Shown here piece after piece: positions 1 through 64,000 of a stretch of DNA of 64,000 bases (its first letter is position 1; every line of letters starts with the position of its first letter). The stretch is from Leptolyngbya sp. BL0902 (GTDB lineage Bacteria > Cyanobacteriota > Cyanobacteriia > Phormidesmidales > Phormidesmidaceae), in assembly GCF_016403105.1 (NCBI RefSeq), contig NZ_CP046155.1:3253906-3317905 (forward strand). Direction: 5' to 3'. Below the pieces are notes generated by a model. It was not told the origin of the DNA, did no database searches, and saw only the letters and a program-made list of their open reading frames with translations. The position numbers were made by a program, and so were the translations under genes.

Positions 1-1953
1 GATCCAACCTTGGGAGGAGTAGTCATCGCTGGGCGACGGGGAACGGCCAAGTCGGTGATGGCGCGGGCACTCCACCAGCTCTTGCCCCCCATTGAAGTGG
101 TGGATGGATCCTGCTGCAACGCTGACCCCACCGATGCCCGCCTGTGGGACGACCAAACCCAGGCCCGCTTTCCGGCTGGGGAGGCCACCGTTGACCTGCC
201 CACGCGGGTGGTTCCGGCTCCCTTCATCCAGGTGCCCCTGGGTGTCACCGAAGACCGACTGCTGGGGTCTGTGGACGTGGCTAAGTCCATTCAGGCGGGA
301 GAAAGTGTGTTCTTGCCCGGTCTGTTGGCAGAGGCTAACCGGGGCGTGTTGTATGTGGACGAAATCAATCTTCTCGACGACCAGATTGCCAACCTGCTCC
401 TCGCCGCCCTGACGGATCGGCGCAACCAGCTTGAGCGGGAGGGTATGAGTTTTCAGCACCCCTGCGCCCCTCTGCTGATTGCCACCTACAACCCCGAAGA
501 AGGGCCGCTGCGGGAGCACTTGCTGGATCGCATTGCCATTGCCCTGTCGGCGGACGGCGCGATGACCCTCGACAATCGGGTGACGGTGGTCGATCAAACC
601 AGCCGCTATGCCTCAGATGCCCAAGCTTTCTTGGCCGAGTACGCCGACGAAATTGATGCCCTCAGAACCCAGATCATCCTGGCACGGGAGTGGCTGAAGG
701 AAGTCACCATCAGCCGCGAGCAGGTGCAATACCTGGTGACAGAAGCCCTGCGTGGCGGCATTCAGGGCCATCGAGCCGAAATCTTCGCGGTGCGGGTGGC
801 CAAGGCCCACGCAGCCCTAGAGGGGCGGGCGGAGGTGAACGCCGATGACCTACGGGTGGCCGTAGAGCTGGTGATTGTACCCCGTTCTCAGATGCCCCAA
901 GATTTACCGCCAGAGGAAGCGCCGCCGCCGCCGCCACCACCCCAAACCAATCCAGAGGATAACGATCCCCAGGATCAGCAGGAGGATCAGGACAATCAGG
1001 AAGACGAAGACGAGGACGAGCCCGACAACGACGAGGAAGAGGCTCCTCCCAGCATCCCCGAAGAGTTTGTGTTTGATCCAGAGGGGGTGATCCTCGATCC
1101 CTCCATGCTGGTGTTTGCCCAAACCATGAGCCGTCAGGGCAAGTCGGGTCGCCAAAGTTTAGTGTTTTCCGATGAGCGGGGGCGCTACATCAAGCCCTTT
1201 CTGCCCCAAGGCCCGGTGCGCCGCATTGCCGTCGATGCCACCCTGCGGGCCGCTGCCCCCTACCAAAAGTCGCGGCGGGAGCGCCAGCCCCATCGGCGGG
1301 TGGTGGTGGAATCGGGCGATATTCGAGCCAAGCGTTTGGCACGGCGGGCGGGTTCGCTGATTATCTTTGTGGTGGATGCTTCGGGGTCTATGGCCCTCAA
1401 CCGGATGCAGTCGGCCAAGGGTGCGGTGCTGAATTTGCTCACCGAAGCCTACCAAAACCGCGACCAGGTGGCCCTAATTCCCTTTCGGGGGGAGCAGGCG
1501 GAGGTCTTGCTGCCCCCCACCCGATCCATCGCCATGGCCCGCCGTCGCCTAGAGCGCATGCCCTGCGGGGGTGGATCGCCCCTGGCCCACGGCCTCACCC
1601 AGGCGGTGCGGGTGGGCACCAATGCCCAGCAGTCGGGCGATATCGGCAACGTCGTTATTGTTGCCATCACCGATGGTCGAGGCAATATTCCCCTGGCCCG
1701 CTCCCTCGGTGAGACCCTCGATGCGGAGGAAAAACCGGACATCAAGCAGGAGTTGCTAGATATCGCCGCCCGGATTCGCAGTATTGGCCACCAGCTTTTA
1801 ATTATTGATACCGAACGTAAGTTTGTGTCTACGGGCTTTGGCAAGGAATTGGCTAGAACCGCTGGTGGACGCTACTATCAATTACCAAAGGCTACCGATC
1901 AGGCGATTGCCGCCATGGCGCGGGGGGCCATCGCTGATATGAAGACTGGGTAA
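1..1953 (+). CDS. chlD: Magnesium chelatase ATPase subunit D, 5'-truncated by the window
   Basis: ChlD is the AAA+/von Willebrand A subunit of magnesium chelatase, which inserts Mg into protoporphyrin IX, the first committed step of chlorophyll synthesis. The reading frame is open from base 1 (D-P-T-L-G-G), so the true start lies upstream. The visible part has the P-loop GRRGTAKS near its beginning, the AAA+ core, a Pro-rich then strongly acidic linker (about 920-1050), and a C-terminal VWA domain with the MIDAS motif DASGS (about 1375-1390). The order AAA+, Pro/acidic linker, VWA identifies ChlD rather than ChlI. It ends at TAA 1953. The gene after it, a nucleotide cyclase, starts about 125 bp downstream and is not known to be functionally linked. 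Confidence 0.95.
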
Positions 1954-2078
1954 ATTCCGGTAACTTTGGGGGGTTCCATGGCACTTCTCCTGGCGTATCC
2001 GGGCAATATGAGGATGGTTTGATAGGGGCGTTTCCCGTCTCTGCCCGAGTAGATTGCTGGGTTCTCACGTGAGTGGCT

Positions 2079-3944
2079 ATGGAACATCGAGTGTCATCCT
2101 TTCTTGACGGACAGCGCCTCTTAGCCGCCATCATGGTGACGGATGCGGTCGGCTTCAGTGCCCGTATGTCGGTGGATGAGGGGCTTACCCTGCGGTTAAT
2201 TGATCGAGACTTATCCCTGATTGCCCAAATCTGCGTGGATTTTGGCGGCAAAGTGCTGAAGTCTACGGGAGATGGGCTACTGATGTACTTCCTCAGTGCC
2301 GTGGAAGCGGTTTCCTGTGGTCTGGAGATGCAGCGACGGCTCGTGGATCAGTCGCTGGGTCTACCGCCAGGGCAGTATCTAGAGCACCGCATTGGCATTC
2401 ACCTAGGAGACATCGTTGTCAGCGAACAGGATGTGATGGGCAACGGCGTCAATATTACCGCCCGCCTTCAAACCTATGCCAAACCCCGTGGCCTTTGTGT
2501 CTCCCAAACCATTTTTGACGTTGTGAAAGCCCGCCTCAATCTCAATGCGGTTTTTCTGGGGGCGCTGGATCTGAAAAATATTCATGAGCCCGTTCCGGCC
2601 TACCAGATTACGCTGTACCCTGACCCCGATTCTGGGCCGCCTTCTACGGGGGAGCCCACCTACACGGTGCCCATGAGCGCCGAAGCCCTGCTCGGATCGG
2701 CCATCCATGCCCTGACGGTTCATGAGCAATCGGTGCGGATCAAAAAGCTGATCTTTGCTACCTACCAGCAGGCGTGGGAGAACGATACCTCGGTGCTCAA
2801 CCAGTTTGATCTGCACACCCTGCTGCTGGCCCTGCGGGAACGCTATCCTACCCTAGGCGACCTAGAGCAGCAGATCCAGCGAGTGGTGATGGGATTGAAT
2901 CGGCAGGGGGTATATGCCGAAGTAGCGGCCCTGATTTTGCGAGAGCTTCAGCCTTGGTATGTGCGTACCCTGCGGCCTACCACAGAGGAGCTTCAAAACG
3001 AATCCACGGTGCTAACGGTACGATCCCTCGAAGAGCGGTGTGGCTTGGTGGCCCAACGGTTGGATCAACAGGCCGATAGCCTGCGTCTACGGAAGCTGCT
3101 GTACTGTCTCGCCTACAATACCTGGGAAAACGACGTCTCGATCCTTGAACAGGCCAACCTACCGCAGTTAATCCAGCAGGTGTTCCAAGCCACGCCCCAA
3201 ATTCAAGATCTGCGCTATCACCTGGGGCGGATTGTCAAACGCCTCAACCGCAAGCGGGAGTATACGCGGTTGGCCAATATGCTTATCCAATCGCTCCAGC
3301 CCATCTATGCCACTGCCGGAGCCCAGCTTGCGGTACCCCCCAGCAGCGATCCCCAAGACTCTGCCCCCGATCACACCGTGGTAACGCCGCTGCCGCCCGC
3401 CACCTCTGGAGAGCGTGAGGTAACGGTAATTCAGACGGCGTCTCCTCCCCTCGTTCACCAGGGTATTGTCGTGTCTGGGGCGGGTCTGGGGAGCCGTCCG
3501 GCGCGAGATCGCCGAGTGTTGTTTGACCTGCGAACGGATATTTTGCAGTATGCTAACCCTCTGCGGGCTAAGATTCTCCTGCACTCCTGTCTCCATGGCC
3601 CTTTTAGCTATACCGACCAGGATTGGGTGAACCTCAGGCATACTACCCTGGAGGACTTGCTTCACGGGATTTTTGAGTATTGTCCTAGCTTTGCAGACCT
3701 GGAGAGCAAGCTAACGATCATGGCCCATTGTTTGGGGCAAGCTGAGGAGGTTCTTCCGGTTGCCGATAGTATTACCCGCGCCATTCGGGCATACTATCCC
3801 CAGGATCCTGAGGTGGCCCTAGAGCCCCTGCCCCCCCTGTCAGAGCCCGTGCCATCGGCTGATGCCTCGACGACCCATGCGTCCTCCCCGACTTCTCCTA
3901 GTTCTCCGTCGTCGCCCCCATCTTCGGCGCTTTTCTCCGCCTAA
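2079..3944 (+). CDS. Class III adenylate cyclase with three C-terminal helical repeats
   Basis: Protein of 621 aa from ATG 2079; an in-frame GTG at 2073 is an alternative start. Residues about 10-190 form a class III nucleotidyl cyclase domain. All catalytic positions can be assigned: metal-binding D22 (VTDAVGF) and D65 (TGDG), adenine-selecting K61 and D118, and transition-state N125 and R129 (GVNITAR). It should therefore be an active homodimeric cyclase making cAMP. The rest holds three copies of an ~80-residue helical unit (about 217-293, 333-409, 493-572). The first two share WEND, a hydrophobic spacer and LQPxY; the third is diverged. The tail after about 575 is low-complexity Pro/Ser. 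No membrane segment or classic sensor domain is seen. The repeats may sense or dock something; their family is not recognised. Confidence 0.85.
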   Translation: MEHRVSSFLDGQRLLAAIMVTDAVGFSARMSVDEGLTLRLIDRDLSLIAQICVDFGGKVLKSTGDGLLMYFLSAVEAVSCGLEMQRRLVDQSLGLPPGQYLEHRIGIHLGDIVVSEQDVMGNGVNITARLQTYAKPRGLCVSQTIFDVVKARLNLNAVFLGALDLKNIHEPVPAYQITLYPDPDSGPPSTGEPTYTVPMSAEALLGSAIHALTVHEQSVRIKKLIFATYQQAWENDTSVLNQFDLHTLLLALRERYPTLGDLEQQIQRVVMGLNRQGVYAEVAALILRELQPWYVRTLRPTTEELQNESTVLTVRSLEERCGLVAQRLDQQADSLRLRKLLYCLAYNTWENDVSILEQANLPQLIQQVFQATPQIQDLRYHLGRIVKRLNRKREYTRLANMLIQSLQPIYATAGAQLAVPPSSDPQDSAPDHTVVTPLPPATSGEREVTVIQTASPPLVHQGIVVSGAGLGSRPARDRRVLFDLRTDILQYANPLRAKILLHSCLHGPFSYTDQDWVNLRHTTLEDLLHGIFEYCPSFADLESKLTIMAHCLGQAEEVLPVADSITRAIRAYYPQDPEVALEPLPPLSEPVPSADASTTHASSPTSPSSPSSPPSSALFSA

Positions 3945-3962
3945 GGTCCCTAGGGTCTTTGT

Positions 3963-4955
3963 ATGAATGCCACTGAATTGCTGCAATCCTATGCCCGTGG
4001 GGACATGGACTTTAAAGGTCTAACCCTAGTGGGGATTGACCTAGCTGGAGCTGACTTGATCGGAGCCAATTTAGTGCAGGCCGATTTGGAAAATGCCAAT
4101 CTGACCCTGGCCTATCTGAATCGCGTGCGGCTGCGGCAGGCCAATCTGTCTCGGGCGCAGATGGGGGGAGCCAATTTGAACCAGGCAGATTTATCAGCAG
4201 CCATTTTGCACGATGCCGATCTGCACGGTGCATCGCTCCAAGGGGCCGACCTCCGCAGCGCCAACATTACCTTAGCCGATCTCCTCGATGCCAATCTGAT
4301 GGGGGCCGACCTTCGCAATGCCGACCTCAGCGGCGCGAACCTCACGGGAGCCTGTCTGCGGGGGGCCAACCTGCGCCAAGAAAATCGTAAGTACATTACC
4401 AACCTGCGAGGCGCTAAGCTGCACCAGGCCGATCTGCGGGGCACCAACCTTTCCGGGGCAAACCTAGCCGCCGTTGACCTCAGCCGTGCCAACCTCAGTG
4501 AAGCCGTCCTGCGAGAGGCTAACCTGAAGGGAGCCAACCTGAAGGGAGCCATCTTGATCAATGCCAATTTTTCGGGTGCTGACCTCAGTGGGGCCAATTT
4601 AGATGACACCGACCTCACCCAAGGCCGATTCTCCCGCAGCGATTTGACCCTGGCTCAGATTAACCGCGTTCGAGGCCGGGGCGCAGACTTTACCGATGCC
4701 CTGCTGAAACAAGCTCAGCTCAACCGCTGCGACTTCCAGAACAGCCGCTTTACCCGTGCCGACCTCGCCCGCGCCAGCCTGCGCGGCAGTTGCCTGGTGA
4801 AAGCGATGTTTGTGCAAGCCTATCTCGGACGGGCTGACCTCACCGACACCGACTTCACAGAAGCCGTTCTGGATCGAGCCGAAATGAGCAGCGCCATCGT
4901 CATGAACACGCTTTTGACCAACGCCACCATGCCCGATGGCAGCATTCACGAATAA
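3963..4955 (+). CDS. Pentapeptide-repeat protein
   Basis: Protein of 330 aa, 18 bp after the cyclase gene and probably co-transcribed with it. After about 20 residues nearly the whole chain is A(D/N)LxX pentapeptides, predicted to fold as a right-handed quadrilateral beta-helix. One break, around RQENRKYITN (about residue 140), interrupts the pattern and could be a loop between two coils. There is no signal peptide or extra domain, so it is probably cytosolic. Such proteins are abundant in cyanobacteria and most have no known function; a DNA-mimic gyrase-protecting role is known for some relatives but nothing here argues for it. Base use is like its neighbours. Confidence 0.9.
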   Translation: MNATELLQSYARGDMDFKGLTLVGIDLAGADLIGANLVQADLENANLTLAYLNRVRLRQANLSRAQMGGANLNQADLSAAILHDADLHGASLQGADLRSANITLADLLDANLMGADLRNADLSGANLTGACLRGANLRQENRKYITNLRGAKLHQADLRGTNLSGANLAAVDLSRANLSEAVLREANLKGANLKGAILINANFSGADLSGANLDDTDLTQGRFSRSDLTLAQINRVRGRGADFTDALLKQAQLNRCDFQNSRFTRADLARASLRGSCLVKAMFVQAYLGRADLTDTDFTEAVLDRAEMSSAIVMNTLLTNATMPDGSIHE

Positions 4956-5001
4956 CCTATGCCCTAGATGAGGGCGTCTTGCCCACGAGTGAGGGGGAAA
5001 G

Positions 5002-5691
5002 TTATTGGGCCATAGGAGCGTCAGCCAAGGTCGTCAGCGCCAACTTGGCCCTAGCCTGCACTGCTAGGGTGTTATCCTGTTGCATCACTCGCTGAAGCTG
5101 TTGCTGAATCGCTGTGAACTCCTGCGTACATGAGGTTTCGTCGATAGCGAGAGCCAAGCCTTGCAACCCCACCACGGCGGCATAGCGCACCACCCATTCG
5201 GGGTCTTCGGTGCCTTGAATCAACGCTTGCAAACTCTGGGATTGGGCGGCGGCGACTTGCTCAGCCGGGAGTAACGCCCAGTTGAGGTGTCCTAATCCCT
5301 TCGCCGCTGCCCGCCGGACACTGAGGGCAAAATCTCCGGTGGCGGTTTCCAGCAAAATCTTCAACGCACGGGGATCGCCAATCAGCGACAGGGCACGAAT
5401 CGCCCAAGCCCTCGCCCCGTAGTTATAGCCGTCCAACTCTTCTAGCAGAGCCGGAACCGCAGATTCGCCCAGGGCCACTAGGCCATCCACCGCCGCCACC
5501 GCCGCCCCAGGATTGTTGTAGCCCAAGACCTGAATTAGGGTCGGAATCGCCCCCGGATGCCGTTGCGCCGCCAACCGCCCCACAGCCACCACCATCGCCC
5601 CCTTCGAGTCGGCCTCTTCTACGGCACGAATCAACGGGGCCAAGTCTTCGTTAATGGTGCTGGGTTGATCCACGCTAGGACTCTCTTTCAC
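5002..5691 (-). CDS. cpcF: Phycocyanobilin lyase subunit CpcF
   Basis: 229-aa HEAT-like repeat protein, the partner of CpcE in the heterodimeric lyase that attaches phycocyanobilin to Cys84 of phycocyanin alpha. The chain shows repeated helical pairs with Ala-rich HEAT signatures (GALPxLIxxL-type units, VRRAAAKGLGHL). The start is GTG at 5691, as no ATG fits the family N-terminus. It is the last gene of the cpc cluster, separated from cpcE by 240 bp holding dispersed repeats, so it may have its own transcript or depend on read-through. Its 3' end converges with the pentapeptide gene 46 bp away. Confidence 0.9.
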   Translation of the reverse strand: MKESPSVDQPSTINEDLAPLIRAVEEADSKGAMVVAVGRLAAQRHPGAIPTLIQVLGYNNPGAAVAAVDGLVALGESAVPALLEELDGYNYGARAWAIRALSLIGDPRALKILLETATGDFALSVRRAAAKGLGHLNWALLPAEQVAAAQSQSLQALIQGTEDPEWVVRYAAVVGLQGLALAIDETSCTQEFTAIQQQLQRVMQQDNTLAVQARAKLALTTLADAPMAQ

Positions 5692-5702
5692 AATCGCTGA
5701 CC

Positions 5703-5730
5703 TAAGTAAGTGGTCATAAGTAAGTGGTCA
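5703..5730. repeat. Two perfect tandem copies of a 14-bp unit
   Basis: TAAGTAAGTGGTCA occurs at 5703-5716 and again at 5717-5730, just upstream of the cpcF start on the minus strand. It could be a protein-binding direct repeat or a slippage product; the sequence alone cannot decide. Confidence 0.8.
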
Positions 5731-5749
5731 CAATTATTTGTAAAACGCA

Positions 5750-5807
5750 TTTCGACTTCGCTCAATGCCCCCACGCAAAGTAGCAAGAGGGTTGAGCGCA
5801 GTCGAAA
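5750..5807. repeat. Dispersed inverted repeat between cpcE and cpcF
   Basis: Arms TTTCGACTTCGCTCAA (5750-5765) and TTGAGCGCAGTCGAAA (5792-5807) are inverted copies with one mismatch and a 26-bp spacer. The TTTCGACTGCGCTCA-type core is a common intergenic palindrome in bacterial genomes, consistent with a REP/MITE-like element. In the transcript it would form a hairpin between cpcE and cpcF. Confidence 0.75.
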
Positions 5808-5931
5808 CCCGGAGCCAAAATTAATTTTAATTGAGCTATTCTACGTGTCACCCCGATTAGCAATTTAGATACGAGAAACCTCAGATACCTCGTGCTTAAC
5901 CTAGGGCATTCCCAGATCCTAGCCTCTGACC

Positions 5932-6765
5932 CTAGAGCAAATCATCCATCAACGCCAATACCCGCTGCGCCTCTGGGGAAAGATCCGCATCAGGAAAGCG
6001 AATGTCTTGCAGGTGAGCTTCCAAGACCCCTTGAAGGGCAATGAGTTTCAGGCTATTTTCCGCCAGAGTCGCCGCAATGGGTTCTGCCGCCGGGAGGTAG
6101 CCAATCGCCCCCAAATCCATCATGGCCGAACGCCGTAGTTGCAGATTGGGTTCCTGAAGCCGCTCCACCAACCGCTGGCAGTAGCTATCGTCCCCAGTGA
6201 GCTGATACATGGCCCGCGCTGCCGCATTTTGTACCTGGGCCACGGAATGGCTCAAAAAGGGGCGAATCTCCTCTACTGCCAACTGTGCCCCCAAACAACC
6301 CAGGGCTTCCAAAATGGCGTTGTAGGGCTGAACCAGGTGGGGCTTGCCTTCTACGGTCACTGCCGCTTCCACGCCCCCCGCCAACAAATTGACCAGAGAT
6401 GGAATCGCCCGATCATCACCTAGGGCACCCAATGCCTGAGCTGCCGACTCCCGCACGTAGTAATCGTCGCAGGCCAAGCACTGAATCAGCGGAGCCACCG
6501 CACGGGATTGACCCAACTTACCCAGGGCACGAGCCGCATTCCGCCGCAGGGGATAGCCCCCATCCGGTGCCCGATCCGATTCGTCGTCTAGGGCTTGAAT
6601 CAAGGCATCCACGGCATCGGGCTGTGTTACCCGAAAGCGCCCCAACCACCAGGCCGCATAGTAGCGCAGGCCCGTATCCTCCGTTTGCTGAAGGTTCACC
6701 ACGGCCTGCTCCACCGTCAAGGATTCGCCCTGGGCATTGACCAATTGTTGCGCGTCGGTCTCCAT
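5932..6765 (-). CDS. cpcE: Phycocyanobilin lyase subunit CpcE
   Basis: 277-aa HEAT-repeat protein, the second subunit of the CpcE/CpcF lyase for the alpha-84 chromophore. Near the N-terminus it has LTVEQAVVNLQQ and RYYAAWWLGRF, typical of CpcE, followed by repeated VxALIQALDD / AVxPLIQCL helical units and a mid-protein segment YNAILEALGCLGA. ATG 6765 fits the family N-terminus and usual length. It lies 200 bp downstream of cpcD on the same strand; that gap carries two palindromic repeats that may lower expression relative to the structural genes. Confidence 0.93.
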   Translation of the reverse strand: METDAQQLVNAQGESLTVEQAVVNLQQTEDTGLRYYAAWWLGRFRVTQPDAVDALIQALDDESDRAPDGGYPLRRNAARALGKLGQSRAVAPLIQCLACDDYYVRESAAQALGALGDDRAIPSLVNLLAGGVEAAVTVEGKPHLVQPYNAILEALGCLGAQLAVEEIRPFLSHSVAQVQNAAARAMYQLTGDDSYCQRLVERLQEPNLQLRRSAMMDLGAIGYLPAAEPIAATLAENSLKLIALQGVLEAHLQDIRFPDADLSPEAQRVLALMDDLL

Positions 6766-6820
6766 GGATAACCTGTCTTTGACCTAACCTATTTTTCATC
6801 ACAGTCATGGATGGCCCGTA

Positions 6821-6893
6821 GGGTGGTGCATTCGCGGCACTAATCCCACCTGGCCGTAGTCCAGTCTTCCATATCCGCCGCAATGCACCACCC
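6821..6893. repeat. Imperfect inverted repeat (MITE-like) between cpcD and cpcE
   Basis: The left arm 6821-6838 starts GGGTGGTGCATTCGCGGC; the right arm 6877-6893 is its reverse complement with one base missing. The 38-bp centre is unique. The GGGTGGTGCATT / AATGCACCACCC ends are a frequent dispersed intergenic motif. RNA from either strand would form a long hairpin. Confidence 0.75.
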
Positions 6894-6918
6894 AAGTATC
6901 AGACACCCAACCTCAGAA

Positions 6919-6941
6919 CCCCTCTCCACGTGGGAGAGGGG
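6919..6941. repeat. CCCCTCTCC...GGAGAGGGG palindrome
   Basis: CCCCTCTCC at 6919-6927 pairs with GGAGAGGGG at 6933-6941, followed by CAGGGGTGAGGGC. A close relative lies at 11945-11967, with AGGATGAGGGC after it. This is a dispersed repeat family, seen twice in this window, each time downstream of a minus-strand gene start region or gene end. Confidence 0.7.
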
Positions 6942-6965
6942 CAGGGGTGAGGGCTGTTAGGCAGC

Positions 6966-7202
6966 CTAGCTCGCCGAAAGGGGCTGAATGCTGACGATTT
7001 TGCCGCCCATGCGGGTAATCCGCTGCATTTCTTCGTTCATGCGGCTGTAGGGCACTTTGATAAAAATGCTGCCGCTCTTGCGGATGGGGTAGTTGGATTT
7101 ATCGGTTTCGTCGTTCTGGCGCAGCCCTTCCACTTCGTACAGGAAAATGCGGCTGCCAGAGGGGGACGAAGTTTGGCTGCCAAAGGCGGTTTGAGTGAGC
7201 AT
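6966..7202 (-). CDS. cpcD: Phycocyanin rod-capping linker CpcD
   Basis: 78-aa small linker (about 9 kDa) that caps the distal end of phycocyanin rods. The chain begins MLTQTAFG and contains the CpcD fold: RIFLYEVEGL, then IFIKVPYSRMNEEMQRI and GGKIVSI. It resembles the last ~55 residues of CpcC just upstream, as expected for the shared CpcD-like module. The start is placed at ATG 7202 because the family begins there and an AGGAG lies 11 bases upstream; a longer reading to 7265 adds non-conserved residues. Confidence 0.93.
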   Translation of the reverse strand: MLTQTAFGSQTSSPSGSRIFLYEVEGLRQNDETDKSNYPIRKSGSIFIKVPYSRMNEEMQRITRMGGKIVSIQPLSAS

Positions 7203-7350
7203 GGTAGGGAGTTCTCCTAAGCGTAGACAGTGAACGGGTAGGGAAAGCGGCGTCATAATCAACACAGACGCCGACGGAAAAGGCCTTTAACAGGCGTAGG
7301 GACGCCATCTGCGGATGACACCCCTACACACTGGTCACGATGGCGTGAAC

Positions 7351-8223
7351 TTACATGCTGGCTTGGGTGATGCTAGTTACCCGACCGCCCATTTTGTTGA
7401 TCTGTTGCAGCTTAGTGGAAAGCTGCTCGTAGGGCACCAGGTAGGCGGTGTTGATCCGACGCACCTTGGGATAGCGGGGCAGGTTAGCACCCACCACCTC
7501 AATGCGGTAGACCTTGCCAGCGGTGCCGTAGGGGGTAGACCCACCCAGGGCCAGGGCCGGAGTAGCCAGCTTGTTGACCTGGGACGATGCGCCCGCCGAA
7601 ACCCCGGTGGGGCTGATGATGGAAGAGGAGGTGTTACGCCCCAATTCCCCAGCTAGGCGAGACTTTTTGCCACCCGCCTGGGAGCGGTCGCTGTTGGCGT
7701 AGCCGCGATACATCTGGAACATCCGGGTGAAACCCACGGAACGCTGCCCTGCCTGGTAGACAAAGCTGCGGTAGTAGGGCACCACGTTGTCGCCAAAGTT
7801 GGACTGGTATTCTTCGCTATCGATGAAGGAATCGACATCGGCGTCGTAGCCTTCGTTTTCGTAGCGATCCAGGTGTTCCACCACTTCCGATTCGTCGTAC
7901 ACGGCACGGCCCAGCAGGTGCTTGGTGTGCAGTTCAATCACGCGGGTTTGGAAGTTGGGATAGAAGAACTTTTCTTTGTAAAGCTCCGACTTGGCCACGG
8001 CCCGCACGAACTCGCGCACGGTGATGTAGCCGTTCTTCAGCAGCGACTCGGCACTGGTGAGGCGCTCGGAGTTCATCAGGTAGTCGTTGCCCAGAAGCTG
8101 ACGGTAGACGGCCCGAATCACCACTTCGGCATCTTCAGGCGTCCAATTGGCCCGCAGTTCTACCGGGGACGTTTCGCTAAACGCAGCGGTTCCCAACCGG
8201 GACGACGCAGTTGTAATTGGCAC
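7351..8223 (-). CDS. cpcC: Phycocyanin-associated rod linker CpcC
   Basis: 290-aa rod linker (about 30-33 kDa) that joins phycocyanin hexamers. The N-terminal ~180 residues are the Pfam00427-type linker domain ([40 protein letters not shown]); a Ser/Ala-rich hinge follows; the C-terminal ~55 residues are a CpcD-like domain (YRIEVVG, GGRVTSI). The start is GTG 8223, preceded by GGGAGGATAATCCT, because PITTASS is the conserved N-terminus; upstream in-frame codons are not conserved. A 273-bp structured gap separates it from cpcA, typical of differential mRNA stability in cpc operons. Confidence 0.95.
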
Positions 8224-8496
8224 AGGATTATCCTCCCTTTTAAAAAGGCTTCTCAACACAGCAGGGGTCAGACTAGCGCCCAAGGGCTGCGCCTTTCTCC
8301 GGGGAGGTAGGGCCATGCCCTTTCTAAAGCGTGTTGGCAACGCTGGCACCAGCTTTCCCAAGGCACCGAAGTACACCCTTCGGCCCCTATAGACATCCCT
8401 AGACACAACCATGTCTAGATACAACAATGCCCGGAGCAACAAACAATTGCTAACAAGTCGCTAACAACTGTCTGCCCCTCCGGGCAAATCGCCAAA
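8224..8496 (-). promoter_or_regulatory. cpcA-cpcC intergenic region with hairpins (possible attenuator)
   Basis: 273 bases between cpcA and cpcC hold several short inverted repeats: CTAGACA/TGTCTAG at 8399-8418, CCGAAG/CTTCGG at 8366-8383, and GGGC/GCCC near 8309-8320. None has a strong T-tract, so these look like mRNA-stabilising or partial-termination structures that would make cpcBA transcripts outnumber the full-length cpcBACD message. A processing site is possible. The functional role is inferred from the position. Confidence 0.5.
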
Positions 8497-8985
8497 CTAG
8501 CTCAGGGCGTTGATGGCGTAGTCGATGTAGGAGTTGGCTTCGGTGGCTGCATCGCCAGACAGACCGTGGTTAGCTTTGATGTACTTCAGAGCTTCCACGT
8601 ACCAGCTGGGGGACAGTTCAAAGGTGCTGTTGATCTCGTCGAGACCAGCAATCAGGTACTCATCCATGGGGCCAGTGCCACCAGCCACGCAGCAGTAGGT
8701 CACCATCCGCAGGTAGTAGCCGATGTCGCGGGCGCACTTGGCTTTGCCGCGCTCGTCGGAGGCGTAGTTAGCGCCTTGCATTTGGGTGGTGTAGGGGAAC
8801 TTGTTGTAAACGGCTTGAGCAGCGCCGCTCACGAGGGAATCTGCTTTGTTGGTCAGGGCTTTAGCGGCTTCCAGACCAGCGGTGGCTTGACGCAGACGGC
8901 CAAAAGCCACTTGCAGTTCAGAGGCGCTCAGAAAACGGCCTTGGGAATCGGCTGCTGCAACAGCTTCGGTTAGAGGGGTTTTCAT
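8497..8985 (-). CDS. cpcA: C-phycocyanin alpha subunit
   Basis: 162-aa phycobiliprotein, the usual length. It starts [20 protein letters not shown] and carries the chromophore site Cys84 in KAKCARD, followed by the YYLRMVTYC helix. It pairs with CpcB to form alpha-beta monomers of the phycobilisome rods; Cys84 receives phycocyanobilin from CpcE/CpcF, encoded downstream. ATG 8985 is preceded by AAGGAG. It lies 100 bp after cpcB on the same strand. Confidence 0.98.
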
Positions 8986-9085
8986 AGTTTAAGGTTCTCC
9001 TTCAATGGTCTTCACAGCGAATGAACGGAAAGGGAAGAATTAAGCCAACCTGGCCCAATTCCAGTGAGGTTCAATGAGGTTGAAC

Positions 9086-9604
9086 CTAGGCCACAGCAGC
9101 AGCAGCCAGGTCGAAGTAGCTACCGATTTCAGAAACCAGGGAGCTGCAATCGCCGGGGGTGATGTTGGCGGGGTCGTTCACGATGGCGATGGCGGCGGCC
9201 TTCATTTTTTCGATGCCAGCAGCCACGGAAGCGCCGGGGGTGCCCAGAGCCACGTAGGTTTCGCGCAGACCGTTCAGGCAGCGGTCGTTCAGAACGCTGG
9301 CGTCACCGGTGAAGGTGGCGTAGGTCACATAGCGCAGGATGATTTCCATGTCGCGCAGGCAAGCAGCCATACGACGGTTGGTGTAAGCGTTGCCGCCGGG
9401 GGCGATCAGTTGGGGCTGCTCAGCGAACAGAGCGCGAGCGGCATCAGCCACAATCTTGGAAGCGCTACCGGTCATGCGGTTCACAGCATCGATCCGCTTG
9501 AGGCCATCGCTGGTCACGCGGGACAGAGCATCCAACTGATCGTTGGAGAGGAAATCCCCACGGGCGTCAGCTTGAGAAACAACTTTGGTATATGCGTCAA
9601 ACAT
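9086..9604 (-). CDS. cpcB: C-phycocyanin beta subunit
   Basis: 172-aa phycobiliprotein with two bilin cysteines: Cys82 in MAACLRD and Cys153 in PGDCSSL. The methylated Asn72 position is present in [22 protein letters not shown] is the canonical N-terminus; ATG 9604 follows an AGGAG. It is the first gene of the operon, behind a 482-bp leader with no gene, which should hold the light-regulated promoter. Confidence 0.98.
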
Positions 9605-10086
9605 CGACTCAAATCTCCTAATTTTTGTCGCTGAGTTTGCTTGAAATGGTCTAGAGACCGGATTGCTAATCAGTTCAGCCGAGGCGGCTTTACTAATCTA
9701 TAGAGAGGATCTTAAAGAGCGGCGTGGCTTGTTTTCTCATTTAGTTAACATTTCTTCAAGGTTGTTCAAAGTCATACATATTCCGTAAGACTACCCTTGA
9801 AGAATCGTTGAGAAGTTCTCGAAGCGCAATTCTGGATAAACCAGGGCGTTTCTCGAAACCGTTGCCTGAATTAGCTTTCGCTGATTCAACAAACCCTCCA
9901 AACAAGTTTATACACTGCTGTCGTGTATTTATCTTTTACAAGTTGTTAAGAGAGACAGCTCTATGTAAAGAGGAAAAAAGTAGCCAAATCAACTGTTTGA
10001 GCGCTTTGACCCACCGCCCACCCCGCCAGTGATCTCAGGTTTTGTCACAAAACGCAACCTTGTTGACGGGGACTTTACGGTTGTGT
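9605..10086 (-). promoter_or_regulatory. cpc operon upstream region and long leader
   Basis: 482 bases between the CobW gene stop and cpcB, AT-richer than the flanks, without a credible gene. Two dyads are visible: TTCTTCAAGG (9752-9761) with its exact inverse CCTTGAAGAA (9795-9804), and GTTTTG-TCA-CAAAAC (10039-10053). A TGTATAAAC motif near 9905-9915 could be a -10 on the minus strand, but no well-spaced -35 was found, so no promoter is assigned. Confidence 0.55.
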
Positions 10087-11190
10087 CTAGGCAGTGGCCA
10101 TGGAATTGAGGCGGGCACTGGGGGCATCCTGGGTCAAAAAGGAGCGCAGGGTGGCGGCGTTGAGGGCTTTGCCGATAATCACCAGCTTGGTGTGGCGATG
10201 CTCGTCGGGTTGCCAAGGACGGTCATAGAACCAGTCGAAGCGCTGCCCCACGCCATGTACCACCATCCGCATGGCCTTCTGGGGCACCTGCACAAAGCCT
10301 TTGATCCGGTAGATCTCATACTGCTCGGTGAGGGCTTCGAGACGCTGGATCAGGTCGCTGGGCTCAAATTCCTGAGACAGCAGTAACGGAATCGCCACAA
10401 TGTCGTCGTCGTGGTCGTGCTCCTCTTCGTGGTCGTGGTGGCTGGGGCGGCTGTCCAAATTGTCCTCAACGGCTGCGTTGAACCCCAGCAACACGTCAGG
10501 GCTAATCAACCCCTGGCCGCATTCCACCACCCGCACCGGACGGGGCAGTTGGCCGGACAGCCAGCGCTCCACCCGTTCCCGTTCAGTGGCGTCTACCAAA
10601 TCCGTCTTGGTCAGCAGCACCAGGTCAGCGCAATTCAACTGGTCTTCAAACAGTTCCTCGATGGGGGTTTCGTGATCCAAACTGTCGTCGGCTTGGCGCT
10701 GGGCTTCCAGGGCGTCCAAATCGCCTACCAGACGACCGGAGGCCAGAGCGTCGCAGTCCACCACCGTCACCACACTGTCCACGGTGGCCGCAGTGCGAAT
10801 TTCCGGCCAGCGGAAGGCTTGCACCAGCGGCTTCGGCAGGGCTAGCCCGGAGGTTTCGATCACAATGCAGTCGATTTCATCGCGGCGCTGCATCAATTCC
10901 TGCATGGTGGGCAGAAATTCTTCCTGCACGGTGCAGCAGAGGCAACCGTTGGTCAATTCAACAATGTTGTTCACGGCTGGGGTAGCGTCCACCGCCCCAT
11001 CACCTGCGCCCGGTTCCTCGTCACACACCTGGCAGGATTTCAACAGGTCGCCATCAATGCCCACCTCGCCAAACTCGTTCACCAGAACGGCAATGCGCTG
11101 GCCCTGGGGATTTTGCAGCAGATGGCGAATCAGGGTGGTCTTCCCTGCGCCGAGAAAGCCAGTGATGATGGTAACGGGAATTTTGTGCAT
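10087..11190 (-). CDS. CobW-family G3E GTPase (metal chaperone)
   Basis: 367-aa COG0523 protein. It begins with the P-loop GFLGAGKTT, has the metal-binding GCLCC motif, a G4-like TKTD, a His/Asp/Glu-rich stretch (HHDHEEEHDHDDD), and the C-terminal CobW domain (IYRIKGFV...RFDWFYDRPW). Relatives load Zn, Co or Fe into target enzymes using GTP. An extra CQVCDEE pair between the P-loop and CLCC region may add a metal site. It lies directly upstream of the cpc operon on the same strand; no B12 genes are nearby, so a cobalamin role is not supported by context. Confidence 0.9.
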   Translation of the reverse strand: MHKIPVTIITGFLGAGKTTLIRHLLQNPQGQRIAVLVNEFGEVGIDGDLLKSCQVCDEEPGAGDGAVDATPAVNNIVELTNGCLCCTVQEEFLPTMQELMQRRDEIDCIVIETSGLALPKPLVQAFRWPEIRTAATVDSVVTVVDCDALASGRLVGDLDALEAQRQADDSLDHETPIEELFEDQLNCADLVLLTKTDLVDATERERVERWLSGQLPRPVRVVECGQGLISPDVLLGFNAAVEDNLDSRPSHHDHEEEHDHDDDIVAIPLLLSQEFEPSDLIQRLEALTEQYEIYRIKGFVQVPQKAMRMVVHGVGQRFDWFYDRPWQPDEHRHTKLVIIGKALNAATLRSFLTQDAPSARLNSMATA

Positions 11191-11392
11191 GATTAGCTAA
11201 AACCGTAGAAAGCAGCCTTGCGGGTCAGAGGTGGTGCTTGCTTGGAGCTGTTCTGTCTGCAAGGCAACCCCAGAAGGGGCCATCCCCCAGTTTAGGTCGC
11301 TTTGACGGTTCCCTGTTCCAGAAGTTTGTGAACGATGACCTCGCGGCAACCAGGATGACCCGAGACAGGCTCACACTCCTCTGAATCCGCTG

Positions 11393-11830
11393 CTAGAACA
11401 ACTTGTCGCCCACAACGGCTAACTCCACCTCACCAAAAATGGCGCTGGGAGAAACATAGAACTTAAATTCCAGCAGGTTGTAGAACGGATCTTCTAGGAA
11501 AAAGGTGCGGTGCTCTAGGGGCATTCCTGGAAAGCGGCGTTTTTCCTTTTGGTAAAACTTCAGCCCTCTATCCTTCGCCCGTGTCAGCAGATCTTCCCAA
11601 TCCTGTTCCGCCAAAAACACCAGCCCAAAGTGGCGCGGATAAATGCCCCGTTGCGGCGTCAGATCGGCGGATAGGTGAGCCACCAGTTGATGACCATAGA
11701 GGTTCAAAATCAGCGAGGACGAGGTTTCACGGCCCGGTTCGCAGCCTAAGCCCTCAACGTAAAATTGCTTAGCGGTGGCAATATCGCCCACCGGAAAGGC
11801 CAAATGGAACAGCGCAGCAGCCTGGGTCAT
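11393..11830 (-). CDS. VOC superfamily (glyoxalase-fold) protein
   Basis: 145-aa single vicinal-oxygen-chelate domain with the two beta-alpha-beta-beta-beta halves. Candidate metal ligands are H8 or H9 in LFHLAF, H in RHFGLVF and E in LLEFKF. It starts at ATG 11830. Substrate unknown: such proteins include dioxygenases, glyoxalases and resistance proteins. It sits between ndhJ and the CobW gene on the same strand but is separated from both by more than 150 bp, so linkage is not implied. Confidence 0.8.
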   Translation of the reverse strand: MTQAAALFHLAFPVGDIATAKQFYVEGLGCEPGRETSSSLILNLYGHQLVAHLSADLTPQRGIYPRHFGLVFLAEQDWEDLLTRAKDRGLKFYQKEKRRFPGMPLEHRTFFLEDPFYNLLEFKFYVSPSAIFGEVELAVVGDKLF

Positions 11831-11890
11831 GGTCGGTACCCTTGGGTCAACAGCAGATCAAGGCAAACGCTTTTATCCTAACCAGTTCCA

Positions 11891-11921
11891 CAAAAAACGC
11901 CCCCAGATACGTCTGGAGGCG
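11891..11921 (-). terminator. Rho-independent terminator of ndhCKJ
   Basis: On the minus strand CGCCTCCAGA (11912-11921) pairs with TCTGGGGGCG (11898-11907, one G-T), 4-base loop, followed by TTTTTTG (11891-11897). It lies 66-96 bases after the ndhJ stop. Strong intrinsic terminator pattern. Confidence 0.8.
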
Positions 11922-11944
11922 CTGACTAAAGGGCTGTTTCAAAG

Positions 11945-11967
11945 TCCCTCTCCCTGGGGGAGAGGGA
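11945..11967. repeat. TCCCTCTCCC...GGGAGAGGGA palindrome
   Basis: Perfect 10-bp arms (11945-11954 and 11958-11967) with a TGG centre, just after the ndhJ stop. It is a second copy of the repeat family seen at 6919-6941. Confidence 0.75.
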
Positions 11968-11986
11968 TTTAGGATGAGGGCCAGCC

Positions 11987-12526
11987 CTAATAGGCGTCCT
12001 GGAGTTCGTAGAAATCGGGGGAAATGTAGTCCTTCCGCAGGGGCCAGCCCACCCAATCTTCGGGCATCAGCAGCCGCTTCAGGTTGGGGTGCCCTTCGTA
12101 GATGATGCCGTACATGTCGTAGCATTCCCGCTCTTGCCAGTCGGCGGCCTTCCAAATCCAGTAGACCGAGGGCACACGAGGGTTATCCCGTGGCAGGAAG
12201 ACCTTCACCCGCACTTCCTCAGGACGGTCGGCGTCATCGCTCACCTTAATCAGGTGGTAGAAGCTGACCAATTCTTTGCCGGGGCCAGCATCATAGGCCC
12301 CTTGGCACTGGAGGTAGTTGAACCCGTAGGCATAGAGGGCGGTGGCGGTGGGAATCAGCAGTTCCGGCGTCACCTGGATGATTTCAACCCCTAGGTGATC
12401 CGGCTCGGCTAACTCATGGGAAAACCCGTTTTCCGTCAGCCATTTGGAGACGGCCCCAGCTTCCACAATCGAGGACTCGGAGGCCGCTTCTGCCTCCGGC
12501 GTGACCTTAGATTCGTCTTCAGCCAT
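11987..12526 (-). CDS. ndhJ: NAD(P)H-quinone oxidoreductase subunit J
   Basis: 179-aa peripheral-arm subunit (30-kDa family) of the photosynthetic NDH-1 complex. A variable acidic N-terminus is followed by the conserved C-terminal signature [33 protein letters not shown]. The start ATG 12526 overlaps the ndhK stop by one base (TAATG), which indicates translational coupling. It is the last gene of ndhCKJ; an intrinsic terminator follows. Confidence 0.97.
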
Positions 12527-13266
12527 TAAACCTTGTCCTCCTGGGCAGTCGTTTCAGCAAGGGCTTCGGGCATGGGCATCCCCATCGCCTGCATCAGTTC
12601 CTTGGGCGGGGTGGCGTGGGTACCCAGTTGCAGGTATTCCCCGGTCAAAATGGGCGGCACAGGCTTGAGCTTGTGGGTGCGCTCATAGAACCGATGGGTC
12701 TGCATGGTGTAGGCCCGATCCTGCATGGATTCGGTCGCCACTTTTTTCCGCAGTTTGATGATGGCGTCGATGATCGCCTCCGGTCGGGGCGGGCAGCCAG
12801 GGATATACACATCCACCGGAATCAGCTTGTCCACACCGCGCACCGCCGAGGGCGAATCGCTGCTGAACATACCGCCCGTGATGGTGCAAGCGCCCATGGC
12901 AATCACGTACTTGGGATCGGGCATTTGCTCATAGAGCCGCACCAGGGCCGGGGCCATTTTCATGGTGACGGTGCCCGCCGTGATCAGCAAATCCGCCTGC
13001 CGGGGACTGGCCCGGGGCAGCAAGCCAAAACGGTCGAAGTCGAACCGGGATCCGATCAACGCCGCAAATTCAATGAAGCAACAGGCGGTGCCGTAGAGCA
13101 GGGGGAACAGGCTCGACAGGCGACACCAGTTGTAGAGGTCATCCACGGTGGTCAGAATCACGTTTTCTGACAAATCGTGGGTGATGGTGGGTGGAGCGGC
13201 TGGATTCATCAGCGCCTCACCGGGGGCTAACATACCGCTCTTATCGGCGGCTGAGGGCGGATTCAT
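12526..13266 (-). CDS. ndhK: NAD(P)H-quinone oxidoreductase subunit K
   Basis: 246-aa NuoB/PSST-type subunit that binds the N2 4Fe-4S cluster. Cluster cysteines are in [18 protein letters not shown] and PGCPPRPE. The start is ATG 13266, forming an ATGA overlap with the ndhC stop; a longer reading to 13293 lies inside ndhC and is not conserved. The conserved core starts about 25 residues later ([17 protein letters not shown]). The C-terminal extension to EDKV is usual in cyanobacteria. Confidence 0.97.
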
Positions 13267-13625
13267 GACCATTCCAAGGCTCCCTTGCGCCAAGCATAGA
13301 CAAGACCGATGACCAAAATGCCAATGAAAATCAGGGCTTCTATAAAGGCTAACAAGCCCAACTGATTAAAAGCCACTGCCCAGGGGTATAGGAACACCGT
13401 CTCCACGTCGAAGATGACGAAGACCAGGGCAAACATGTAGTAGCGGATGTTGAACTGAATCCAGGCTCCGCCGATGGGCTCCATCCCCGATTCGTAGGTG
13501 GTGCGGCGGGCAGGGCCACGACCCACGGGCCGCAAAAACTTGGCAATACCCAGGGCCGAGACGGGCACCAGGCAGGCAATCATCAAGAAAACTAGGAAGT
13601 ACTCGTAGCCGGATAAGACAAACAC
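13263..13625 (-). CDS. ndhC: NAD(P)H-quinone oxidoreductase subunit 3
   Basis: 120-aa membrane subunit (NuoA/ND3) with three transmembrane helices: residues about 8-30, 62-82 and 90-110. The conserved [11 protein letters not shown] loop and [12 protein letters not shown] segment are present. First gene of ndhC-ndhK-ndhJ, overlapping ndhK by 4 bases. It diverges from rubA across a 404-bp intergenic region. Confidence 0.97.
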
Positions 13626-14029
13626 GAGTTCACCGCCACAACTAAAGCAACAGAGGGTGAGGGCAAGGCAAATCGGCGGGGAGTGACCTCAGGCGATTGG
13701 CCCTCAATTCATAGTCATTCTAGGCCACATTGGTCGGAAAATCAGGGCCGACCTATCAAAACCCTGGATAGTAATGATTACGCTTCCTAAGATGACCCCA
13801 CCGTTCAATGGCCTCTACCCTGCTACGGCGACGGACTTTTTGGATCCCATCTGGGCTCAAAATCACCCAAAATTGGGAAAACCAGTGGGGGACACGGCTA
13901 TGTCATAATTGTTTACATCAAATTCATTTTTCGGTTGCGTCCGGCTGGGTTGTAGCAATTTCTGTGGCCTGCCAGAGCATCCTTTGTTGATCCAAACCCT
14001 ATGACTCCACCCCTGAGAGGGCGAATGCC
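13626..14029. promoter_or_regulatory. Divergent ndhC / rubA intergenic region
   Basis: 404 bases between ndhC (-) and rubA (+), without a credible gene. On the plus strand TG-T-CATAAT (13901-13909) resembles an extended -10 element and would give a leader of about 115 bases for rubA; no good -35 accompanies it. No clear minus-strand promoter for ndhC could be assigned. Confidence 0.35.
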
Positions 14030-14443
14030 ATGAGTGTTGAACCCGAAAATCCGCTAGAACTCACCGAAACGGTGAGCCTTGTTCAGGAGACATCTGAGGA
14101 GGTTATTCCCGAAGTTGTTCCCCTGACCCCAGAGGAAATGGACTGCTACGAATGCCGTTCCTGCGGTTACTCCTACGAGCCATCCAAAGGAGATGATCGG
14201 GCCAAAATCTCGGCGGGCACGCCCTTCGAGGAATTGCCAATCAACTGGCGCTGTCCGGTGTGTAGCGCTCCCAAAAAGCAGTTCAGCAACATCGGCCCCG
14301 TTAACAAGCCCTCTGGGTTCAAAGAAAACCTAGACTACGGGTTGGGCGTGAATCGGCTCACCCCAGGACAGAAAAATATTCTAATTTTCGGCGCTCTGGC
14401 CGTGGGCTTTCTCTTTTTCCTCAGTTTGTACGGCTTGAAATAG
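14030..14443 (+). CDS. rubA: Membrane-anchored rubredoxin RubA
   Basis: 137-aa protein with a variable acidic N-terminus, a rubredoxin domain with four iron-binding Cys (YECRSCGY and RCPVCSAPK), a linker, and a C-terminal transmembrane helix (about residues 115-134, LIFGALAVGFLFFLSLYG). In oxygenic phototrophs this thylakoid rubredoxin is needed for photosystem II assembly. The context agrees: ycf48 and psbEFLJ follow on the same strand, an order widely conserved in cyanobacteria. Confidence 0.95.
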   Translation: MSVEPENPLELTETVSLVQETSEEVIPEVVPLTPEEMDCYECRSCGYSYEPSKGDDRAKISAGTPFEELPINWRCPVCSAPKKQFSNIGPVNKPSGFKENLDYGLGVNRLTPGQKNILIFGALAVGFLFFLSLYGLK

Positions 14444-14580
14444 CCTTGGATGGGGGCCTCAACCCCAGCGATGGAACTGAGGCGATAGCAGAAAAAGCCC
14501 CGGCTTCGAGTAGCGTAGATTTAGCCCTAGCCGATTTAGCTCATACAGATTCGTTAGTACACGACAGGTTTGGACACGTT

Positions 14581-15585
14581 ATGCCCGCAGCATTGGATTG
14601 GTTAAAACGAGGTTTGATTGCCCTGGTGGCCCTCGTGCTGGTTTCTGGATGTTCCAAGTACTTCCTTTCAGATTCCGATGTGCATCCCTGGCAGGTGGTG
14701 CAGGTGCCCACCGAAGCCACGCTCTCGGACATCGCCTTCACCGGGGATGACAACCACGGTTGGATTGTGGGAAGCCGCAACACCCTGCTGGAAACCCGTG
14801 ACGGCGGGGATAACTGGACGGTGCGCGAGCTAGCGCTGGATGAGCAACCCTACACCTTTACCTCCGTAGACTTCGCGGGTGAGGAAGGCTGGGTGACGGG
14901 GACGCCCTCAATCCTGCTGCACACCGACGATGGCGGCAAAAGCTGGGCCAAGGTGCCCCTCAGCAATGAACTGCCAGGAACACCTTTTCTCGTGACGGCG
15001 CTGGGGCCAAAATCCGCTGAAATGGCGACGGATATTGGTGCGATTTACCGCACAGAGGACGAAGGCCGCACCTGGAAAGCCATGGTGCAAGGGGCTGTGG
15101 GCGTGGTGCGGAACATGACCCGCTCCCAGGATGGGCGCTACGTGGCGGTGTCTTCCCGTGGTAATTTCTACTCCACCTGGGCACCGGGGCAGGACGAATG
15201 GATTCCCCACAACCGCCAAAGTTCTCGCCGCTTGCAGAATATGGGCTTTGACAAGGTCGGTAAGCTGTGGGCCATTGCCCGTGGGGGCCAAGTGCGCTTC
15301 TCCAATTCCCGCGCCTCCGACGACTTCACGGACGCCATCAGCCCCGAATTTGGCACTAGTTGGGGCCTGATCGACATGGCCTTCCGCACCGAAAATGAGG
15401 TGTGGGTCACGGGCGGCGGCGGCAACCTGCTGGTCAGCTTTGACGGCGGCGAAACCTGGTACAAAGATAATGCGGTGAACGACGTGCCCTCCAATTTCTA
15501 CCGGATTATCTTTTCCGGCAGCGACAAGGGCTTTGTACTCGGTCAGCAGGGCACCATTCTCCGATACGATCCCTCCCTGGCCTAG
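14581..15585 (+). CDS. ycf48: Photosystem II assembly factor Ycf48
   Basis: 334-aa lipoprotein, HCF136/Ycf48 family, a seven-bladed propeller that helps precursor-D1 join the PSII reaction centre. ATG 14581 gives a signal peptide ending in lipobox VSGC (residues about 20-23), then repeated BNR-like DDGG(K/D)(S/N)W blades, for example DGGDNW, DDGGKSW and DGGETWY. Longer in-frame readings upstream to 14446 lack a signal peptide. It lies 137 bp after rubA and is followed by the psbE promoter. Confidence 0.95.
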   Translation: MPAALDWLKRGLIALVALVLVSGCSKYFLSDSDVHPWQVVQVPTEATLSDIAFTGDDNHGWIVGSRNTLLETRDGGDNWTVRELALDEQPYTFTSVDFAGEEGWVTGTPSILLHTDDGGKSWAKVPLSNELPGTPFLVTALGPKSAEMATDIGAIYRTEDEGRTWKAMVQGAVGVVRNMTRSQDGRYVAVSSRGNFYSTWAPGQDEWIPHNRQSSRRLQNMGFDKVGKLWAIARGGQVRFSNSRASDDFTDAISPEFGTSWGLIDMAFRTENEVWVTGGGGNLLVSFDGGETWYKDNAVNDVPSNFYRIIFSGSDKGFVLGQQGTILRYDPSLA

Positions 15586-15682
15586 ACCTTGTGGGGGAGC
15601 TGATGGTTGCACCTCGGCTATCCAGCAACAGCTTTTTTCTGACTCCGCCCTGGAGAACTTCCAAGATCCACCAGAGAATACC

Positions 15683-15711
15683 TTGTTAGGGTTTCCAGGG
15701 TTCCCTATGAT
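15683..15711 (+). promoter_or_regulatory. psbEFLJ promoter
   Basis: -35 TTGTTA (15683-15688) and -10 TATGAT (15706-15711) with an optimal 17-bp spacer, about 40 bases upstream of the psbE start. The best sigma-70-type promoter seen in the window; start of transcription expected near 15718. Confidence 0.6.
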
Positions 15712-15750
15712 TAGATAAGTTTCATCGTGTTAAGAGAGGAGACGTAAACC

Positions 15751-15999
15751 ATGGCAGGTACCACAGGAGAGCGCCCCTTTGGGGACATCGTTACCAGTAT
15801 TCGCTACTGGATTATTCACAGCATCACCATTCCCATGCTGTTCATTGCTGGGTGGCTGTTTGTTAGCACGGGCTTGGCCTACGATGCCTTTGGCACCCCT
15901 CGCCCCAACGACTACTACCCCGACAACCAAATGCAGCTTCCCATCGTGACCGACCGCTTCGAGGCGAAGCAGCAGATCGACCTGTTCTCAGCCCAATAA
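15751..15999 (+). CDS. psbE: Cytochrome b559 alpha subunit
   Basis: 82-aa PSII subunit. One transmembrane helix follows the heme-ligand His in [11 protein letters not shown]; a lumenal C-terminal tail follows. It pairs with PsbF to bind the b559 heme at the PSII reaction centre. Ribosome site AGAGGAG lies 9 bases before ATG 15751. First gene of psbE-F-L-J. Confidence 0.98.
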
Positions 16000-16037
16000 G
16001 ATTTCTCTTTCCCACTACGTTGTTTTAATTCAGCGCC

Positions 16038-16169
16038 ATGCAAAGCAACTCCCCCGAACAAATTACCTACCCCATTTTCACCATTCGCTGGCTAGCCGTA
16101 CATACCCTCGGCGTGCCTAGCGTGTTTTTCCTGGGCGCAATTGCGGCCATGCAGTTTATCCAACGGTAA
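16038..16169 (+). CDS. psbF: Cytochrome b559 beta subunit
   Basis: 43-aa PSII subunit, too short for many gene finders. [18 protein letters not shown] carries the heme-ligand His and the single transmembrane helix; the chain ends AMQFIQR. Located 38 bases after psbE. Confidence 0.97.
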
Positions 16170-16178
16170 GAGAAAATC

Positions 16179-16298
16179 ATGGATCGTACTCCAAACCCAA
16201 ATAAGCAGCCTGTAGAACTTAACCGTACCTCCCTTTACCTAGGGTTGTTGCTGGTTTTTGTCCTGGGTCTGCTGTTTTCCAGCTACTTCTTTAACTAA
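16179..16298 (+). CDS. psbL: Photosystem II protein L
   Basis: 39-aa single-helix PSII subunit: [17 protein letters not shown], then a hydrophobic helix ending SSYFFN, the canonical PsbL sequence. ATG 16179 lies 9 bases after the psbF stop. Confidence 0.97.
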
Positions 16299-16392
16299 CC
16301 TCCGTTAAAGAAATGAGGCTTAGGGGGTCACGATTCCCTAGGCTGTGTTGAGATCATTCATTCACCAAACTTGGCTGTAGGAGATTTAAGCA

Positions 16393-16512
16393 ATGCTTCA
16401 GAGTGGGCGAATTCCCCTGTGGATTGTGGCGACGGTCGCTGGCACTGGCGTTCTAGTAGTGGTAGGTCTCTTCTTCTATGGAGCCTATGCGGGTGTAGGT
16501 TCTGCCATGTAA
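16393..16512 (+). CDS. psbJ: Photosystem II protein J
   Basis: 39-aa single-helix PSII subunit: [15 protein letters not shown], a hydrophobic segment and [13 protein letters not shown]. Last gene of psbEFLJ, 94 bases after psbL and followed by an intrinsic terminator. Confidence 0.97.
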
Positions 16513-16544
16513 GGCACTCAGCCTAACTCTAGAATCTTGGATAG

Positions 16545-16574
16545 GGGCTAAGACATCCATGCTTGGCCCTTTTT
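16545..16574 (+). terminator. Rho-independent terminator of psbEFLJ
   Basis: GGGCTAAG (16545-16552) pairs with CTTGGCCC (16562-16569, one G-U), 9-base loop, then TTTTT (16570-16574). Located 32 bases after the psbJ stop. Confidence 0.7.
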
Positions 16575-16781
16575 CATGCTTTCACCATGGCAGAGGCCGC
16601 GACGGCTTTCATCCCGCCGGATTCTGTAACGGGCTGAGGATAAACAGGGGGCGGTGGGTTTATCGATACCATAGCGAAGATACCTGGATGGGCAAGCCCT
16701 TCTGCCGTCTGAACAGCTCCGTTCCCCAGTAAAATATGTTGAGTTTTGTTTAGCCGCCTTGGGCCGTGTGGGGTCGTCAAT

Positions 16782-18689
16782 ATGGATCAGCCTTCTAGGG
16801 TTAGCCGTCTGTGGACATCGAAGCGCAAAGCCCTGATTGGTGCTGGATCGGGTGCGTTGGTGCTTGGCCTTGCCCTGCCTGTGCTGGGGGCACTGAATGG
16901 TCGGTGGATAGCCCCAGCCGCCCTCAATCCAAACCTGGTGGCCCTGCGTGACGCCATGGGCATAGAGGCATTTCCCAAGGCTGTGAGCAGTGAGCGGATG
17001 TGCCTACCCACTACCTTGCTCAGAACCCCAGGGGCAAGTTCGCTAGAAGCCTCGGTGCCAGAGATTTTTCAACCTGGTGGGCTCCAGGGGCTTGCCAGCC
17101 AGCTCGATCCGGGGCAAATTCAGCAGCTTGGAGTGGTCGCTTGGCCCGAAATTCATCCCCAGGCTACCCAAGCGCGGGTGCCGATCTTGATGTATCACGA
17201 TGTGCTGTCGGAGCCTGAAGTCTTTTTTGACCTAGTGCCTGAACAGTTTGAGGATCACTTAAAAACCCTCAAAGACAACGGCTTTACGGCCATTAGCCTC
17301 GACCAACTCATGCAGCATTTGCGGACGGGGGCACCTCTACCCGAAAAACCCGTGGTGCTGAGCTTTGACGATGGCTATGCCGGACACTACGAGCACGTCT
17401 TCCCGCTGTTACAGAAGTACCAAATGCCGGGGGTTTTCTTCGTCTTCCCTGGCAAGGTGGATGGAGACATTGTGGGACGGTCTACTCTCACCTGGGATCA
17501 GGTGAAGGAGATGGCTGCTGATCCGCTGATTACCATTGCCTCCCACAGCGTCACCCATCCCCCCGACTTGCGCGAGTTTAACGACGCCGATCTCGCCTAT
17601 GAGATGACGGAATCGAAGCGGCGTTTGGAGGAAATGATCGGCCAGCCTGTCCATTACTTTAGCTATCCCGCCGGACATTACGACGAGCGGGTGGCCCAGG
17701 CGGCAGCGGATGCAGGCTATCTGGCGGCGTTCACCATGCGCCAGAATGATGAGCAATTTGCAGGGGCCTCGGAGTCGCTCCTGGCGGTTGAGCGATTTGG
17801 CCAATCCAACCTGCCCCGCCTGCTGCGACGGGCTTGGGGCGGTGAGTCGGAGACTATCCCACCGATCACGGTCGCTCACCCTGTCCCGCCATCGGCAGCC
17901 AGATCAGTGCTGGGAAACCAGAGCTTCGATTTTCAAACGCCCGTGGAGCGGGAGCGCTACGAAATTGGGAGTCATACCCTCACCCTGATCAGCGGGGGAC
18001 GCCCCGTAACCATCCATGCCAACAGCCGCTACCAAGTGCCGGAAATTGTGGCGGGCACCAACGCAGTCGGGGCGGTGGACGGAGGCTTTTTCTCCCTCAG
18101 ATATCTGGATTCCAACGTGATGATTGGCCCAGTGCTTAGCCAGAGTAGCCGCAAGTTTATTCCGGGCAATGCCAGCGAAAATCCGCTGCTGAATGGTCGT
18201 CCTCTGGTGCTCATTTCGCCCAATCACGTGCGATTTGCTTCCTTCGAGGCTTCCCGGCACAATACCCTAGCTGGGGTCTACCGCGAACTGCCCGGTGTAA
18301 CCGACGCTTTTGTTGCCGCCGCCTGGTTGGTGCGCGATGGCGAGGCACAACCGGAGGCCAGCTTTGGCACCCTGTTTGATTTTAATGAGAAGCGGCACCG
18401 GGCCTTTTGGGGCGTTCATCGGGATGGACACCCAGTCATTGGTGTTACCCACACGATGGTCGGATCTGTGGAACTCGGGCAACTGCTCTACGACGCGGGC
18501 CTGCGCGATGCGGTGATGCTGGATTCTGGCGCGAGCACATCCCTGGCCTACGAGGGCGAATCCTTGGTGGGCTACATTCCTCGGCCTGTGCCCCACGTGG
18601 TGGCGCTCATTCCACCAGAGGCCAACGATGGCAGCCCCTGTCCCTTGGTGCTCGATCCCTCCAATCGTACCGGGGTGGCACGCAACTAG
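16782..18689 (+). CDS. Polysaccharide deacetylase (CE4) fused to a phosphodiester glycosidase (NAGPA) domain
   Basis: 635 aa from ATG 16782. An N-terminal hydrophobic helix (about residues 18-38) anchors or exports the protein. Residues about 130-350 are a NodB/CE4 deacetylase: MYHD, SFDDGY (catalytic Asp and metal Asp) and the metal-binding HSVTHP, with YFSYPAGHYDER. Residues about 390-625 form a DUF2233/phosphodiester glycosidase domain: GAVDGGFFS, NTLAGV, VMLDSGASTSL. The pairing suggests remodelling of an envelope or extracellular polysaccharide: N- or O-deacetylation plus cleavage of a sugar-phosphodiester. The substrate is unknown. It is isolated between psbJ and the convergent rnhB. 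A second NAGPA-domain protein is encoded at 53268-55106. Confidence 0.85.
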   Translation: MDQPSRVSRLWTSKRKALIGAGSGALVLGLALPVLGALNGRWIAPAALNPNLVALRDAMGIEAFPKAVSSERMCLPTTLLRTPGASSLEASVPEIFQPGGLQGLASQLDPGQIQQLGVVAWPEIHPQATQARVPILMYHDVLSEPEVFFDLVPEQFEDHLKTLKDNGFTAISLDQLMQHLRTGAPLPEKPVVLSFDDGYAGHYEHVFPLLQKYQMPGVFFVFPGKVDGDIVGRSTLTWDQVKEMAADPLITIASHSVTHPPDLREFNDADLAYEMTESKRRLEEMIGQPVHYFSYPAGHYDERVAQAAADAGYLAAFTMRQNDEQFAGASESLLAVERFGQSNLPRLLRRAWGGESETIPPITVAHPVPPSAARSVLGNQSFDFQTPVERERYEIGSHTLTLISGGRPVTIHANSRYQVPEIVAGTNAVGAVDGGFFSLRYLDSNVMIGPVLSQSSRKFIPGNASENPLLNGRPLVLISPNHVRFASFEASRHNTLAGVYRELPGVTDAFVAAAWLVRDGEAQPEASFGTLFDFNEKRHRAFWGVHRDGHPVIGVTHTMVGSVELGQLLYDAGLRDAVMLDSGASTSLAYEGESLVGYIPRPVPHVVALIPPEANDGSPCPLVLDPSNRTGVARN

Positions 18690-18702
18690 GCATCCCAGTC
18701 CC

Positions 18703-19350
18703 CTAAAGGTCTAACGCAAGCTGACAACCTCGGAAGGACTGGCGGTGTTGTCGGGTCGGCCCTAGGGTTTGAATGGCTTGGCGATGTTCGGCGCTGCCAT
18801 AGCCCTTATGCTTAGCCAGTCCATAGCCTGGATAGCGACAGTCTAGGCGGATAATCAACTGGTCGCGCCACACTTTAGCCAGAATACTCGCAGCGGCGAT
18901 GGCCGTATCGCTCTGATCTCCCTGAATCACGGTTTGCTGAGGGATAGCTAGGTGGGGAATCCTCTGGTTGCCATCCACTCGACACAGGGTTGGGGGCGGA
19001 GACAAACGACGCACCGCCCGATGCATCGCCAGCAGAGATGCCTGCAAAATGTTGATCCGATCAATCTCCTGCACCGAGGCATAGCCAATGGCACAGGTGG
19101 TCGCCAAGGCTTTAATCGGCTCAATGAGCAGCTCTCGGCGGCGAGGGCTGAGGCGCTTGCTGTCGGTCACGCCTAGGGATTGTAGATCCATCGCTGCCGA
19201 TTCAGACAAAATCACCGCCGCCGCCACCACCGGGCCAAACAGTGCCCCTCGCCCCACCTCGTCCACTCCGGCGATCAGGGGACTCAGTTCAGGGGGTGTC
19301 CTAGGTCTGTCACGGCCAGACTGGCCACCCCCTGCCATGGTGCTAGTCAT
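18703..19350 (-). CDS. rnhB: Ribonuclease HII
   Basis: 215-aa enzyme that cleaves RNA in RNA-DNA hybrids and at misincorporated ribonucleotides. Catalytic carboxylates occur in GVDEVGRG, VTDSKRLS and AAASILAKVWRD. ATG 19350 overlaps the last 8 bases of rne; ATG 19338 is an alternative that would give 211 aa. Longer readings to 19473 run inside rne. The overlap makes rne-rnhB a transcriptional and probably translationally coupled pair. Confidence 0.93.
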   Translation of the reverse strand: MTSTMAGGGQSGRDRPRTPPELSPLIAGVDEVGRGALFGPVVAAAVILSESAAMDLQSLGVTDSKRLSPRRRELLIEPIKALATTCAIGYASVQEIDRINILQASLLAMHRAVRRLSPPPTLCRVDGNQRIPHLAIPQQTVIQGDQSDTAIAAASILAKVWRDQLIIRLDCRYPGYGLAKHKGYGSAEHRQAIQTLGPTRQHRQSFRGCQLALDL

Positions 19351-21457
19351 CCGCTCCGCTGCTATTCGCCGAAGGACGGCGGCGACGACGGCGGCGCACG
19401 GTGCTGCCCTCTGCGGAGGCATCACCATTCTCAGTCGCTTCGACCTCAGGGGATGGTTTTTCTTCTGGGGCAATCACTGGCTCAGCATCCGGCGAGGGCA
19501 CGGGGGCAACCTCTGGTGTCCGCTGCATTTTGATAGGCACCTTGCTAGGCGCAGGCGGCTTGTCCGTCTCAACGGGTACGTCGGTGGCGACGGGTTCAGG
19601 CACAGCAGCCACCACAGGGGCTTCATCCTGGGGGGCGGCAACAGCGCCAAGGATTGGGGTAGGATTAGCCGCCGCGCTTTCCCCCGGTGCCCGAACGGCA
19701 ATGGTCACATTGCGAGGGTCGAGGATGGTTTCATTGGTGGCTAATACCAGGGGCGAAATCCCCATCATGGCGTAGATCCGCTGTTCGTCGGAGGTCATTT
19801 CCACCGTGACTACCTGGGGCGGTGCAGTGGGTTTCTTATCGTGGCGTCCCCCGCTGCGGCTGCGGCTGGTGCGGGCGGCGGGCTTTTCCTCCTCGGCGGA
19901 GCTATCAGCAATCGGCGCAAAATCTGCTACAGGACTGGGGAGATCCTTGGGCGCACTAGGCAGAGTTTCGCGGGGGATAGGTGCTTCTTTGCCAGTACTG
20001 CGGCCGGGCAGGGGTTCCCGGCGGCGGCGACGACGATTGCCCTTATTCAGCTTGTCCTGATAGCTGGGATGGTTGATCAGATCTAGTTCCTGCAAGTCGG
20101 ACTGGGTGCCTAGGCCATCTAGCTGCGATTCTCGCAGGGCAGGCGTCCAGCTACTCTCAGACCGGGCGCTGGGGTAGGAGGAGATCACCGGACTCAGGAC
20201 AGGTTCGTCCTCCGTAGGATGGGCACCAGGTAGATGCACCAGATGGCCCAATCCACTACAGGTGGGGCAGGGGCGGCCAAACAGTTCATAGATGTTTTGC
20301 CCCTGGCGTTTACGGGTCAGTTCCACCAGCCCCAGTTCCGACAGTTGAGAAATCTGGGGCCGAGCCTTATCCGACCGCAGGGCTTTGCTGAAGTGTTCGA
20401 GGACTTGCAGCTTGTCCCGCCGCGAATCCATATCGATGAAGTCAACGATGATCACCCCAGCAATGTTGCGAAGGCGCAGTTGGCGGGCAATTTCCGTGGC
20501 GGCTTCGCAGTTCGTCCACAGCACCGTTTCGCGGGCGGTGGCGGATCGAGTGAAGGAACCGGAGTTCACATCAACCACCGTCAGCGCTTCCGTTGGTTCG
20601 ATGATGATGTAGCCGCCGGAGGGCAGGTCTACCCTAGGTTTCAGGGCTTCGCGAATGGCCGCATTCACCCGGAAGTATTCCAGGATGGAAATGCGCTCCC
20701 GGTGTTGGTCAATCAGCACGCCGCCGGGGAGTTGGCCGTCGCTCCAGCTAGAGAGGTGCTGCTTCACCCGCTTCAGACCAGAGCTGGAGTCCGTGACAAT
20801 GCGGTTCACATCAGAGTTGTAGGTATCCCGCAAGACCCGCTGTACAAAGTCATCGTCACGATTTAGCAGGGCCGGGGGCCGGGTAGAGAGCGCCTGCTGT
20901 TGGATGCTCTCCCACTGTTTTTGTAGGGTTTCCAGGTCTTCGATAATGGCGTTTTCGCTAATACCATCGGCCTCAGTGCGCACCAGCAAGCCCATGCCAG
21001 CGGGTTTGATCAAAATGGCCAGGGCCCGGAGGCGGTTGCGCTCGTTTTCGCTACGAATGCGGCGGGACAGGTTGACGCCTTTGCCGTAGGGCATCAGCAC
21101 CAGATAACGACCAGGCAGGGAGATGTTGCCCGTGAGCCGGGGGCCTTTATTGCCCGTGGGCTCCTTCATAATCTGCACCAGCACCTTTTGCTGGGGGGCT
21201 ACCAGCTCGGTGATGGAACCAGCCATGCGCTTCAGCCGCAGGGGGCCGAGATCGGTGACATGCATAAACCCGTTGCGCTCACTGTCGCCAATGTTGACGA
21301 AGGCCGCATCAATACCGGGTAGGACGTTCTCAACGGTGCCCAGATAAATGTCGCTAACCTGGTGGCTCCCGGTGGCCACAATTAATTCTTGAATCTGATC
21401 TTCCGAGAAAACCGCAGCGATCCGATGCTGCTCAGCAATAACAATCTGCTTCGGCAT
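19343..21457 (-). CDS. rne: Ribonuclease E/G
   Basis: 704-aa endoribonuclease that starts most mRNA decay and processes stable RNA. N-terminal S1 domain (YLGTVENVLPGIDAAFVNIG), RNase H-like and DNase I-like core with catalytic Asp in VVDVNSGSF and VDFIDMDSRRD, Zn-link CPTC in RPCPTCSGLGH. After about residue 420 the tail is disordered. Near the C-terminus a run of seven Arg followed by PSANSSG matches the conserved cyanobacterial poly-Arg peptide shown in Anabaena to recruit polynucleotide phosphorylase. ATG 21457 follows GAGGAA. A ~350-base untranslated leader precedes it. Confidence 0.95.
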   Translation of the reverse strand: MPKQIVIAEQHRIAAVFSEDQIQELIVATGSHQVSDIYLGTVENVLPGIDAAFVNIGDSERNGFMHVTDLGPLRLKRMAGSITELVAPQQKVLVQIMKEPTGNKGPRLTGNISLPGRYLVLMPYGKGVNLSRRIRSENERNRLRALAILIKPAGMGLLVRTEADGISENAIIEDLETLQKQWESIQQQALSTRPPALLNRDDDFVQRVLRDTYNSDVNRIVTDSSSGLKRVKQHLSSWSDGQLPGGVLIDQHRERISILEYFRVNAAIREALKPRVDLPSGGYIIIEPTEALTVVDVNSGSFTRSATARETVLWTNCEAATEIARQLRLRNIAGVIIVDFIDMDSRRDKLQVLEHFSKALRSDKARPQISQLSELGLVELTRKRQGQNIYELFGRPCPTCSGLGHLVHLPGAHPTEDEPVLSPVISSYPSARSESSWTPALRESQLDGLGTQSDLQELDLINHPSYQDKLNKGNRRRRRREPLPGRSTGKEAPIPRETLPSAPKDLPSPVADFAPIADSSAEEEKPAARTSRSRSGGRHDKKPTAPPQVVTVEMTSDEQRIYAMMGISPLVLATNETILDPRNVTIAVRAPGESAAANPTPILGAVAAPQDEAPVVAAVPEPVATDVPVETDKPPAPSKVPIKMQRTPEVAPVPSPDAEPVIAPEEKPSPEVEATENGDASAEGSTVRRRRRRRPSANSSGADD

Positions 21458-21824
21458 TCAAATTCCTCATACAACGCTCACTAGGGCGGATAAAATGCAA
21501 AACTTTCACTGGGAATGAAGCCGCGAGACCCACAGAGCCTACCGAAATACTCCATCCAGATCGGGGAAAACGAGATTGCAAGGGTTCCACTGTCACAGCC
21601 GTCATAGCAACGGCTACGACGATGACATTGCAGGGCACACCGGGGTCACTCTGGGCCACCGAGCTACTTCGAGAATTCTTGGCGATGCCAGAACAGGCGT
21701 TGGAACGGCAAACCTGCACAAGAGCTCTTAACTAAAGCGCCCAGGGCTAAGGACTGATAGCCACCTAAACACTTGCCATGTGCTATCCGTCTAAGCACAC
21801 TTGGTCTTGTTTAGATGCATTATA
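21458..21824 (-). promoter_or_regulatory. rne promoter candidate and long 5' leader
   Basis: On the minus strand a perfect TATAAT lies at 21819-21824, with no good -35 at 16-18 bp. Transcription from it would give a leader of about 355 bases before the rne ATG. Long AU-rich leaders cut by RNase E itself underlie rne autoregulation in other bacteria, so a similar circuit is likely. No gene is credible in 21458-22006. Confidence 0.45.
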
Positions 21825-21956
21825 GCGTTAAGGCTTGCCCATAGCATATAACTGCGGATCTTTGTAGGGAGAATCCGAGAAAACTTGCGCCGTGGCCCCG
21901 AGCCTGCGCCCCCGTCCTGAACGGACGCCCTGATTTTGAGCGAAGGCGATGACCCT

Positions 21957-21995
21957 AAACAAAACCGCCACCGATAGGGTTTCCATCGGTGGCGG
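21957..21995 (-). terminator. Rho-independent terminator of rnj
   Basis: On the minus strand CCGCCACCGAT (21985-21995) pairs perfectly with ATCGGTGGCGG (21965-21975), 9-base loop, followed by TTTTGTTT (21957-21964). It begins about 11 bases after the rnj stop and separates rnj from rne. Confidence 0.88.
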
Positions 21996-22006
21996 CTGGG
22001 GGTGAT

Positions 22007-23770
22007 TTAGGAGGCCGAAGCGGCGACCGGACTACGCCCCCGCTTGGTTTGTTGAGGCTCGGCGGCGGTGCCTTGCAGCAGCAGCATTAGCAGCGGGTCA
22101 CGCTTATCCAGTTCGCGCCGCAGCAGCCGACGCAGATCGCGATCCATCAAGCCCTTGAGGCCATCCCAGTCGATGCTGGCCTGTCCTTTTTGGCCCTTGA
22201 CGATCAGTTCAGAACCGTGGGTTTCCAGCACCTGCTCCAGCACCTGCTGAACGGCCTTTTGGAATCGCTCTGGGTTGACGCTATGGGCGACGCCGCGCAG
22301 TTGCACCGTTGGCCCCGCCACCAGTTTGCCGTTATCGCCAATGGTGGCGGCAATGGTGACAACGCCATCCTCCGCCAGTTGTTGGCGATCCTTGAGAATG
22401 TCGCGACCCACCACACCCACACGGGAGGAATCCACCAGTTCAATGCCGGAGGGCACTTTCCCCGCCACACGAATACCGGAGGGATCCAACTCGACCATAT
22501 CGCCGTTTTGGATAATCACCATATTCTCCGCCGGAATCCCCATGCTTTGGGCGGTTTCGGCATGTTTCACCAGCATCCGGTGCTCGCCGTGGACGGGCAG
22601 GAAATACTTGGGCTTGGTCAGGGCCAGCATCAGTTTGTGGTCTTCTTGGGAGCCATGGCCCGAAACGTGGATGCCCTTATCCTTGCCGTAGACCACCTTA
22701 GCTCCGCGCATCATCAGCTTGTCGATGGTGTTGACCACGGCGATGGTGTTGCCGGGAATGGGGTTAGCGGAGAACACCACGGTATCTCCCCGCTTGATTT
22801 TGAGCTGGCGGTGGGAATCTTCGGCAATGCGAGTGAGGGCCGCCAGCGGTTCGCCCTGGGAACCCGTGGTGAGGATCAGCACGTTTTCATCGGCGGTTTG
22901 GCCCAGGTTGCGGAGGGGCAAAAACAGGCTTTCTGGGCATTTGATGTAGCCCAAATCCCGCGCATGGGCAATCACGTTGAGCATGGAACGCCCCACCACA
23001 AACACCTTGCGGTTGTGCTTTTGGGCCAGTTCCAAAATCATGTTGACCCGGTGCACCGAGGAAGAGAAGGTGGTGACGAACAGCCGACCTTCCGCCTTGC
23101 CAAACTCCCGATCCAGGTTGGGGAACACCGACCGCTCCGAAGGCGTGTGACCGGGCAGTTCGGCATTGGTGGAGTCGCTGATTAGGCACAGCACGCCCCG
23201 TTCGCCCGCTTCGGCCAGCCGCTGCACGTCAAAGGTTTCGCCATCCACGGGGGTGAAATCAAACTTGAAGTCGCCCGTGTGGATCACCACGCCGACGGGG
23301 GTGTGGATAATCACCGAGCAGCTATCGGCGATGGAGTGGGTGTTGCGAATGTACTCCACCAAAAACGAGTTACCGACCCGTACCGTTTCGCGGGGGCGCA
23401 CCTGGCGCAGTTCCGTGCGGTCGGCCACCCCGGCTTCCTCCAGTTTGTCCTCCAGCAGGGCCATGGCGAGGCGGGGGCCGTAGATCACCGGAATATCAAA
23501 CTGCTTGAGGTGGAAGGCAATGCCGCCAATGTGGTCTTCGTGGCCGTGGGTAACGATCATGCCCTTGATTTTGTCGCGGTTTTCCCGCAGGTAGGTGACA
23601 TCAGGCAGAACGATGTTGACCCCGTGCATCCCGTCGGTGGGAAAGGCCAAGCCGGCATCGAGCAACATGATTTCGTTGTTGATCTCAAACACACAGGTGT
23701 TTTTGCCGATTTCGTGCAGCCCCCCTAGGGGAACAATTTTGAGGGCTGACTGGTTTTGTTTGGCTGTCAT
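22007..23770 (-). CDS. rnj: Ribonuclease J
   Basis: 587-aa metallo-beta-lactamase/beta-CASP ribonuclease with endo- and 5'-exonuclease activity. Metal motifs: HGHEDHIGG (residues about 75-83), the THS/GD segments (NTHSIADS, HTGDFKFD), beta-CASP part (FVVGRSM, TGSQGEP) and C-terminal HVSGHGSQEDHK and PVHGEHR. ATG 23770. Downstream of asd and dapA on the same strand, an order often kept in cyanobacteria, but separated from dapA by 511 bases with its own probable promoter. rne lies next downstream. Confidence 0.96.
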   Translation of the reverse strand: MTAKQNQSALKIVPLGGLHEIGKNTCVFEINNEIMLLDAGLAFPTDGMHGVNIVLPDVTYLRENRDKIKGMIVTHGHEDHIGGIAFHLKQFDIPVIYGPRLAMALLEDKLEEAGVADRTELRQVRPRETVRVGNSFLVEYIRNTHSIADSCSVIIHTPVGVVIHTGDFKFDFTPVDGETFDVQRLAEAGERGVLCLISDSTNAELPGHTPSERSVFPNLDREFGKAEGRLFVTTFSSSVHRVNMILELAQKHNRKVFVVGRSMLNVIAHARDLGYIKCPESLFLPLRNLGQTADENVLILTTGSQGEPLAALTRIAEDSHRQLKIKRGDTVVFSANPIPGNTIAVVNTIDKLMMRGAKVVYGKDKGIHVSGHGSQEDHKLMLALTKPKYFLPVHGEHRMLVKHAETAQSMGIPAENMVIIQNGDMVELDPSGIRVAGKVPSGIELVDSSRVGVVGRDILKDRQQLAEDGVVTIAATIGDNGKLVAGPTVQLRGVAHSVNPERFQKAVQQVLEQVLETHGSELIVKGQKGQASIDWDGLKGLMDRDLRRLLRRELDKRDPLLMLLLQGTAAEPQQTKRGRSPVAASAS

Positions 23771-24281
23771 AAAAAACGTCTCGTAAGTAAAAAACAGAAC
23801 GGAAAAGCTAAAAATTGGTGGGATGGTCTAGGGCATCGTGCCTGACATGGGCGACCTATCCCTGGAACCTATGGCTAACCGGAAAAGCCGCTTTCTCAAC
23901 AGTGGGGAGTAAGGCATGGGAGAGGGGCTTGTCCAGTCGCTATCCCCCGTCCCTCAGCGAAGGAGAGATCGGGGCTGGCTCAGACGGCATCGATGGCGAT
24001 GGGGAAAAGGGGTAAAACGCAACAGCGCATAGAGGAGAAATCCTAGGAGAAGGAGTAGAGAACAACGTCGGAATTTTCAGCGTTTATGGGAAATGGGCAA
24101 GATGAATAGATCAAACAGGTAGTAGAACAAAAGTAGACGAAACTAAATAGAGAGTAGTCAAGGAGTCAATGGCCAGGAGGATTGAGTTGTCGGACAAGCC
24201 AGAGGATCTAGAGGAGCTTTATCGAGGCATCGCCTGAAGGGTAAGGCGAATCTAGGAATTAGGACTAACGCAATCTAAGAC
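23771..24281 (-). promoter_or_regulatory. rnj upstream region: long pyrimidine-rich leader
   Basis: 511 bases without a credible gene. The plus strand is markedly purine-rich from about 24030 to 24250 (many GGAG, AGTAGA, AAGGAG runs), so the rnj transcript leader is pyrimidine-rich. A minus-strand promoter candidate is -35 TTGACT (24156-24161) and -10 TCTACT (24132-24137) with an 18-bp spacer, giving a leader of about 355 bases. Confidence 0.4.
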
Positions 24282-25166
24282 TTAATCTAGGGCTAAGGGT
24301 TGCAGCACTTGGTCTAGGAGGGACAGCACATCCTCCCCAGCGGGGCAAAGGGGCAGTCGCACAGACCCCACATCCCAACCCTGTTTTACCAGCGCCGCCT
24401 TCACCGGAACTGGATTTGTTGTTACAAACAGCGCCTTAAACAAGGGTAGAAGTTTCAGGTGAATCTCGGTGGCCTGTTTTACTTGGCCCGCTTCGTAGGC
24501 TTGCACCATCTGCTGAACCTGATCGCCGACGAGATGACTGGCCACACTCACAACTCCGCAACCGCCCACGGACAGCGTCGGCAGGGTGAGAGAATCATCG
24601 CCGGAGTAGATCAAAAAATCGGCGGGGGTATGGCAGCGGATTTGGCTAACCTGATCCAGACTACCGCTAGCTTCCTTGATCGCCAGGATGTTGTCAACCT
24701 CCGCCAGACGAGTTACCGTCTCCACGGCGAGGTTACACCCCGTCCGTCCCGGAATGTTGTAGAGCATGATCGGCAGATCGGGCACCGCCTCAGCGATCTG
24801 TCGAAAGTGCTGGTAGAGGCCCTCTTGGGGCGGTTTGTTGTAGTAGGGCACCACCTGAAGCGCCCCATCCAGGTCGAGGTGGCTGGCTTTTTGGGTGGCC
24901 TCAATGGCTTCGTGGGTGGAGTTAGACCCCGTCCCCGCCACCACCTTGGCCCGACCGCCCACCGCCTGCTTCACCGCCTGGAACAGTTGGTATTCCTCAT
25001 CCCAGGTCAGGGTCGGTGATTCTCCTGTGGTACCGCACACCACCAGGCCATCGCTACCGTGGTTGACCAAGTGATCCGCCAGACGTTCGGCCATTGCGTA
25101 ATCGACGGAGCCATCCTGAGAGAATGGCGTCACCATGGCCGTAAGCACTCTGCCGAAATATACCAC
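24282..25166 (-). CDS. dapA: 4-hydroxy-tetrahydrodipicolinate synthase
   Basis: 294-aa class I aldolase that condenses pyruvate with aspartate semialdehyde at the branch to lysine and diaminopimelate. Motifs: [18 protein letters not shown], the Tyr of YNIPGRTG and Schiff-base Lys of AIKEASG. The start is GTG 25166 ([14 protein letters not shown] is the conserved N-terminus). It is 126 bp downstream of asd, whose product is its substrate-forming enzyme. Confidence 0.96.
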
Positions 25167-25292
25167 TCGAATCTACTGTCCTCTGGGTTAAGGGCAGGAC
25201 GCCGCCCGCCTGACGTTTGGATTATACCAACTTAGCCGAAAATCTCAGGATGTGAGTTCCCTAAGTCCGTGATTAGATGGCCTAGATCGCTC

Positions 25293-26327
25293 CTAGGCCG
25301 TGACGGGATCCGCTACTCCGGCCTTGACAGTGAGCAATTCCGCAATTTGGACGGCATTGAGGGCCGCGCCCTTGCGAATTTGGTCGCCGCAGAGCCACAG
25401 TTCCAGGGCGTTGGGGTTGGACAAATCCTGACGGATACGCCCCACCAGCACGTCATCCTGGCCGCTGGCCTCCATGGGCATGGGGAAATAGTTGCGGCCC
25501 CAGTCTTCCACCACCTTCACCCCAGGGGCTTGGCTGAGCAGTTGCTTGGCTTCGGCCACGGGGAAGGGGGAACCAAACTCAATGTTCAGCGCTTCGGAGT
25601 GGGCTCGCAATACGGGAACCCGTACACAGGTGGCCGAAATCCGCAGGCTGGCATCCCCAAAAATCTTGCGGGTTTCGTTCACCATTTTCATTTCCTCCTG
25701 GCAATAGCCCAACTCGTTCAGTTCCGAGTTGTGGGGAAACAGATTGAAGGCCAAGGGATAGGGAAAGGCTTCGGCCACGGGTTCTTCACCGTTCAAAATC
25801 GCCTGGGCTTGGCGCTTCACCTCTTCCATGGCCCGTGCCCCCGCGCCGCTGGCGGATTGATAGGTGGCCACCACCAGCCGCTGAATGGGCCGCACCTGAT
25901 GCAGGGGCCACAGGGCCAAGGACATCAGAATGGTGGTGCAGTTGGGGTTGGCGATGATGCCCTGGTGCTGGTAGGTGGCTTCTGGGTTCACCTCTGGCAC
26001 CACCAGGGGAACGGTGGGATCCATGCGGAAGGCGCTGGAGTTGTCGATGGAAACGGCCCCCGCCGCTGCGGCCTTGGGCAACCATTCCTTAGAAATGGAT
26101 CCCCCTGCCGAAGCCAGCACCAAATCCACCCCGTCGAAGGCTCCATCAGCCAAGGCTTCCACGGTCAAAGTTTCGCCCATGAAGGGGATCTGGGTGCCCG
26201 CCGACCGGGAGGAGGCCAGCAGCTTCAGGGTTTTGACGGGAAACGACCGCTGTTCCAAAAGGGCTAAAAGCTCGGCCCCCACCGCCCCAGTGGCTCCCAA
26301 AACAGCGACATTCAACCCGTTTGCCAC
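25293..26327 (-). CDS. asd: Aspartate-semialdehyde dehydrogenase
   Basis: 344-aa NADPH-dependent enzyme reducing aspartyl phosphate to the semialdehyde. Nucleotide-binding VLGATGAVG near the N-terminus, SSxRSAG phosphate loop, catalytic Cys in NPNCTTI, and the ATCVRVPVLRAHSEA segment. ATG 26327. It diverges from tig and heads asd-dapA. Confidence 0.97.
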   Translation of the reverse strand: MANGLNVAVLGATGAVGAELLALLEQRSFPVKTLKLLASSRSAGTQIPFMGETLTVEALADGAFDGVDLVLASAGGSISKEWLPKAAAAGAVSIDNSSAFRMDPTVPLVVPEVNPEATYQHQGIIANPNCTTILMSLALWPLHQVRPIQRLVVATYQSASGAGARAMEEVKRQAQAILNGEEPVAEAFPYPLAFNLFPHNSELNELGYCQEEMKMVNETRKIFGDASLRISATCVRVPVLRAHSEALNIEFGSPFPVAEAKQLLSQAPGVKVVEDWGRNYFPMPMEASGQDDVLVGRIRQDLSNPNALELWLCGDQIRKGAALNAVQIAELLTVKAGVADPVTA

Positions 26328-26492
26328 AGCCGTTCTCCCGTTTTCTTTAAATGTTCCTAAACAAGCCTACCCGCTGATGGTAGCATCTGAGCCCCATCCC
26401 TCAGCGCTTTTGAATCCTGTCTTCATACCGAATAGGGGCTTGCCTTTGGAGTATGCTTATTAATTACGTCAATTTTTTTAGCAGCAGACCCC

Positions 26493-27905
26493 ATGAAAGT
26501 TACCCAGGAAGTATTGCCCGACAGCCAAGTTGGTCTGGAGATTGAGATCCCCTCAGAGATGTCTCAGAAGACCTACGACAAGGTGCTCCAGCAAATGATG
26601 CGCACCATCAATATTCCTGGCTTTCGTAAGGGGAAGGTGCCCAAGCCCGTGTTTCTGCAACGGGTGGGGATGCCTCAGTTTAAGGCAGCGGTACTCGAAG
26701 AACTGGTGCAGTCGGCGGTGGATGCGGCGATCAAGCAAGAAAAAATCGACGCCATCGGTAACTACCAGCTCAAGTCTGACTTCGAGGCGTTGCTCAACCA
26801 GTACGAACCCACCCAAGGGCTGACCCTCCAGGTGTCTGTGGACGTGCCCCCCCGCGTCACCCTGAAGCAGTATAAAGATCTGTCGGTGCAGGCAGAGGAA
26901 ATTAAGCCCGACCTGGAACAGGTGGATAAGACCCTGGAGCGCTACCAGAACAACCTAGCCACCCTGGTGCCCGTGGAAGATCGTCCCTCCAAAATGGGCG
27001 ACATTGCGGTAATCGACTTCGTGGGCAAGGTGCAAGACGAAGCAGGCGAGTGGGAAGCCTTTGAAGGCGGTTCCGCCGAAGATTTCCAGGTGGAATTGTC
27101 CGAAGGGCGCTTTATTCCTGGCTTCATTGAAGGCATTGCCGGGATGGCCCTAGAGGAAACCAAGGATCTGGATATTGCCTTCCCCGAAGACTATTCTCAG
27201 CCCGATCTGGCTGGCAAGCCCGCCCTGTTCTCCATCACCCTGAAGGAGATTAAGGAGAAGGAACTGCCGGATCTGGACGACGACTTTGCCCAGGAAGTGA
27301 GCGAGTACGAAACCATCGCCGAACTGCGGGCTTCCCTGGAGGAGCGCTACACCAAAGAAGCCACCGACCGCACCCAGAGCAACAAAAATGAGGCGCTGAT
27401 TGCCGCCCTGGTGGAGCACCTGGAAGCCGAAATCCCCAACACCCTGATTCAGCGGGAAGTGGATTTTCTGCTCACCCAAACCATCATGCAGTTCAGCCGC
27501 CAGGGCATTGACGTGAACAAACTGCTGACCCGCGAAATTGTGGACAACATGCGGAAACAGGCCCGTCCTGAAGCCGTGGCCCGCCTCCAGCGCACCCTGG
27601 CCCTGGGCGAAGTGGCCAAGCTGGAAGGGATCACCGTGGAGGAGGATGTTCTCGAAGCCAAGGTTGAGGAAACTATGGCCGAAATTGAGGACGTGAACCA
27701 GATCGATCCGGATCGGCTGGTGCAGGTGCTTGAGGAAGAACTGCTCCAGGCAAAAATCCTCACCTGGCTGGAAGGGGTGAACACCGTGGAACTGGTGCCC
27801 GAAGGCAGCCTGAAGCAGGCTGACGAAGCCGAAGATGCTGACGAGGCAGAATCCGTAGACGCCGCAGACGCCGTCGTGGACGTGGACGCCGCAGACGCCG
27901 AATAG
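26493..27905 (+). CDS. tig: Trigger factor
   Basis: 470-aa ribosome-bound chaperone and peptidyl-prolyl isomerase. Ribosome-binding signature GFRKGKVPK (residues about 45-53), FKBP-like domain around residues 160-245 (GDIAVIDFVGK, FIPGFIEGIAGM), and a long helical C-terminal domain. The last ~30 residues are an acidic Ala/Asp/Glu tail, longer than in many homologues. Followed by clpP and clpX, the usual tig-clpP-clpX group. Confidence 0.96.
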   Translation: MKVTQEVLPDSQVGLEIEIPSEMSQKTYDKVLQQMMRTINIPGFRKGKVPKPVFLQRVGMPQFKAAVLEELVQSAVDAAIKQEKIDAIGNYQLKSDFEALLNQYEPTQGLTLQVSVDVPPRVTLKQYKDLSVQAEEIKPDLEQVDKTLERYQNNLATLVPVEDRPSKMGDIAVIDFVGKVQDEAGEWEAFEGGSAEDFQVELSEGRFIPGFIEGIAGMALEETKDLDIAFPEDYSQPDLAGKPALFSITLKEIKEKELPDLDDDFAQEVSEYETIAELRASLEERYTKEATDRTQSNKNEALIAALVEHLEAEIPNTLIQREVDFLLTQTIMQFSRQGIDVNKLLTREIVDNMRKQARPEAVARLQRTLALGEVAKLEGITVEEDVLEAKVEETMAEIEDVNQIDPDRLVQVLEEELLQAKILTWLEGVNTVELVPEGSLKQADEAEDADEAESVDAADAVVDVDAADAE

Positions 27906-28088
27906 CGTCGGGCGTTAGGTCGGGGATGGTCTGGCCCTAGGTTTTTGGGTCAGATCGATCCCCCACCGGGGTAGCCCTTGGGTTTTGGGGCATAATGACG
28001 GTAGGGGGATGCGTTGATCCCAGAGGCGGCAGCCATCGCCCATCACCCCGATTTGCCCCTAACCCTTGCAATATTCCGTAAACCCACT

Positions 28089-28778
<690 letters not shown>

Positions 28779-28788
28779 GGTCAGATAG

Positions 28789-30132
28789 ATGTCTAAGTAC
28801 GACTCCCATCTCAAGTGCTCCTTTTGTGGCAAGTCCCAAGAGCAGGTTCGCAAGTTGATTGCGGGGCCGGGGGTCTACATCTGCGACGAATGCGTTGACC
28901 TGTGCAACGAAATCTTGGATGAGGAGCTGTTCGACGCCGGAGCCACCGCGCCCCAGCCCGTCCCCCGTCGGGAAATGGCCACCAGCGAACGGCCTCGAAC
29001 CGCCTCAACTCCCATTTCTCTGAGCCAAATTCCCAAACCGAGGGAAATTAAGCAGTACCTCGACGATCATGTGATTGGCCAAGACGAGGCTAAAAAGGTG
29101 CTGTCCGTGGCGGTGTATAACCACTACAAGCGGCTCAGCTACCTGCAAAGCATCGAGGGCGAAGCCACGGACGACACCATCGAACTGCAAAAATCCAACA
29201 TTCTGCTGATTGGCCCCACGGGCTGCGGCAAAACCCTGCTGGCCCAAACCCTGGCCCGCATTTTGGATGTGCCCTTCGCCGTTGCCGATGCCACCACCCT
29301 GACCGAAGCAGGCTATGTCGGTGAAGACGTGGAAAACATCCTGCTGCGGCTGTTGCAGGTGGCGGATTTAGACGTGGAAGAAGCCCAGCGCGGCATCATC
29401 TACATCGACGAAATTGACAAAATTGCCCGCAAGAGCGAAAACCCCTCCATCACCCGCGATGTGTCGGGCGAAGGGGTACAGCAAGCCCTGCTGAAAATGC
29501 TGGAGGGCACCGTGGCCAATGTGCCACCCCAGGGAGGCCGCAAGCATCCCTACCAAGACTGCATCCAGATCGACACTAGCAATATTCTGTTTATCTGCGG
29601 CGGCGCGTTCGTGGGGCTAGAGAAAATCGTCGAGCAGCGCATCGGCAAGAAATCCATCGGCTTTGTGCAGCCCGGTGAAGGCCAACTCTCCCGCGAAAAA
29701 CGGGCGGCGGACGTGCTGCAAAACCTAGAGCCCGACGATCTGGTCAAATTTGGCCTCATTCCTGAATTTATTGGCCGGATTCCTGCCACCACGGTGGTCG
29801 AACCCCTGGATGAAGAATCCCTCGTTGCCATCCTCACCGAGCCGAAGAACGCCCTGGTGAAGCAGTTCCAAAAGCTGATGCGGATGGACAACGTGCAGCT
29901 TGAGTTCAAACCCGACGCCCTCACGGCCATTGCGCGGGAAGCCTATCGCCGCAAAACCGGAGCCCGTGCCCTGCGCGGCATCATCGAAGAGCTGATGCTG
30001 GATGTGATGTATGAACTGCCCTCCCGCAAAGACCTGAAGCGCTGTATGATCACCCGCGAAATGGTCGAACAGCGTTCCACAGCGGATTTGCTGCTCCATC
30101 CTTCTTCCCTGCCCACCCCTGAGTCGGCCTAG
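28789..30132 (+). CDS. clpX: ATP-dependent Clp protease ATPase subunit ClpX
   Basis: 447-aa AAA+ unfoldase. N-terminal zinc-binding domain with CSFCGK and CDECVDLC, Walker A GPTGCGKT, pore loop GYVGED, Walker B IIYIDEID, the ClpP-docking IGF loop (KKSIGFV), sensor 2 GARALRG. It lies 10 bases after clpP on the same strand and feeds substrates to it. Confidence 0.97.
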
Positions 30133-30134
30133 CT

Positions 30135-30998
30135 ATGCCCTACGTTCAGGTCAACCAGGTCGATCACTACTACGAGTGGGTGGGGACAGAGACGCCACGC
30201 CCTGCGGGTTCCTCTAAACCCGTGATGGTCTTTGTCCACGGCTGGGCTGGGTCAGCCCGCTATTGGCGCACCACCGCCGAGGCGTTATCCCAGGACTATG
30301 ACTGCTTACTCTACGATATGCGCGGCTTTGGCCGATCCGTCATCGCCCCCGACCAAGTGGATGCCCAAAAGGCACGGGGCTATGAGCTAGAAACCTTTGC
30401 CGACGATCTGGCCGCTCTACTGGATGCCCTCGGTTTAGCCAACGTTTCGATCAACGCCCACTCCATGGGAGCCTCGGTAGCCGTTTACTTTTTGAACCGC
30501 TATCCCCAGCGCGTCGAGCGGGCCATCCTCACCTGCAACGGCATTTTTGAATACGACAAAGCTGCCTTTGATGCCTTCTATCGCTTCGGTGGCTATGTGG
30601 TGGCGTTCCGGCCCCAGTGGCTCGGCAAGATTCCCCTCGCGCCCCGCTTTTTCATGGCGCGATTTCTCCATAAGCCCATCCCTGCGGCGGAAAAGATCGC
30701 CTTTTTAGAGGATTTTCTCAACGCCGATTACGACACCGCCCTCGGCACCATTTTTACCTCCGTCAGCAAACAAGCCACTGAGGTCATGCCCGTAGAATTT
30801 GCCAAAATCTCCGTGCCCACGCTGCTGGTATCTGGCGAATTTGACCAAATCACCCCGGCTCCCCTAGGCCAAAAGGCAGCGGAGTTGAATCCCAAGATTC
30901 AGTATGCCCTCGTGAAGAAAACCGGGCATTTCCCCATGCTGGAAGATGCCGACACTTACCTAGGCTATGTGCGTCCTTTTCTGGTAGCTCCGGTCTAA
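30135..30998 (+). CDS. Alpha/beta hydrolase
   Basis: 287-aa alpha/beta-hydrolase fold. Oxyanion motif HGWAGS, nucleophile Ser in AHSMGAS, acid Asp in GEFDQITP, and His in KTGHFPML, so the triad is complete. No signal peptide. ATG 30135 lies 2 bases after the clpX stop, so it is translated from the clp transcript. Substrate unknown. Confidence 0.88.
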   Translation: MPYVQVNQVDHYYEWVGTETPRPAGSSKPVMVFVHGWAGSARYWRTTAEALSQDYDCLLYDMRGFGRSVIAPDQVDAQKARGYELETFADDLAALLDALGLANVSINAHSMGASVAVYFLNRYPQRVERAILTCNGIFEYDKAAFDAFYRFGGYVVAFRPQWLGKIPLAPRFFMARFLHKPIPAAEKIAFLEDFLNADYDTALGTIFTSVSKQATEVMPVEFAKISVPTLLVSGEFDQITPAPLGQKAAELNPKIQYALVKKTGHFPMLEDADTYLGYVRPFLVAPV

Positions 30999-31083
30999 TC
31001 CTCAATCGGGCTAGTTTACCCCTGGTATCAGCGGACGAGGACACCTCGGCCCTACAGTTTTTGGGTTCTGATCAAACCTAATT

Positions 31084-32439
31084 TTATGATTTGGTTTGGT
31101 GATCGACGGTATCGGGCATTTGGTGGATGATTTCCATGGTGCGGATGCTGACGGTGCAGACTCGTTTGAGTAGGTCGATAACGTGGTCTTTGTAGTCGGC
31201 AAATTTGTAGGTGTTGAAGAGTTCGCGAATCGTGGGATCTTTGGGGGTTTTCTCTTTGTATTGATCCAAAATCCATTCTAGGGCGGAGCGGTTGCCGAGT
31301 TTGTAGTCCCAGGCGAGGGCGGGGATGCCTTCTAGGGTGGTTTCGGTGTCGAGGATGATTGTGCCGTCGGTTTTGTCGGCTTTGAGCTTGGCTTTTGGGG
31401 TGGTGGGTCGGGTGGGCTTTTGGGGATTGGGATCTTCGGTGGGCAGTAGGGAGACTTGGACGGGTCTGGTTTTGCCCGTGGATTTATCGACTCGTTTTAG
31501 ATCGTAGGGTTCGATGGTTTCGTAGTTGAGGTGCAAGTCCATGAGGGTTTTGCCCCAGGTGGCCCACTGGTGGAAGTTGGCGTAGAAGGGTAGGCGGGGA
31601 AATTCGCGTTTGAGGTTGATTTCGTATTTGGTGCGATAGGCAGGATGGTGGAGAACGGCGTAGGTGTAGTGGAAAATGTGGTCTTTGGTGATGGTGGAGT
31701 CTTGGTAGTGGGTTTGGAATTGGGTTAAGGCCCAATCGGTGATGTTGTCGATACGGTTGCCGTTTTCGTCGTAGCGGTAGAGGGGGATAGACTGTATGGG
31801 ATCAAGTGAAAATAAACTAAGGTTAGTAAGTTGGTTAGTAGACAAAGTAGACAAAGAGAGCCGCGAACCATCAACTAAATTAATTAAAGAATTGATCTCC
31901 TGTAAATTCCTACCAAACATCTCATAGTGATTTGATGTCAGTCTATGATTAAAATTTTTCTCTGAATAATGATATAGCCTAACAAAAGGTCTATAAATAT
32001 TTTGAATAATCAGACTTTCATGAAAATTTACTTTGACTTTACTTTGAAAATGTCTTTCTAGAGAAGAACTCCACTTAATAGATTCACTTTGACTCTTCTC
32101 ATTCAAACTCTTCTTGTATTCAGACGCAAAAAAATTCATCTTTTTATGAAGAGCCGTTTTGTCAAAATCATACACCCACTCATCCCTTGTTGTTTCAACA
32201 CCTCTAGAGAAAAGGATGAAAACTGCTTTTTGCGAATTACCATCTTTTACGTTTTTATCAATCAGCGGCAAAAGGCTATCAAAGTCGTTGTCGGTTAGGT
32301 TAATCCAGTTGACTTTTTTGTCTGGGGTGATGTGGTCAAAGGGGATCTGCTCGAAAGGAGTGTTTTCAAACCATTCGAGTTTTTCTTCCTTGGTTTGTTC
32401 ATCTTGCAGGGTAAAGTAAAAAATCTTGGCGTTGGCCAT
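31084..32439 (-). CDS. Specificity (C-terminal) half of a split type IIG/ISP-like restriction-modification enzyme
   Basis: 451 aa matching the C-terminal part of single-chain restriction-modification enzymes of the type ISP-C specificity family: IFYFTLQDEQTKEEKLEWF, YRPFVRLYHYSEKN, YTYAVLHHPAYRTKY, WATWGKTLMDLH, AWDYKLGNRSALEWILDQY. No methyltransferase motif is present; those are in the 582-aa protein encoded upstream at 33610-35358. In the family both lie on one chain, so this ORF looks like a separated target-recognition half. Bases 31790-32290 are much AT-richer than the rest of the gene, as in an exchanged recognition segment. ATG 32439 is preceded by an in-frame TGA seven codons upstream. 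It may be expressed as a separate subunit or be a decayed fragment. Confidence 0.75.
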   Translation of the reverse strand: MANAKIFYFTLQDEQTKEEKLEWFENTPFEQIPFDHITPDKKVNWINLTDNDFDSLLPLIDKNVKDGNSQKAVFILFSRGVETTRDEWVYDFDKTALHKKMNFFASEYKKSLNEKSQSESIKWSSSLERHFQSKVKVNFHESLIIQNIYRPFVRLYHYSEKNFNHRLTSNHYEMFGRNLQEINSLINLVDGSRLSLSTLSTNQLTNLSLFSLDPIQSIPLYRYDENGNRIDNITDWALTQFQTHYQDSTITKDHIFHYTYAVLHHPAYRTKYEINLKREFPRLPFYANFHQWATWGKTLMDLHLNYETIEPYDLKRVDKSTGKTRPVQVSLLPTEDPNPQKPTRPTTPKAKLKADKTDGTIILDTETTLEGIPALAWDYKLGNRSALEWILDQYKEKTPKDPTIRELFNTYKFADYKDHVIDLLKRVCTVSIRTMEIIHQMPDTVDHQTKS

Positions 32440-32468
32440 ACTGCATCTATACCTTAGTCAGAAACTAA

Positions 32469-32711
32469 TTACGCGGATTCGACAATGATTTTTGCATTGA
32501 GCAGGGTAAAGATACGATCTAGCTCTAAAATGCCTGTTAATTCAGCTTCCTCATCAGGATTGAGGCAAGATGCCCTTTGTTTTTCGTTTAGGCTTTCTAG
32601 CCTATCTTGCAAGACATCACTAAACTTGAACAGATACAACCCTCTAACCATCTTCATTTGAATGTCTGCATCAATGAAAGATGATGGCTGAATCATAAGC
32701 TGTGCATTCAT
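32469..32711 (-). CDS. Small hypothetical protein in the toxin-antitoxin insert
   Basis: 80-aa acidic, helical protein (DVLQDRLESLNEKQ, LNPDEEAELTGILELDRIFTLLNAKI). The C-terminal part resembles small cyanobacterial proteins often found beside toxin-antitoxin genes, but no named family is assigned. Minus strand, same orientation as the other small genes of the insert. Possibly an antitoxin-like partner that has lost its toxin. Confidence 0.5.
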   Translation of the reverse strand: MNAQLMIQPSSFIDADIQMKMVRGLYLFKFSDVLQDRLESLNEKQRASCLNPDEEAELTGILELDRIFTLLNAKIIVESA

Positions 32712-32749
32712 TGCCTAAGCCTCTTGGTAGTTGTCTGGCTAAAAATAGT

Positions 32750-32989
32750 CTATGGGCTACATATATTTTTTAAGTCTTTCAGAGGTTCATCAAAATCGTC
32801 AGCCATCCAAATTTTCCCCTTGAGGATACCAAAGCCACCTCGTTTGCTGGGAAGTTGCTTTACGTCTTCCTGATCTACTTTATTCTGAGAATAATTCTCG
32901 ATTAAATATTTGGAATAATGTATTATCTCCTGTTTTAATGCTTCTAGCATTTGTGCTACGGCTTCCAGAATTTTTGTCTCGGTTGTCAT
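32750..32989 (-). CDS. DUF2281-type antitoxin-like protein
   Basis: 79 aa from ATG 32989 (after GGAATATAGGT). The C-terminus LPSKRGGFGILKGKIWMADDFDEPLKDL fits the DUF2281 family, usually the antitoxin partner of a PIN-domain (VapC-like) toxin. No PIN gene follows; the next gene downstream is the 80-aa hypothetical. An orphan antitoxin is therefore likely. In-frame codons upstream to 33091 lack a convincing start. Confidence 0.65.
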   Translation of the reverse strand: MTTETKILEAVAQMLEALKQEIIHYSKYLIENYSQNKVDQEDVKQLPSKRGGFGILKGKIWMADDFDEPLKDLKNICSP

Positions 32990-33053
32990 ACCTATATTCC
33001 TTAAGAAAACAAGGACTTGATTCATTGATCTAAGGATAACGTACACTGCGAGG

Positions 33054-33305
33054 TTAAGAAGCCTGTAGGTTAGCCTGATAAGCAAACACATCTACAGAAA
33101 TAGATTTAATCGGCTGAGCTTCACTATGCAGCATTACCCGAATCTGTTCTGTTGTTTCCCGACTAAAACTCTCTTCGCCACAATGAGAACATACCGTTGC
33201 GGGAATACCTTCAACCAAATAGAACTTTCCATCAACCTGGAAAATCTCAGTGACTAATTCTTCTTGAGATTCTTCTGAATTGCAAACATGACACTTAAAC
33301 ATCAT
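33054..33305 (-). CDS. YgiT/MqsA-type zinc-finger antitoxin
   Basis: 83 aa with two CxxC pairs (CHVCNSEE and CSHCGEES) that bind Zn, as in the N-terminal half of MqsA; the rest is short, without an obvious helix-turn-helix. Its ATG overlaps by 4 bases the stop of a DUF4258 toxin reading frame (33302-33613), the standard order and coupling for this toxin-antitoxin pair. Because the toxin carries a premature stop, this antitoxin is likely an orphan now. Confidence 0.8.
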   Translation of the reverse strand: MMFKCHVCNSEESQEELVTEIFQVDGKFYLVEGIPATVCSHCGEESFSRETTEQIRVMLHSEAQPIKSISVDVFAYQANLQAS

Positions 33306-33613
33306 TTTCTCCTGACTTTATAATCTATCCATTTACTTTCGTTAGGCTCATACAACGTAATAATCCTTGCAACATCTGACTCTATTACCGAAACTTGAAT
33401 GTGTAGAGCACGACCATCTTTTGTAAAGCCTAATAGAAGAGAACTGGGCGATTATTTGTCATTTGGGTAGTGCTCGATTATGGTTAAATTTTTACCAATC
33501 TCTCGAATATCCTTCTCGCTAATATTTCGTTCGATTGATCGCTTAAAAGCATGGCGTGTAAATTCAAAATATCCTTCTTGCAACTGCCTCCTTATTTCTG
33601 GAAGAGACTTCAT
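33302..33613 (-). pseudogene. DUF4258 toxin gene with one in-frame stop codon
   Basis: Read from ATG 33613, the frame encodes 53 residues (MKSLPEIRRQL, FTRHAFKRSIERNIS, IIEHYPNDK), then TAA at 33454-33452, then 49 more residues in the same frame (SPSSLLLGFTKDGRALHIQ, RIITLYEPNESKWIDY) to TGA 33302. Both halves fit the DUF4258 fold, where a Tyr is expected at the stop, so a single T or C to A change (TAT/TAC to TAA) explains it. The ATG overlaps the methyltransferase stop (ATGA, 33610-33613) and the end overlaps the antitoxin start. Confidence 0.8.
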
Positions 33614-35358
33614 GGGGATACTCCATCCTCCCCTCGCTTTCGGACTAAAAACATTACAGCGATGCCAGCCTGAATGCCAAAGACATTATTTTTGGTTCCA
33701 GAAATTTTAGGATTATTTCTCACATCAGACTGAGTATCGACAATATAAACATAGTCAAACTCTCGATCAACGCACTTACGAAAGCCATCAAAGGTTTTGG
33801 AATCAATAAAAGATCGGTTAGTGATAAAGGCAATAATACCGTTTGGCCCCAATCTATCCGAAGCCCATCGAAAGAAGCGGGTATACATATCATAAACAAC
33901 GATTTGGTTTTGGGCCGTACCTTCTTTGATGTAGGTGCTTTTGATTCGGTCGTCAATGCCTTTATAGCCTCGATTGGCGTTGCGTTGATTAAAGTTTTCC
34001 TGGTGGGCGTTGTAGGGCGGATTGCCGATAATCACCGAAATGGTGCGATCATTCTGCTGCTGAATGCGGGCCGTATTTTGCACGCTCATGGCAAACAAAT
34101 CAAACTGGTGCCCGTCTGCTGTGCAGTGATCTAGCGTATCTACTAGGCAAATATTCTTAAATTCTTCGTATTGACCCATCTTTTGCTGATAGGTGTATTC
34201 AATATTTAGATTAGCAATGTAGTAGGGCAGAATCGCCAACTCGTTACAGTGAATCTCATGCTTGTATTTATGCTCTAGCTTGCTTTCGGGTAAATAATCA
34301 ATCAGTTCTGTAATGTAGGTTCCCGTCCCGGTGCAAGGATCGAGAATTTCTACCCCCGGATCGCTCAGCAACTTGCCAAAGTGCTTATGAACCAGGTGTT
34401 CGGTGCTTTCGATCATAAACCGGACGATCTCGTTGGGCGTATAGACAATGCCCAGCCGATCCGCTGCCTTGGGGTTATAGGCTTGGTAGAAATTTTCGTA
34501 GACCGCCTTGAGGAATTTTTGCTTTTCGTGGTGGTTGGCAATATTTTCAGACTTGCGACGGATGATAGAATAGTAATGCTCAATATTTTTGAGGGTGTTC
34601 CTCCGCGTTGCGCCCGTAAAAAAGGTGTTGATAATCTCCGACAGTTCCCGCGCAATGTTGTTTTCGCGATGAAACTGAGAATCGTGGAAAATGTTGGTAA
34701 AAATATCCTCCGTGAGAATATGCTGAATCAGCATTTCATACACATCGGAAATCACTATCTCTGGATTGATAGACTGCCGACAGATCTCTAGAAATGCCTG
34801 GGTGCGCTCCTGAAAAGCGGTATTGTCGCCCTCTTGTTGAGTAATGATTTGGCGTAACGCCTCTAGAATGTCGGGCACATCCTCCTTAAACCGGAGAATC
34901 GCCGCCCGAAAATCGCGCACCTCTGGGCGTTCGTAGTCTACAAAGGCATTCAGCAGCCCATCCAACCCCGCCGCATCCTGCATCGGAATCCGGGCCACCT
35001 CCTGGCTATGCTGAATTAGCACAGCGGTTTGAGAATCCTCAAACAAAATATTTTCGTCGGGATAGCCCTTGGCAAACTTTTTCTCAATTTCCTCATCCAG
35101 CCGATCATACTGATCCTTGCTTTCCCACCAGCCATGCTCTAGCCGAATGGCATCCTTGATCGTGCCATCGGGGTAGACGGTGGTATTCAGGCGGGTTTTG
35201 TAGTCTAGTTCTGGAACCAGAAGATAGTTGCGGGGTTTGCAATAGCCATTTAATAACCGCTCAAAGGCACCCCGAATACTGGTTTCCTTGCGAGAGCCAC
35301 CGTAGCGAATGATTTGCTCCACTTCGGTCTGATATTGCGTCACCAGCAACCGAGACAT
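33610..35358 (-). CDS. Nuclease-methyltransferase half of a split type IIG/ISP-like restriction-modification enzyme
   Basis: 582 aa. The N-terminus carries a PD-(D/E)xK nuclease pattern: P63-D64 in VYPDG and E79-S-K81 in WWESKD. A helical connector follows, then an adenine-N6 methyltransferase: motif I DPCTGTGTY (about residue 338) and motif IV NPPY (about residue 446). The chain stops soon after GIQAGIAVMFLVRK, exactly where family members continue into the specificity domain, which is instead encoded at 31084-32439. Without a recognition half the nuclease may be inactive unless the two proteins associate. ATG 35358 follows GGATGGAGT. Its stop overlaps the DUF4258 start. Confidence 0.82.
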   Translation of the reverse strand: MSRLLVTQYQTEVEQIIRYGGSRKETSIRGAFERLLNGYCKPRNYLLVPELDYKTRLNTTVYPDGTIKDAIRLEHGWWESKDQYDRLDEEIEKKFAKGYPDENILFEDSQTAVLIQHSQEVARIPMQDAAGLDGLLNAFVDYERPEVRDFRAAILRFKEDVPDILEALRQIITQQEGDNTAFQERTQAFLEICRQSINPEIVISDVYEMLIQHILTEDIFTNIFHDSQFHRENNIARELSEIINTFFTGATRRNTLKNIEHYYSIIRRKSENIANHHEKQKFLKAVYENFYQAYNPKAADRLGIVYTPNEIVRFMIESTEHLVHKHFGKLLSDPGVEILDPCTGTGTYITELIDYLPESKLEHKYKHEIHCNELAILPYYIANLNIEYTYQQKMGQYEEFKNICLVDTLDHCTADGHQFDLFAMSVQNTARIQQQNDRTISVIIGNPPYNAHQENFNQRNANRGYKGIDDRIKSTYIKEGTAQNQIVVYDMYTRFFRWASDRLGPNGIIAFITNRSFIDSKTFDGFRKCVDREFDYVYIVDTQSDVRNNPKISGTKNNVFGIQAGIAVMFLVRKRGEDGVSP

Positions 35359-35636
35359 ACTCCATCCCTCATCCTGAACCTAGGGCAGACCCATCCGCCC
35401 ACCTGTCCCGATTTTGACGCATTTGCCCAATCCAGGGGTAGCTACCGAGGGCTAGATTAGCAAAGCGTAACCCACGGCAAGCTAAGGATTCGCGCCCCTG
35501 GACTGGGGAATAGTCAGTTCGTCCTAGAGGCCGTCATGGGGTCATGGCTCACGTTGTCGTGGGTCACAGGGAGGCGAATGAAGCCTATAGTTGGGTTTAC
35601 CTGAATTGTGTTGCCCTCAGTTCATCCCCAACAGCT

Positions 35637-36944
35637 ATGGAATTTTTGCCTACGGATCGCCTGATGGCGTTGGATCGTCAGCATGTGTGGCATCCCTACG
35701 CGCCCATGCCCAATACGGGGCCGACTTTCCCGGTGCGTTCGGCCCAGGGCGTTTACCTAGAACTCGAAACCGGGGAGCGATTGGTGGATGGCATGTCTTC
35801 CTGGTGGACGTGCATTCATGGGTATAACCATCCCGCGTTAAATCAGGCGGCGATTGACCAGATGGGGCGCATGAGCCATGTGATGTTTGGCGGATTGACC
35901 CATCAGCCCGCCGTTCAGTTGGCGCAAAAACTGGTGGCACTAACTCCGGCCCCGCTTCAGCATGTGTTTTTCTGCGATTCGGGCTCGGTGGCGGTGGAGG
36001 TGGCGATGAAGATGGCCATCCAGTATTGGCACAACAAAGGCCAGCCACAGAAGCAGCATTTTTTGACCATTCGCAACGGCTACCACGGCGATACCTTTGC
36101 GGCCATGGCGGTGTGCGATCCGGTGAACGGAATGCATCATTTATTCCGCAACAGTTTGGTGGAGCAATATTTTGCCGATGCGCCCCAAATTCCCTTCGAT
36201 GGCGACTGGCAGGAGGCGGATATTGCTAGTTTTGCCACGATTCTAGAAACCCATCACCAAAATCTGGCGGCGGCGATTTTTGAACCCGTGGTGCAGGGGG
36301 CGGGGGGAATGCGGTTCTACAGTCCGCAATACGTGAAACGGGCGCGGGAATTGTGCGATCAGTACGGGGTGCTGCTGATTTTGGACGAAATTGCCACGGG
36401 CTTTGGCCGCACGGGCAAGGGTTTTGCTTGTGATTATGCCCAGGTAGCCCCCGATTTGATGTGTATGGGCAAGGCGCTGACGGGGGGCTTCATGTCCCTC
36501 GCAGCTACCCTGGCGACGACGGAAATTAGCCAAACCTTTGCCCAGGGCGAGGCGGGGGTTTTTATGCATGGGCCAACCTTTATGGCTAATCCCCTGGCCT
36601 GTGCGGTGGCCTTGGCGAGTTTGGAAATTCTAGACAGCGGCGACTGGGTGGGGCAGGTTCACCGCATCGAAGCCCAACTGCGGCAGGAGTTGGCCCCTTG
36701 TCGGGATTTCCCCGCCGTGAAAGATGTGCGGGTGTTGGGGGCGATTGGCGTGGTGGAACTGCATCAGCCCGTGGATATGGCGGTGGTGCAGCCTCAGTTT
36801 GTGCAGCAGGGTGTGTGGCTGCGGCCCTTTGGGCGGCTGATCTACACCATGCCGCCCTACATCATCGAGCCGGATCAACTGCGCCGCATCACGGAAGCCA
36901 TCGTCACCGTCACGGGTCAGATCGGGGCGGTGGCTGAGTCCTAG
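35637..36944 (+). CDS. bioA: Adenosylmethionine-8-amino-7-oxononanoate aminotransferase
   Basis: 435-aa PLP enzyme making 7,8-diaminopelargonic acid in biotin synthesis. Signatures: RQHVWHPYAPM, DGMSSWWTCIHGYNHP, DSGSVAVEVAMK, RNGYHGDT, LDEIATGFGRTG and the PLP-binding Lys in MGKALTGGF. ATG 35637 fits the family N-terminus; an in-frame start at 35544 is less likely. The stop codon TAG (36942-36944) straddles the left end of an inserted IS element, so its G is the first base of the IS. Confidence 0.95.
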   Translation: MEFLPTDRLMALDRQHVWHPYAPMPNTGPTFPVRSAQGVYLELETGERLVDGMSSWWTCIHGYNHPALNQAAIDQMGRMSHVMFGGLTHQPAVQLAQKLVALTPAPLQHVFFCDSGSVAVEVAMKMAIQYWHNKGQPQKQHFLTIRNGYHGDTFAAMAVCDPVNGMHHLFRNSLVEQYFADAPQIPFDGDWQEADIASFATILETHHQNLAAAIFEPVVQGAGGMRFYSPQYVKRARELCDQYGVLLILDEIATGFGRTGKGFACDYAQVAPDLMCMGKALTGGFMSLAATLATTEISQTFAQGEAGVFMHGPTFMANPLACAVALASLEILDSGDWVGQVHRIEAQLRQELAPCRDFPAVKDVRVLGAIGVVELHQPVDMAVVQPQFVQQGVWLRPFGRLIYTMPPYIIEPDQLRRITEAIVTVTGQIGAVAES

Positions 36945-37776
36945 GGCGTGTCATCAAATAAGCCAGATGACGCAAGCCGCCATGTAAATGGCGCTGAGAA
37001 AGGTCTCGGCCAGCTTGTCATAGCGGGTGGCAATGGCTCGGTATTGTTTGAGTTTGGCAAAGAAATTCTCAATCAGGTGACGGGCCTTGTACAAGTCTCG
37101 GTCATACTCCCGGGGTGTCTTGCGGTTGCGTTTGGGCGGAATCACCGCCGTTTTGCCCTGGGCTTCGAGCGGCTCAATCACCCGTTTGTCGGCGTCATAG
37201 CCCTTATCGGCAAGCACGGTGTCGGTGGGAATATCGGCCAACAGAACATCTGCCCCATCGAGGTCACAGGCTTGTCCGGGCGTCAGATGAAGCCCCGTCG
37301 GGTTTCCCAAAGCATCGCAGGTGGCATGGATTTTGGTGCTTAATCCGCCTTTGCTGCGACCGATGCACTGAGCGTTGGCATCCCCCCCTTTGCCCCAGCA
37401 CTGTGCTGGTGGGCGCGGACGATAGTGCTGTCAATCATCTGGTATTCGTTATCGGCATCGTTGGCTAAGGCGCGAAAGAGCCGTTCCCAGACTCCGGTTT
37501 TCGCCCAGCGACGGAAGCGGGTATGGACTTTGCGATAATGCCCAAAGCGCTCTGGCAAATCTCGCCAGGGGATGCCGGCCCGATAGCGATACAGCACCGC
37601 CTCCACAAATCGGCGATTGTCCTGGGCGGTCACGCCGACCCAGCCTTTAGAACCGGGCAGCAGATCCTGAATGCGTTCCCATTGGTCGTCGCGTAGGGCA
37701 TGGCGGCGGGTCGTCATGGTTGGGTATATCAGGTTAACAATAGCCTTTCCAATTTACCTCAATTGATGACACGCCC
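36944..37776 (-). mobile_element. IS5-family (IS427-type) insertion sequence, 833 bp
   Basis: Perfect 14-bp terminal inverted repeats GGGCGTGTCATCAA (36944-36957) and TTGATGACACGCCC (37763-37776). Flanks are CCTA on the left and TAGG on the right, so the target duplication is TA (or the palindromic CTAG; not resolvable here). The transposase occupies almost the whole element, in two overlapping frames. The element appears complete and possibly active. Confidence 0.9.
36954..37717 (-). CDS. IS5-family transposase, two frames joined by -1 frameshift
   Basis: Frame A (37340-37717, 125 aa) has the N-terminal helix-turn-helix part (DDQWERIQDLLPG) and first DDE Asp in MIDSTIVRAHQH. The second frame reads through to 36954 with LADKGYDAD (second Asp) and HLIENFFAKLKQYRAIATRYDK (Glu). 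The frames join at an A3G7 slippery run near 37385-37395: a -1 shift changes AKGGM to AKGGDANAQCIGRS, restoring continuity with the family. This is the normal expression mode of IS427-group elements, not decay. Confidence 0.85.
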
Positions 37777-37833
37777 TAGGTGCCGTGTTCCGCGACACCC
37801 AAGCCTCACCCCAGAGGCGCTAGATTAGGGGCT

Positions 37834-39054
37834 ATGTCGATCCAGTTTCTAGCTCAGCGGTTGCGATTTCAGCGGGTGCTCAAGCACCTGGGGGTGGTTG
37901 TCGCCTGCTATGCCTTCATTGCCATGGGCCTGGTGGAAGCCAGCCTAGGGGTGCTGCTGCCGTCGATTTTGGCGGCCTTTCAACTCACAACCGCCACGGT
38001 GACGCTGCTGTTTCTCAGTCAAATTAGCGGCTACCTAGTGGCGGCCTTGGGTAGCAGTTTGATCAGCCACAGGCTAGGGCTGGGGCGCATGGTGCTGCTG
38101 GCGGCTGGCCTGCTAACGGCAACCCTTGTGATCTATGCCACAACGCCGATGTGGGGGCTGATGGTGGCGGCGGGGATCTTCCTGGGGCTGGGGATTGGCC
38201 TGATGGACGCGGGCATCAACACCTACATGGTGCAGGATGCGGAGCGGGCCAACGGCATCGGTGCCCTGCACGGGTTCTATGGCGTTGGTGCCCTGGCTGG
38301 CCCAGCCCTAGCTACCACGTTGTTAGCCCTGGGCCTATCCTGGCGGCAGGTCTATGGAATGTTAGCCCTGTTGGTCAGCGGCCTGGTGGTACTGGTGCTG
38401 ATGGCGTTAGGACGGCGCTATCCCGGCCTCGGCAGAACGCCCACCGAAGAACACACCTCGGCCCTGCAATCCCTCGGTCAAGCCCTGCGATCCCCGATGG
38501 TGCTGCTGACGGGTCTGCTGTTGGGCCTCTATGTGGGGGTGGAAGCGGCCATTACCCACTGGGCCTTTATGGTGGAAACCGTGGCCCGTCAAACGCCGAC
38601 CCTGGTGGCAGGCTATGGGGTCAGCCTCTACTGGCTGGGGCTGACGGTAGGCCGCTTTGGGTTAAACATCCTCTTGCCCAGGGTGGGCGCGGTGAGGTTG
38701 ATCACCCTTTCCCTCGGCCTGCTGCTGGTGGGCCTGCTGACCTGGGGTCAAGGGTTGCATCCCTGGTTTAGCCTGCCGCTGGTGGGCGTCGCCCTCGCGG
38801 TGATTTTTCCCACCGTCATGTGGCTGATTCCCAAACGGGTTGCGCCTAGCCAAGTGCCCGCTGCCGTGGGGTTTGCCAGCAGTGCCGCCAGCCTGGGCGC
38901 GGCGATCATTCCCTCTGGCGTGGGCTGGGTGGCAAATGCCTGGGGGCTGGGCGTTGTGCCCTGGTTGATGTTGCCCCTGGCCGTTGCGATGCTCGTGCTC
39001 CATGTCGGATTGGGACGCCTGCCCCGCCCTAGCTCTGGGGAAGCCCCTACTTGA
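37834..39054 (+). CDS. MFS transporter
   Basis: 406-aa integral membrane protein with about 12 predicted helices. Layout as in major facilitator proteins: HRLGLGRM loop between helices 2 and 3, GLGIGLMDAGINTYMV and ALHGFYGVGALAGPAL in the N-half, and a second six-helix bundle after a central loop at about residues 205-225. GVGALAGP and the acidic Asp in helix 4 resemble the fucose/sugar-permease-like branch. Substrate unknown. It starts 58 bp after the IS element, so its original promoter may have been displaced. Confidence 0.82.
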   Translation: MSIQFLAQRLRFQRVLKHLGVVVACYAFIAMGLVEASLGVLLPSILAAFQLTTATVTLLFLSQISGYLVAALGSSLISHRLGLGRMVLLAAGLLTATLVIYATTPMWGLMVAAGIFLGLGIGLMDAGINTYMVQDAERANGIGALHGFYGVGALAGPALATTLLALGLSWRQVYGMLALLVSGLVVLVLMALGRRYPGLGRTPTEEHTSALQSLGQALRSPMVLLTGLLLGLYVGVEAAITHWAFMVETVARQTPTLVAGYGVSLYWLGLTVGRFGLNILLPRVGAVRLITLSLGLLLVGLLTWGQGLHPWFSLPLVGVALAVIFPTVMWLIPKRVAPSQVPAAVGFASSAASLGAAIIPSGVGWVANAWGLGVVPWLMLPLAVAMLVLHVGLGRLPRPSSGEAPT

Positions 39055-39295
39055 AAACTGAGGTCAGAATGACGGTGATGGTGGCGCTGGCGATGAGGGT
39101 AAAGGCCAACTGCACCACCCACTGGGTTCCTTTTTGGTAAGCGTCAAACTTATCGTTCGAGCGCTCCATCTCGCAGCTGAGGGCATCAAACCGCTTATCC
39201 ACGTCGGCGGTTAGTTTATCGACATCTAATGTGATCTGATCCAGCTTGTTAGCCAGGTCTCTTAGGGTGGGTTCGGGTTGGGGCTGGGTGGTCAT
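39047..39295 (-). CDS. Small coiled-coil protein with C-terminal membrane helix
   Basis: 82 aa: a heptad-rich helix (LANKLDQITLDVDKLTADVDKRFDAL) followed by one transmembrane segment (about residues 60-80). Shape resembles small phage/holin-associated or DUF-type coiled-coil membrane proteins; no specific family is claimed. Its last 8 bases overlap tail-to-tail with the MFS gene. Confidence 0.6.
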   Translation of the reverse strand: MTTQPQPEPTLRDLANKLDQITLDVDKLTADVDKRFDALSCEMERSNDKFDAYQKGTQWVVQLAFTLIASATITVILTSVFK

Positions 39296-39367
39296 GGCGC
39301 TAGAACCAAGGGGAGATGCTGATGTAGTCCCCGTATGGTCATTCTAGCTTTGATTTTCCCATTCCCC

Positions 39368-39399
39368 TTGACCCTACAGTTCGCTGTAGGCTTCACAAT
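39368..39399 (+). promoter_or_regulatory. MerR/CueR-type operator-promoter for copper genes
   Basis: TTGACC (39368-39373) is followed by a perfect dyad CCTACAG-TTCG-CTGTAGG (39373-39390) and a -10-like CACAAT (39394-39399). The spacer is 20 bp (19 if TCACAA is the -10), the over-long spacing typical of MerR-family activated promoters, with the dyad inside it. It lies about 100 bases upstream of the copper chaperone gene. The cognate regulator is not in this window. Confidence 0.55.
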
Positions 39400-39500
39400 G
39401 AGGTATGCACGATTGGGACATTGGTTTTCTGTCGGTGGGCGGTGCCCATCCTACGGGTGAGTCTCAGTCATGCCCCTAGTTTTAGTCTTGAGGTGTAGCG

Positions 39501-39695
39501 ATGACGTTGGATTTCAAAGTTCCTAACTTGGCCTGTTCCGCCTGTGTGGAGGCTGTGACCAAGGCGGTGAAGGCGGTGGATGATGGGGCCGAAGTGGCGG
39601 CAGATCCCAAAACGAAGGATGTCTCTGTGACCACCAGCGCCTCGGAAGCTGCGATTAAAGAGGCCATCGTGGCGGCTGGCTATACCGTCGCCTAG
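39501..39695 (+). CDS. Heavy-metal-associated domain protein (copper chaperone)
   Basis: 64-aa HMA domain, Atx1/CopZ-like, with the metal motif ACSAC (CxxC). ATG 39501 follows GAGGTG. It would bind Cu(I) in the cytosol and deliver it to the CPx-ATPase encoded 48 bases downstream. The usual Met before the CxxC (MxCxxC) is replaced by Leu-Ala, a small departure from the consensus. Confidence 0.88.
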   Translation: MTLDFKVPNLACSACVEAVTKAVKAVDDGAEVAADPKTKDVSVTTSASEAAIKEAIVAAGYTVA

Positions 39696-39743
39696 TCATA
39701 TCAGCCCTGTCCCTATTTGTAACCTTGTTTTAGGAGAGCCGCC

Positions 39744-42029
39744 ATGCTCACCCAATCGGCCCAAGTCGCCCAATCCACCACCCAAACCTTCAAGTTGCGG
39801 GGCATGAGTTGTGCCGCCTGTGCGGGCAATGTGGAAGGTGCGATTTTGGCGGTGCCGGGGGTGGAAGCCTGCAACGTGAACTTTGGGGCGGAGCAAGCCT
39901 CTGTCACCTACAATGCCCAAGCCGTCAGCGTTGCCGATATTCAGGCGGCGGTGGAAGCAGCGGGCTATGGTGCCCAACCCCTCAACGACAACGTGCTGGA
40001 TTTTGACGACGAGGCCGACCGTCGGGAGCGGGACACCGAGCGACGGCACCTGATGCGGAAGGCGGTATTTAGCCTGGTGATCGGGGCGATTTTAATCGTC
40101 GGTTCCCTGCCGATGATGACGGGAATTCCCATGCCCTTCATTCCGGCGTGGCTCCATGCGCCTTGGTTTCAGTTTGTGCTAACCACTCCGGTGATGGTGT
40201 GGGCGGGGCAGGCGTTTTTTATCAACGCCTGGAAAGCCCTGAAGCGTCGTACCGCCACAATGGATACCCTGGTGGCCGTGGGCACCGGAGCCGCCTACCT
40301 CTACTCGGTGGTGGTAATGCTGTTCCCTCAGCAATTCCACGGCCACGGCGACATGGTGGAGGTCTACTTTGAGGTGGCGGCGGTGATCATCGCCATGATT
40401 TTGCTGGGGAATCTGCTGGAAAATCGGGCCAAGGGCCAGACCTCCGAGGCGATTCGCAACCTGATTGGCCTGCAACCGAAGACGGCGCGGGTGGTGCGCG
40501 GGGGCCAAACGCTGGATATCCCCATTACCGAGGTGATGCTGGGGGATGTGGTGGTGGTGCGTCCGGGGGAAAAAATTCCCGTGGATGGCGAAATTTTGGA
40601 GGGCAGTTCCACCCTGGATGAGTCGATGGTGACGGGGGAAAGCGTCCCGGTGCAAAAGGGCGTGGGCGATGAGGTGATTGGGGCCACCCTCAACAAGACG
40701 GGTAGCTTCAAGTTTCGGGCCACCCGTGTCGGCAAGGATACCTTCCTGGCGCAGATTGTCACCCTGGTACAACAGGCCCAGGGGTCGAAGGCTCCCATTC
40801 AGCGGGTGGCCGACCGGGTGACGGCCTGGTTTGTGCCTGTGGTGATGGCCATTGCGGGGCTGACCCTGGCGGTGTGGCTGCTGGCCACGGGCGATCTCAC
40901 CATGGCGCTGACCACCACCGTGGGCGTACTGATTATCGCCTGCCCCTGTGCTTTGGGTTTGGCCACGCCGACCTCGATTATGGTGGGCACGGGCAAGGGG
41001 GCGGAACACGGCATTTTGATCAAAGGGGCCGACAGTTTGGAGTTAGCCCACCGCATTCAGACCATCGTGCTGGATAAAACCGGAACCATCACCCAGGGCA
41101 AACCCACGGTGACGGATTATGTGACGGTACGCGGTACGGCTAACGGCAACGAACTAGCGCTACTGCGGCTGGCGGCGTCCGTAGAGCAGTCTTCCGAACA
41201 TCCCCTAGCTGAAGCAGTGGTAGCCTATGCCGAATCCCAGCAAGTCCGGCTGACCGAGGCCCAAGACTTTGAAGCCATGGCCGGAAGCGGTGTCCAGGGT
41301 TCGGTGGAGGGCCATTGGGTACAGATCGGCACCCATCGCTGGCTGCGGGAATTGGGCATCGCCACGGAGGCGCTTCAGGAGGATTGGGAACGGCTGGAAT
41401 CCCAGGGGCGCACGGTGGTTTGGCTGGCGGTGGATGGCCAGGTGGAGGCAATCTTGGCCATCGCCGATGCGGTGAAGCCCTCCTCCGTCCACGCCATCAG
41501 CCTGTTGCAGCGGATGGGTTTGGAAGTAGTGATGCTGACCGGAGACAACCGCCGCACCGCCGAAGCCATCGCCCAGGAGGTCGGGATTACCCGCGTCATC
41601 GCCGAGGTACGTCCTGACCAAAAAGCCTCGGTGATCCAGGACTTGCAGCGGGAACAGAAAATCGTGGCCATGGTGGGCGACGGCATCAACGACGCCCCCG
41701 CCCTGGCCCAGGCCGATGTGGGCATGGCCATCGGCACCGGAACCGATGTGGCCATTGCTGCCAGCGACATCACCCTGATCTCCGGCGACCTCCACGGCAT
41801 CGTCACCGCCATTCAGCTTTCGCGGGCCACCCTGCGGAACATTCGCCAAAACCTGTTCTTCGCCTTCATCTACAACGTGCTGGGCATTCCCATTGCAGCG
41901 GGGGTGCTCTATCCCCTGGTGGGCTGGCTGCTGAACCCGATCATTGCCGGGGTGGCCATGGCCTTTAGCTCGGTATCCGTGGTCAGCAACGCCCTGCGTT
42001 TGCGGAAATTCAAACCCCGCCTCTCCTAA
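39744..42029 (+). CDS. copA: Copper-translocating P1B-type ATPase
   Basis: 761-aa membrane ATPase. N-terminal HMA domain with MSCAAC (residues about 21-26), eight predicted helices, actuator TGES, CPC metal site in IACPCALG (about residue 400), phosphorylation DKTGT (about 442), SEHPL, and GDGINDAP. Moves Cu(I) out of the cytosol or into thylakoids; cyanobacterial paralogues are called CopA, PacS and CtaA, and sequence alone does not settle which. Probably co-transcribed with the upstream chaperone. Confidence 0.93.
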
Positions 42030-42065
42030 TGCGATAATCCCAATGGCCCACCCAGCCCCCTGTAG

Positions 42066-42084
42066 GGGCGAGATCCCCTCGCCC
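42066..42084. repeat. GGGCGAG-ATCCC-CTCGCCC hairpin
   Basis: Perfect 7-bp arms at 42066-42072 and 42078-42084, between copA and pheA. Resembles the TGTAGGGGCGAGATCCCCTCGCC intergenic repeat frequent in cyanobacterial genomes. May act as a weak terminator for copA, but no T-tract follows. Confidence 0.55.
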
Positions 42085-42107
42085 TGCCCCACCCCTTTTT
42101 GCCGCCT

Positions 42108-43013
42108 ATGACGCTCACCCTTGCCTACCTCGGCCCCGAAGGCACCTACTCTCAGCTTGCCGCCCTGGCCTACAGCCTCGAACTCGAACAGCAGCGCCAG
42201 GAATCGGTGACGTTGCGGGCCTTTCCCAGCATCCCCAAAGCTATGCAGGCCACGGCCACCGGGGAAACCACGCTCACCATTGTTCCGGTAGAAAACTCCA
42301 TTGAAGGCGGCGTCACCACCACCCTCGATACCCTTTGGCGGCTAGAGATGCTGCGGGTTCACCGTGCTTTGGTGATGCCCATCCGCCACGGCTTTCTGTC
42401 CTACGCCTCTGGCTTAGACCACATTCAGACCGTCTATTCCCACCCCCAAGCCCTGTCTCAGTGCCAAAACTGGCTAGAACAACAGGTGCCCCAGGCCACC
42501 CTCGTCCCCACCAGTTCCACCACCGAAGCCCTTCAGCATTTAGCTGATAATCCCATCATCGCCGCCATCGCCTCGGAATGGGCCGCCGAACTCTACGACC
42601 TGCCCATCCTCGCCCACGACATCAACGATCTCGCCGACAACTGCACCAAGTTCTGGGTGCTCGGCCCACCGGATAGCATCGTTGCCCCCGCCAGCGGCAC
42701 CTATACTTCCCTGGCCTTCACCCTACCCGTCAATGCTCCAGGGGCTTTGCTGAAGCCCCTGCAAGTTTTTTCTCACCATGCCATCAACCTCAGCCGCATC
42801 GAGTCCCGTCCGGCCAAACGGGCGTTGGGCGACTACCTCTTTTTCGCTGATCTAGAAGCCGACTGTCACCAAGACAAAACGCTCCAAGCTATTCAAGAAC
42901 TTGCCCAATGCACGGAGCAACTGATGGATTTTGGCAGCTACGACCTGGTGATGGTGAACAGCAGCCTCTCTGAAGCCAAGGCCAAACATCGCCGCACGCT
43001 GTCAGCACCTTGA
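42108..43013 (+). CDS. pheA: Prephenate dehydratase
   Basis: 302-aa enzyme converting prephenate to phenylpyruvate in phenylalanine synthesis. Catalytic part with YLGPEGTYS, VPVENSIEGGV and the DNCTKFWVL region (Thr-Lys-Phe type), then an ACT regulatory domain with GALLKPL and SRIESRP, the Phe-binding motifs. Begins at ATG 42108. No chorismate mutase domain, as usual in cyanobacteria. Confidence 0.95.
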   Translation: MTLTLAYLGPEGTYSQLAALAYSLELEQQRQESVTLRAFPSIPKAMQATATGETTLTIVPVENSIEGGVTTTLDTLWRLEMLRVHRALVMPIRHGFLSYASGLDHIQTVYSHPQALSQCQNWLEQQVPQATLVPTSSTTEALQHLADNPIIAAIASEWAAELYDLPILAHDINDLADNCTKFWVLGPPDSIVAPASGTYTSLAFTLPVNAPGALLKPLQVFSHHAINLSRIESRPAKRALGDYLFFADLEADCHQDKTLQAIQELAQCTEQLMDFGSYDLVMVNSSLSEAKAKHRRTLSAP

Positions 43014-43090
43014 TAGAGTGCTTTGATGGAGTGTCTTGATGGAGATCCACTGATGCGCTAGGCATCTTGCCAAAGTTTGGCGCTGAAAAA

Positions 43091-43996
43091 TTACGACCAA
43101 CGGTGGCTGAAGTAAAGCTGAAGACGCTTACCCGCCTTGAGGTAGCGCAGGGCAAGATACGTGACATAGCAATCCAACTTACGTCGCCAGCCGGGGATGG
43201 TCGGGTCTTTCATACAAGCGACGGCATAGCGCAGGGAGGGCTTGAACTCTGGCAGCACCCCCGCCAAAAAGGCCGTCAGGGCTTGATCGTTGGTCTGGCT
43301 CAACTCGTGATCGCCGACGGTGACGCGCAGAACCTTACGGCGCAACTCGCCAAAGCTATGGCGGGCGGGATGATCAATCACCACATCATCAGCGTAGAGC
43401 GAGGGATAGCCAGCGGCAAACACCCGTTCTCCCCACTCCCGATCTCCGCCAGAATAGAGGCGGCTGTTGAACAACCCAACGGCCTCAAACCGGGATTTGA
43501 AGGTGAACAGGTTGGCGGTGGCCCCAAAGTGGTATTCCTCGGCGTAGGTTTTTTGCTGGAGAAAATGGCGACTGTCGTAGAGTTCAGCTGCCGTGGGGGC
43601 GTCAGGATTTTGGAAGAAAAAGCGAATCTGTCCGGCCACAAAGCCGCAGTCGGGATGGCGACGAAGCCAGTCTGCCCCTCGCTCTAGCCAGGTAGCCGCT
43701 GGGAGACAATCGGCATCGGTAAAGGCGATAATCGAGCCCTTCGCCAACCCTAGACCATGGTTACGCGCCGCATAGGAACCCCGCTGCGGCTCATGGGCCA
43801 GCACAACCCACGGAAATTGTGCCGCCAATGGGGGCAGGTTGGGATCCGGCGTGGGGCTGTTGTCCACCACAATCACCTCGTAGCGATCCTGGGGATAGGT
43901 CTGTTGCGCCAGCGCTTGCAGGCAAGGCTTCAGACAATCCGCGTCGTTAAACACAGGAATGATGACGGAAATCAACGGATGGGTCTCGTTCACCAT
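43091..43996 (-). CDS. Glycosyltransferase family 2
   Basis: 301-aa GT-A enzyme. N-terminal ISVIIPVFND, nucleotide-sugar region VVDNSPTPD, metal-binding DAD in FTDADC, and GGDREWGER as acceptor/catalytic segment. C-terminal hydrophobic helices are short. Downstream of a flippase gene on the same strand (28 bp gap), so both probably act in export or assembly of a surface polysaccharide. Confidence 0.88.
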   Translation of the reverse strand: MVNETHPLISVIIPVFNDADCLKPCLQALAQQTYPQDRYEVIVVDNSPTPDPNLPPLAAQFPWVVLAHEPQRGSYAARNHGLGLAKGSIIAFTDADCLPAATWLERGADWLRRHPDCGFVAGQIRFFFQNPDAPTAAELYDSRHFLQQKTYAEEYHFGATANLFTFKSRFEAVGLFNSRLYSGGDREWGERVFAAGYPSLYADDVVIDHPARHSFGELRRKVLRVTVGDHELSQTNDQALTAFLAGVLPEFKPSLRYAVACMKDPTIPGWRRKLDCYVTYLALRYLKAGKRLQLYFSHRWS

Positions 43997-44024
43997 GGTG
44001 CTTCGTTGCAGAGGGCAGGATTTA

Positions 44025-45599
44025 TTAGGGCTTGCGTTTAAGGTCTTGGGTGACTTGGAGGAGCTCCACCAGGGTTTTTCTCCCGCCCGGAATCGTCAGC
44101 CACAGGGCCAAATATAGGCCACCGTAGAGCAGAGCCTCTAGCCCTAAATTCAGCCAGGGGGGAAGGGGTAGCGCAACCGAACGGTTGAAACCGACCAGCA
44201 GAGCCGCCGCGCCCAAGGCGGCAAAACCCGGTTTCGCCAAAGTTTGCAGCAATTCCACCGGGCTGAGGTGGGTGCCTCGATAACAGTAGACCACCTCAAT
44301 CGCCAGCAAAATCGGCTGGAGGACACCGTAGGCCGCAGCCACCCCCACCGCCCCCCAGCGCACACTCACCAGAAAAGTGATGACGTTGATGCCAGAGGAA
44401 AAAATACCCCAGCGAAACTGACGATCCACTCGCCCTAGGGATTGGTAGACCCAACCCATGGAAATGGTAAAGGTGGCCACAAAGGCCGCAGGCATGAGGA
44501 ACTGGAAAATGGGCACCACCCCCATCCAGGTTTGCCCTAGCAAGAGCTCAATCACCTGTTCTGCCGTGGCAAACAGAAAGGCCACTAGGGGCATCCCTAG
44601 GGTGGTGATGCCCAACACCGCCTTAAAGTAAACCCGGCGGTAGCGTTCTGGATCCTGCTGCAACCGACTCAGGGTTGACAGCACCACGCTATACACCGGG
44701 CCGTTAATCTGGTTGATGGGCAACAGCAGCAGTTGGTATGCCTTGCTGTAGAGGCCCAACTCCCCTGCTCCCCACACCCGACCAATCAGGACATTGTCAA
44801 AATTGCGGGAAAAATAGTTCAAGCCACGAAACCCGGTGAGGTTGCCGCCAAAACTCAGCATCGGCCATAGGTCTGGCGTCCAGCGAGGGACACCGGGTTT
44901 CCAGCGGCAGGCTAGCCAAGCCCCCAGTACATAGACTAGGGCACTGGCCAACTGCATATAAACCAGCGCCCAATAGCCCGCCCCATAGAAAGCCGTCCCC
45001 TGGGCAATCAGTACCCCCACCAGCAAGGCCGCGATTTCGATTTTGGCCAGTACCGCAAAGGCCATTTGCCGCCGCAGCAGGGCTTGGTGCTGTACCGCTA
45101 ACCCGCTAAAGATAAAGGTTGTCGCTAGGACTAAGGTAATCGAAATCAGGCGGGGCTCTCGGTAAAACCAGGCGACCACCGGAGCCAGCAGCGCCACCAC
45201 AAGGGCAATGCCCAAGCTAAACCCCACATTGATCCAAAACAGGGTACTCACCTGGCGATGGGTAATCTCCTCCTGCTGGATCGTGGCCTCGGCTAACCCT
45301 AAATCTTTGAAAAGCTGAACAAACCCCGTCACCACCGTCACCATGCCAATTAGGCCGTAGTCATCGGGAGACAGCAGACGGGCCAAAATGACCGTAGACC
45401 CCATGGTGATGACAAACTTCAACCCCTGGGCAGAAATGGTGACGGCACTGCTGCGAACCGTGCGCGTCCGCAATTCCTCCGTCAGGTGATCCGTCCGAAA
45501 AAACGCTTGGTTAGGATCAGAAGCTTGACGCTCAGAATCTTGGGGGGGCTCAGGGGGCATCAACGGCAAAATCCTCCGGTTAGCAACGCTAAAACCCAT
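44025..45599 (-). CDS. Wzx-like polysaccharide flippase (MOP superfamily)
   Basis: 524-aa membrane protein with about 12-14 helices. PST-type features: SSAVTISAQGLKFVITMGSTVILARLLSPDDYGLIGMV near the first helices, FKDLGLAEATIQ, YFSRNFDNVLIGRVWGAGELGLYSKAY. Likely flips a lipid-linked oligosaccharide or exports a sugar polymer. ATG 45599 used; ATG 45560 is possible. Operon-like with the GT2 gene downstream. Confidence 0.85.
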   Translation of the reverse strand: MGFSVANRRILPLMPPEPPQDSERQASDPNQAFFRTDHLTEELRTRTVRSSAVTISAQGLKFVITMGSTVILARLLSPDDYGLIGMVTVVTGFVQLFKDLGLAEATIQQEEITHRQVSTLFWINVGFSLGIALVVALLAPVVAWFYREPRLISITLVLATTFIFSGLAVQHQALLRRQMAFAVLAKIEIAALLVGVLIAQGTAFYGAGYWALVYMQLASALVYVLGAWLACRWKPGVPRWTPDLWPMLSFGGNLTGFRGLNYFSRNFDNVLIGRVWGAGELGLYSKAYQLLLLPINQINGPVYSVVLSTLSRLQQDPERYRRVYFKAVLGITTLGMPLVAFLFATAEQVIELLLGQTWMGVVPIFQFLMPAAFVATFTISMGWVYQSLGRVDRQFRWGIFSSGINVITFLVSVRWGAVGVAAAYGVLQPILLAIEVVYCYRGTHLSPVELLQTLAKPGFAALGAAALLVGFNRSVALPLPPWLNLGLEALLYGGLYLALWLTIPGGRKTLVELLQVTQDLKRKP

Positions 45600-45720
45600 C
45601 CCCTGCTATCGGGGGAAGTAGGCCCAAGAGCGACGCCCTAAGGTTGCGGGTCACAAACACCTGTTCATCATGCCACGTTCCGAACAGGGACGACGGAGCA
45701 CAGCCCCCGACCCGTGACTA

Positions 45721-46362
45721 TCACTCCAAGACTTCTTTTAGGGCCGTACGAGCCGCCAGGTGATTGCGCGTGGAGGTCAAAATCTCGGCTTCTCGTTCTA
45801 GTCGAGCCTCTGTGTCATCCATTTCCAGCAAAGACTGCTGCTCTAAAGCCACCCCGTAGAGGTTGCTCGCTACCCAATAGGAGAGTTCGCGGGGCAGGGT
45901 TGGAATGTTGTCAGGAATCTCAAGGTCTTGGCTGGTTAACTTCGCCGACAGACGTACAACGTCCCGGAGCAGGCGATCTACTTCTGAAGCCAAGGGAGCC
46001 AAATTCTGATCGGTTGGCTTATCCTCAAGCCATTCTACAAGCCCAACCCGGTAGGGCTTTTCTCGAACATAGTTCAACACACGGAAGCGCTGCTGCCCAA
46101 TCGTCAAGATTTTCATGCGATCATCGGGTAGGCGCTGGTAATGCAAAATCTCGGCGCAGCAACCCACCTGGGCAGGCTCCCCAGTAGTTGGATCCAGCAT
46201 CAGTACACCGAACCGCCGATCCCCCTGGAGCAGCGTATTCATCATGATCCGATAGCGAAACTCAAAAATATGCAGGGGCAGATGCCGTCCTGGAAACAGC
46301 ACTAGTTCTGGTAGCGGAAATAGTGGTAGCTCTCGAACTGAAATTGATTCAGAGAATGCCAT
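45721..46362 (-). CDS. Lon N-terminal substrate-binding domain protein
   Basis: 213-aa protein consisting of a Lon-N (PUA-like) domain without the ATPase or protease parts: RELPLFPLPELVLFPGRHLPLHIFEFRYR, GVLMLDPTTG, VGCCAEILHYQ. Cyanobacteria carry this stand-alone protein next to the str operon. Substrate-recognition role inferred from the Lon domain. Confidence 0.9.
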   Translation of the reverse strand: MAFSESISVRELPLFPLPELVLFPGRHLPLHIFEFRYRIMMNTLLQGDRRFGVLMLDPTTGEPAQVGCCAEILHYQRLPDDRMKILTIGQQRFRVLNYVREKPYRVGLVEWLEDKPTDQNLAPLASEVDRLLRDVVRLSAKLTSQDLEIPDNIPTLPRELSYWVASNLYGVALEQQSLLEMDDTEARLEREAEILTSTRNHLAARTALKEVLE

Positions 46363-46437
46363 GAACGCCCCTATGGATCACAATGCCTCCCTACTTAGCG
46401 TCGCCCGATGCAGCGCCACCGCATCGCAACACTTCGT

Positions 46438-46465
46438 AATATACATTTCCCACATTTTAGCTTAA
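46438..46465 (-). promoter_or_regulatory. Candidate promoter of the Lon-N gene
   Basis: On the minus strand TTAAGC (46460-46465) and TATATT (46438-46443), 16-bp spacer, about 75 bases upstream of the ATG. The rest of the 346-base gap 46363-46708 holds no gene; it separates this gene from rpsJ. Confidence 0.4.
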
Positions 46466-46708
46466 CTTCCCAAGGGAATGCGACTCCTCGAGGGAGAGCG
46501 TTTTCCAAGCCCCGGTCAGTGCCCATGACTAGGCCATAAAATCAAGTTGACTGAGGAGAAGTTCATGGATAGGCGACACCCTTTGCCCCCAGAAACAGGC
46601 TTCTAGGAAAACCAAGGGATGATTCATACATGAGATTCTGATAGCTAGAACTGGGCTTCAATGTGTCCTTGCCGCCCAGTTTCTAGGCTTGAGAAGCAGA
46701 GGCAGGAT

Positions 46709-47026
46709 CTACAGCTTCACTTCAATATCAACTCCGGCGGGCAAATCCAGCTTCATCAGCGCGTCAATGGTTTTAGAAGAAGGCTGGTAAATATCGATGA
46801 TGCGGCGGTGGGTGCGGCTTTCAAAATGCTCGCGAGAATCTTTATCCACGTGGGGCGAACGAAGCACGCAGTAAATACGACGCTTTGTCGGAAGGGGAAT
46901 AGGGCCAACAGCCGTAGCGTTAGTGCGGTTGGCGGTGTCTACAATTTTTTCGCAGGAGGTATCGAGCAATCTGCGGTCAAAGGCTTTTAGGCGAATGCGA
47001 ATTTTCTGCTGTTGAATAGTGGCCAT
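46709..47026 (-). CDS. rpsJ: 30S ribosomal protein S10
   Basis: 105 aa, S10 family ([37 protein letters not shown]). ATG 47026 was chosen over an upstream in-frame start because it gives the canonical N-terminus. Its location after tuf is the standard cyanobacterial arrangement, in contrast to the S10 operon of E. coli. Confidence 0.97.
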
Positions 47027-47134
47027 AGGGCTAACTCCAATTAAATTGTCAAGGTTCAACAAAAAGAGAAATCAGAAAAAGCAAGGACAGGGAGATATAC
47101 CTGCCCTTGCCTTTCAACGGTAGAGCCCTAGGGC

Positions 47135-48364
47135 CTACTTGATGATTTTGGACACAACACCAGCGCCCACGGTGCGGCCACCTTCGCGAATAGCAAAGCG
47201 CATGTTGGGCTCAATAGCAACGGGGTTGATCAGCTCTACGGTCATCTTGATGCGATCACCGGGCATCACCATTTCAGCGGCACCACCGTCATCGGAGGTA
47301 AACGCTTTGATGCTGCCAGTTACGTCGGTTGTACGCACGTAGAACTGGGGCTTGTAGCCAGGGAAGAAGGGAGTCTTACGTCCGCCTTCTTTTTCAGCCA
47401 AGATGTAGACTTCTCCCTCGAACTCGGTGTGGGGAGTAATGCTGCCGGGCTTGGCTAGCACCATGCCCCGCTCCACATCTTCCTTCTGGATACCCCGCAG
47501 CAGCAGGCCAGCGTTATCACCGGCTTGGCCTTGGTCGAGGCTCTTCTTGAACATTTCGATCCCCGTGACCGTCGTGTTGCGAGTGTCGCGGATACCCACC
47601 AGTTCAACCACATCGCCAACCTTGACCACCCCGCGCTCGATCCGTCCGGTTGCCACGGTACCCCGACCGGTGATGGAGAAGACGTCTTCAACCGCCATCA
47701 GGAAGGGCTTATCGACATCGCGCTCGGGGGTGGGGATGTACTCGTCTACGGAGTCCATCAGGGCCAGGATTTTGTCCACCCACTTGTCTTCACCGCGCTT
47801 GATGCTGGGGTTCGCGGTCAGAGCTTCCACCGCTTGCAGCGCAGAGCCAGAGGTGATGGGCAGATCATCGCCAGGGAACTCATAGGAGCTGAGCAGTTCG
47901 CGCACTTCCAGCTCTACCAGTTCCAGCAGTTCTTCATCGTCCACCATGTCCTGCTTGTTGAGGAACACCACCAGGCTAGGTACACCCACCTGACGGGCTA
48001 GGAGGATGTGCTCCCGGGTTTGGGGCATGGGGCCATCAGCCGCAGAGCACACCAGGATAGCACCGTCCATCTGGGCCGCACCGGTGATCATGTTCTTCAC
48101 GTAGTCAGCGTGACCGGGGCAATCTACGTGGGCATAGTGACGGGTTGCCGTTTCATACTCCACGTGGGCGGTGTTGATGGTAATCCCACGAGCTTTTTCC
48201 TCGGGGGCGGCATCAATCTCATCGTACTTGCGAGCTTTAGCAGAACCAGCCGCCGCTAGAGCCATGGTGATTGCCGCCGTGAGGGTGGTTTTGCCATGGT
48301 CAACGTGGCCGATGGTGCCAATGTTAACGTGCGGTTTAGTCCGTTCAAACTTTTCGCGTGCCAT
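47135..48364 (-). CDS. tuf: Elongation factor Tu
   Basis: 409-aa GTPase that brings aminoacyl-tRNA to the ribosome. [20 protein letters not shown] and NKQD motifs are present; domains 2 and 3 complete ([20 protein letters not shown] region). 24 bases after fusA. Confidence 0.98.
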
Positions 48365-48388
48365 TTACGTTACGTGTCCTTTCTTTTT

Positions 48389-50464
48389 CTAAGCGTTCCC
48401 ACTGTTTTTCGAGATAATGGCTTCAGCCACATTCCGAGGAACCTCGCCATAATGGCTAAATTCCATCGAAAAAATGCCCCGACCCTGCGTTTTTGAGCGG
48501 ATGTCGGTAGCATAACCAAACATCTCAGCTAAGGGAACTTCGGCAGTAACCTTTGCAATACTAGCCTCAGACCCCATACCCTCGATGTGACCACGTCGGG
48601 AGTTCAAGTCTCCCATGACATCACCCAGAAAGTCTTCCGGAACTTCAACCTCGACCTTCATAATGGGCTCAAGAAGGACGGGAGACGCCTTCATGACGGC
48701 TTCTTTCATCGCCATTGACCCGGCGATCTTAAAGGCCATTTCCGAAGAATCTACCTCATGGTAAGACCCATCGGTTAGTGTAACCTTTAAATCGATCACA
48801 GGATACCCAGCTAGGATACCAGATTCGCAGGCTTCTTTCATGCCTTGTTCGGCAGAAGGGATGTATTCTTTTGGAATTGTCCCCCCTACAATTTTAGACA
48901 CAAACTCAAAACCGCTGCCCTCTTCCGCAGGCTCGACTTCCACCACCACGTGGCCATACTGCCCTTTTCCGCCGCTTTGGCGGATGAAGCGGCCCTCGGC
49001 TTTAGTGGGCTGGCGGATGGTTTCACGGTAGGCGACCTGGGGTGCGCCGATGTTGGCTTCCACCTTAAATTCCCGCAGCATGCGGTCTACGAGAATATCT
49101 AGGTGCAGTTCTCCCATGCCCGCAATCACGGTTTGGTTAGTTTCCGGATCGGTGCTGACTCGGAAGGTGGGATCTTCCTCCGACAGAGATTGCAGCGCCT
49201 TAGCCAGCTTATCCATGTCCTGTTTAGTCTTGGGTTCTACCGCCACTGAAATGACGGGTTCCGGTACAAACAAAGATTCTAGGATAATGGGATGTTCTGG
49301 TTCGCAGATGGTGTCGCCCGTAAAAGTTTCCTTGAGGCCAATGGCGGCTCCCAAATCTCCAGCCCGTAGCTCATCTACTTCAATCCGATCATCGGCTTTA
49401 AGCACGATAAGTCGTGATATGCGCTCCTTTTTGTCCTTAGTGGCGTTGTAGATGTAGCTGCCTTTTTTCAAAACCCCGGAGTAGACCCGCACAAAGGTGA
49501 GGCGACCGTAGGGATCAGCCATAATTTTGAAGGCCAATGCCGCTAGGGGATCCTCATCCTTGGCATGGCGCTCGGCAGTGCTGCCATCGGGCAATAGACC
49601 CTGGATCGCAGGGACATCGATGGGAGCAGGCAGGTAATCTACCACGGCATCCAAAAGCCGTTGAATGCCTCGGTTTTTGAAGGCAGAACCACAGAGGACA
49701 GGTACCATCCCCTGATTAGTAGTGCCCTGGCGCAGGGCGGCGATGATTTCCGCCGTTGTGAGGTCTTCCCCTTCCAGGTACTTCTCCATGAGGTCATCGC
49801 TGGTTTCGGCCACGGCCTCTAATAGTTTGGTGCGGTACTCTTCCGCTAGATCTTGAACCTCGGCAGGAATCTCCGTCTCTTCGACGTTCTTTCCCAGATC
49901 GTCGTGGTAGATCAGAGCTCGCATAGCCACGAGATCGATGACGCCCTGAAAGTTGCCTTCCGCGCCAATGGGAATTTGCACCGGAACGGCATTGGCCCCC
50001 AGACGGTCACGAAGCTGCTGATAAACCCTGAAGAAGTTGGCCCCCGTCCGATCCATTTTGTTGACGAAGGCAATGCGCGGCACATTGTACCGATTGGCTT
50101 GTCGCCAAACGGTTTCAGATTGAGGTTGCACCCCGCCAACCGAGCAGAAAACAGCGATAACGCCGTCCAGCACCCGCATGGAGCGCTCAACTTCGATGGT
50201 GAAATCGACGTGGCCAGGGGTGTCAATGATATTGATTTGGTGATCCCGCCAACTGGTGGTGATGGCCGCAGCGGTAATGGTGATGCCGCGCTCCCGCTCC
50301 TGCTCCATCCAGTCAGTGACGGCGGTGCCTTCGTGGACTTCACCAATTTTATGAACGATCCCAGAGTAGTAGAGAATGCGTTCCGTTGTGGTGGTCTTAC
50401 CCGCGTCAATGTGAGCGGCAATCCCGATATTTCTAACCCGCTCTAGGGGCGTTGTCCGTGCCAC
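48389..50464 (-). CDS. fusA: Elongation factor G
   Basis: 691-aa translocation GTPase. [14 protein letters not shown]-loop, [13 protein letters not shown]; domains II-V complete to EISK. ATG 50464. Member of rpsL-rpsG-fusA-tuf-rpsJ. Confidence 0.98.
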
Positions 50465-50609
50465 AGCTACCTCCTGATCCCAATGGAGCTAGTCCATTAA
50501 CCGAACTGTTTTCGGCCTATCAAAATAGACCCAATGCTTCATGAAGTGAGACCCATTGCTGGTCTTAGGCTTTACCCAAACTTCCCAGCAATGGGGCATC
50601 GTCAACAAT

Positions 50610-51080
50610 CTAGTAGCGATAGTGGGCAAAGGCCTTGTTCGCTTCGGCCATGCGGTGGGTTTCTTCCCGCTTACGCACAGCACCGCCCGTTTCGTTGGCG
50701 GCATCCATCAGTTCGTTGGCCAGCTTGATGGCCATGGACTTACCGGAACGCTGGCGAGAAAACTGGGTCAACCAGCGCAGGGACAGGGCCACACCCCGCT
50801 CAGGGCGCACTTCCATAGGCACCTGATAGGTGGCACCACCGACCCGACGAGCCTTCACTTCCACGAGGGGTGTGGTGTTGCGAACAGCCCGCTCGAATAC
50901 TTCGAGGGGATCGCCACCGCTGCGTTCTTTGATGATGTTGAAGGCATCGTAGACAATGCGATCGGCCAGAGAGCGCTTGCCGCTAGTCATCAGCCGACGG
51001 CTCATCATGGTAATGAGGCGACTGTTGTAAACGGAATCGGGAGGGATGGGACGCTTTTGAACAACGGTACGACGGGACAT
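50610..51080 (-). CDS. rpsG: 30S ribosomal protein S7
   Basis: 156-aa S7 protein ([36 protein letters not shown]). Assembly-initiating 16S rRNA binder. 145 bases upstream of fusA, 185 bases after rpsL. Confidence 0.97.
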
Positions 51081-51265
51081 AACTTATCTTCCGAGGTCTG
51101 TAGAACGTAATGATCAAAGAAATGAGGGGGAGGCCACCGTAGCAAGCAGGGCACTCCCCGAAAAATGGGAGCAGCGAACCCGCTGTCGAAGACCAATATT
51201 TGCTTTCCAGACACGATGTACCGCTGCAACTAGCCACACCATCGCCGAAAGCCAGCACCTTGAGT

Positions 51266-51640
51266 CTAGGACTTGGGACGCTTCGCGCCGTACTTGGAGC
51301 GTCCTTGACGACGATCCTTCACGCCAGCGGTGTCTAGGGTGCCGCGAATGATGTGATAGCGGACACCAGGCAAATCCTTAACCCGACCGCCCCGGATCAT
51401 CACGACGGAGTGCTCTTGCAGGTTGTGTCCAATACCAGGGATGTAAGCAGTGACTTCAAAACCAGAGGTAAGACGCACCCGCGCAACTTTACGGAGAGCA
51501 GAGTTGGGCTTTTTGGGGGTGGTGGTGTAGACACGGGTACATACCCCACGACGCTGGGGGCAGCTTTTTAGGGCAGGAGACTTCGTCTTTTTCTCGGTTT
51601 TCTGACGCTCACTCCGGATGAGTTGCTGAATCGTGGGCAT
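51266..51640 (-). CDS. rpsL: 30S ribosomal protein S12
   Basis: 124-aa S12 protein at the decoding centre. Conserved [23 protein letters not shown] (streptomycin region, Lys43 equivalent in KKPNS) and [14 protein letters not shown]. First gene of the str operon; a minus-strand TTGACG (51725-51730) upstream might be part of its promoter but no good -10 matches. Confidence 0.97.
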
Positions 51641-51793
51641 AGATCAGGTGCTCTAGACGCTACAGTATGGCTAGTGATTCAAAAGTTTTCACAAGGGTCT
51701 AGCGTATCATTGTGGAGACGCTTTCGTCAATTTGGGTTTATCTCCGTTGACAATGCCCCTACATTGGCGGACACCCATCCGCCTAGGATCCGC

Positions 51794-52168
51794 CTAGTGA
51801 GCCGTCTCAGCCACGGCATGACAGTCTTCGACCGTTGCAGCGGTGGTGGTCACAGAAAACGCGTTGCCGCAGCCGCAGGTTTGGCGGGCTTGGGGGTTAA
51901 TGAAGCGAAAGCCCCCCCCCATCAAATCCTCAGCGTAGTCAATGGTGAGGTCGTTAAGGAGTGGCCTCATCGATTCAGCCATGACGATTTGGAGAGCGCC
52001 GACTTGAAAGGTCGTGTCGTCAGGATTCACCCCCTGGGCTGGGCTGAGGTCGTAGCTCCACTCGGCACAGTCGCTGGGCTGGAGATGAATTCTCAGGCCG
52101 TGATGATGGGAAGACGACTGCAAAAGGCGCTGAATTTCTTGGGCAGCGGCGGGGCGCAGGTGAATCAT
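51794..52168 (-). CDS. A-type iron-sulfur carrier (IscA/HesB family)
   Basis: 124-aa protein starting at ATG 52168 (MIHLRPAAAQEIQRLL). The Fe-S ligand cysteines are in PSDCAEW and the C-terminal TCGCGNAFS pair; SFxV/GGGFRFINP precede them, as in the family. Carries or donates Fe-S clusters. Shares the strand of rpsL but lies 153 bases upstream, likely separate. Confidence 0.88.
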   Translation of the reverse strand: MIHLRPAAAQEIQRLLQSSSHHHGLRIHLQPSDCAEWSYDLSPAQGVNPDDTTFQVGALQIVMAESMRPLLNDLTIDYAEDLMGGGFRFINPQARQTCGCGNAFSVTTTAATVEDCHAVAETAH

Positions 52169-52297
52169 GGTGACGGGCAAACTAGGATTAGATGGCCTAA
52201 ACCGGGCCGACTCTCAGCCTATCACGTCGGCCTCGGGCATCCACGGGCGAGCCCTGAGCGGTGCAGCAGTCGTGCAGCCTATCTCGCTTGATCATGC

Positions 52298-52331
52298 CAA
52301 AAATGCCGACAGATATTCACTCTGTCGGCAT
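52298..52331 (-). terminator. Rho-independent terminator of the cupin gene
   Basis: On the minus strand ATGCCGACAGA (52321-52331) pairs perfectly with TCTGTCGGCAT (52303-52313), 7-base loop, then TTTTTGG (down to 52297). About 60-95 bases after the cupin stop. Confidence 0.85.
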
Positions 52332-52391
52332 GATGTTCTGAGGCGAGGAGCCCCCCAGGGGATCTCTGCGAAGCGGGATTCTATCAACCGC

Positions 52392-52823
52392 CTACTTGGC
52401 CTTGTCGCCCGTGCGGGCATAGTCATCTTGGAAGCGGACGATGTCATCTTCGCCCAGATATTCGCCGTTTTGCACTTCAATCAGCACTAGGGGAAGGACG
52501 CCGACGTTTTCGAGACGGTGCTGGGTGCAGGGAGGCACGTAGGTGGATTGGTTCGTAGACAGGAGGATTTCCTTGTCGGCACAGGTCACTTTGGCGGTGC
52601 CAGACACCACAATCCAGTGTTCGCTGCGGTGGTGGTGGAGCTGCAAGCTGAGGCGATGACCGGGTTTCACTTCAATGCGCTTAATTTTGTAGCCCCTCCC
52701 CTCCTCTAGCACGGTATAGGAACCCCAGGGACGCATACCAGTTTCGGCAACCTCTTTCTCTTTTCCCTGGCCATTGCCGTTGGTGAGGGTGGCTGACGCG
52801 GTGGATTGTTCTAGCTTAGGCAT
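52392..52823 (-). CDS. Cupin protein, mannose-6-phosphate isomerase type
   Basis: 143 aa from ATG 52823 (preceded by AGGAG). Low-complexity N-terminus to about residue 28, then a single cupin like the C-terminal domain of type II phosphomannose isomerase: RPWGSYTVLEEG, HRLSLQLHHHRSEHW (metal His), GTAKVTC, YVPPCTQHRLEN, EVQNGEYLGEDDIVR. Probable isomerase or sugar-binding cupin; no nucleotidyltransferase domain is attached. Confidence 0.85.
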   Translation of the reverse strand: MPKLEQSTASATLTNGNGQGKEKEVAETGMRPWGSYTVLEEGRGYKIKRIEVKPGHRLSLQLHHHRSEHWIVVSGTAKVTCADKEILLSTNQSTYVPPCTQHRLENVGVLPLVLIEVQNGEYLGEDDIVRFQDDYARTGDKAK

Positions 52824-53267
52824 GATGGTAGGGTCTCCTAGCGATGAATGAGGTAACGGTTTCAATAGGGCTACGGCGGTGGGCTTACAGCGGTAGGCTT
52901 AGCCTGGATGGGGCCTTAAGATAAGGTTCCCATGTTGATAGAATACGAACTCCGCATATTCACTGAAATAAGCGGCTGGCTACAGCGGTAGTTGCACGAC
53001 AGGCGGCGGAAGCGATCGTCAGCACTACGGAAGGAGCCTTACGAGGCTGTGGCCAACCCATAGAGATGGGCCACTAGCCATCAGGGAAATCCCCCATACT
53101 TGCAGCCTAGTTTAGCAAGCCAGTTTCGGGACGCAAGGGGACAAACCAGAGAAGCCCCGAAACTATACTGACTCTTCAACTGGTTAAAGCAATCGGCAGG
53201 GGTGGGGCATCCCTTGAGCATGACGCCATAGGAAGGGCTGACCGCGTTGCAGGCCGTTGAGTTTTCA
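52824..53267. other. Intergenic stretch without a gene
   Basis: 444 bases between the cupin gene and the secreted glycosidase gene. Several near-copies of CTACAGCGGTAG / TTACAGCGGTAGG occur between about 52870 and 52995. No coding potential supported; an open frame at 53081-53287 was rejected. Confidence 0.5.
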
Positions 53268-55106
53268 TCAGGGCAGAAATAGGCCAATGCCGTTGTTCAC
53301 GCGGGCGGCGGTGCGCGGATGGCGGTTAATCAAGCGTCCGCCTAGGTAGAGACTGGCGGAACTGCCCCCATCCAGATTGAGGGCATCGATACTACCCAGT
53401 TGGGCCATGACTTGAGCCGTTTCCGCCAGGGTGGGGCCAGCGCCCGTGGGGCTGTTGTGGATGGCGACAAGCAGGATGTCTCCATTGGCGGTGTAGCCGA
53501 TGGCGCTGCGGGGGGCGGCTTGGCTGGCAAAGGCGCTGCCGAATTGCTCTAAGGCAGCATCTAGAACAATGCCACGGTTGCGGATCAACAATGGGCCACC
53601 GCCGACGATGTGGGGGAAGGGCGCGAGGCTGGCGGGGAGGAAGTCAGATTGAATAGTGACGGCGGTACCAGAAACTAGCACGGGGGCAGGGGTATCGTAG
53701 GCGCGGAGGGCAAGAATATAGCCGTCTGGGGGAATGGGGACGCTCCCATCACCTGTCACCGATTGTTGACCCACGACCTGCTGATTCCGCACCGTCACAA
53801 TCCGTTCTGCCTCGGTAATCGGGCGATAGGTGCTGCCCCAGGCGGGGGTGTAGAGGCCCATGCCCGCTTGCACGTAGCCGCTGTTGACGGCCTGGATGGG
53901 GAAGGTTTGGCCGTTGCCCGTCCGCAGGGTTTGCCGCAGGGCGAGGCGATCCATCTGCACCTGGCCATTGCCCCAGCCCACCACCCCACGACCGAGGATG
54001 GGGCCAGAGATCCAGTCGTTGTTGTAGCGGACGGCCCCCAGGGGGTACTGATTGTTGCGGTTAAAAAATCCGGCGTTGATGGCGGCTGCCGCCTGCCAGC
54101 GCTGGGCCATGGTTTGCAGGGGAGCGGTTCCCGTCGCAGTGGTGGGATCTGTCCAAATCGGGCGCAGGGCAGTTTGGGCCTCCCGATGGCTGAGCTGGAG
54201 CCAGTAGACAGGCAGGGCTTTGTTGCCTGCCATAAAGTACTGTTGCCGCCAGCGCAGACCCGGTGCCCAGAGAATATCCACGGGTCGGAGGTGGTCGGTG
54301 CGAATATCTACTACCACCCGATGGGGATTGGTGAGGGTAAACAACACCGGGCGGGCGTTGGCATTGGGGATGGGCAGGGTGATTTGGGTGGATTGCCCCG
54401 CTGGGGTAATTTGCGCTGGGGTCTGGCCACTGGGCGGACGCGCAACGGATTGGGCCACGGCGGCGGTGGCGGTGGCCGCTAGGGTGACGGTGGCCGCTCC
54501 GGCGGTTTCAGTAATTTGCGCCACGGTTGGCCCAGAGACATCAATCACCCAGCGCTGGCCCCAGGGCTGATTGCCGGATCGCAGGGCGGTGATTTGGGTG
54601 GTGGGTACCGTCACGTTCAGGGTTTGCCCTTGCACCGTGGCCGACCAGCCATGGTTAGTTTGCAGCGGCACGAGGTCGAGGTAGCGGTAGCCTCCCTGCA
54701 CCCAGGCACTCAGGAAGGTCGGTGTTTGGGCACTGGAGAACCACTGCACGGGCTGGCGCTGGGCGTCGTTGCTGTTCAGCAGCGTGATACCCAAGTGATC
54801 CGTCAGGCCATAGTCCGCGAGGCCAATCTGGTTCTGCCGCTGCATCCAAGGCACAGCAACGCCGATACCATTGACGCTGACCCGATTTCCCGTGGCCACA
54901 CCTGCCTGGGCCAAGGAATCCGGAACCTGGGCTAGCGTGGCGGCTGGCATTTCCCAGTCCACCTCCGCTTCGGAGGGCATGGCATCGGCACCCAAAGCTG
55001 GGGCAGCAGCCGTAGCCGCACCGTGGAAGATGGCCGGAGCGGTCAAGCCAAGGAATAGACTCGTCAACAGAGGCCCGTGGAGGCCGATGCGGGGCAGTAG
55101 CGTCAT
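53268..55106 (-). CDS. Secreted phosphodiester glycosidase (NAGPA/DUF2233) protein
   Basis: 612 aa from ATG 55106, with a signal peptide (about residues 1-35, LLPRIGLHGPLLTSLFLGL). Residues about 80-300 are beta-rich, with VTVPTTQITALR and RVVVDIRTD resembling an AMIN-like surface domain. Residues about 330-612 are a NAGPA domain: AINAGFFNRNNQ, PLGAVRYNN, APRSAIGYTANGDILL, catalytic-region LNLDGGSSASLYLGG, and a C-terminal RVNNGIGLFLP. Probably acts on cell-wall or extracellular phosphodiester-linked sugars. Second such domain in the window (other at 16782-18689). Confidence 0.85.
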   Translation of the reverse strand: MTLLPRIGLHGPLLTSLFLGLTAPAIFHGAATAAAPALGADAMPSEAEVDWEMPAATLAQVPDSLAQAGVATGNRVSVNGIGVAVPWMQRQNQIGLADYGLTDHLGITLLNSNDAQRQPVQWFSSAQTPTFLSAWVQGGYRYLDLVPLQTNHGWSATVQGQTLNVTVPTTQITALRSGNQPWGQRWVIDVSGPTVAQITETAGAATVTLAATATAAVAQSVARPPSGQTPAQITPAGQSTQITLPIPNANARPVLFTLTNPHRVVVDIRTDHLRPVDILWAPGLRWRQQYFMAGNKALPVYWLQLSHREAQTALRPIWTDPTTATGTAPLQTMAQRWQAAAAINAGFFNRNNQYPLGAVRYNNDWISGPILGRGVVGWGNGQVQMDRLALRQTLRTGNGQTFPIQAVNSGYVQAGMGLYTPAWGSTYRPITEAERIVTVRNQQVVGQQSVTGDGSVPIPPDGYILALRAYDTPAPVLVSGTAVTIQSDFLPASLAPFPHIVGGGPLLIRNRGIVLDAALEQFGSAFASQAAPRSAIGYTANGDILLVAIHNSPTGAGPTLAETAQVMAQLGSIDALNLDGGSSASLYLGGRLINRHPRTAARVNNGIGLFLP

Positions 55107-55209
55107 GGAAAACCGACTTTCTTGGAAGATAGGATGAAGGCTGGAAGGGGTAGGCATCGGGCGGGGCGGGTCAATCCATTATCGAACCTTGACCCAAGGA
55201 GATGCTAAG

Positions 55210-55241
55210 GTCTGTAAACTACTGATAAAGTCTGTAAACTA
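55210..55241. promoter_or_regulatory. Direct repeat between the divergent glycosidase and glutamate synthase genes
   Basis: GTCTGTAAACTA occurs at 55210-55221 and 55230-55241, exactly 20 bp (two helical turns) apart, followed by TGTAAGTTACA. The 400-base gap 55107-55506 has no gene. The spacing suggests a dimeric regulator site. A consensus NtcA site (GTA-N8-TAC) was looked for and not found. Confidence 0.5.
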
Positions 55242-55506
55242 TGTAAGTTACAGGCAGAGTGGTGTGATCTGTTCGGCTCCACTTCTCCTAACTCAACAGG
55301 ACGGTGTTACAGCGGTTTAGGTGCCGGGGCTGGATGGTTTATCATACGGATCCTGCCTTGCCTCTATGACATCACCGCCTCGGCCTTGTGAGGCTTCTTA
55401 AATTGTCCAAGGTTTCGACCATGATTTAGCCAATTCTTTGATGGATTGGCTCATTCTTTGACCGCTTGCTTCAGCCTTAACCCCTCGCTTGTTAACCTGC
55501 TATCCC

Positions 55507-58500
55507 ATGGGACATACACCTGTGAACCACTCGCATCCCTCGCTGCCTCAATCCTCTGCTCCTTGGCCCAACTGGGGGCCAAAGTCCATCGTAGAAGAGC
55601 GGGATGCTTGCGGCGTTGGCTTTTTGGCCGATCAGCAGAATCGCGCCAGCCACGACCTCGTTTCCAGAGCCTTGGCGGCGTTGGACTGCATGGAACACCG
55701 AGGCGGCTGTTGTGCGGATCAAGATTCCGGCGATGGCGCTGGGGTGATGACGGCCATTCCCTGGGCAATTTTGCAGGATTGGGCAGCGGCGTCTGGTAAA
55801 TCGGCCCTCAATCCCGCACAAACGGGCGTGAGCATGATCTTTTTGCCCCAGCATGAGGCCGCAGCGGCCCTGGTTCGTGATGCCTTCGAGCGCGTCATTA
55901 AAGACGAAGGTTTCACGCTCGTAGGCTGGCGGCAGGTGCCCGTTAATCCCGATGTTTTGGGCGCTTTGGCCAAGCAGTTCCAGCCCCATATTGAACAGTT
56001 GGTTGTTGCTTCGGAGTCGGCCACTGGGGAAGACCTGGAGCGCAAGCTCTACCTCGTGCGGCGGCAGGTGCTCCATGCCATTGCCCAACTGAAAACAGGC
56101 GGTACACTACCTGCTGAGCAGGTGGCCGCTCTAGGAGATTTCTACGTCTGCTCCTTCTCCTGCCGCACGATTGTATACAAGGGGATGGTGCGCTCCTCGG
56201 TGCTGGCCAGCTTCTACAGCGACCTGACCAACCCCGCCTTTGTTAGCGCCTTTGCGGTGTATCACCGTCGCTTTAGCACCAACACCATGCCCAAGTGGCC
56301 CCTGGCGCACCCCATGCGGTTGCTGGGGCACAACGGCGAAATCAATACCCTGGTGGGCAACGTCAACTGGATGATGGCGCGGCAGGCGGATCTCGCCAAC
56401 GAGGTGTGGGGCGACCGGGTGGATTTGCTGAAGCCCATCGTTAACCTCGACAACAGCGACTCCGCCAACCTCGATAACGTGATGGAGATGCTGGTGCGGT
56501 CGGGTCGCACGCCCCAGGAAGCGCTAATGATCCTAGTGCCGGAGGCCTACAACAACCAGCCTGCCCTCGATCAATATCCCGAAATTACCGATTTCTACGA
56601 GTACTACAGCGGCCTGCAAGAACCCTGGGATGGCCCTGCACTGGTGGTCTTCAGCGACGGTCATCAGGTGGGGGCAACCCTGGATCGCAACGGTTTGCGT
56701 CCCGCCCGCTACGTGGTGACGAAGGACGGTCTGCTGATGGTGTCCTCGGAAGCGGGTGTGCTGGATGTGGCCGCCAGCGACATTGTGGAAAAGGGGCGGC
56801 TTGGCCCTGGCCAGATGATCGCTGTGGATCTCGATACCCACGAAATTTTGAAGAACTGGACGCTGAAGCAGCGGGTGGCCCACCGTCATCCCTACGGCGA
56901 CTGGCTGAAAGCGAACCGCAAGGACATTTCGCCCCAGTTGTTCGCGGAAGCCAGCCTCTACGACGGCGAGGCACTGCTGAAGCAGCAAAACGCCTTTGGC
57001 TACACCGTCGAGGATGTGGACATGATCATCCAAGACATGGCGGCCCAGGGCAAGGAACCCACCTACTGCATGGGCGACGACATCCCCCTGGCGGTGCTGT
57101 CCGACAAGCCTCACCTGCTCTACGACTACTTCAAACAGCGCTTTGCCCAGGTGACGAACCCCGCCATTGACCCCCTGCGGGAGCGGCTGGTAATGTCGCT
57201 GACGACCCAACTGGGGGCACGGGGCAACCTGCTGGATGAAAAGCCCGAATATGCTCGTCTGCTGAAGCTGGAAAGCCCGGTGATCAACGAGGTGGAACTC
57301 AACCAAATTCACCAGTCCGGCTTTGACACCGCAACGCTCTCGACCCTATACACCCTGGCCGCTGGCCCTGGTGACCTGGCCAAGGCAGTGGATGCCCTCT
57401 GTGAGCAGGCCGACCAGGCGGTGAAGGCTGGGAAAACCATTCTGGTGCTGAGCGATCGCGTCGATGCCAGCGGCAACCCCATCACCCTCAGCGCCGACAC
57501 CACCTACATTCCGCCCCTGCTGGCCGTGGGTGCCGTGCACCATCACCTGATCCGCAACGGTCTACGGATGCACACCTCCCTGGTGGTCGATACCGCCCAG
57601 TGCTGGAGCACCCACCACTTTGCCTGTTTGATTGGCTATGGGGCCAGTGCCGTGTGTCCTTACCTGGCGCTGGAATCGGTGCGCCACTGGTGGTCGGATA
57701 GCCGCACCCAAAAGCTGATGGAAAGCGGCAAGCTGCCTGTGTCTACCCTCAACGGTGCCCAAGACAACTACCGGAAGGCGGTGGATGCGGGTCTGCTGAA
57801 AATCCTCTCCAAGATGGGGATTTCCCTGATCACCAGCTACCAGGGGGCGCAGATTTTTGAGGCCATTGGCATTGGCGAAGACCTGCTGGAACTGGCCTTC
57901 CGGGGCACCACCTCGCGGCTGGGGGGCTTGTCCTTGGCAGACCTGGCCCAGGAGACAATGAGCTTCCACCAGCGGGCCTTCCCCGAAACCGCCAAGCGCC
58001 TGCAAAACATGGGCTTTGTGCAGTCTCGGCCCAGCGGCGAGTATCACATGAACAACCCGGCCATGACCAAGCTGCTGCACAAGGCCGTGGCGGATCGCCA
58101 GTACGACCACTACGAACTCTACAAAGAGCAGCTTGAGAACCGTCCCCTCACTGCCCTGCGCGACCTGCTGGATCTCCAGAGCGACCGTCAGCCCATTCCC
58201 CTGGATCAGGTGGAGTCGGTGGAGTCGATTATGAAGCGGTTCTGCACCGGGGGGATGTCCCTGGGGGCGCTGTCCCGCGAGGCCCACGAGGTGCTGGCCA
58301 TCGCCATGAACCGCATCGGCGGCAAGTCCAACTCCGGCGAGGGCGGCGAAGATCCCGTGCGCTTCAACGTGCTGAAGGATGTGGATGGCGAGGGCAACTC
58401 TCCTACCTTCCCCCACCTGCGCGGCCTGAAGAACGGCGACACCGCCAGTTCCGCCATCAAACAGGTAGCCTCCGGTCGGTTTGGGGTAACGCCGGAATAC

Positions 58501-60186
58501 CTGATGCACGCCCAGCAGATTGAAATCAAGCTGGCCCAAGGCGCGAAACCCGGTGAAGGGGGCCAGCTCCCCGGTAAGAAGGTCAGCCCCTACATCGCCA
58601 TGCTGCGCCGCTCCAAGCCGGGAGTATCGCTGATTTCGCCGCCGCCCCACCACGATATTTACTCCATCGAAGACCTAGCCCAGCTCATCTTTGACCTGCA
58701 CCAGATCAACCCCAAGGCGGGCGTTTCCGTGAAGCTGGTGTCTGAGGTGGGCATTGGCACCATTGCGGCGGGGGTGGCCAAGGCCAACGCCGATATCATC
58801 CAAGTCTCTGGCCACGATGGCGGTACGGGCGCGTCGCCCCTCAGCTCCATCAAGCACGCCGGGGTGCCCTGGGAACTGGGCCTCACCGAAGTCCACAAGG
58901 TGCTGCTGGATAACCAACTGCGCGACCGTGTGACCTTGCGCGTGGATGGCGGCCTGAAGACGGGCTGGGATGTGGTTATGGGTGCCCTGATGGGGGCCGA
59001 GGAATTCGGCTTTGGCTCCATCGCCATGATTGCCGAGGGCTGCATTATGGCCCGCGTGTGCCACACCAACAACTGCCCCGTCGGCGTCGCCACCCAGAAG
59101 GAGGAACTCCGCAAGCGGTTTACGGGCATTCCCGAACACGTCGTCAACTTCTTCTACTACATCGCCGAGGAAGTGCGCTCCCTGCTGGCACGGCTGGGCT
59201 ATGCCAACCTGCTCGACATCGTCGGTCGCTCTGACCTCCTGAAGCCCCGCGACGGTGTGAAACCTGCCAAAACCCAGTCCCTCCACCTGGAGACCCTGAT
59301 CAACCTGCCCGACGTGCGCCAAGACCGGAGCTGGCTCACCCATGAGGCCGTCCACAGTAACGGCCCCGTGCTGGATGACACCATCCTGGCCGATGCCGAC
59401 GTGCAGCAGGCCATCCACAACCAGGGCACCGTCGCCAAGTCCTATAAAGTCATCAACACCGACCGCACCGTGGGCGCACGGGTGGCGGGGGTGATTGCCG
59501 ATAAGTACGGCAATGCTGGCTTTGAGGGGCAACTGAACCTCACCTTTGAGGGCAGCGCTGGCCAAAGCTTTGGCGCGTTCAACCTGCCGGGGATGACCCT
59601 TACTTTGATCGGCGAGTCGAACGACTATGTGGGCAAAGGCATGAACGGCGGCGAACTGGTGGTGAAACCCCCCGTAGACATCACCTACGATCCCTCCCAG
59701 AACGTGATCATCGGCAACACCTGCCTCTATGGCGCAACGGGCGGCACCCTCTATGCCCTTGGTCGGGCTGGGGAACGCTTTGCGGTACGGAACTCCAAGG
59801 GGCAAGCCGTCATCGAAGGGGCAGGCGACCACTGCTGCGAATACATGACGGGCGGTGTCGTCGTCGTCCTCGGCCCGGTGGGTCGCAATGTGGGTGCCGG
59901 GATGACGGGCGGCTTGGCCTACTTCCTCGATGAAGACGGCAACTTCCCCACCCTGGTGAACCCGGAAATCGTGAAGGTGCAGCGAGTGATTACCCCCGCC
60001 GGAGAGGCCCAGTTGAAGAGCCTGATTGAGGCCCACGTTGCCCACACGGGCAGCGCCAAGGCCCAGCGGATTTTGGATAACTGGAGTGAGTATCTACCCA
60101 AGTTCTGGCAGGTGGTGCCCCCCTCCGAGGCGGATAGCCCAGAGGCAAATCCATCGGAAAAGGTGCTGAGTTCAGCGCAGTCCTAA
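55507..60186 (+). CDS. gltS: Ferredoxin-dependent glutamate synthase
   Basis: 1559-aa GOGAT large chain from ATG 55507. N-terminal class II amidotransferase with catalytic Cys in DACGVGFLA (matured by removal of the leader), central domain, FMN-binding synthase barrel ([23 protein letters not shown]), 3Fe-4S cysteines in [10 protein letters not shown], and the C-terminal GXGXG beta-helix ([23 protein letters not shown]). Makes glutamate from glutamine and 2-oxoglutarate. No small GltD subunit lies nearby, which fits the ferredoxin type; the NADH type cannot be fully excluded. Followed by an intrinsic terminator. Confidence 0.95.
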
Positions 60187-60198
60187 TGTCCTGATACC

Positions 60199-60230
60199 AA
60201 GAACCCCGGCTTCTTAAAGAAACCGGGGTT
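60199..60230 (+). terminator. Palindromic repeat acting as gltS terminator (left copy)
   Basis: 32-bp element with arms AACCCCGG (60202-60209) and CCGGGGTT (60223-60230), an inner TTCTT-AAAGAA pairing, followed by TTTTG. It starts 13 bases after the stop of glutamate synthase. An exact inverted copy lies at 63313-63344 beyond the clamp-HNH/MNT-HEPN island. Confidence 0.85.
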
Positions 60231-60284
60231 TTGAGTAATAAGGGAATCGTGGTAAGGCTATTCCCAAACATGGGTAAAATCGCC

Positions 60285-62030
60285 ATGAAATTTAGTTGTC
60301 CACAAAGTGAACTCAATCATCACCTGTCCCTGGTGAGTCGGGCGGTGCCCTCACGTCCAAGTCGGCCCGTCCTCGGCAACATTTTAGTGATGGCGGATGC
60401 AAAACAGCAAACCGTTACCTTAGTAGGCTCCGATGAAGCGTTGGGGATTGAGAGCTACTTTTCTGCGAAAGTTGAAACCTCTGGCAGTTTGACGGTGCCC
60501 CCTAAGCTGTGGGGTGACATTGTTTCTCGGTTGCCTAATGACGTGATACGACTCGAAACCAATGTCGATGATGAGATAACAGTCACAATAACCAGTAGCT
60601 CAGGGCGCTACGAGATTCGTGGACTGGATGCGGAAGACTATCCTTCTCTAGCAACGGTGGAGGAAGGGAATGCGGTATCCCTGTCAGCAAAGTCGCTGCT
60701 GTATGGATTAGAAGGGACTCTATTTGCCACAAGTAATGATGAAACCAAGCAGGTTTTGACCGGGGTTCATGTTCTATCAGATGCCGATACCCTCGAATTT
60801 GCGGCTACTGATGATCATCGTTTAGCCGTGGTCAAAACGGCAACTAGTGCGGCCAGTTCTATTTCAGAAATGGATATGACTGTTCCCGCTAAAGCCCTGC
60901 GGGACATAGCCTATGCCCTTAAAATCCAAGCCTTTACAGGGACAGTGGAAGTGCGTTGGGATGACACCTATGTGCTATTCGATATGGGTATTCATAGGCT
61001 AACTACGAAACTACTGGAAGGGCAATATCCAAACTATCGCCAGTTGATGCCCAAGCAGTTCGCTCGTCAAGTCATCCTTGCTCGAGATGAACTAATCAAA
61101 AGCCTGAGTCGCATAGCGCTACTGGCCAGTCAAAGAAATGACATTGCTCAATTCTCTTTGAATAACGAAGACCAGAAGATAACTCTGTCGATAGAAGTCC
61201 AGGAAGTGGCGAAGGGGCGTGAGGGCTTATCGGCCCAAATGATAGGCGATGATCTAGAAATTGCTTTTAATGTGCGCTATTTGCTGGACGGATTGAAAGC
61301 GATAGATAGCAATCAGGTGAAGATTCAGTGCAATGCAGCTACAAGTCCTGCAATATTCAGTCCTTTTGGAGAGGATGACATTACCTATCTGGTTATGCCG
61401 ATTCAAATTCGCAACGGGTCGGCAAAAGATTCTGAGGATGAAGACCGGGCAGATATTAAACAAGAAGAATCAAAAGAAATCAAGGCCGTAAAGTCAGAAA
61501 TTCTTAGGGACGAAGAATCAGGAAATATTGATTCTGAAGAGTCTGAAGATCTTAGTCTCAATGAATCTGACTGGCTAGACTCCATTGAAATTGCTGCTCT
61601 TGAAGATGAGAGGGAAAAAGATCTAAAGCTGGTCATCATTCGCGAAGGCCAAGCTGTATTCAGGGAAAAACTGCTCTCTGCCTATGACGGACGGTGTGCA
61701 ATCACAGGTTATTCAGTCAAGGATGTTTTAGAGGCGGCCCATATTGTTCCCTGTCTAGGTGTGAAAACTAATCACCTATCCAATGGGTTGATTCTGAGAT
61801 CCGACTTACATAAGCTATTTGACTCATTCAAGATTACCGTCAACCCAGACACATTAACGGTCTGCGTAGCTCCAGATTTAATGAACACTGAGTACCATGA
61901 GTTGGATGGAAGACCTCTGAGAAAGGTGCAGCCTAACTATCCACCCGTGAGCAGGGCAGCTTTAAGGCATCATCTGAATCAATGTATTTGGTTTAACGAT
62001 GATGTCCTTAATCACCATGAAGTACCGTAA
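60285..62030 (+). CDS. DNA polymerase III beta-clamp paralogue fused to an HNH endonuclease
   Basis: 581 aa from ATG 60285, which gives the DnaN N-terminus (MKFSCPQSELNHHLSLVSRA); ATG 60270 and TTG 60231 are alternatives. Residues 1-376 form a full three-domain sliding clamp ending TYLVMPIQIR, where ordinary DnaN stops. An acidic linker rich in Glu, Asp, Ser and Lys follows (about 377-455). Residues about 456-560 are an HNH nuclease: FREKLLSAYDGRCAITG, H486 in EAAHI, N500 in SNGLIL, H509 in DLHKLFD. The clamp C-terminus lies on the partner-binding face, so the nuclease would be tethered where polymerases dock. It is probably not the housekeeping dnaN. An MNT-HEPN pair follows. Role unknown; defence is inferred. 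Confidence 0.88.
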   Translation: MKFSCPQSELNHHLSLVSRAVPSRPSRPVLGNILVMADAKQQTVTLVGSDEALGIESYFSAKVETSGSLTVPPKLWGDIVSRLPNDVIRLETNVDDEITVTITSSSGRYEIRGLDAEDYPSLATVEEGNAVSLSAKSLLYGLEGTLFATSNDETKQVLTGVHVLSDADTLEFAATDDHRLAVVKTATSAASSISEMDMTVPAKALRDIAYALKIQAFTGTVEVRWDDTYVLFDMGIHRLTTKLLEGQYPNYRQLMPKQFARQVILARDELIKSLSRIALLASQRNDIAQFSLNNEDQKITLSIEVQEVAKGREGLSAQMIGDDLEIAFNVRYLLDGLKAIDSNQVKIQCNAATSPAIFSPFGEDDITYLVMPIQIRNGSAKDSEDEDRADIKQEESKEIKAVKSEILRDEESGNIDSEESEDLSLNESDWLDSIEIAALEDEREKDLKLVIIREGQAVFREKLLSAYDGRCAITGYSVKDVLEAAHIVPCLGVKTNHLSNGLILRSDLHKLFDSFKITVNPDTLTVCVAPDLMNTEYHELDGRPLRKVQPNYPPVSRAALRHHLNQCIWFNDDVLNHHEVP

Positions 62031-62054
62031 CAGAACAGATGGACAACCGCTAGG

Positions 62055-62068
62055 CTAGGCTAGCCTAG
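62055..62068. repeat. CTAGGCTAGCCTAG palindrome
   Basis: Perfect 14-bp palindrome 25 bases after the clamp-HNH stop, preceded by CTAGG and followed by AAAGTCTTTT. Could be a weak terminator or a protein-binding site. Confidence 0.45.
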
Positions 62069-62116
62069 AAAGTCTTTTATGATGGGATAAGGCCGTTACT
62101 GGGGCATGGGTTTGCG

Positions 62117-62218
62117 ATGACATCACCCTTTCCGGGCATGGATCCTTATCTGGAACAGTCGTCGTTTCCATGGCCTCACGGATGCAGAATTGTAAGTTAT
62201 TCAAGGAGCCTAAAATGA
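62117..62218 (+). pseudogene. Remnant of a DUF4058-family gene (N-terminus only)
   Basis: ATG 62117 starts MTSPFPGMDPYLEQ, the hallmark N-terminus of the DUF4058 family (normally over 200 aa). After about 17 residues the homology ends (SSFPWPHGCRIVSYSRSLK) and the frame closes at TGA 62218. The stop overlaps the mntA start (ATGA). The remainder was probably lost when the toxin-antitoxin pair arrived, leaving a short leader peptide frame. Confidence 0.65.
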
Positions 62219-62556
62219 AAACTCTGACTCCACCTTTGTCAGCCAGCATTCAACTCACTCTCACCCATTGCAAGCAGCGGCTACAGCAATACTATGCCGA
62301 TAGATTTAAAGTCCTAATTCTCTATGGATCTGCGGCCAAACAGCAATTAACCCCCCAGAGTGATCTAGATTTGTTAGTGCTGTTAGAACCGCCCTTAGAC
62401 TATTTCCAAGAACTGCGGGCTATTGTTGATTTACTCTATCCCTTACAACTAGATTCCAGTTATTGGATTTCAGCTAAACCAGCCGCTACTACTGAGTTTG
62501 AGCAAGGTTTAACTCAACTTTATCGCAATATCCATCAAGAAGGTATTGCCCTATGA
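62215..62556 (+). CDS. mntA: MNT-type nucleotidyltransferase antitoxin
   Basis: 113 aa from ATG 62215 with a strong ribosome site (AAGGAG 7 bases upstream). Minimal nucleotidyltransferase fold: LYGSAAKQQ...QSDLDLL is the GS-x10-DxD motif with both metal Asp. In MNT-HEPN pairs this protein AMPylates and silences the HEPN toxin. Its stop overlaps the next start by 4 bases. Confidence 0.88.
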   Translation: MKTLTPPLSASIQLTLTHCKQRLQQYYADRFKVLILYGSAAKQQLTPQSDLDLLVLLEPPLDYFQELRAIVDLLYPLQLDSSYWISAKPAATTEFEQGLTQLYRNIHQEGIAL

Positions 62557-62942
62557 GTAGTACGCCTGAGATAGAATCTCATCTAGAACGAGCGGCTTCG
62601 TCCTTGCAAGCGGCAAACCTGTTGCGTTCGGCTGAGTTGCCCAATGATGCCGTATCCAGAGCCTATTATGCTATTTTCCACGCAGCATCTGCTTTGTTGC
62701 TAGCACAAAATTTAGAGTTTAAGAGTCATGCCGGGGTTTTGAGAGCGATCAGCTTAAATTTTGTGAAACCTGGAATATTGGAAAATAGTATGGGACGAGA
62801 TTTGAATTGGTTAGCCGAGTTGCGCCAAATCGCTGACTATGGGGAAATACGCAATGTTTCTATCCTAGATGTCGATAATGCAATCACGATTGCTGATGCT
62901 TTCCTGAACCAAGTGCATCAACTCCTAGAACGTGACCTGTGA
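62553..62942 (+). CDS. hepT: HEPN-domain toxin
   Basis: 129-aa all-helical HEPN protein, a predicted RNase. RAYYAIFHAA carries the R-x6-H catalytic motif. The classic RX4HXY target Tyr of Shewanella HepT is not in the same place, so control by AMPylation may use another residue (the YY in RAYYAIF is a candidate). Translationally coupled to mntA by an ATGA overlap. Confidence 0.88.
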   Translation: MSSTPEIESHLERAASSLQAANLLRSAELPNDAVSRAYYAIFHAASALLLAQNLEFKSHAGVLRAISLNFVKPGILENSMGRDLNWLAELRQIADYGEIRNVSILDVDNAITIADAFLNQVHQLLERDL

Positions 62943-63167
62943 TCCCCATCAAAACCCTTGTGTAGCAAGCCCTAAACGGCCAGGGGAAAGCCATCGCCGC
63001 CTACGAAGCGACAATTGATACTAATGACAACTGATTAGACACCGTTAGCGTTGAAATGGGACGAGTTACGGAGAGTGTCGTACCCTAGAAAACATAGGGC
63101 GGGTAAGGTGTCATGATAGAGAGCCTGTGTTTTGTCCTTTCGATTCTGTTCTGGCTCAGACGATTTC
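62943..63167 (+). other. Intergenic stretch with a possible TPR remnant
   Basis: No complete gene. A short frame near 62965-63030 reads QALNGQGKAIAAYEATIDTND, which resembles one tetratricopeptide unit (GKYEEAIAAYE-like) followed by a stop. It may be a decayed TPR gene; the match is short. Confidence 0.3.
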
Positions 63168-63275
63168 ATGATGCGTAAATCTTCCATCAACACAGCCATT
63201 TACATTCTGGCGATCCTGGTGGCCAACTATACAGCGGCCTGGTTTATCCCGCTACTGAACTTGAACCGTAGATGA
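63168..63275 (+). pseudogene. Short membrane frame, possible N-terminal fragment of a VUT-family transporter
   Basis: 35 codons from ATGATG at 63168: RKSSINTAIYILAILVA, then NYTAAWFIPL, one transmembrane helix, then NLNRR and stop. The ANYTAAWFIP stretch resembles the first helix of cyanobacterial VUT/YhhQ-type proteins, but the remainder is missing. It might instead be a genuine small membrane protein. Confidence 0.4.
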
Positions 63276-63312
63276 TATTTATAGCTACCTCCAATAGTTG
63301 TGGTGAAGATAG

Positions 63313-63344
63313 AACCCCGGTTTCTTTAAGAAGCCGGGGTTCTT
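63313..63344 (-). terminator. Palindromic repeat downstream of glmS (right copy)
   Basis: Exact inverted copy of the 32-bp element at 60199-60230. On the minus strand it starts 15 bases after the glmS stop, the same position it has relative to glutamate synthase; only a CTATC follows rather than a T-run, so it is a weaker terminator in this direction. Confidence 0.75.
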
Positions 63345-63359
63345 TGGTGAGATAGCCCT

Positions 63360-64000
63360 TTATTCTACAGTGACGCTCTTGGCGAGGTTGCGGGGTTGAT
63401 CCACATCCAACCCCCGTCGGGCGGCGATGTGGTAGGCCAGCAGTTGCAGTGGGATCACCGCCACGATGGGCGACAGCAGTTCGTCCACCGGGGGCACGGG
63501 CAGCAGTTTGTCGAAGGTTTCGGCGGCATCAGCATCCCCGATGGGCACCACGCCGATCAGTTGGGCGTCGCGGGCCTTGGCCTCCTGGGCATTGGAGAGC
63601 ACCTTGTCGTAGACGCTTCCCGGCATGGCGATGGCCACCACGGGCACCTTGGCATCCAGCAGGGCAATGGGGCCGTGCTTCATTTCGCCAGCGGGGTAGC
63701 CCTCGGCGTGGATGTAGCTAATTTCCTTCAGTTTCAGGGCACCCTCTAGGGCAATGGGGAAGTTCACCCCTCGGCCTAGGTAGATGAAGTCTTGGGTGTC
63801 ATTGAAGTCGTGGGCCAGTTCTTCGATGTAGCGCTCTTGACTTTCGAGCACTTGCTCGATGTAGGCCGGGAGCTGGTGCAGTTGCTCAATGATTTCCTCG
63901 ATGCGCTGGGGCGAGAGGGTCTTGCGACGATAGGCCAAATCTAGGGCCAGGAAGTAGAAAGCCATCACCTGGGCGGTGAAGGTTTTGGTGGCGGCCACGC
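63360..64000 (-). CDS. glmS: Glutamine-fructose-6-phosphate aminotransferase, C-terminal part (runs off window)
   Basis: The last 213 codons of GlmS, open to the window edge. SIS-domain sequence: VAATKTFTAQ, the isomerase signature ALKLKEISYIHAEGYPAGEMKHGPIAL, and the canonical end DQPRNLAKSVTVE. Makes glucosamine-6-phosphate for peptidoglycan and lipopolysaccharide. The N-terminal amidotransferase half lies beyond base 64000. Converges with glutamate synthase across the 60.2-63.3 kb island. Confidence 0.95.
   Translation of the reverse strand, partial: VAATKTFTAQVMAFYFLALDLAYRRKTLSPQRIEEIIEQLHQLPAYIEQVLESQERYIEELAHDFNDTQDFIYLGRGVNFPIALEGALKLKEISYIHAEGYPAGEMKHGPIALLDAKVPVVAIAMPGSVYDKVLSNAQEAKARDAQLIGVVPIGDADAAETFDKLLPVPPVDELLSPIVAVIPLQLLAYHIAARRGLDVDQPRNLAKSVTVE

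Follow-up and report, generated by a model that had tools for sequence, protein, structure and literature searches.

In the window, a stretch of 64,000 nucleotides from the genome of Leptolyngbya sp. BL0902, we identified a gene that joins a complete DnaN sliding clamp to a C-terminal HNH nuclease (Table 1). To judge by its sequence, the protein represents a new domain combination, in which a modular HNH_2 nuclease carries an N-terminal part not seen before; the combination is rare. Our leading interpretation, held with somewhat less than even confidence, is that the protein may be an accessory nuclease specific to this lineage and targeted by topology, a restriction-type enzyme in which ring loading would replace base recognition and which would cut the DNA threaded through the ring. 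More tentatively, it might be the first natural clamp with a built-in nuclease, one that loads as a ring on replicating DNA and cuts fast replicators, the host forks being spared by dose, pairing or an inhibitory linker.

Table 1. Features of the clamp-HNH fusion gene and its neighbours in the window of Leptolyngbya sp. BL0902.
Feature	Coordinates	Strand	Basis
Glutamate synthase gene (gltB-like), upstream neighbour, outside the system	55489..60186	+	named by reading the sequence; same upstream neighbour in FACHB-1136
Clamp-HNH fusion gene, 581 aa	60285..62030	+	translation with one stop, Pfam, NCBIfam
DnaN beta-clamp part, residues 1-377	60285..61415	+	Pfam, TIGR00663, AlphaFold2/Foldseek, identity to ordinary DnaN
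Acidic linker, residues 378-440	61416..61604	+	23 D/E and 7 K/R in 63 residues
HNH nuclease module, residues 441-581	61605..62027	+	PF13391, conserved columns, nearest solved sequence VcaM4I 6yex
HNH_2 core, residues 471-520	61695-61844	+	PF13391
Motif codon H486	61740-61742	+	
Motif codon N500	61782-61784	+	
Motif codon H509	61809-61811	+	
Nucleotidyltransferase (MntA-like antitoxin)	62170..62556	+	PF01909, PF18765; NF047752 below cut-off
HEPN-domain protein	62553..62942	+	PF05168

The preliminary description of this DNA had read a complete DnaN clamp, an acidic linker and an HNH domain with H486, N500 and H509 in a single frame, and the Pfam and NCBIfam searches bore this architecture out above the family cut-offs. 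All three clamp domains were recognised by Pfam (PF00712 at residues 1-122, PF02767 at 137-250 and PF02768 at 252-373, each above its cut-off), and the NCBIfam model TIGR00663 for dnaN matched residues 1-374 with 332.8 bits (cut-off 137.65). The HNH_2 family (PF13391) was found at residues 471-520 with an E value of 3.6e-14 and 52.8 bits against a gathering cut-off of 21, and the H-N-H residues of the family are present. The clamp tail VMPIQI sits at residues 370-375, directly followed by the acidic linker, and we therefore placed the end of the clamp at about 375-377, in agreement with residue 376 as given earlier. By eye, the last part of the linker looks like the stretch found ahead of HNH in other members of the class. 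A clamp-binding peptide hidden in the linker was considered and dropped after inspection by eye, because this conserved pre-HNH stretch is similar to the one in proteins with other N-terminal parts. The gene has two possible in-frame starts further upstream (TTG at 60231 and ATG at 60270). AlphaFold2 modelled 343 of the 581 residues with a pLDDT of at least 90, the clamp half folding well, and a solved clamp was the best PDB match of the model by Foldseek, with an E value of 1.7e-37. For the HNH half the pLDDT stayed below 50 because its alignment was poor; viral clamps had been added to the AlphaFold2 alignment and three HNH-only rows (L024, L025 and L026) were misaligned.

A frame or assembly artefact, a concern raised together with the first reading, is excluded because a second genome, that of Phormidium sp. 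FACHB-1136, encodes the same fusion in a single open frame. The protein of FACHB-1136 has 562 aa, is 71% identical to that of BL0902 and is also encoded behind gltB. We searched both carriers for a second, ordinary dnaN and found one in each. In BL0902, with its genome of 4.7 Mb on six contigs, it lies on the same contig as the fusion, and its product is 70% identical to the clamp half. As the fusion is kept beside an intact dnaN in two species, it is not the only, replicative clamp of the cell. The possibility that the same fusion acts as the housekeeping clamp in all relatives was refuted as well: it is present in only 2 of 26 genomes of the genus (six of the 26 being less than 90% complete or more than 5% contaminated), namely in BL0902 and FACHB-1136.

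Wider searches returned the same picture. Among 63 genomes of the family the fusion was found in the same two only. For 386 sampled genomes of the phylum, a set without FACHB-1136 in which up to three candidates per genome were scored, the matches listed include a full-length one in BL0902 only. When the HNH part was compared with 388 genomes of the class (E 1e-20), identity above 80% was seen only in the two carriers, and the other listed matches were 32-49% identical. The linker with the HNH part, searched against 84,980 species genomes in a scan that reaches near relatives only, recovered FACHB-1136 and three distant HNH proteins. A search of IMG/VR, likewise reaching near relatives only, gave no relative of the whole fusion or of the HNH part, and although 148 phage and 1545 plasmid records gave a match, no single one of them spans 80% of the fusion in one place. 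With no full-length match, these collections lend no support to a viral origin. Viral contigs do encode clamps, which reach 48% identity to the clamp part of the fusion, and none of the best 80 of 179 viral clamps extends for more than 26 residues beyond the clamp match. Nor do C-terminal fusions seem common in clamps, as none of seven long clamp frames, picked by eye among the phylum-sample matches listed, was extended (at most two residues after the clamp match). The two carrier species are closely related, and within the searched genomes the fusion is rare.

The HNH half appears from its relatives to be the C-terminal cutter of modular restriction-type proteins. At E 1e-20 the module is present in 37 of the 388 genomes of the class, the two carriers included. 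We compared it with 36 other HNH rows (28 loci of the class search and 8 earlier ones, with one protein in twice), in which H486 is kept in 34 and N500, H509 and D513 in all 36. Both fusions retain H486 and the seven columns invariant in these rows (R453, R460, C471, N500, L504, H509 and D513), and both depart at some of the less strict columns, e.g. S506, S514 and K516. The clamp profile matched none of the 36 other HNH proteins. The partners named by Pfam in 20 proteins were WD40, TPR, pentapeptide and DUF7662 domains, many N-terminal parts are unnamed, and EVE-like parts before HNH were recognised by eye. By sequence, the nearest solved structure is the EVE-HNH restriction enzyme VcaM4I (6yex, E 4.6e-6), a type IV, modification-dependent enzyme with the same kind of C-terminal HNH, whose H224, N241, D250 and D254 align with H486, N500, H509 and D513 of the fusion. 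VcaM4I and the modular HNH restriction-type enzymes differ from the fusion in that their N-terminal part is a modification sensor, where the fusion has a sliding clamp; no sensor of modified DNA (EVE, SRA, SBD or winged helix) is among the four Pfam and four NCBIfam matches of the fusion. An NCBIfam model of phosphorothioate restriction matches the HNH half below its cut-off, and two generic HNH models of PADLOC match the fusion over the HNH half only.

The HNH_2 modules that stand behind WD40, TPR, pentapeptide and unnamed parts in cyanobacteria form a broad modular nuclease set, examples of which lie at L050:3428-4918 (minus), L127:499-1911, L133:631-1902 and L112:1474-3351 (minus). We also noticed pentapeptide-repeat proteins in frames of 1000-1100 aa (L052:154-3453, minus, on G000:C1, and L053:441-3440) with an HNH-like stretch that is about one third identical. 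The motif residues of this stretch look lost by eye, and a Pfam scan gave no HNH_2 match in it.

Recent local duplication of the dnaN of the genus is the most likely origin of the clamp half, because in a tree of 42 clamps the two fusion clamps form one clade (support 100/100) that is nested within the genus, next to its own dnaN (99/96). Their branches are long, with a stem of 0.24 and tips of 0.29 and 0.31, where the nearest dnaN tips measure 0.02-0.05, and the tree tool marks the position of long rows, that of the FACHB-1136 fusion included, as uncertain. At 136 columns conserved in 39 housekeeping clamps, the fusion of BL0902 departs at 17 and that of FACHB-1136 at 24, so that 119 and 112 columns, respectively, are kept; housekeeping clamps left out one by one showed 0-13 departures (of 136-141 columns). 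Position 205, which we take to be a DNA-contact residue of the E. coli clamp, is changed too. Every one of the 39 housekeeping clamps has R or K there and the fusions have Y and H, a change that would speak against tight passage of DNA if this role is right.

Eight conserved positions are changed in both fusions, and four of the eight fall in segments that we take to form the subunit interface of the E. coli clamp, as do 20 of the 136 conserved columns (Fisher p 0.017, with the segments chosen after the changes had been seen). These shared changes may be a hint, no more, in favour of self-pairing. At single interface positions (E. coli numbering), some of them taken from a review, residues 106, 273 and 304 are as in housekeeping clamps in both fusions, I78L is found in one, and 108 and 298 are changed in both. 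The residues of the partner-binding cleft, also taken from the review, are mostly as in the 39 housekeeping clamps in subsites I and II. Subsite I is changed in each fusion, position 174 being D in one and positions 246/247 D/S in the other (E. coli numbering). According to the same review, subsite I is also used by the delta subunit of the clamp loader, and position 174 varies among clamps. Some conserved clamp residues, subsite I included, are thus changed, which would tell against a plain working clamp.

Both halves of the fusion are under purifying selection, weaker than that on dnaN. Between BL0902 and FACHB-1136 the clamp half has a dN/dS of 0.214 (bootstrap 0.154-0.300) and the HNH half one of 0.135 (bootstrap 0.066-0.248); in the same two genomes the ratio is 0.050 for dnaN and 0.043 for gltB. 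As the values of the two halves are well below 1 yet above that of dnaN, both halves are maintained, under looser constraint than the replicative clamp. The rates were obtained by simple counting and are rough; dS is uneven between the genes (0.42 in gltB, about 0.8 in the fusion and 1.44 in dnaN), so recombination or gene conversion is possible. YN00 gave higher values than counting, 0.33 for the clamp and 0.24 for the HNH half, which are still below 1.

The base composition also sets the gene apart. GC3 in BL0902 is 0.46 in the clamp half and 0.45 in the HNH half, 0.63 in its own dnaN and 0.40/0.42 in the neighbouring nucleotidyltransferase/HEPN pair; 23 large open reading frames of the window, picked as likely genes, range from 0.53 to 0.78, each above both halves of the fusion. 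The corresponding values in FACHB-1136 are 0.52 for the clamp half, 0.42 for the HNH half and 0.70 for dnaN. Taken together with the weaker selection, this marks the gene as an accessory, fast-evolving one and not as the housekeeping clamp. A defence-like accessory role would fit better than one in replication or repair, because the gene is rare, AT-rich at third positions and fast, is adjoined by toxin-antitoxin-like pairs and carries a restriction-type cutter.

In both species the fusion lies behind gltB, directly after it in BL0902. In FACHB-1136 a nucleotidyltransferase/HEPN pair stands between the two genes (L023:6861-8702), and a second copy of 148 bp from the gltB end region immediately precedes the fusion, at 86% identity to the genome's own sequence; the interval looks like an insertion with duplication. 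Because of this intervening pair and the duplicated gltB end, the direct adjacency is probably the older state. BL0902 has another such pair 3′ of the fusion, with a HEPN-domain protein that is presumably a HepT-like toxin, and the proteins of the two species' pairs fail to cluster together. The sequence flanking gltB was retrieved from 20 further genomes of the genus; one flank was too short, and the fusion was at this site in none of the 19 compared. No sigma-70-like promoter was found at 60100-62250, where 2.5 were expected by chance, and we count this against our leading reading. The interval between gltB and the fusion holds an inverted repeat and a short T run that look terminator-like to the eye and are absent from the list of the terminator scan. 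A DUF4258 protein of 118 aa is encoded 3′ of the fusion in FACHB-1136 (L023:10683-11039) and is absent beside that of BL0902.

Regarding the mechanism, the sequences indicate that the dnaN of the genus was duplicated and that the copy gained the C-terminal HNH module of modular restriction-type proteins; purifying selection has maintained the resulting fusion in two species beside the intact dnaN. We propose that the protein would form a two-subunit ring, either a homodimer or a heterodimer with the ordinary clamp, which the host clamp loader would place at primer-template junctions. The tail would leave the ring on the partner-binding face, so that one or two HNH domains may lie over the DNA emerging from it. 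The HNH domains of VcaM4I are reported to dimerise, and the double-strand break made by this enzyme is consistent with the published model of the DNA-bound dimer; by analogy, such dimers and breaks would fit a two-fold ring. A helix before HNH is described to block DNA in VcaM4I, the freed HNH domain being toxic, and the helix before HNH may similarly keep the free protein of the fusion safe. The last step is the weakest. The target might be DNA that loads many clamps, e.g. a replicating phage or plasmid, and the outcome could be replication-coupled restriction or an abortive nuclease. We take the ring-placed nuclease as the most likely reading because the HNH of VcaM4I dimerises, the clamp ring is two-fold, and mixed clamp rings form in E. 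coli in vivo by published genetic evidence. Against it, a nuclease loaded on DNA would be expected to put the host chromosome at risk, and the rarity of the fusion, the changed conserved columns and the altered subsite I also seem to count.

The best of the other explanations, itself unlikely, is that of an integrated decoy. Here the clamp part would serve as bait: phage proteins that act on the host clamp, by binding or inhibition, would dock on it and thereby free the HNH domain, with no need for loading on DNA. The structure matches include the complex 7evp of a clamp with Gp168, presumably a phage protein. The clamps encoded by viral contigs, the fast evolution of the clamp half and the position of HNH modules elsewhere behind other domains that may be sensors are also consistent with a bait. 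However, both fusions have changes in the usual docking cleft, at positions that differ between them, and no phage partner is known.

It is improbable that the fusion is a clamp-directed repair nuclease whose ring orients HNH at forks for mismatch or stalled-fork repair. Such coupling has precedents: ZRANB3 is reported to be recruited by PCNA, which stimulates its HNH endonuclease, and the clamp-binding motif of MutL is reported to contact the beta clamp. As in our proposal, ZRANB3 couples an HNH nuclease to a sliding clamp at forks, but it is described as bound to PCNA by peptide motifs, without fusion, and as having a helicase core and needing ATP; no helicase family is among the four Pfam matches of our fusion. 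A repair role is disfavoured because wider retention would be expected, and the fusion was not found in 24 of the 26 genus genomes, in a set that includes the six of lower quality mentioned above. The AT-rich third positions, the restriction-type HNH and the adjoining nucleotidyltransferase/HEPN pairs also speak against it.

More doubtful still is a subunit that pairs with the ordinary clamp, so that host rings would carry an HNH domain that acts, under control of the linker, as a switch for conditional suicide or growth arrest. The 70% identity to the cell's own DnaN, the mixed clamps of E. coli and the interface residues 106, 273 and 304 would allow such pairing, but the shared changes on the interface segments, which were chosen after the changes had been seen, could favour self-pairing instead. 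Least probable is a decaying duplicate clamp that serves only as a solubility or DNA-affinity tag for an HNH domain acting alone, since its one favourable sign, the higher dN/dS of the clamp half, comes with overlapping intervals, and against it stand a dN/dS well below 1 over 376 codons and the large share of conserved clamp columns retained.

ParB acts as a DNA clamp. Bacterial ParB-CTPase proteins fused to HNH, which have been reported as a novel fusion, resemble our protein in having a DNA-clamp-type domain with HNH, but their fold is another one and their HNH is described as PF01844, against HNH_2 here. The entries 6e8d and 6e8e of PDB hold one chain named both clamp and MutL, which resembles a clamp with part of a repair nuclease attached; it is MutL, not HNH, and looks engineered because of its two names. 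With the DnaN beta clamp itself the fusion shares the complete three-domain clamp above the family cut-off and the 70% identity to ordinary DnaN; it differs by 204 residues after the tail, by being an extra gene copy and by the changed conserved positions. We found no description of a clamp-HNH fusion in the open-access full-text literature, and the earlier statement that no bacterial system with a clamp-HNH fusion has been characterised held to that extent. Many enzymes are directed to DNA by clamps via short peptides, and here the link is covalent and leads to a nuclease; a housekeeping replication gene has thereby come to supply the N-terminal half of a restriction-type protein. If the fusion is active on loaded rings, foreign DNA would be told by its mode of replication and not by sequence or marks, and the protein would offer a ready-made tool for replication-coupled cutting.

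Other additional clamps were encountered in the genus. Two further genomes encode extra, unfused clamps in frames of 387 and 426 aa (L046 on G019:C20 and L047 on G002:C2), 49% and 36% identical to the clamp part of the fusion, respectively. BL0902 has in addition a very divergent third clamp of 499 aa on a contig of 158 kb, 22% identical to the clamp part. Divergent clamps of this kind are present in 2 of the 26 genus genomes, BL0902 and FACHB-1136, which are also the two with the fusion, and this co-occurrence may be due to chance because the two are close relatives. At the BL0902 locus (L048, G000:C2:38000-47000; frames 409-1392, 2178-3593 and 3627-5126, all on the minus strand) the third clamp adjoins, by eye, DnaX-like and HolA-like subunits of a clamp loader, and a similar divergent clamp set is found in FACHB-1136 (G015:C236, L049).
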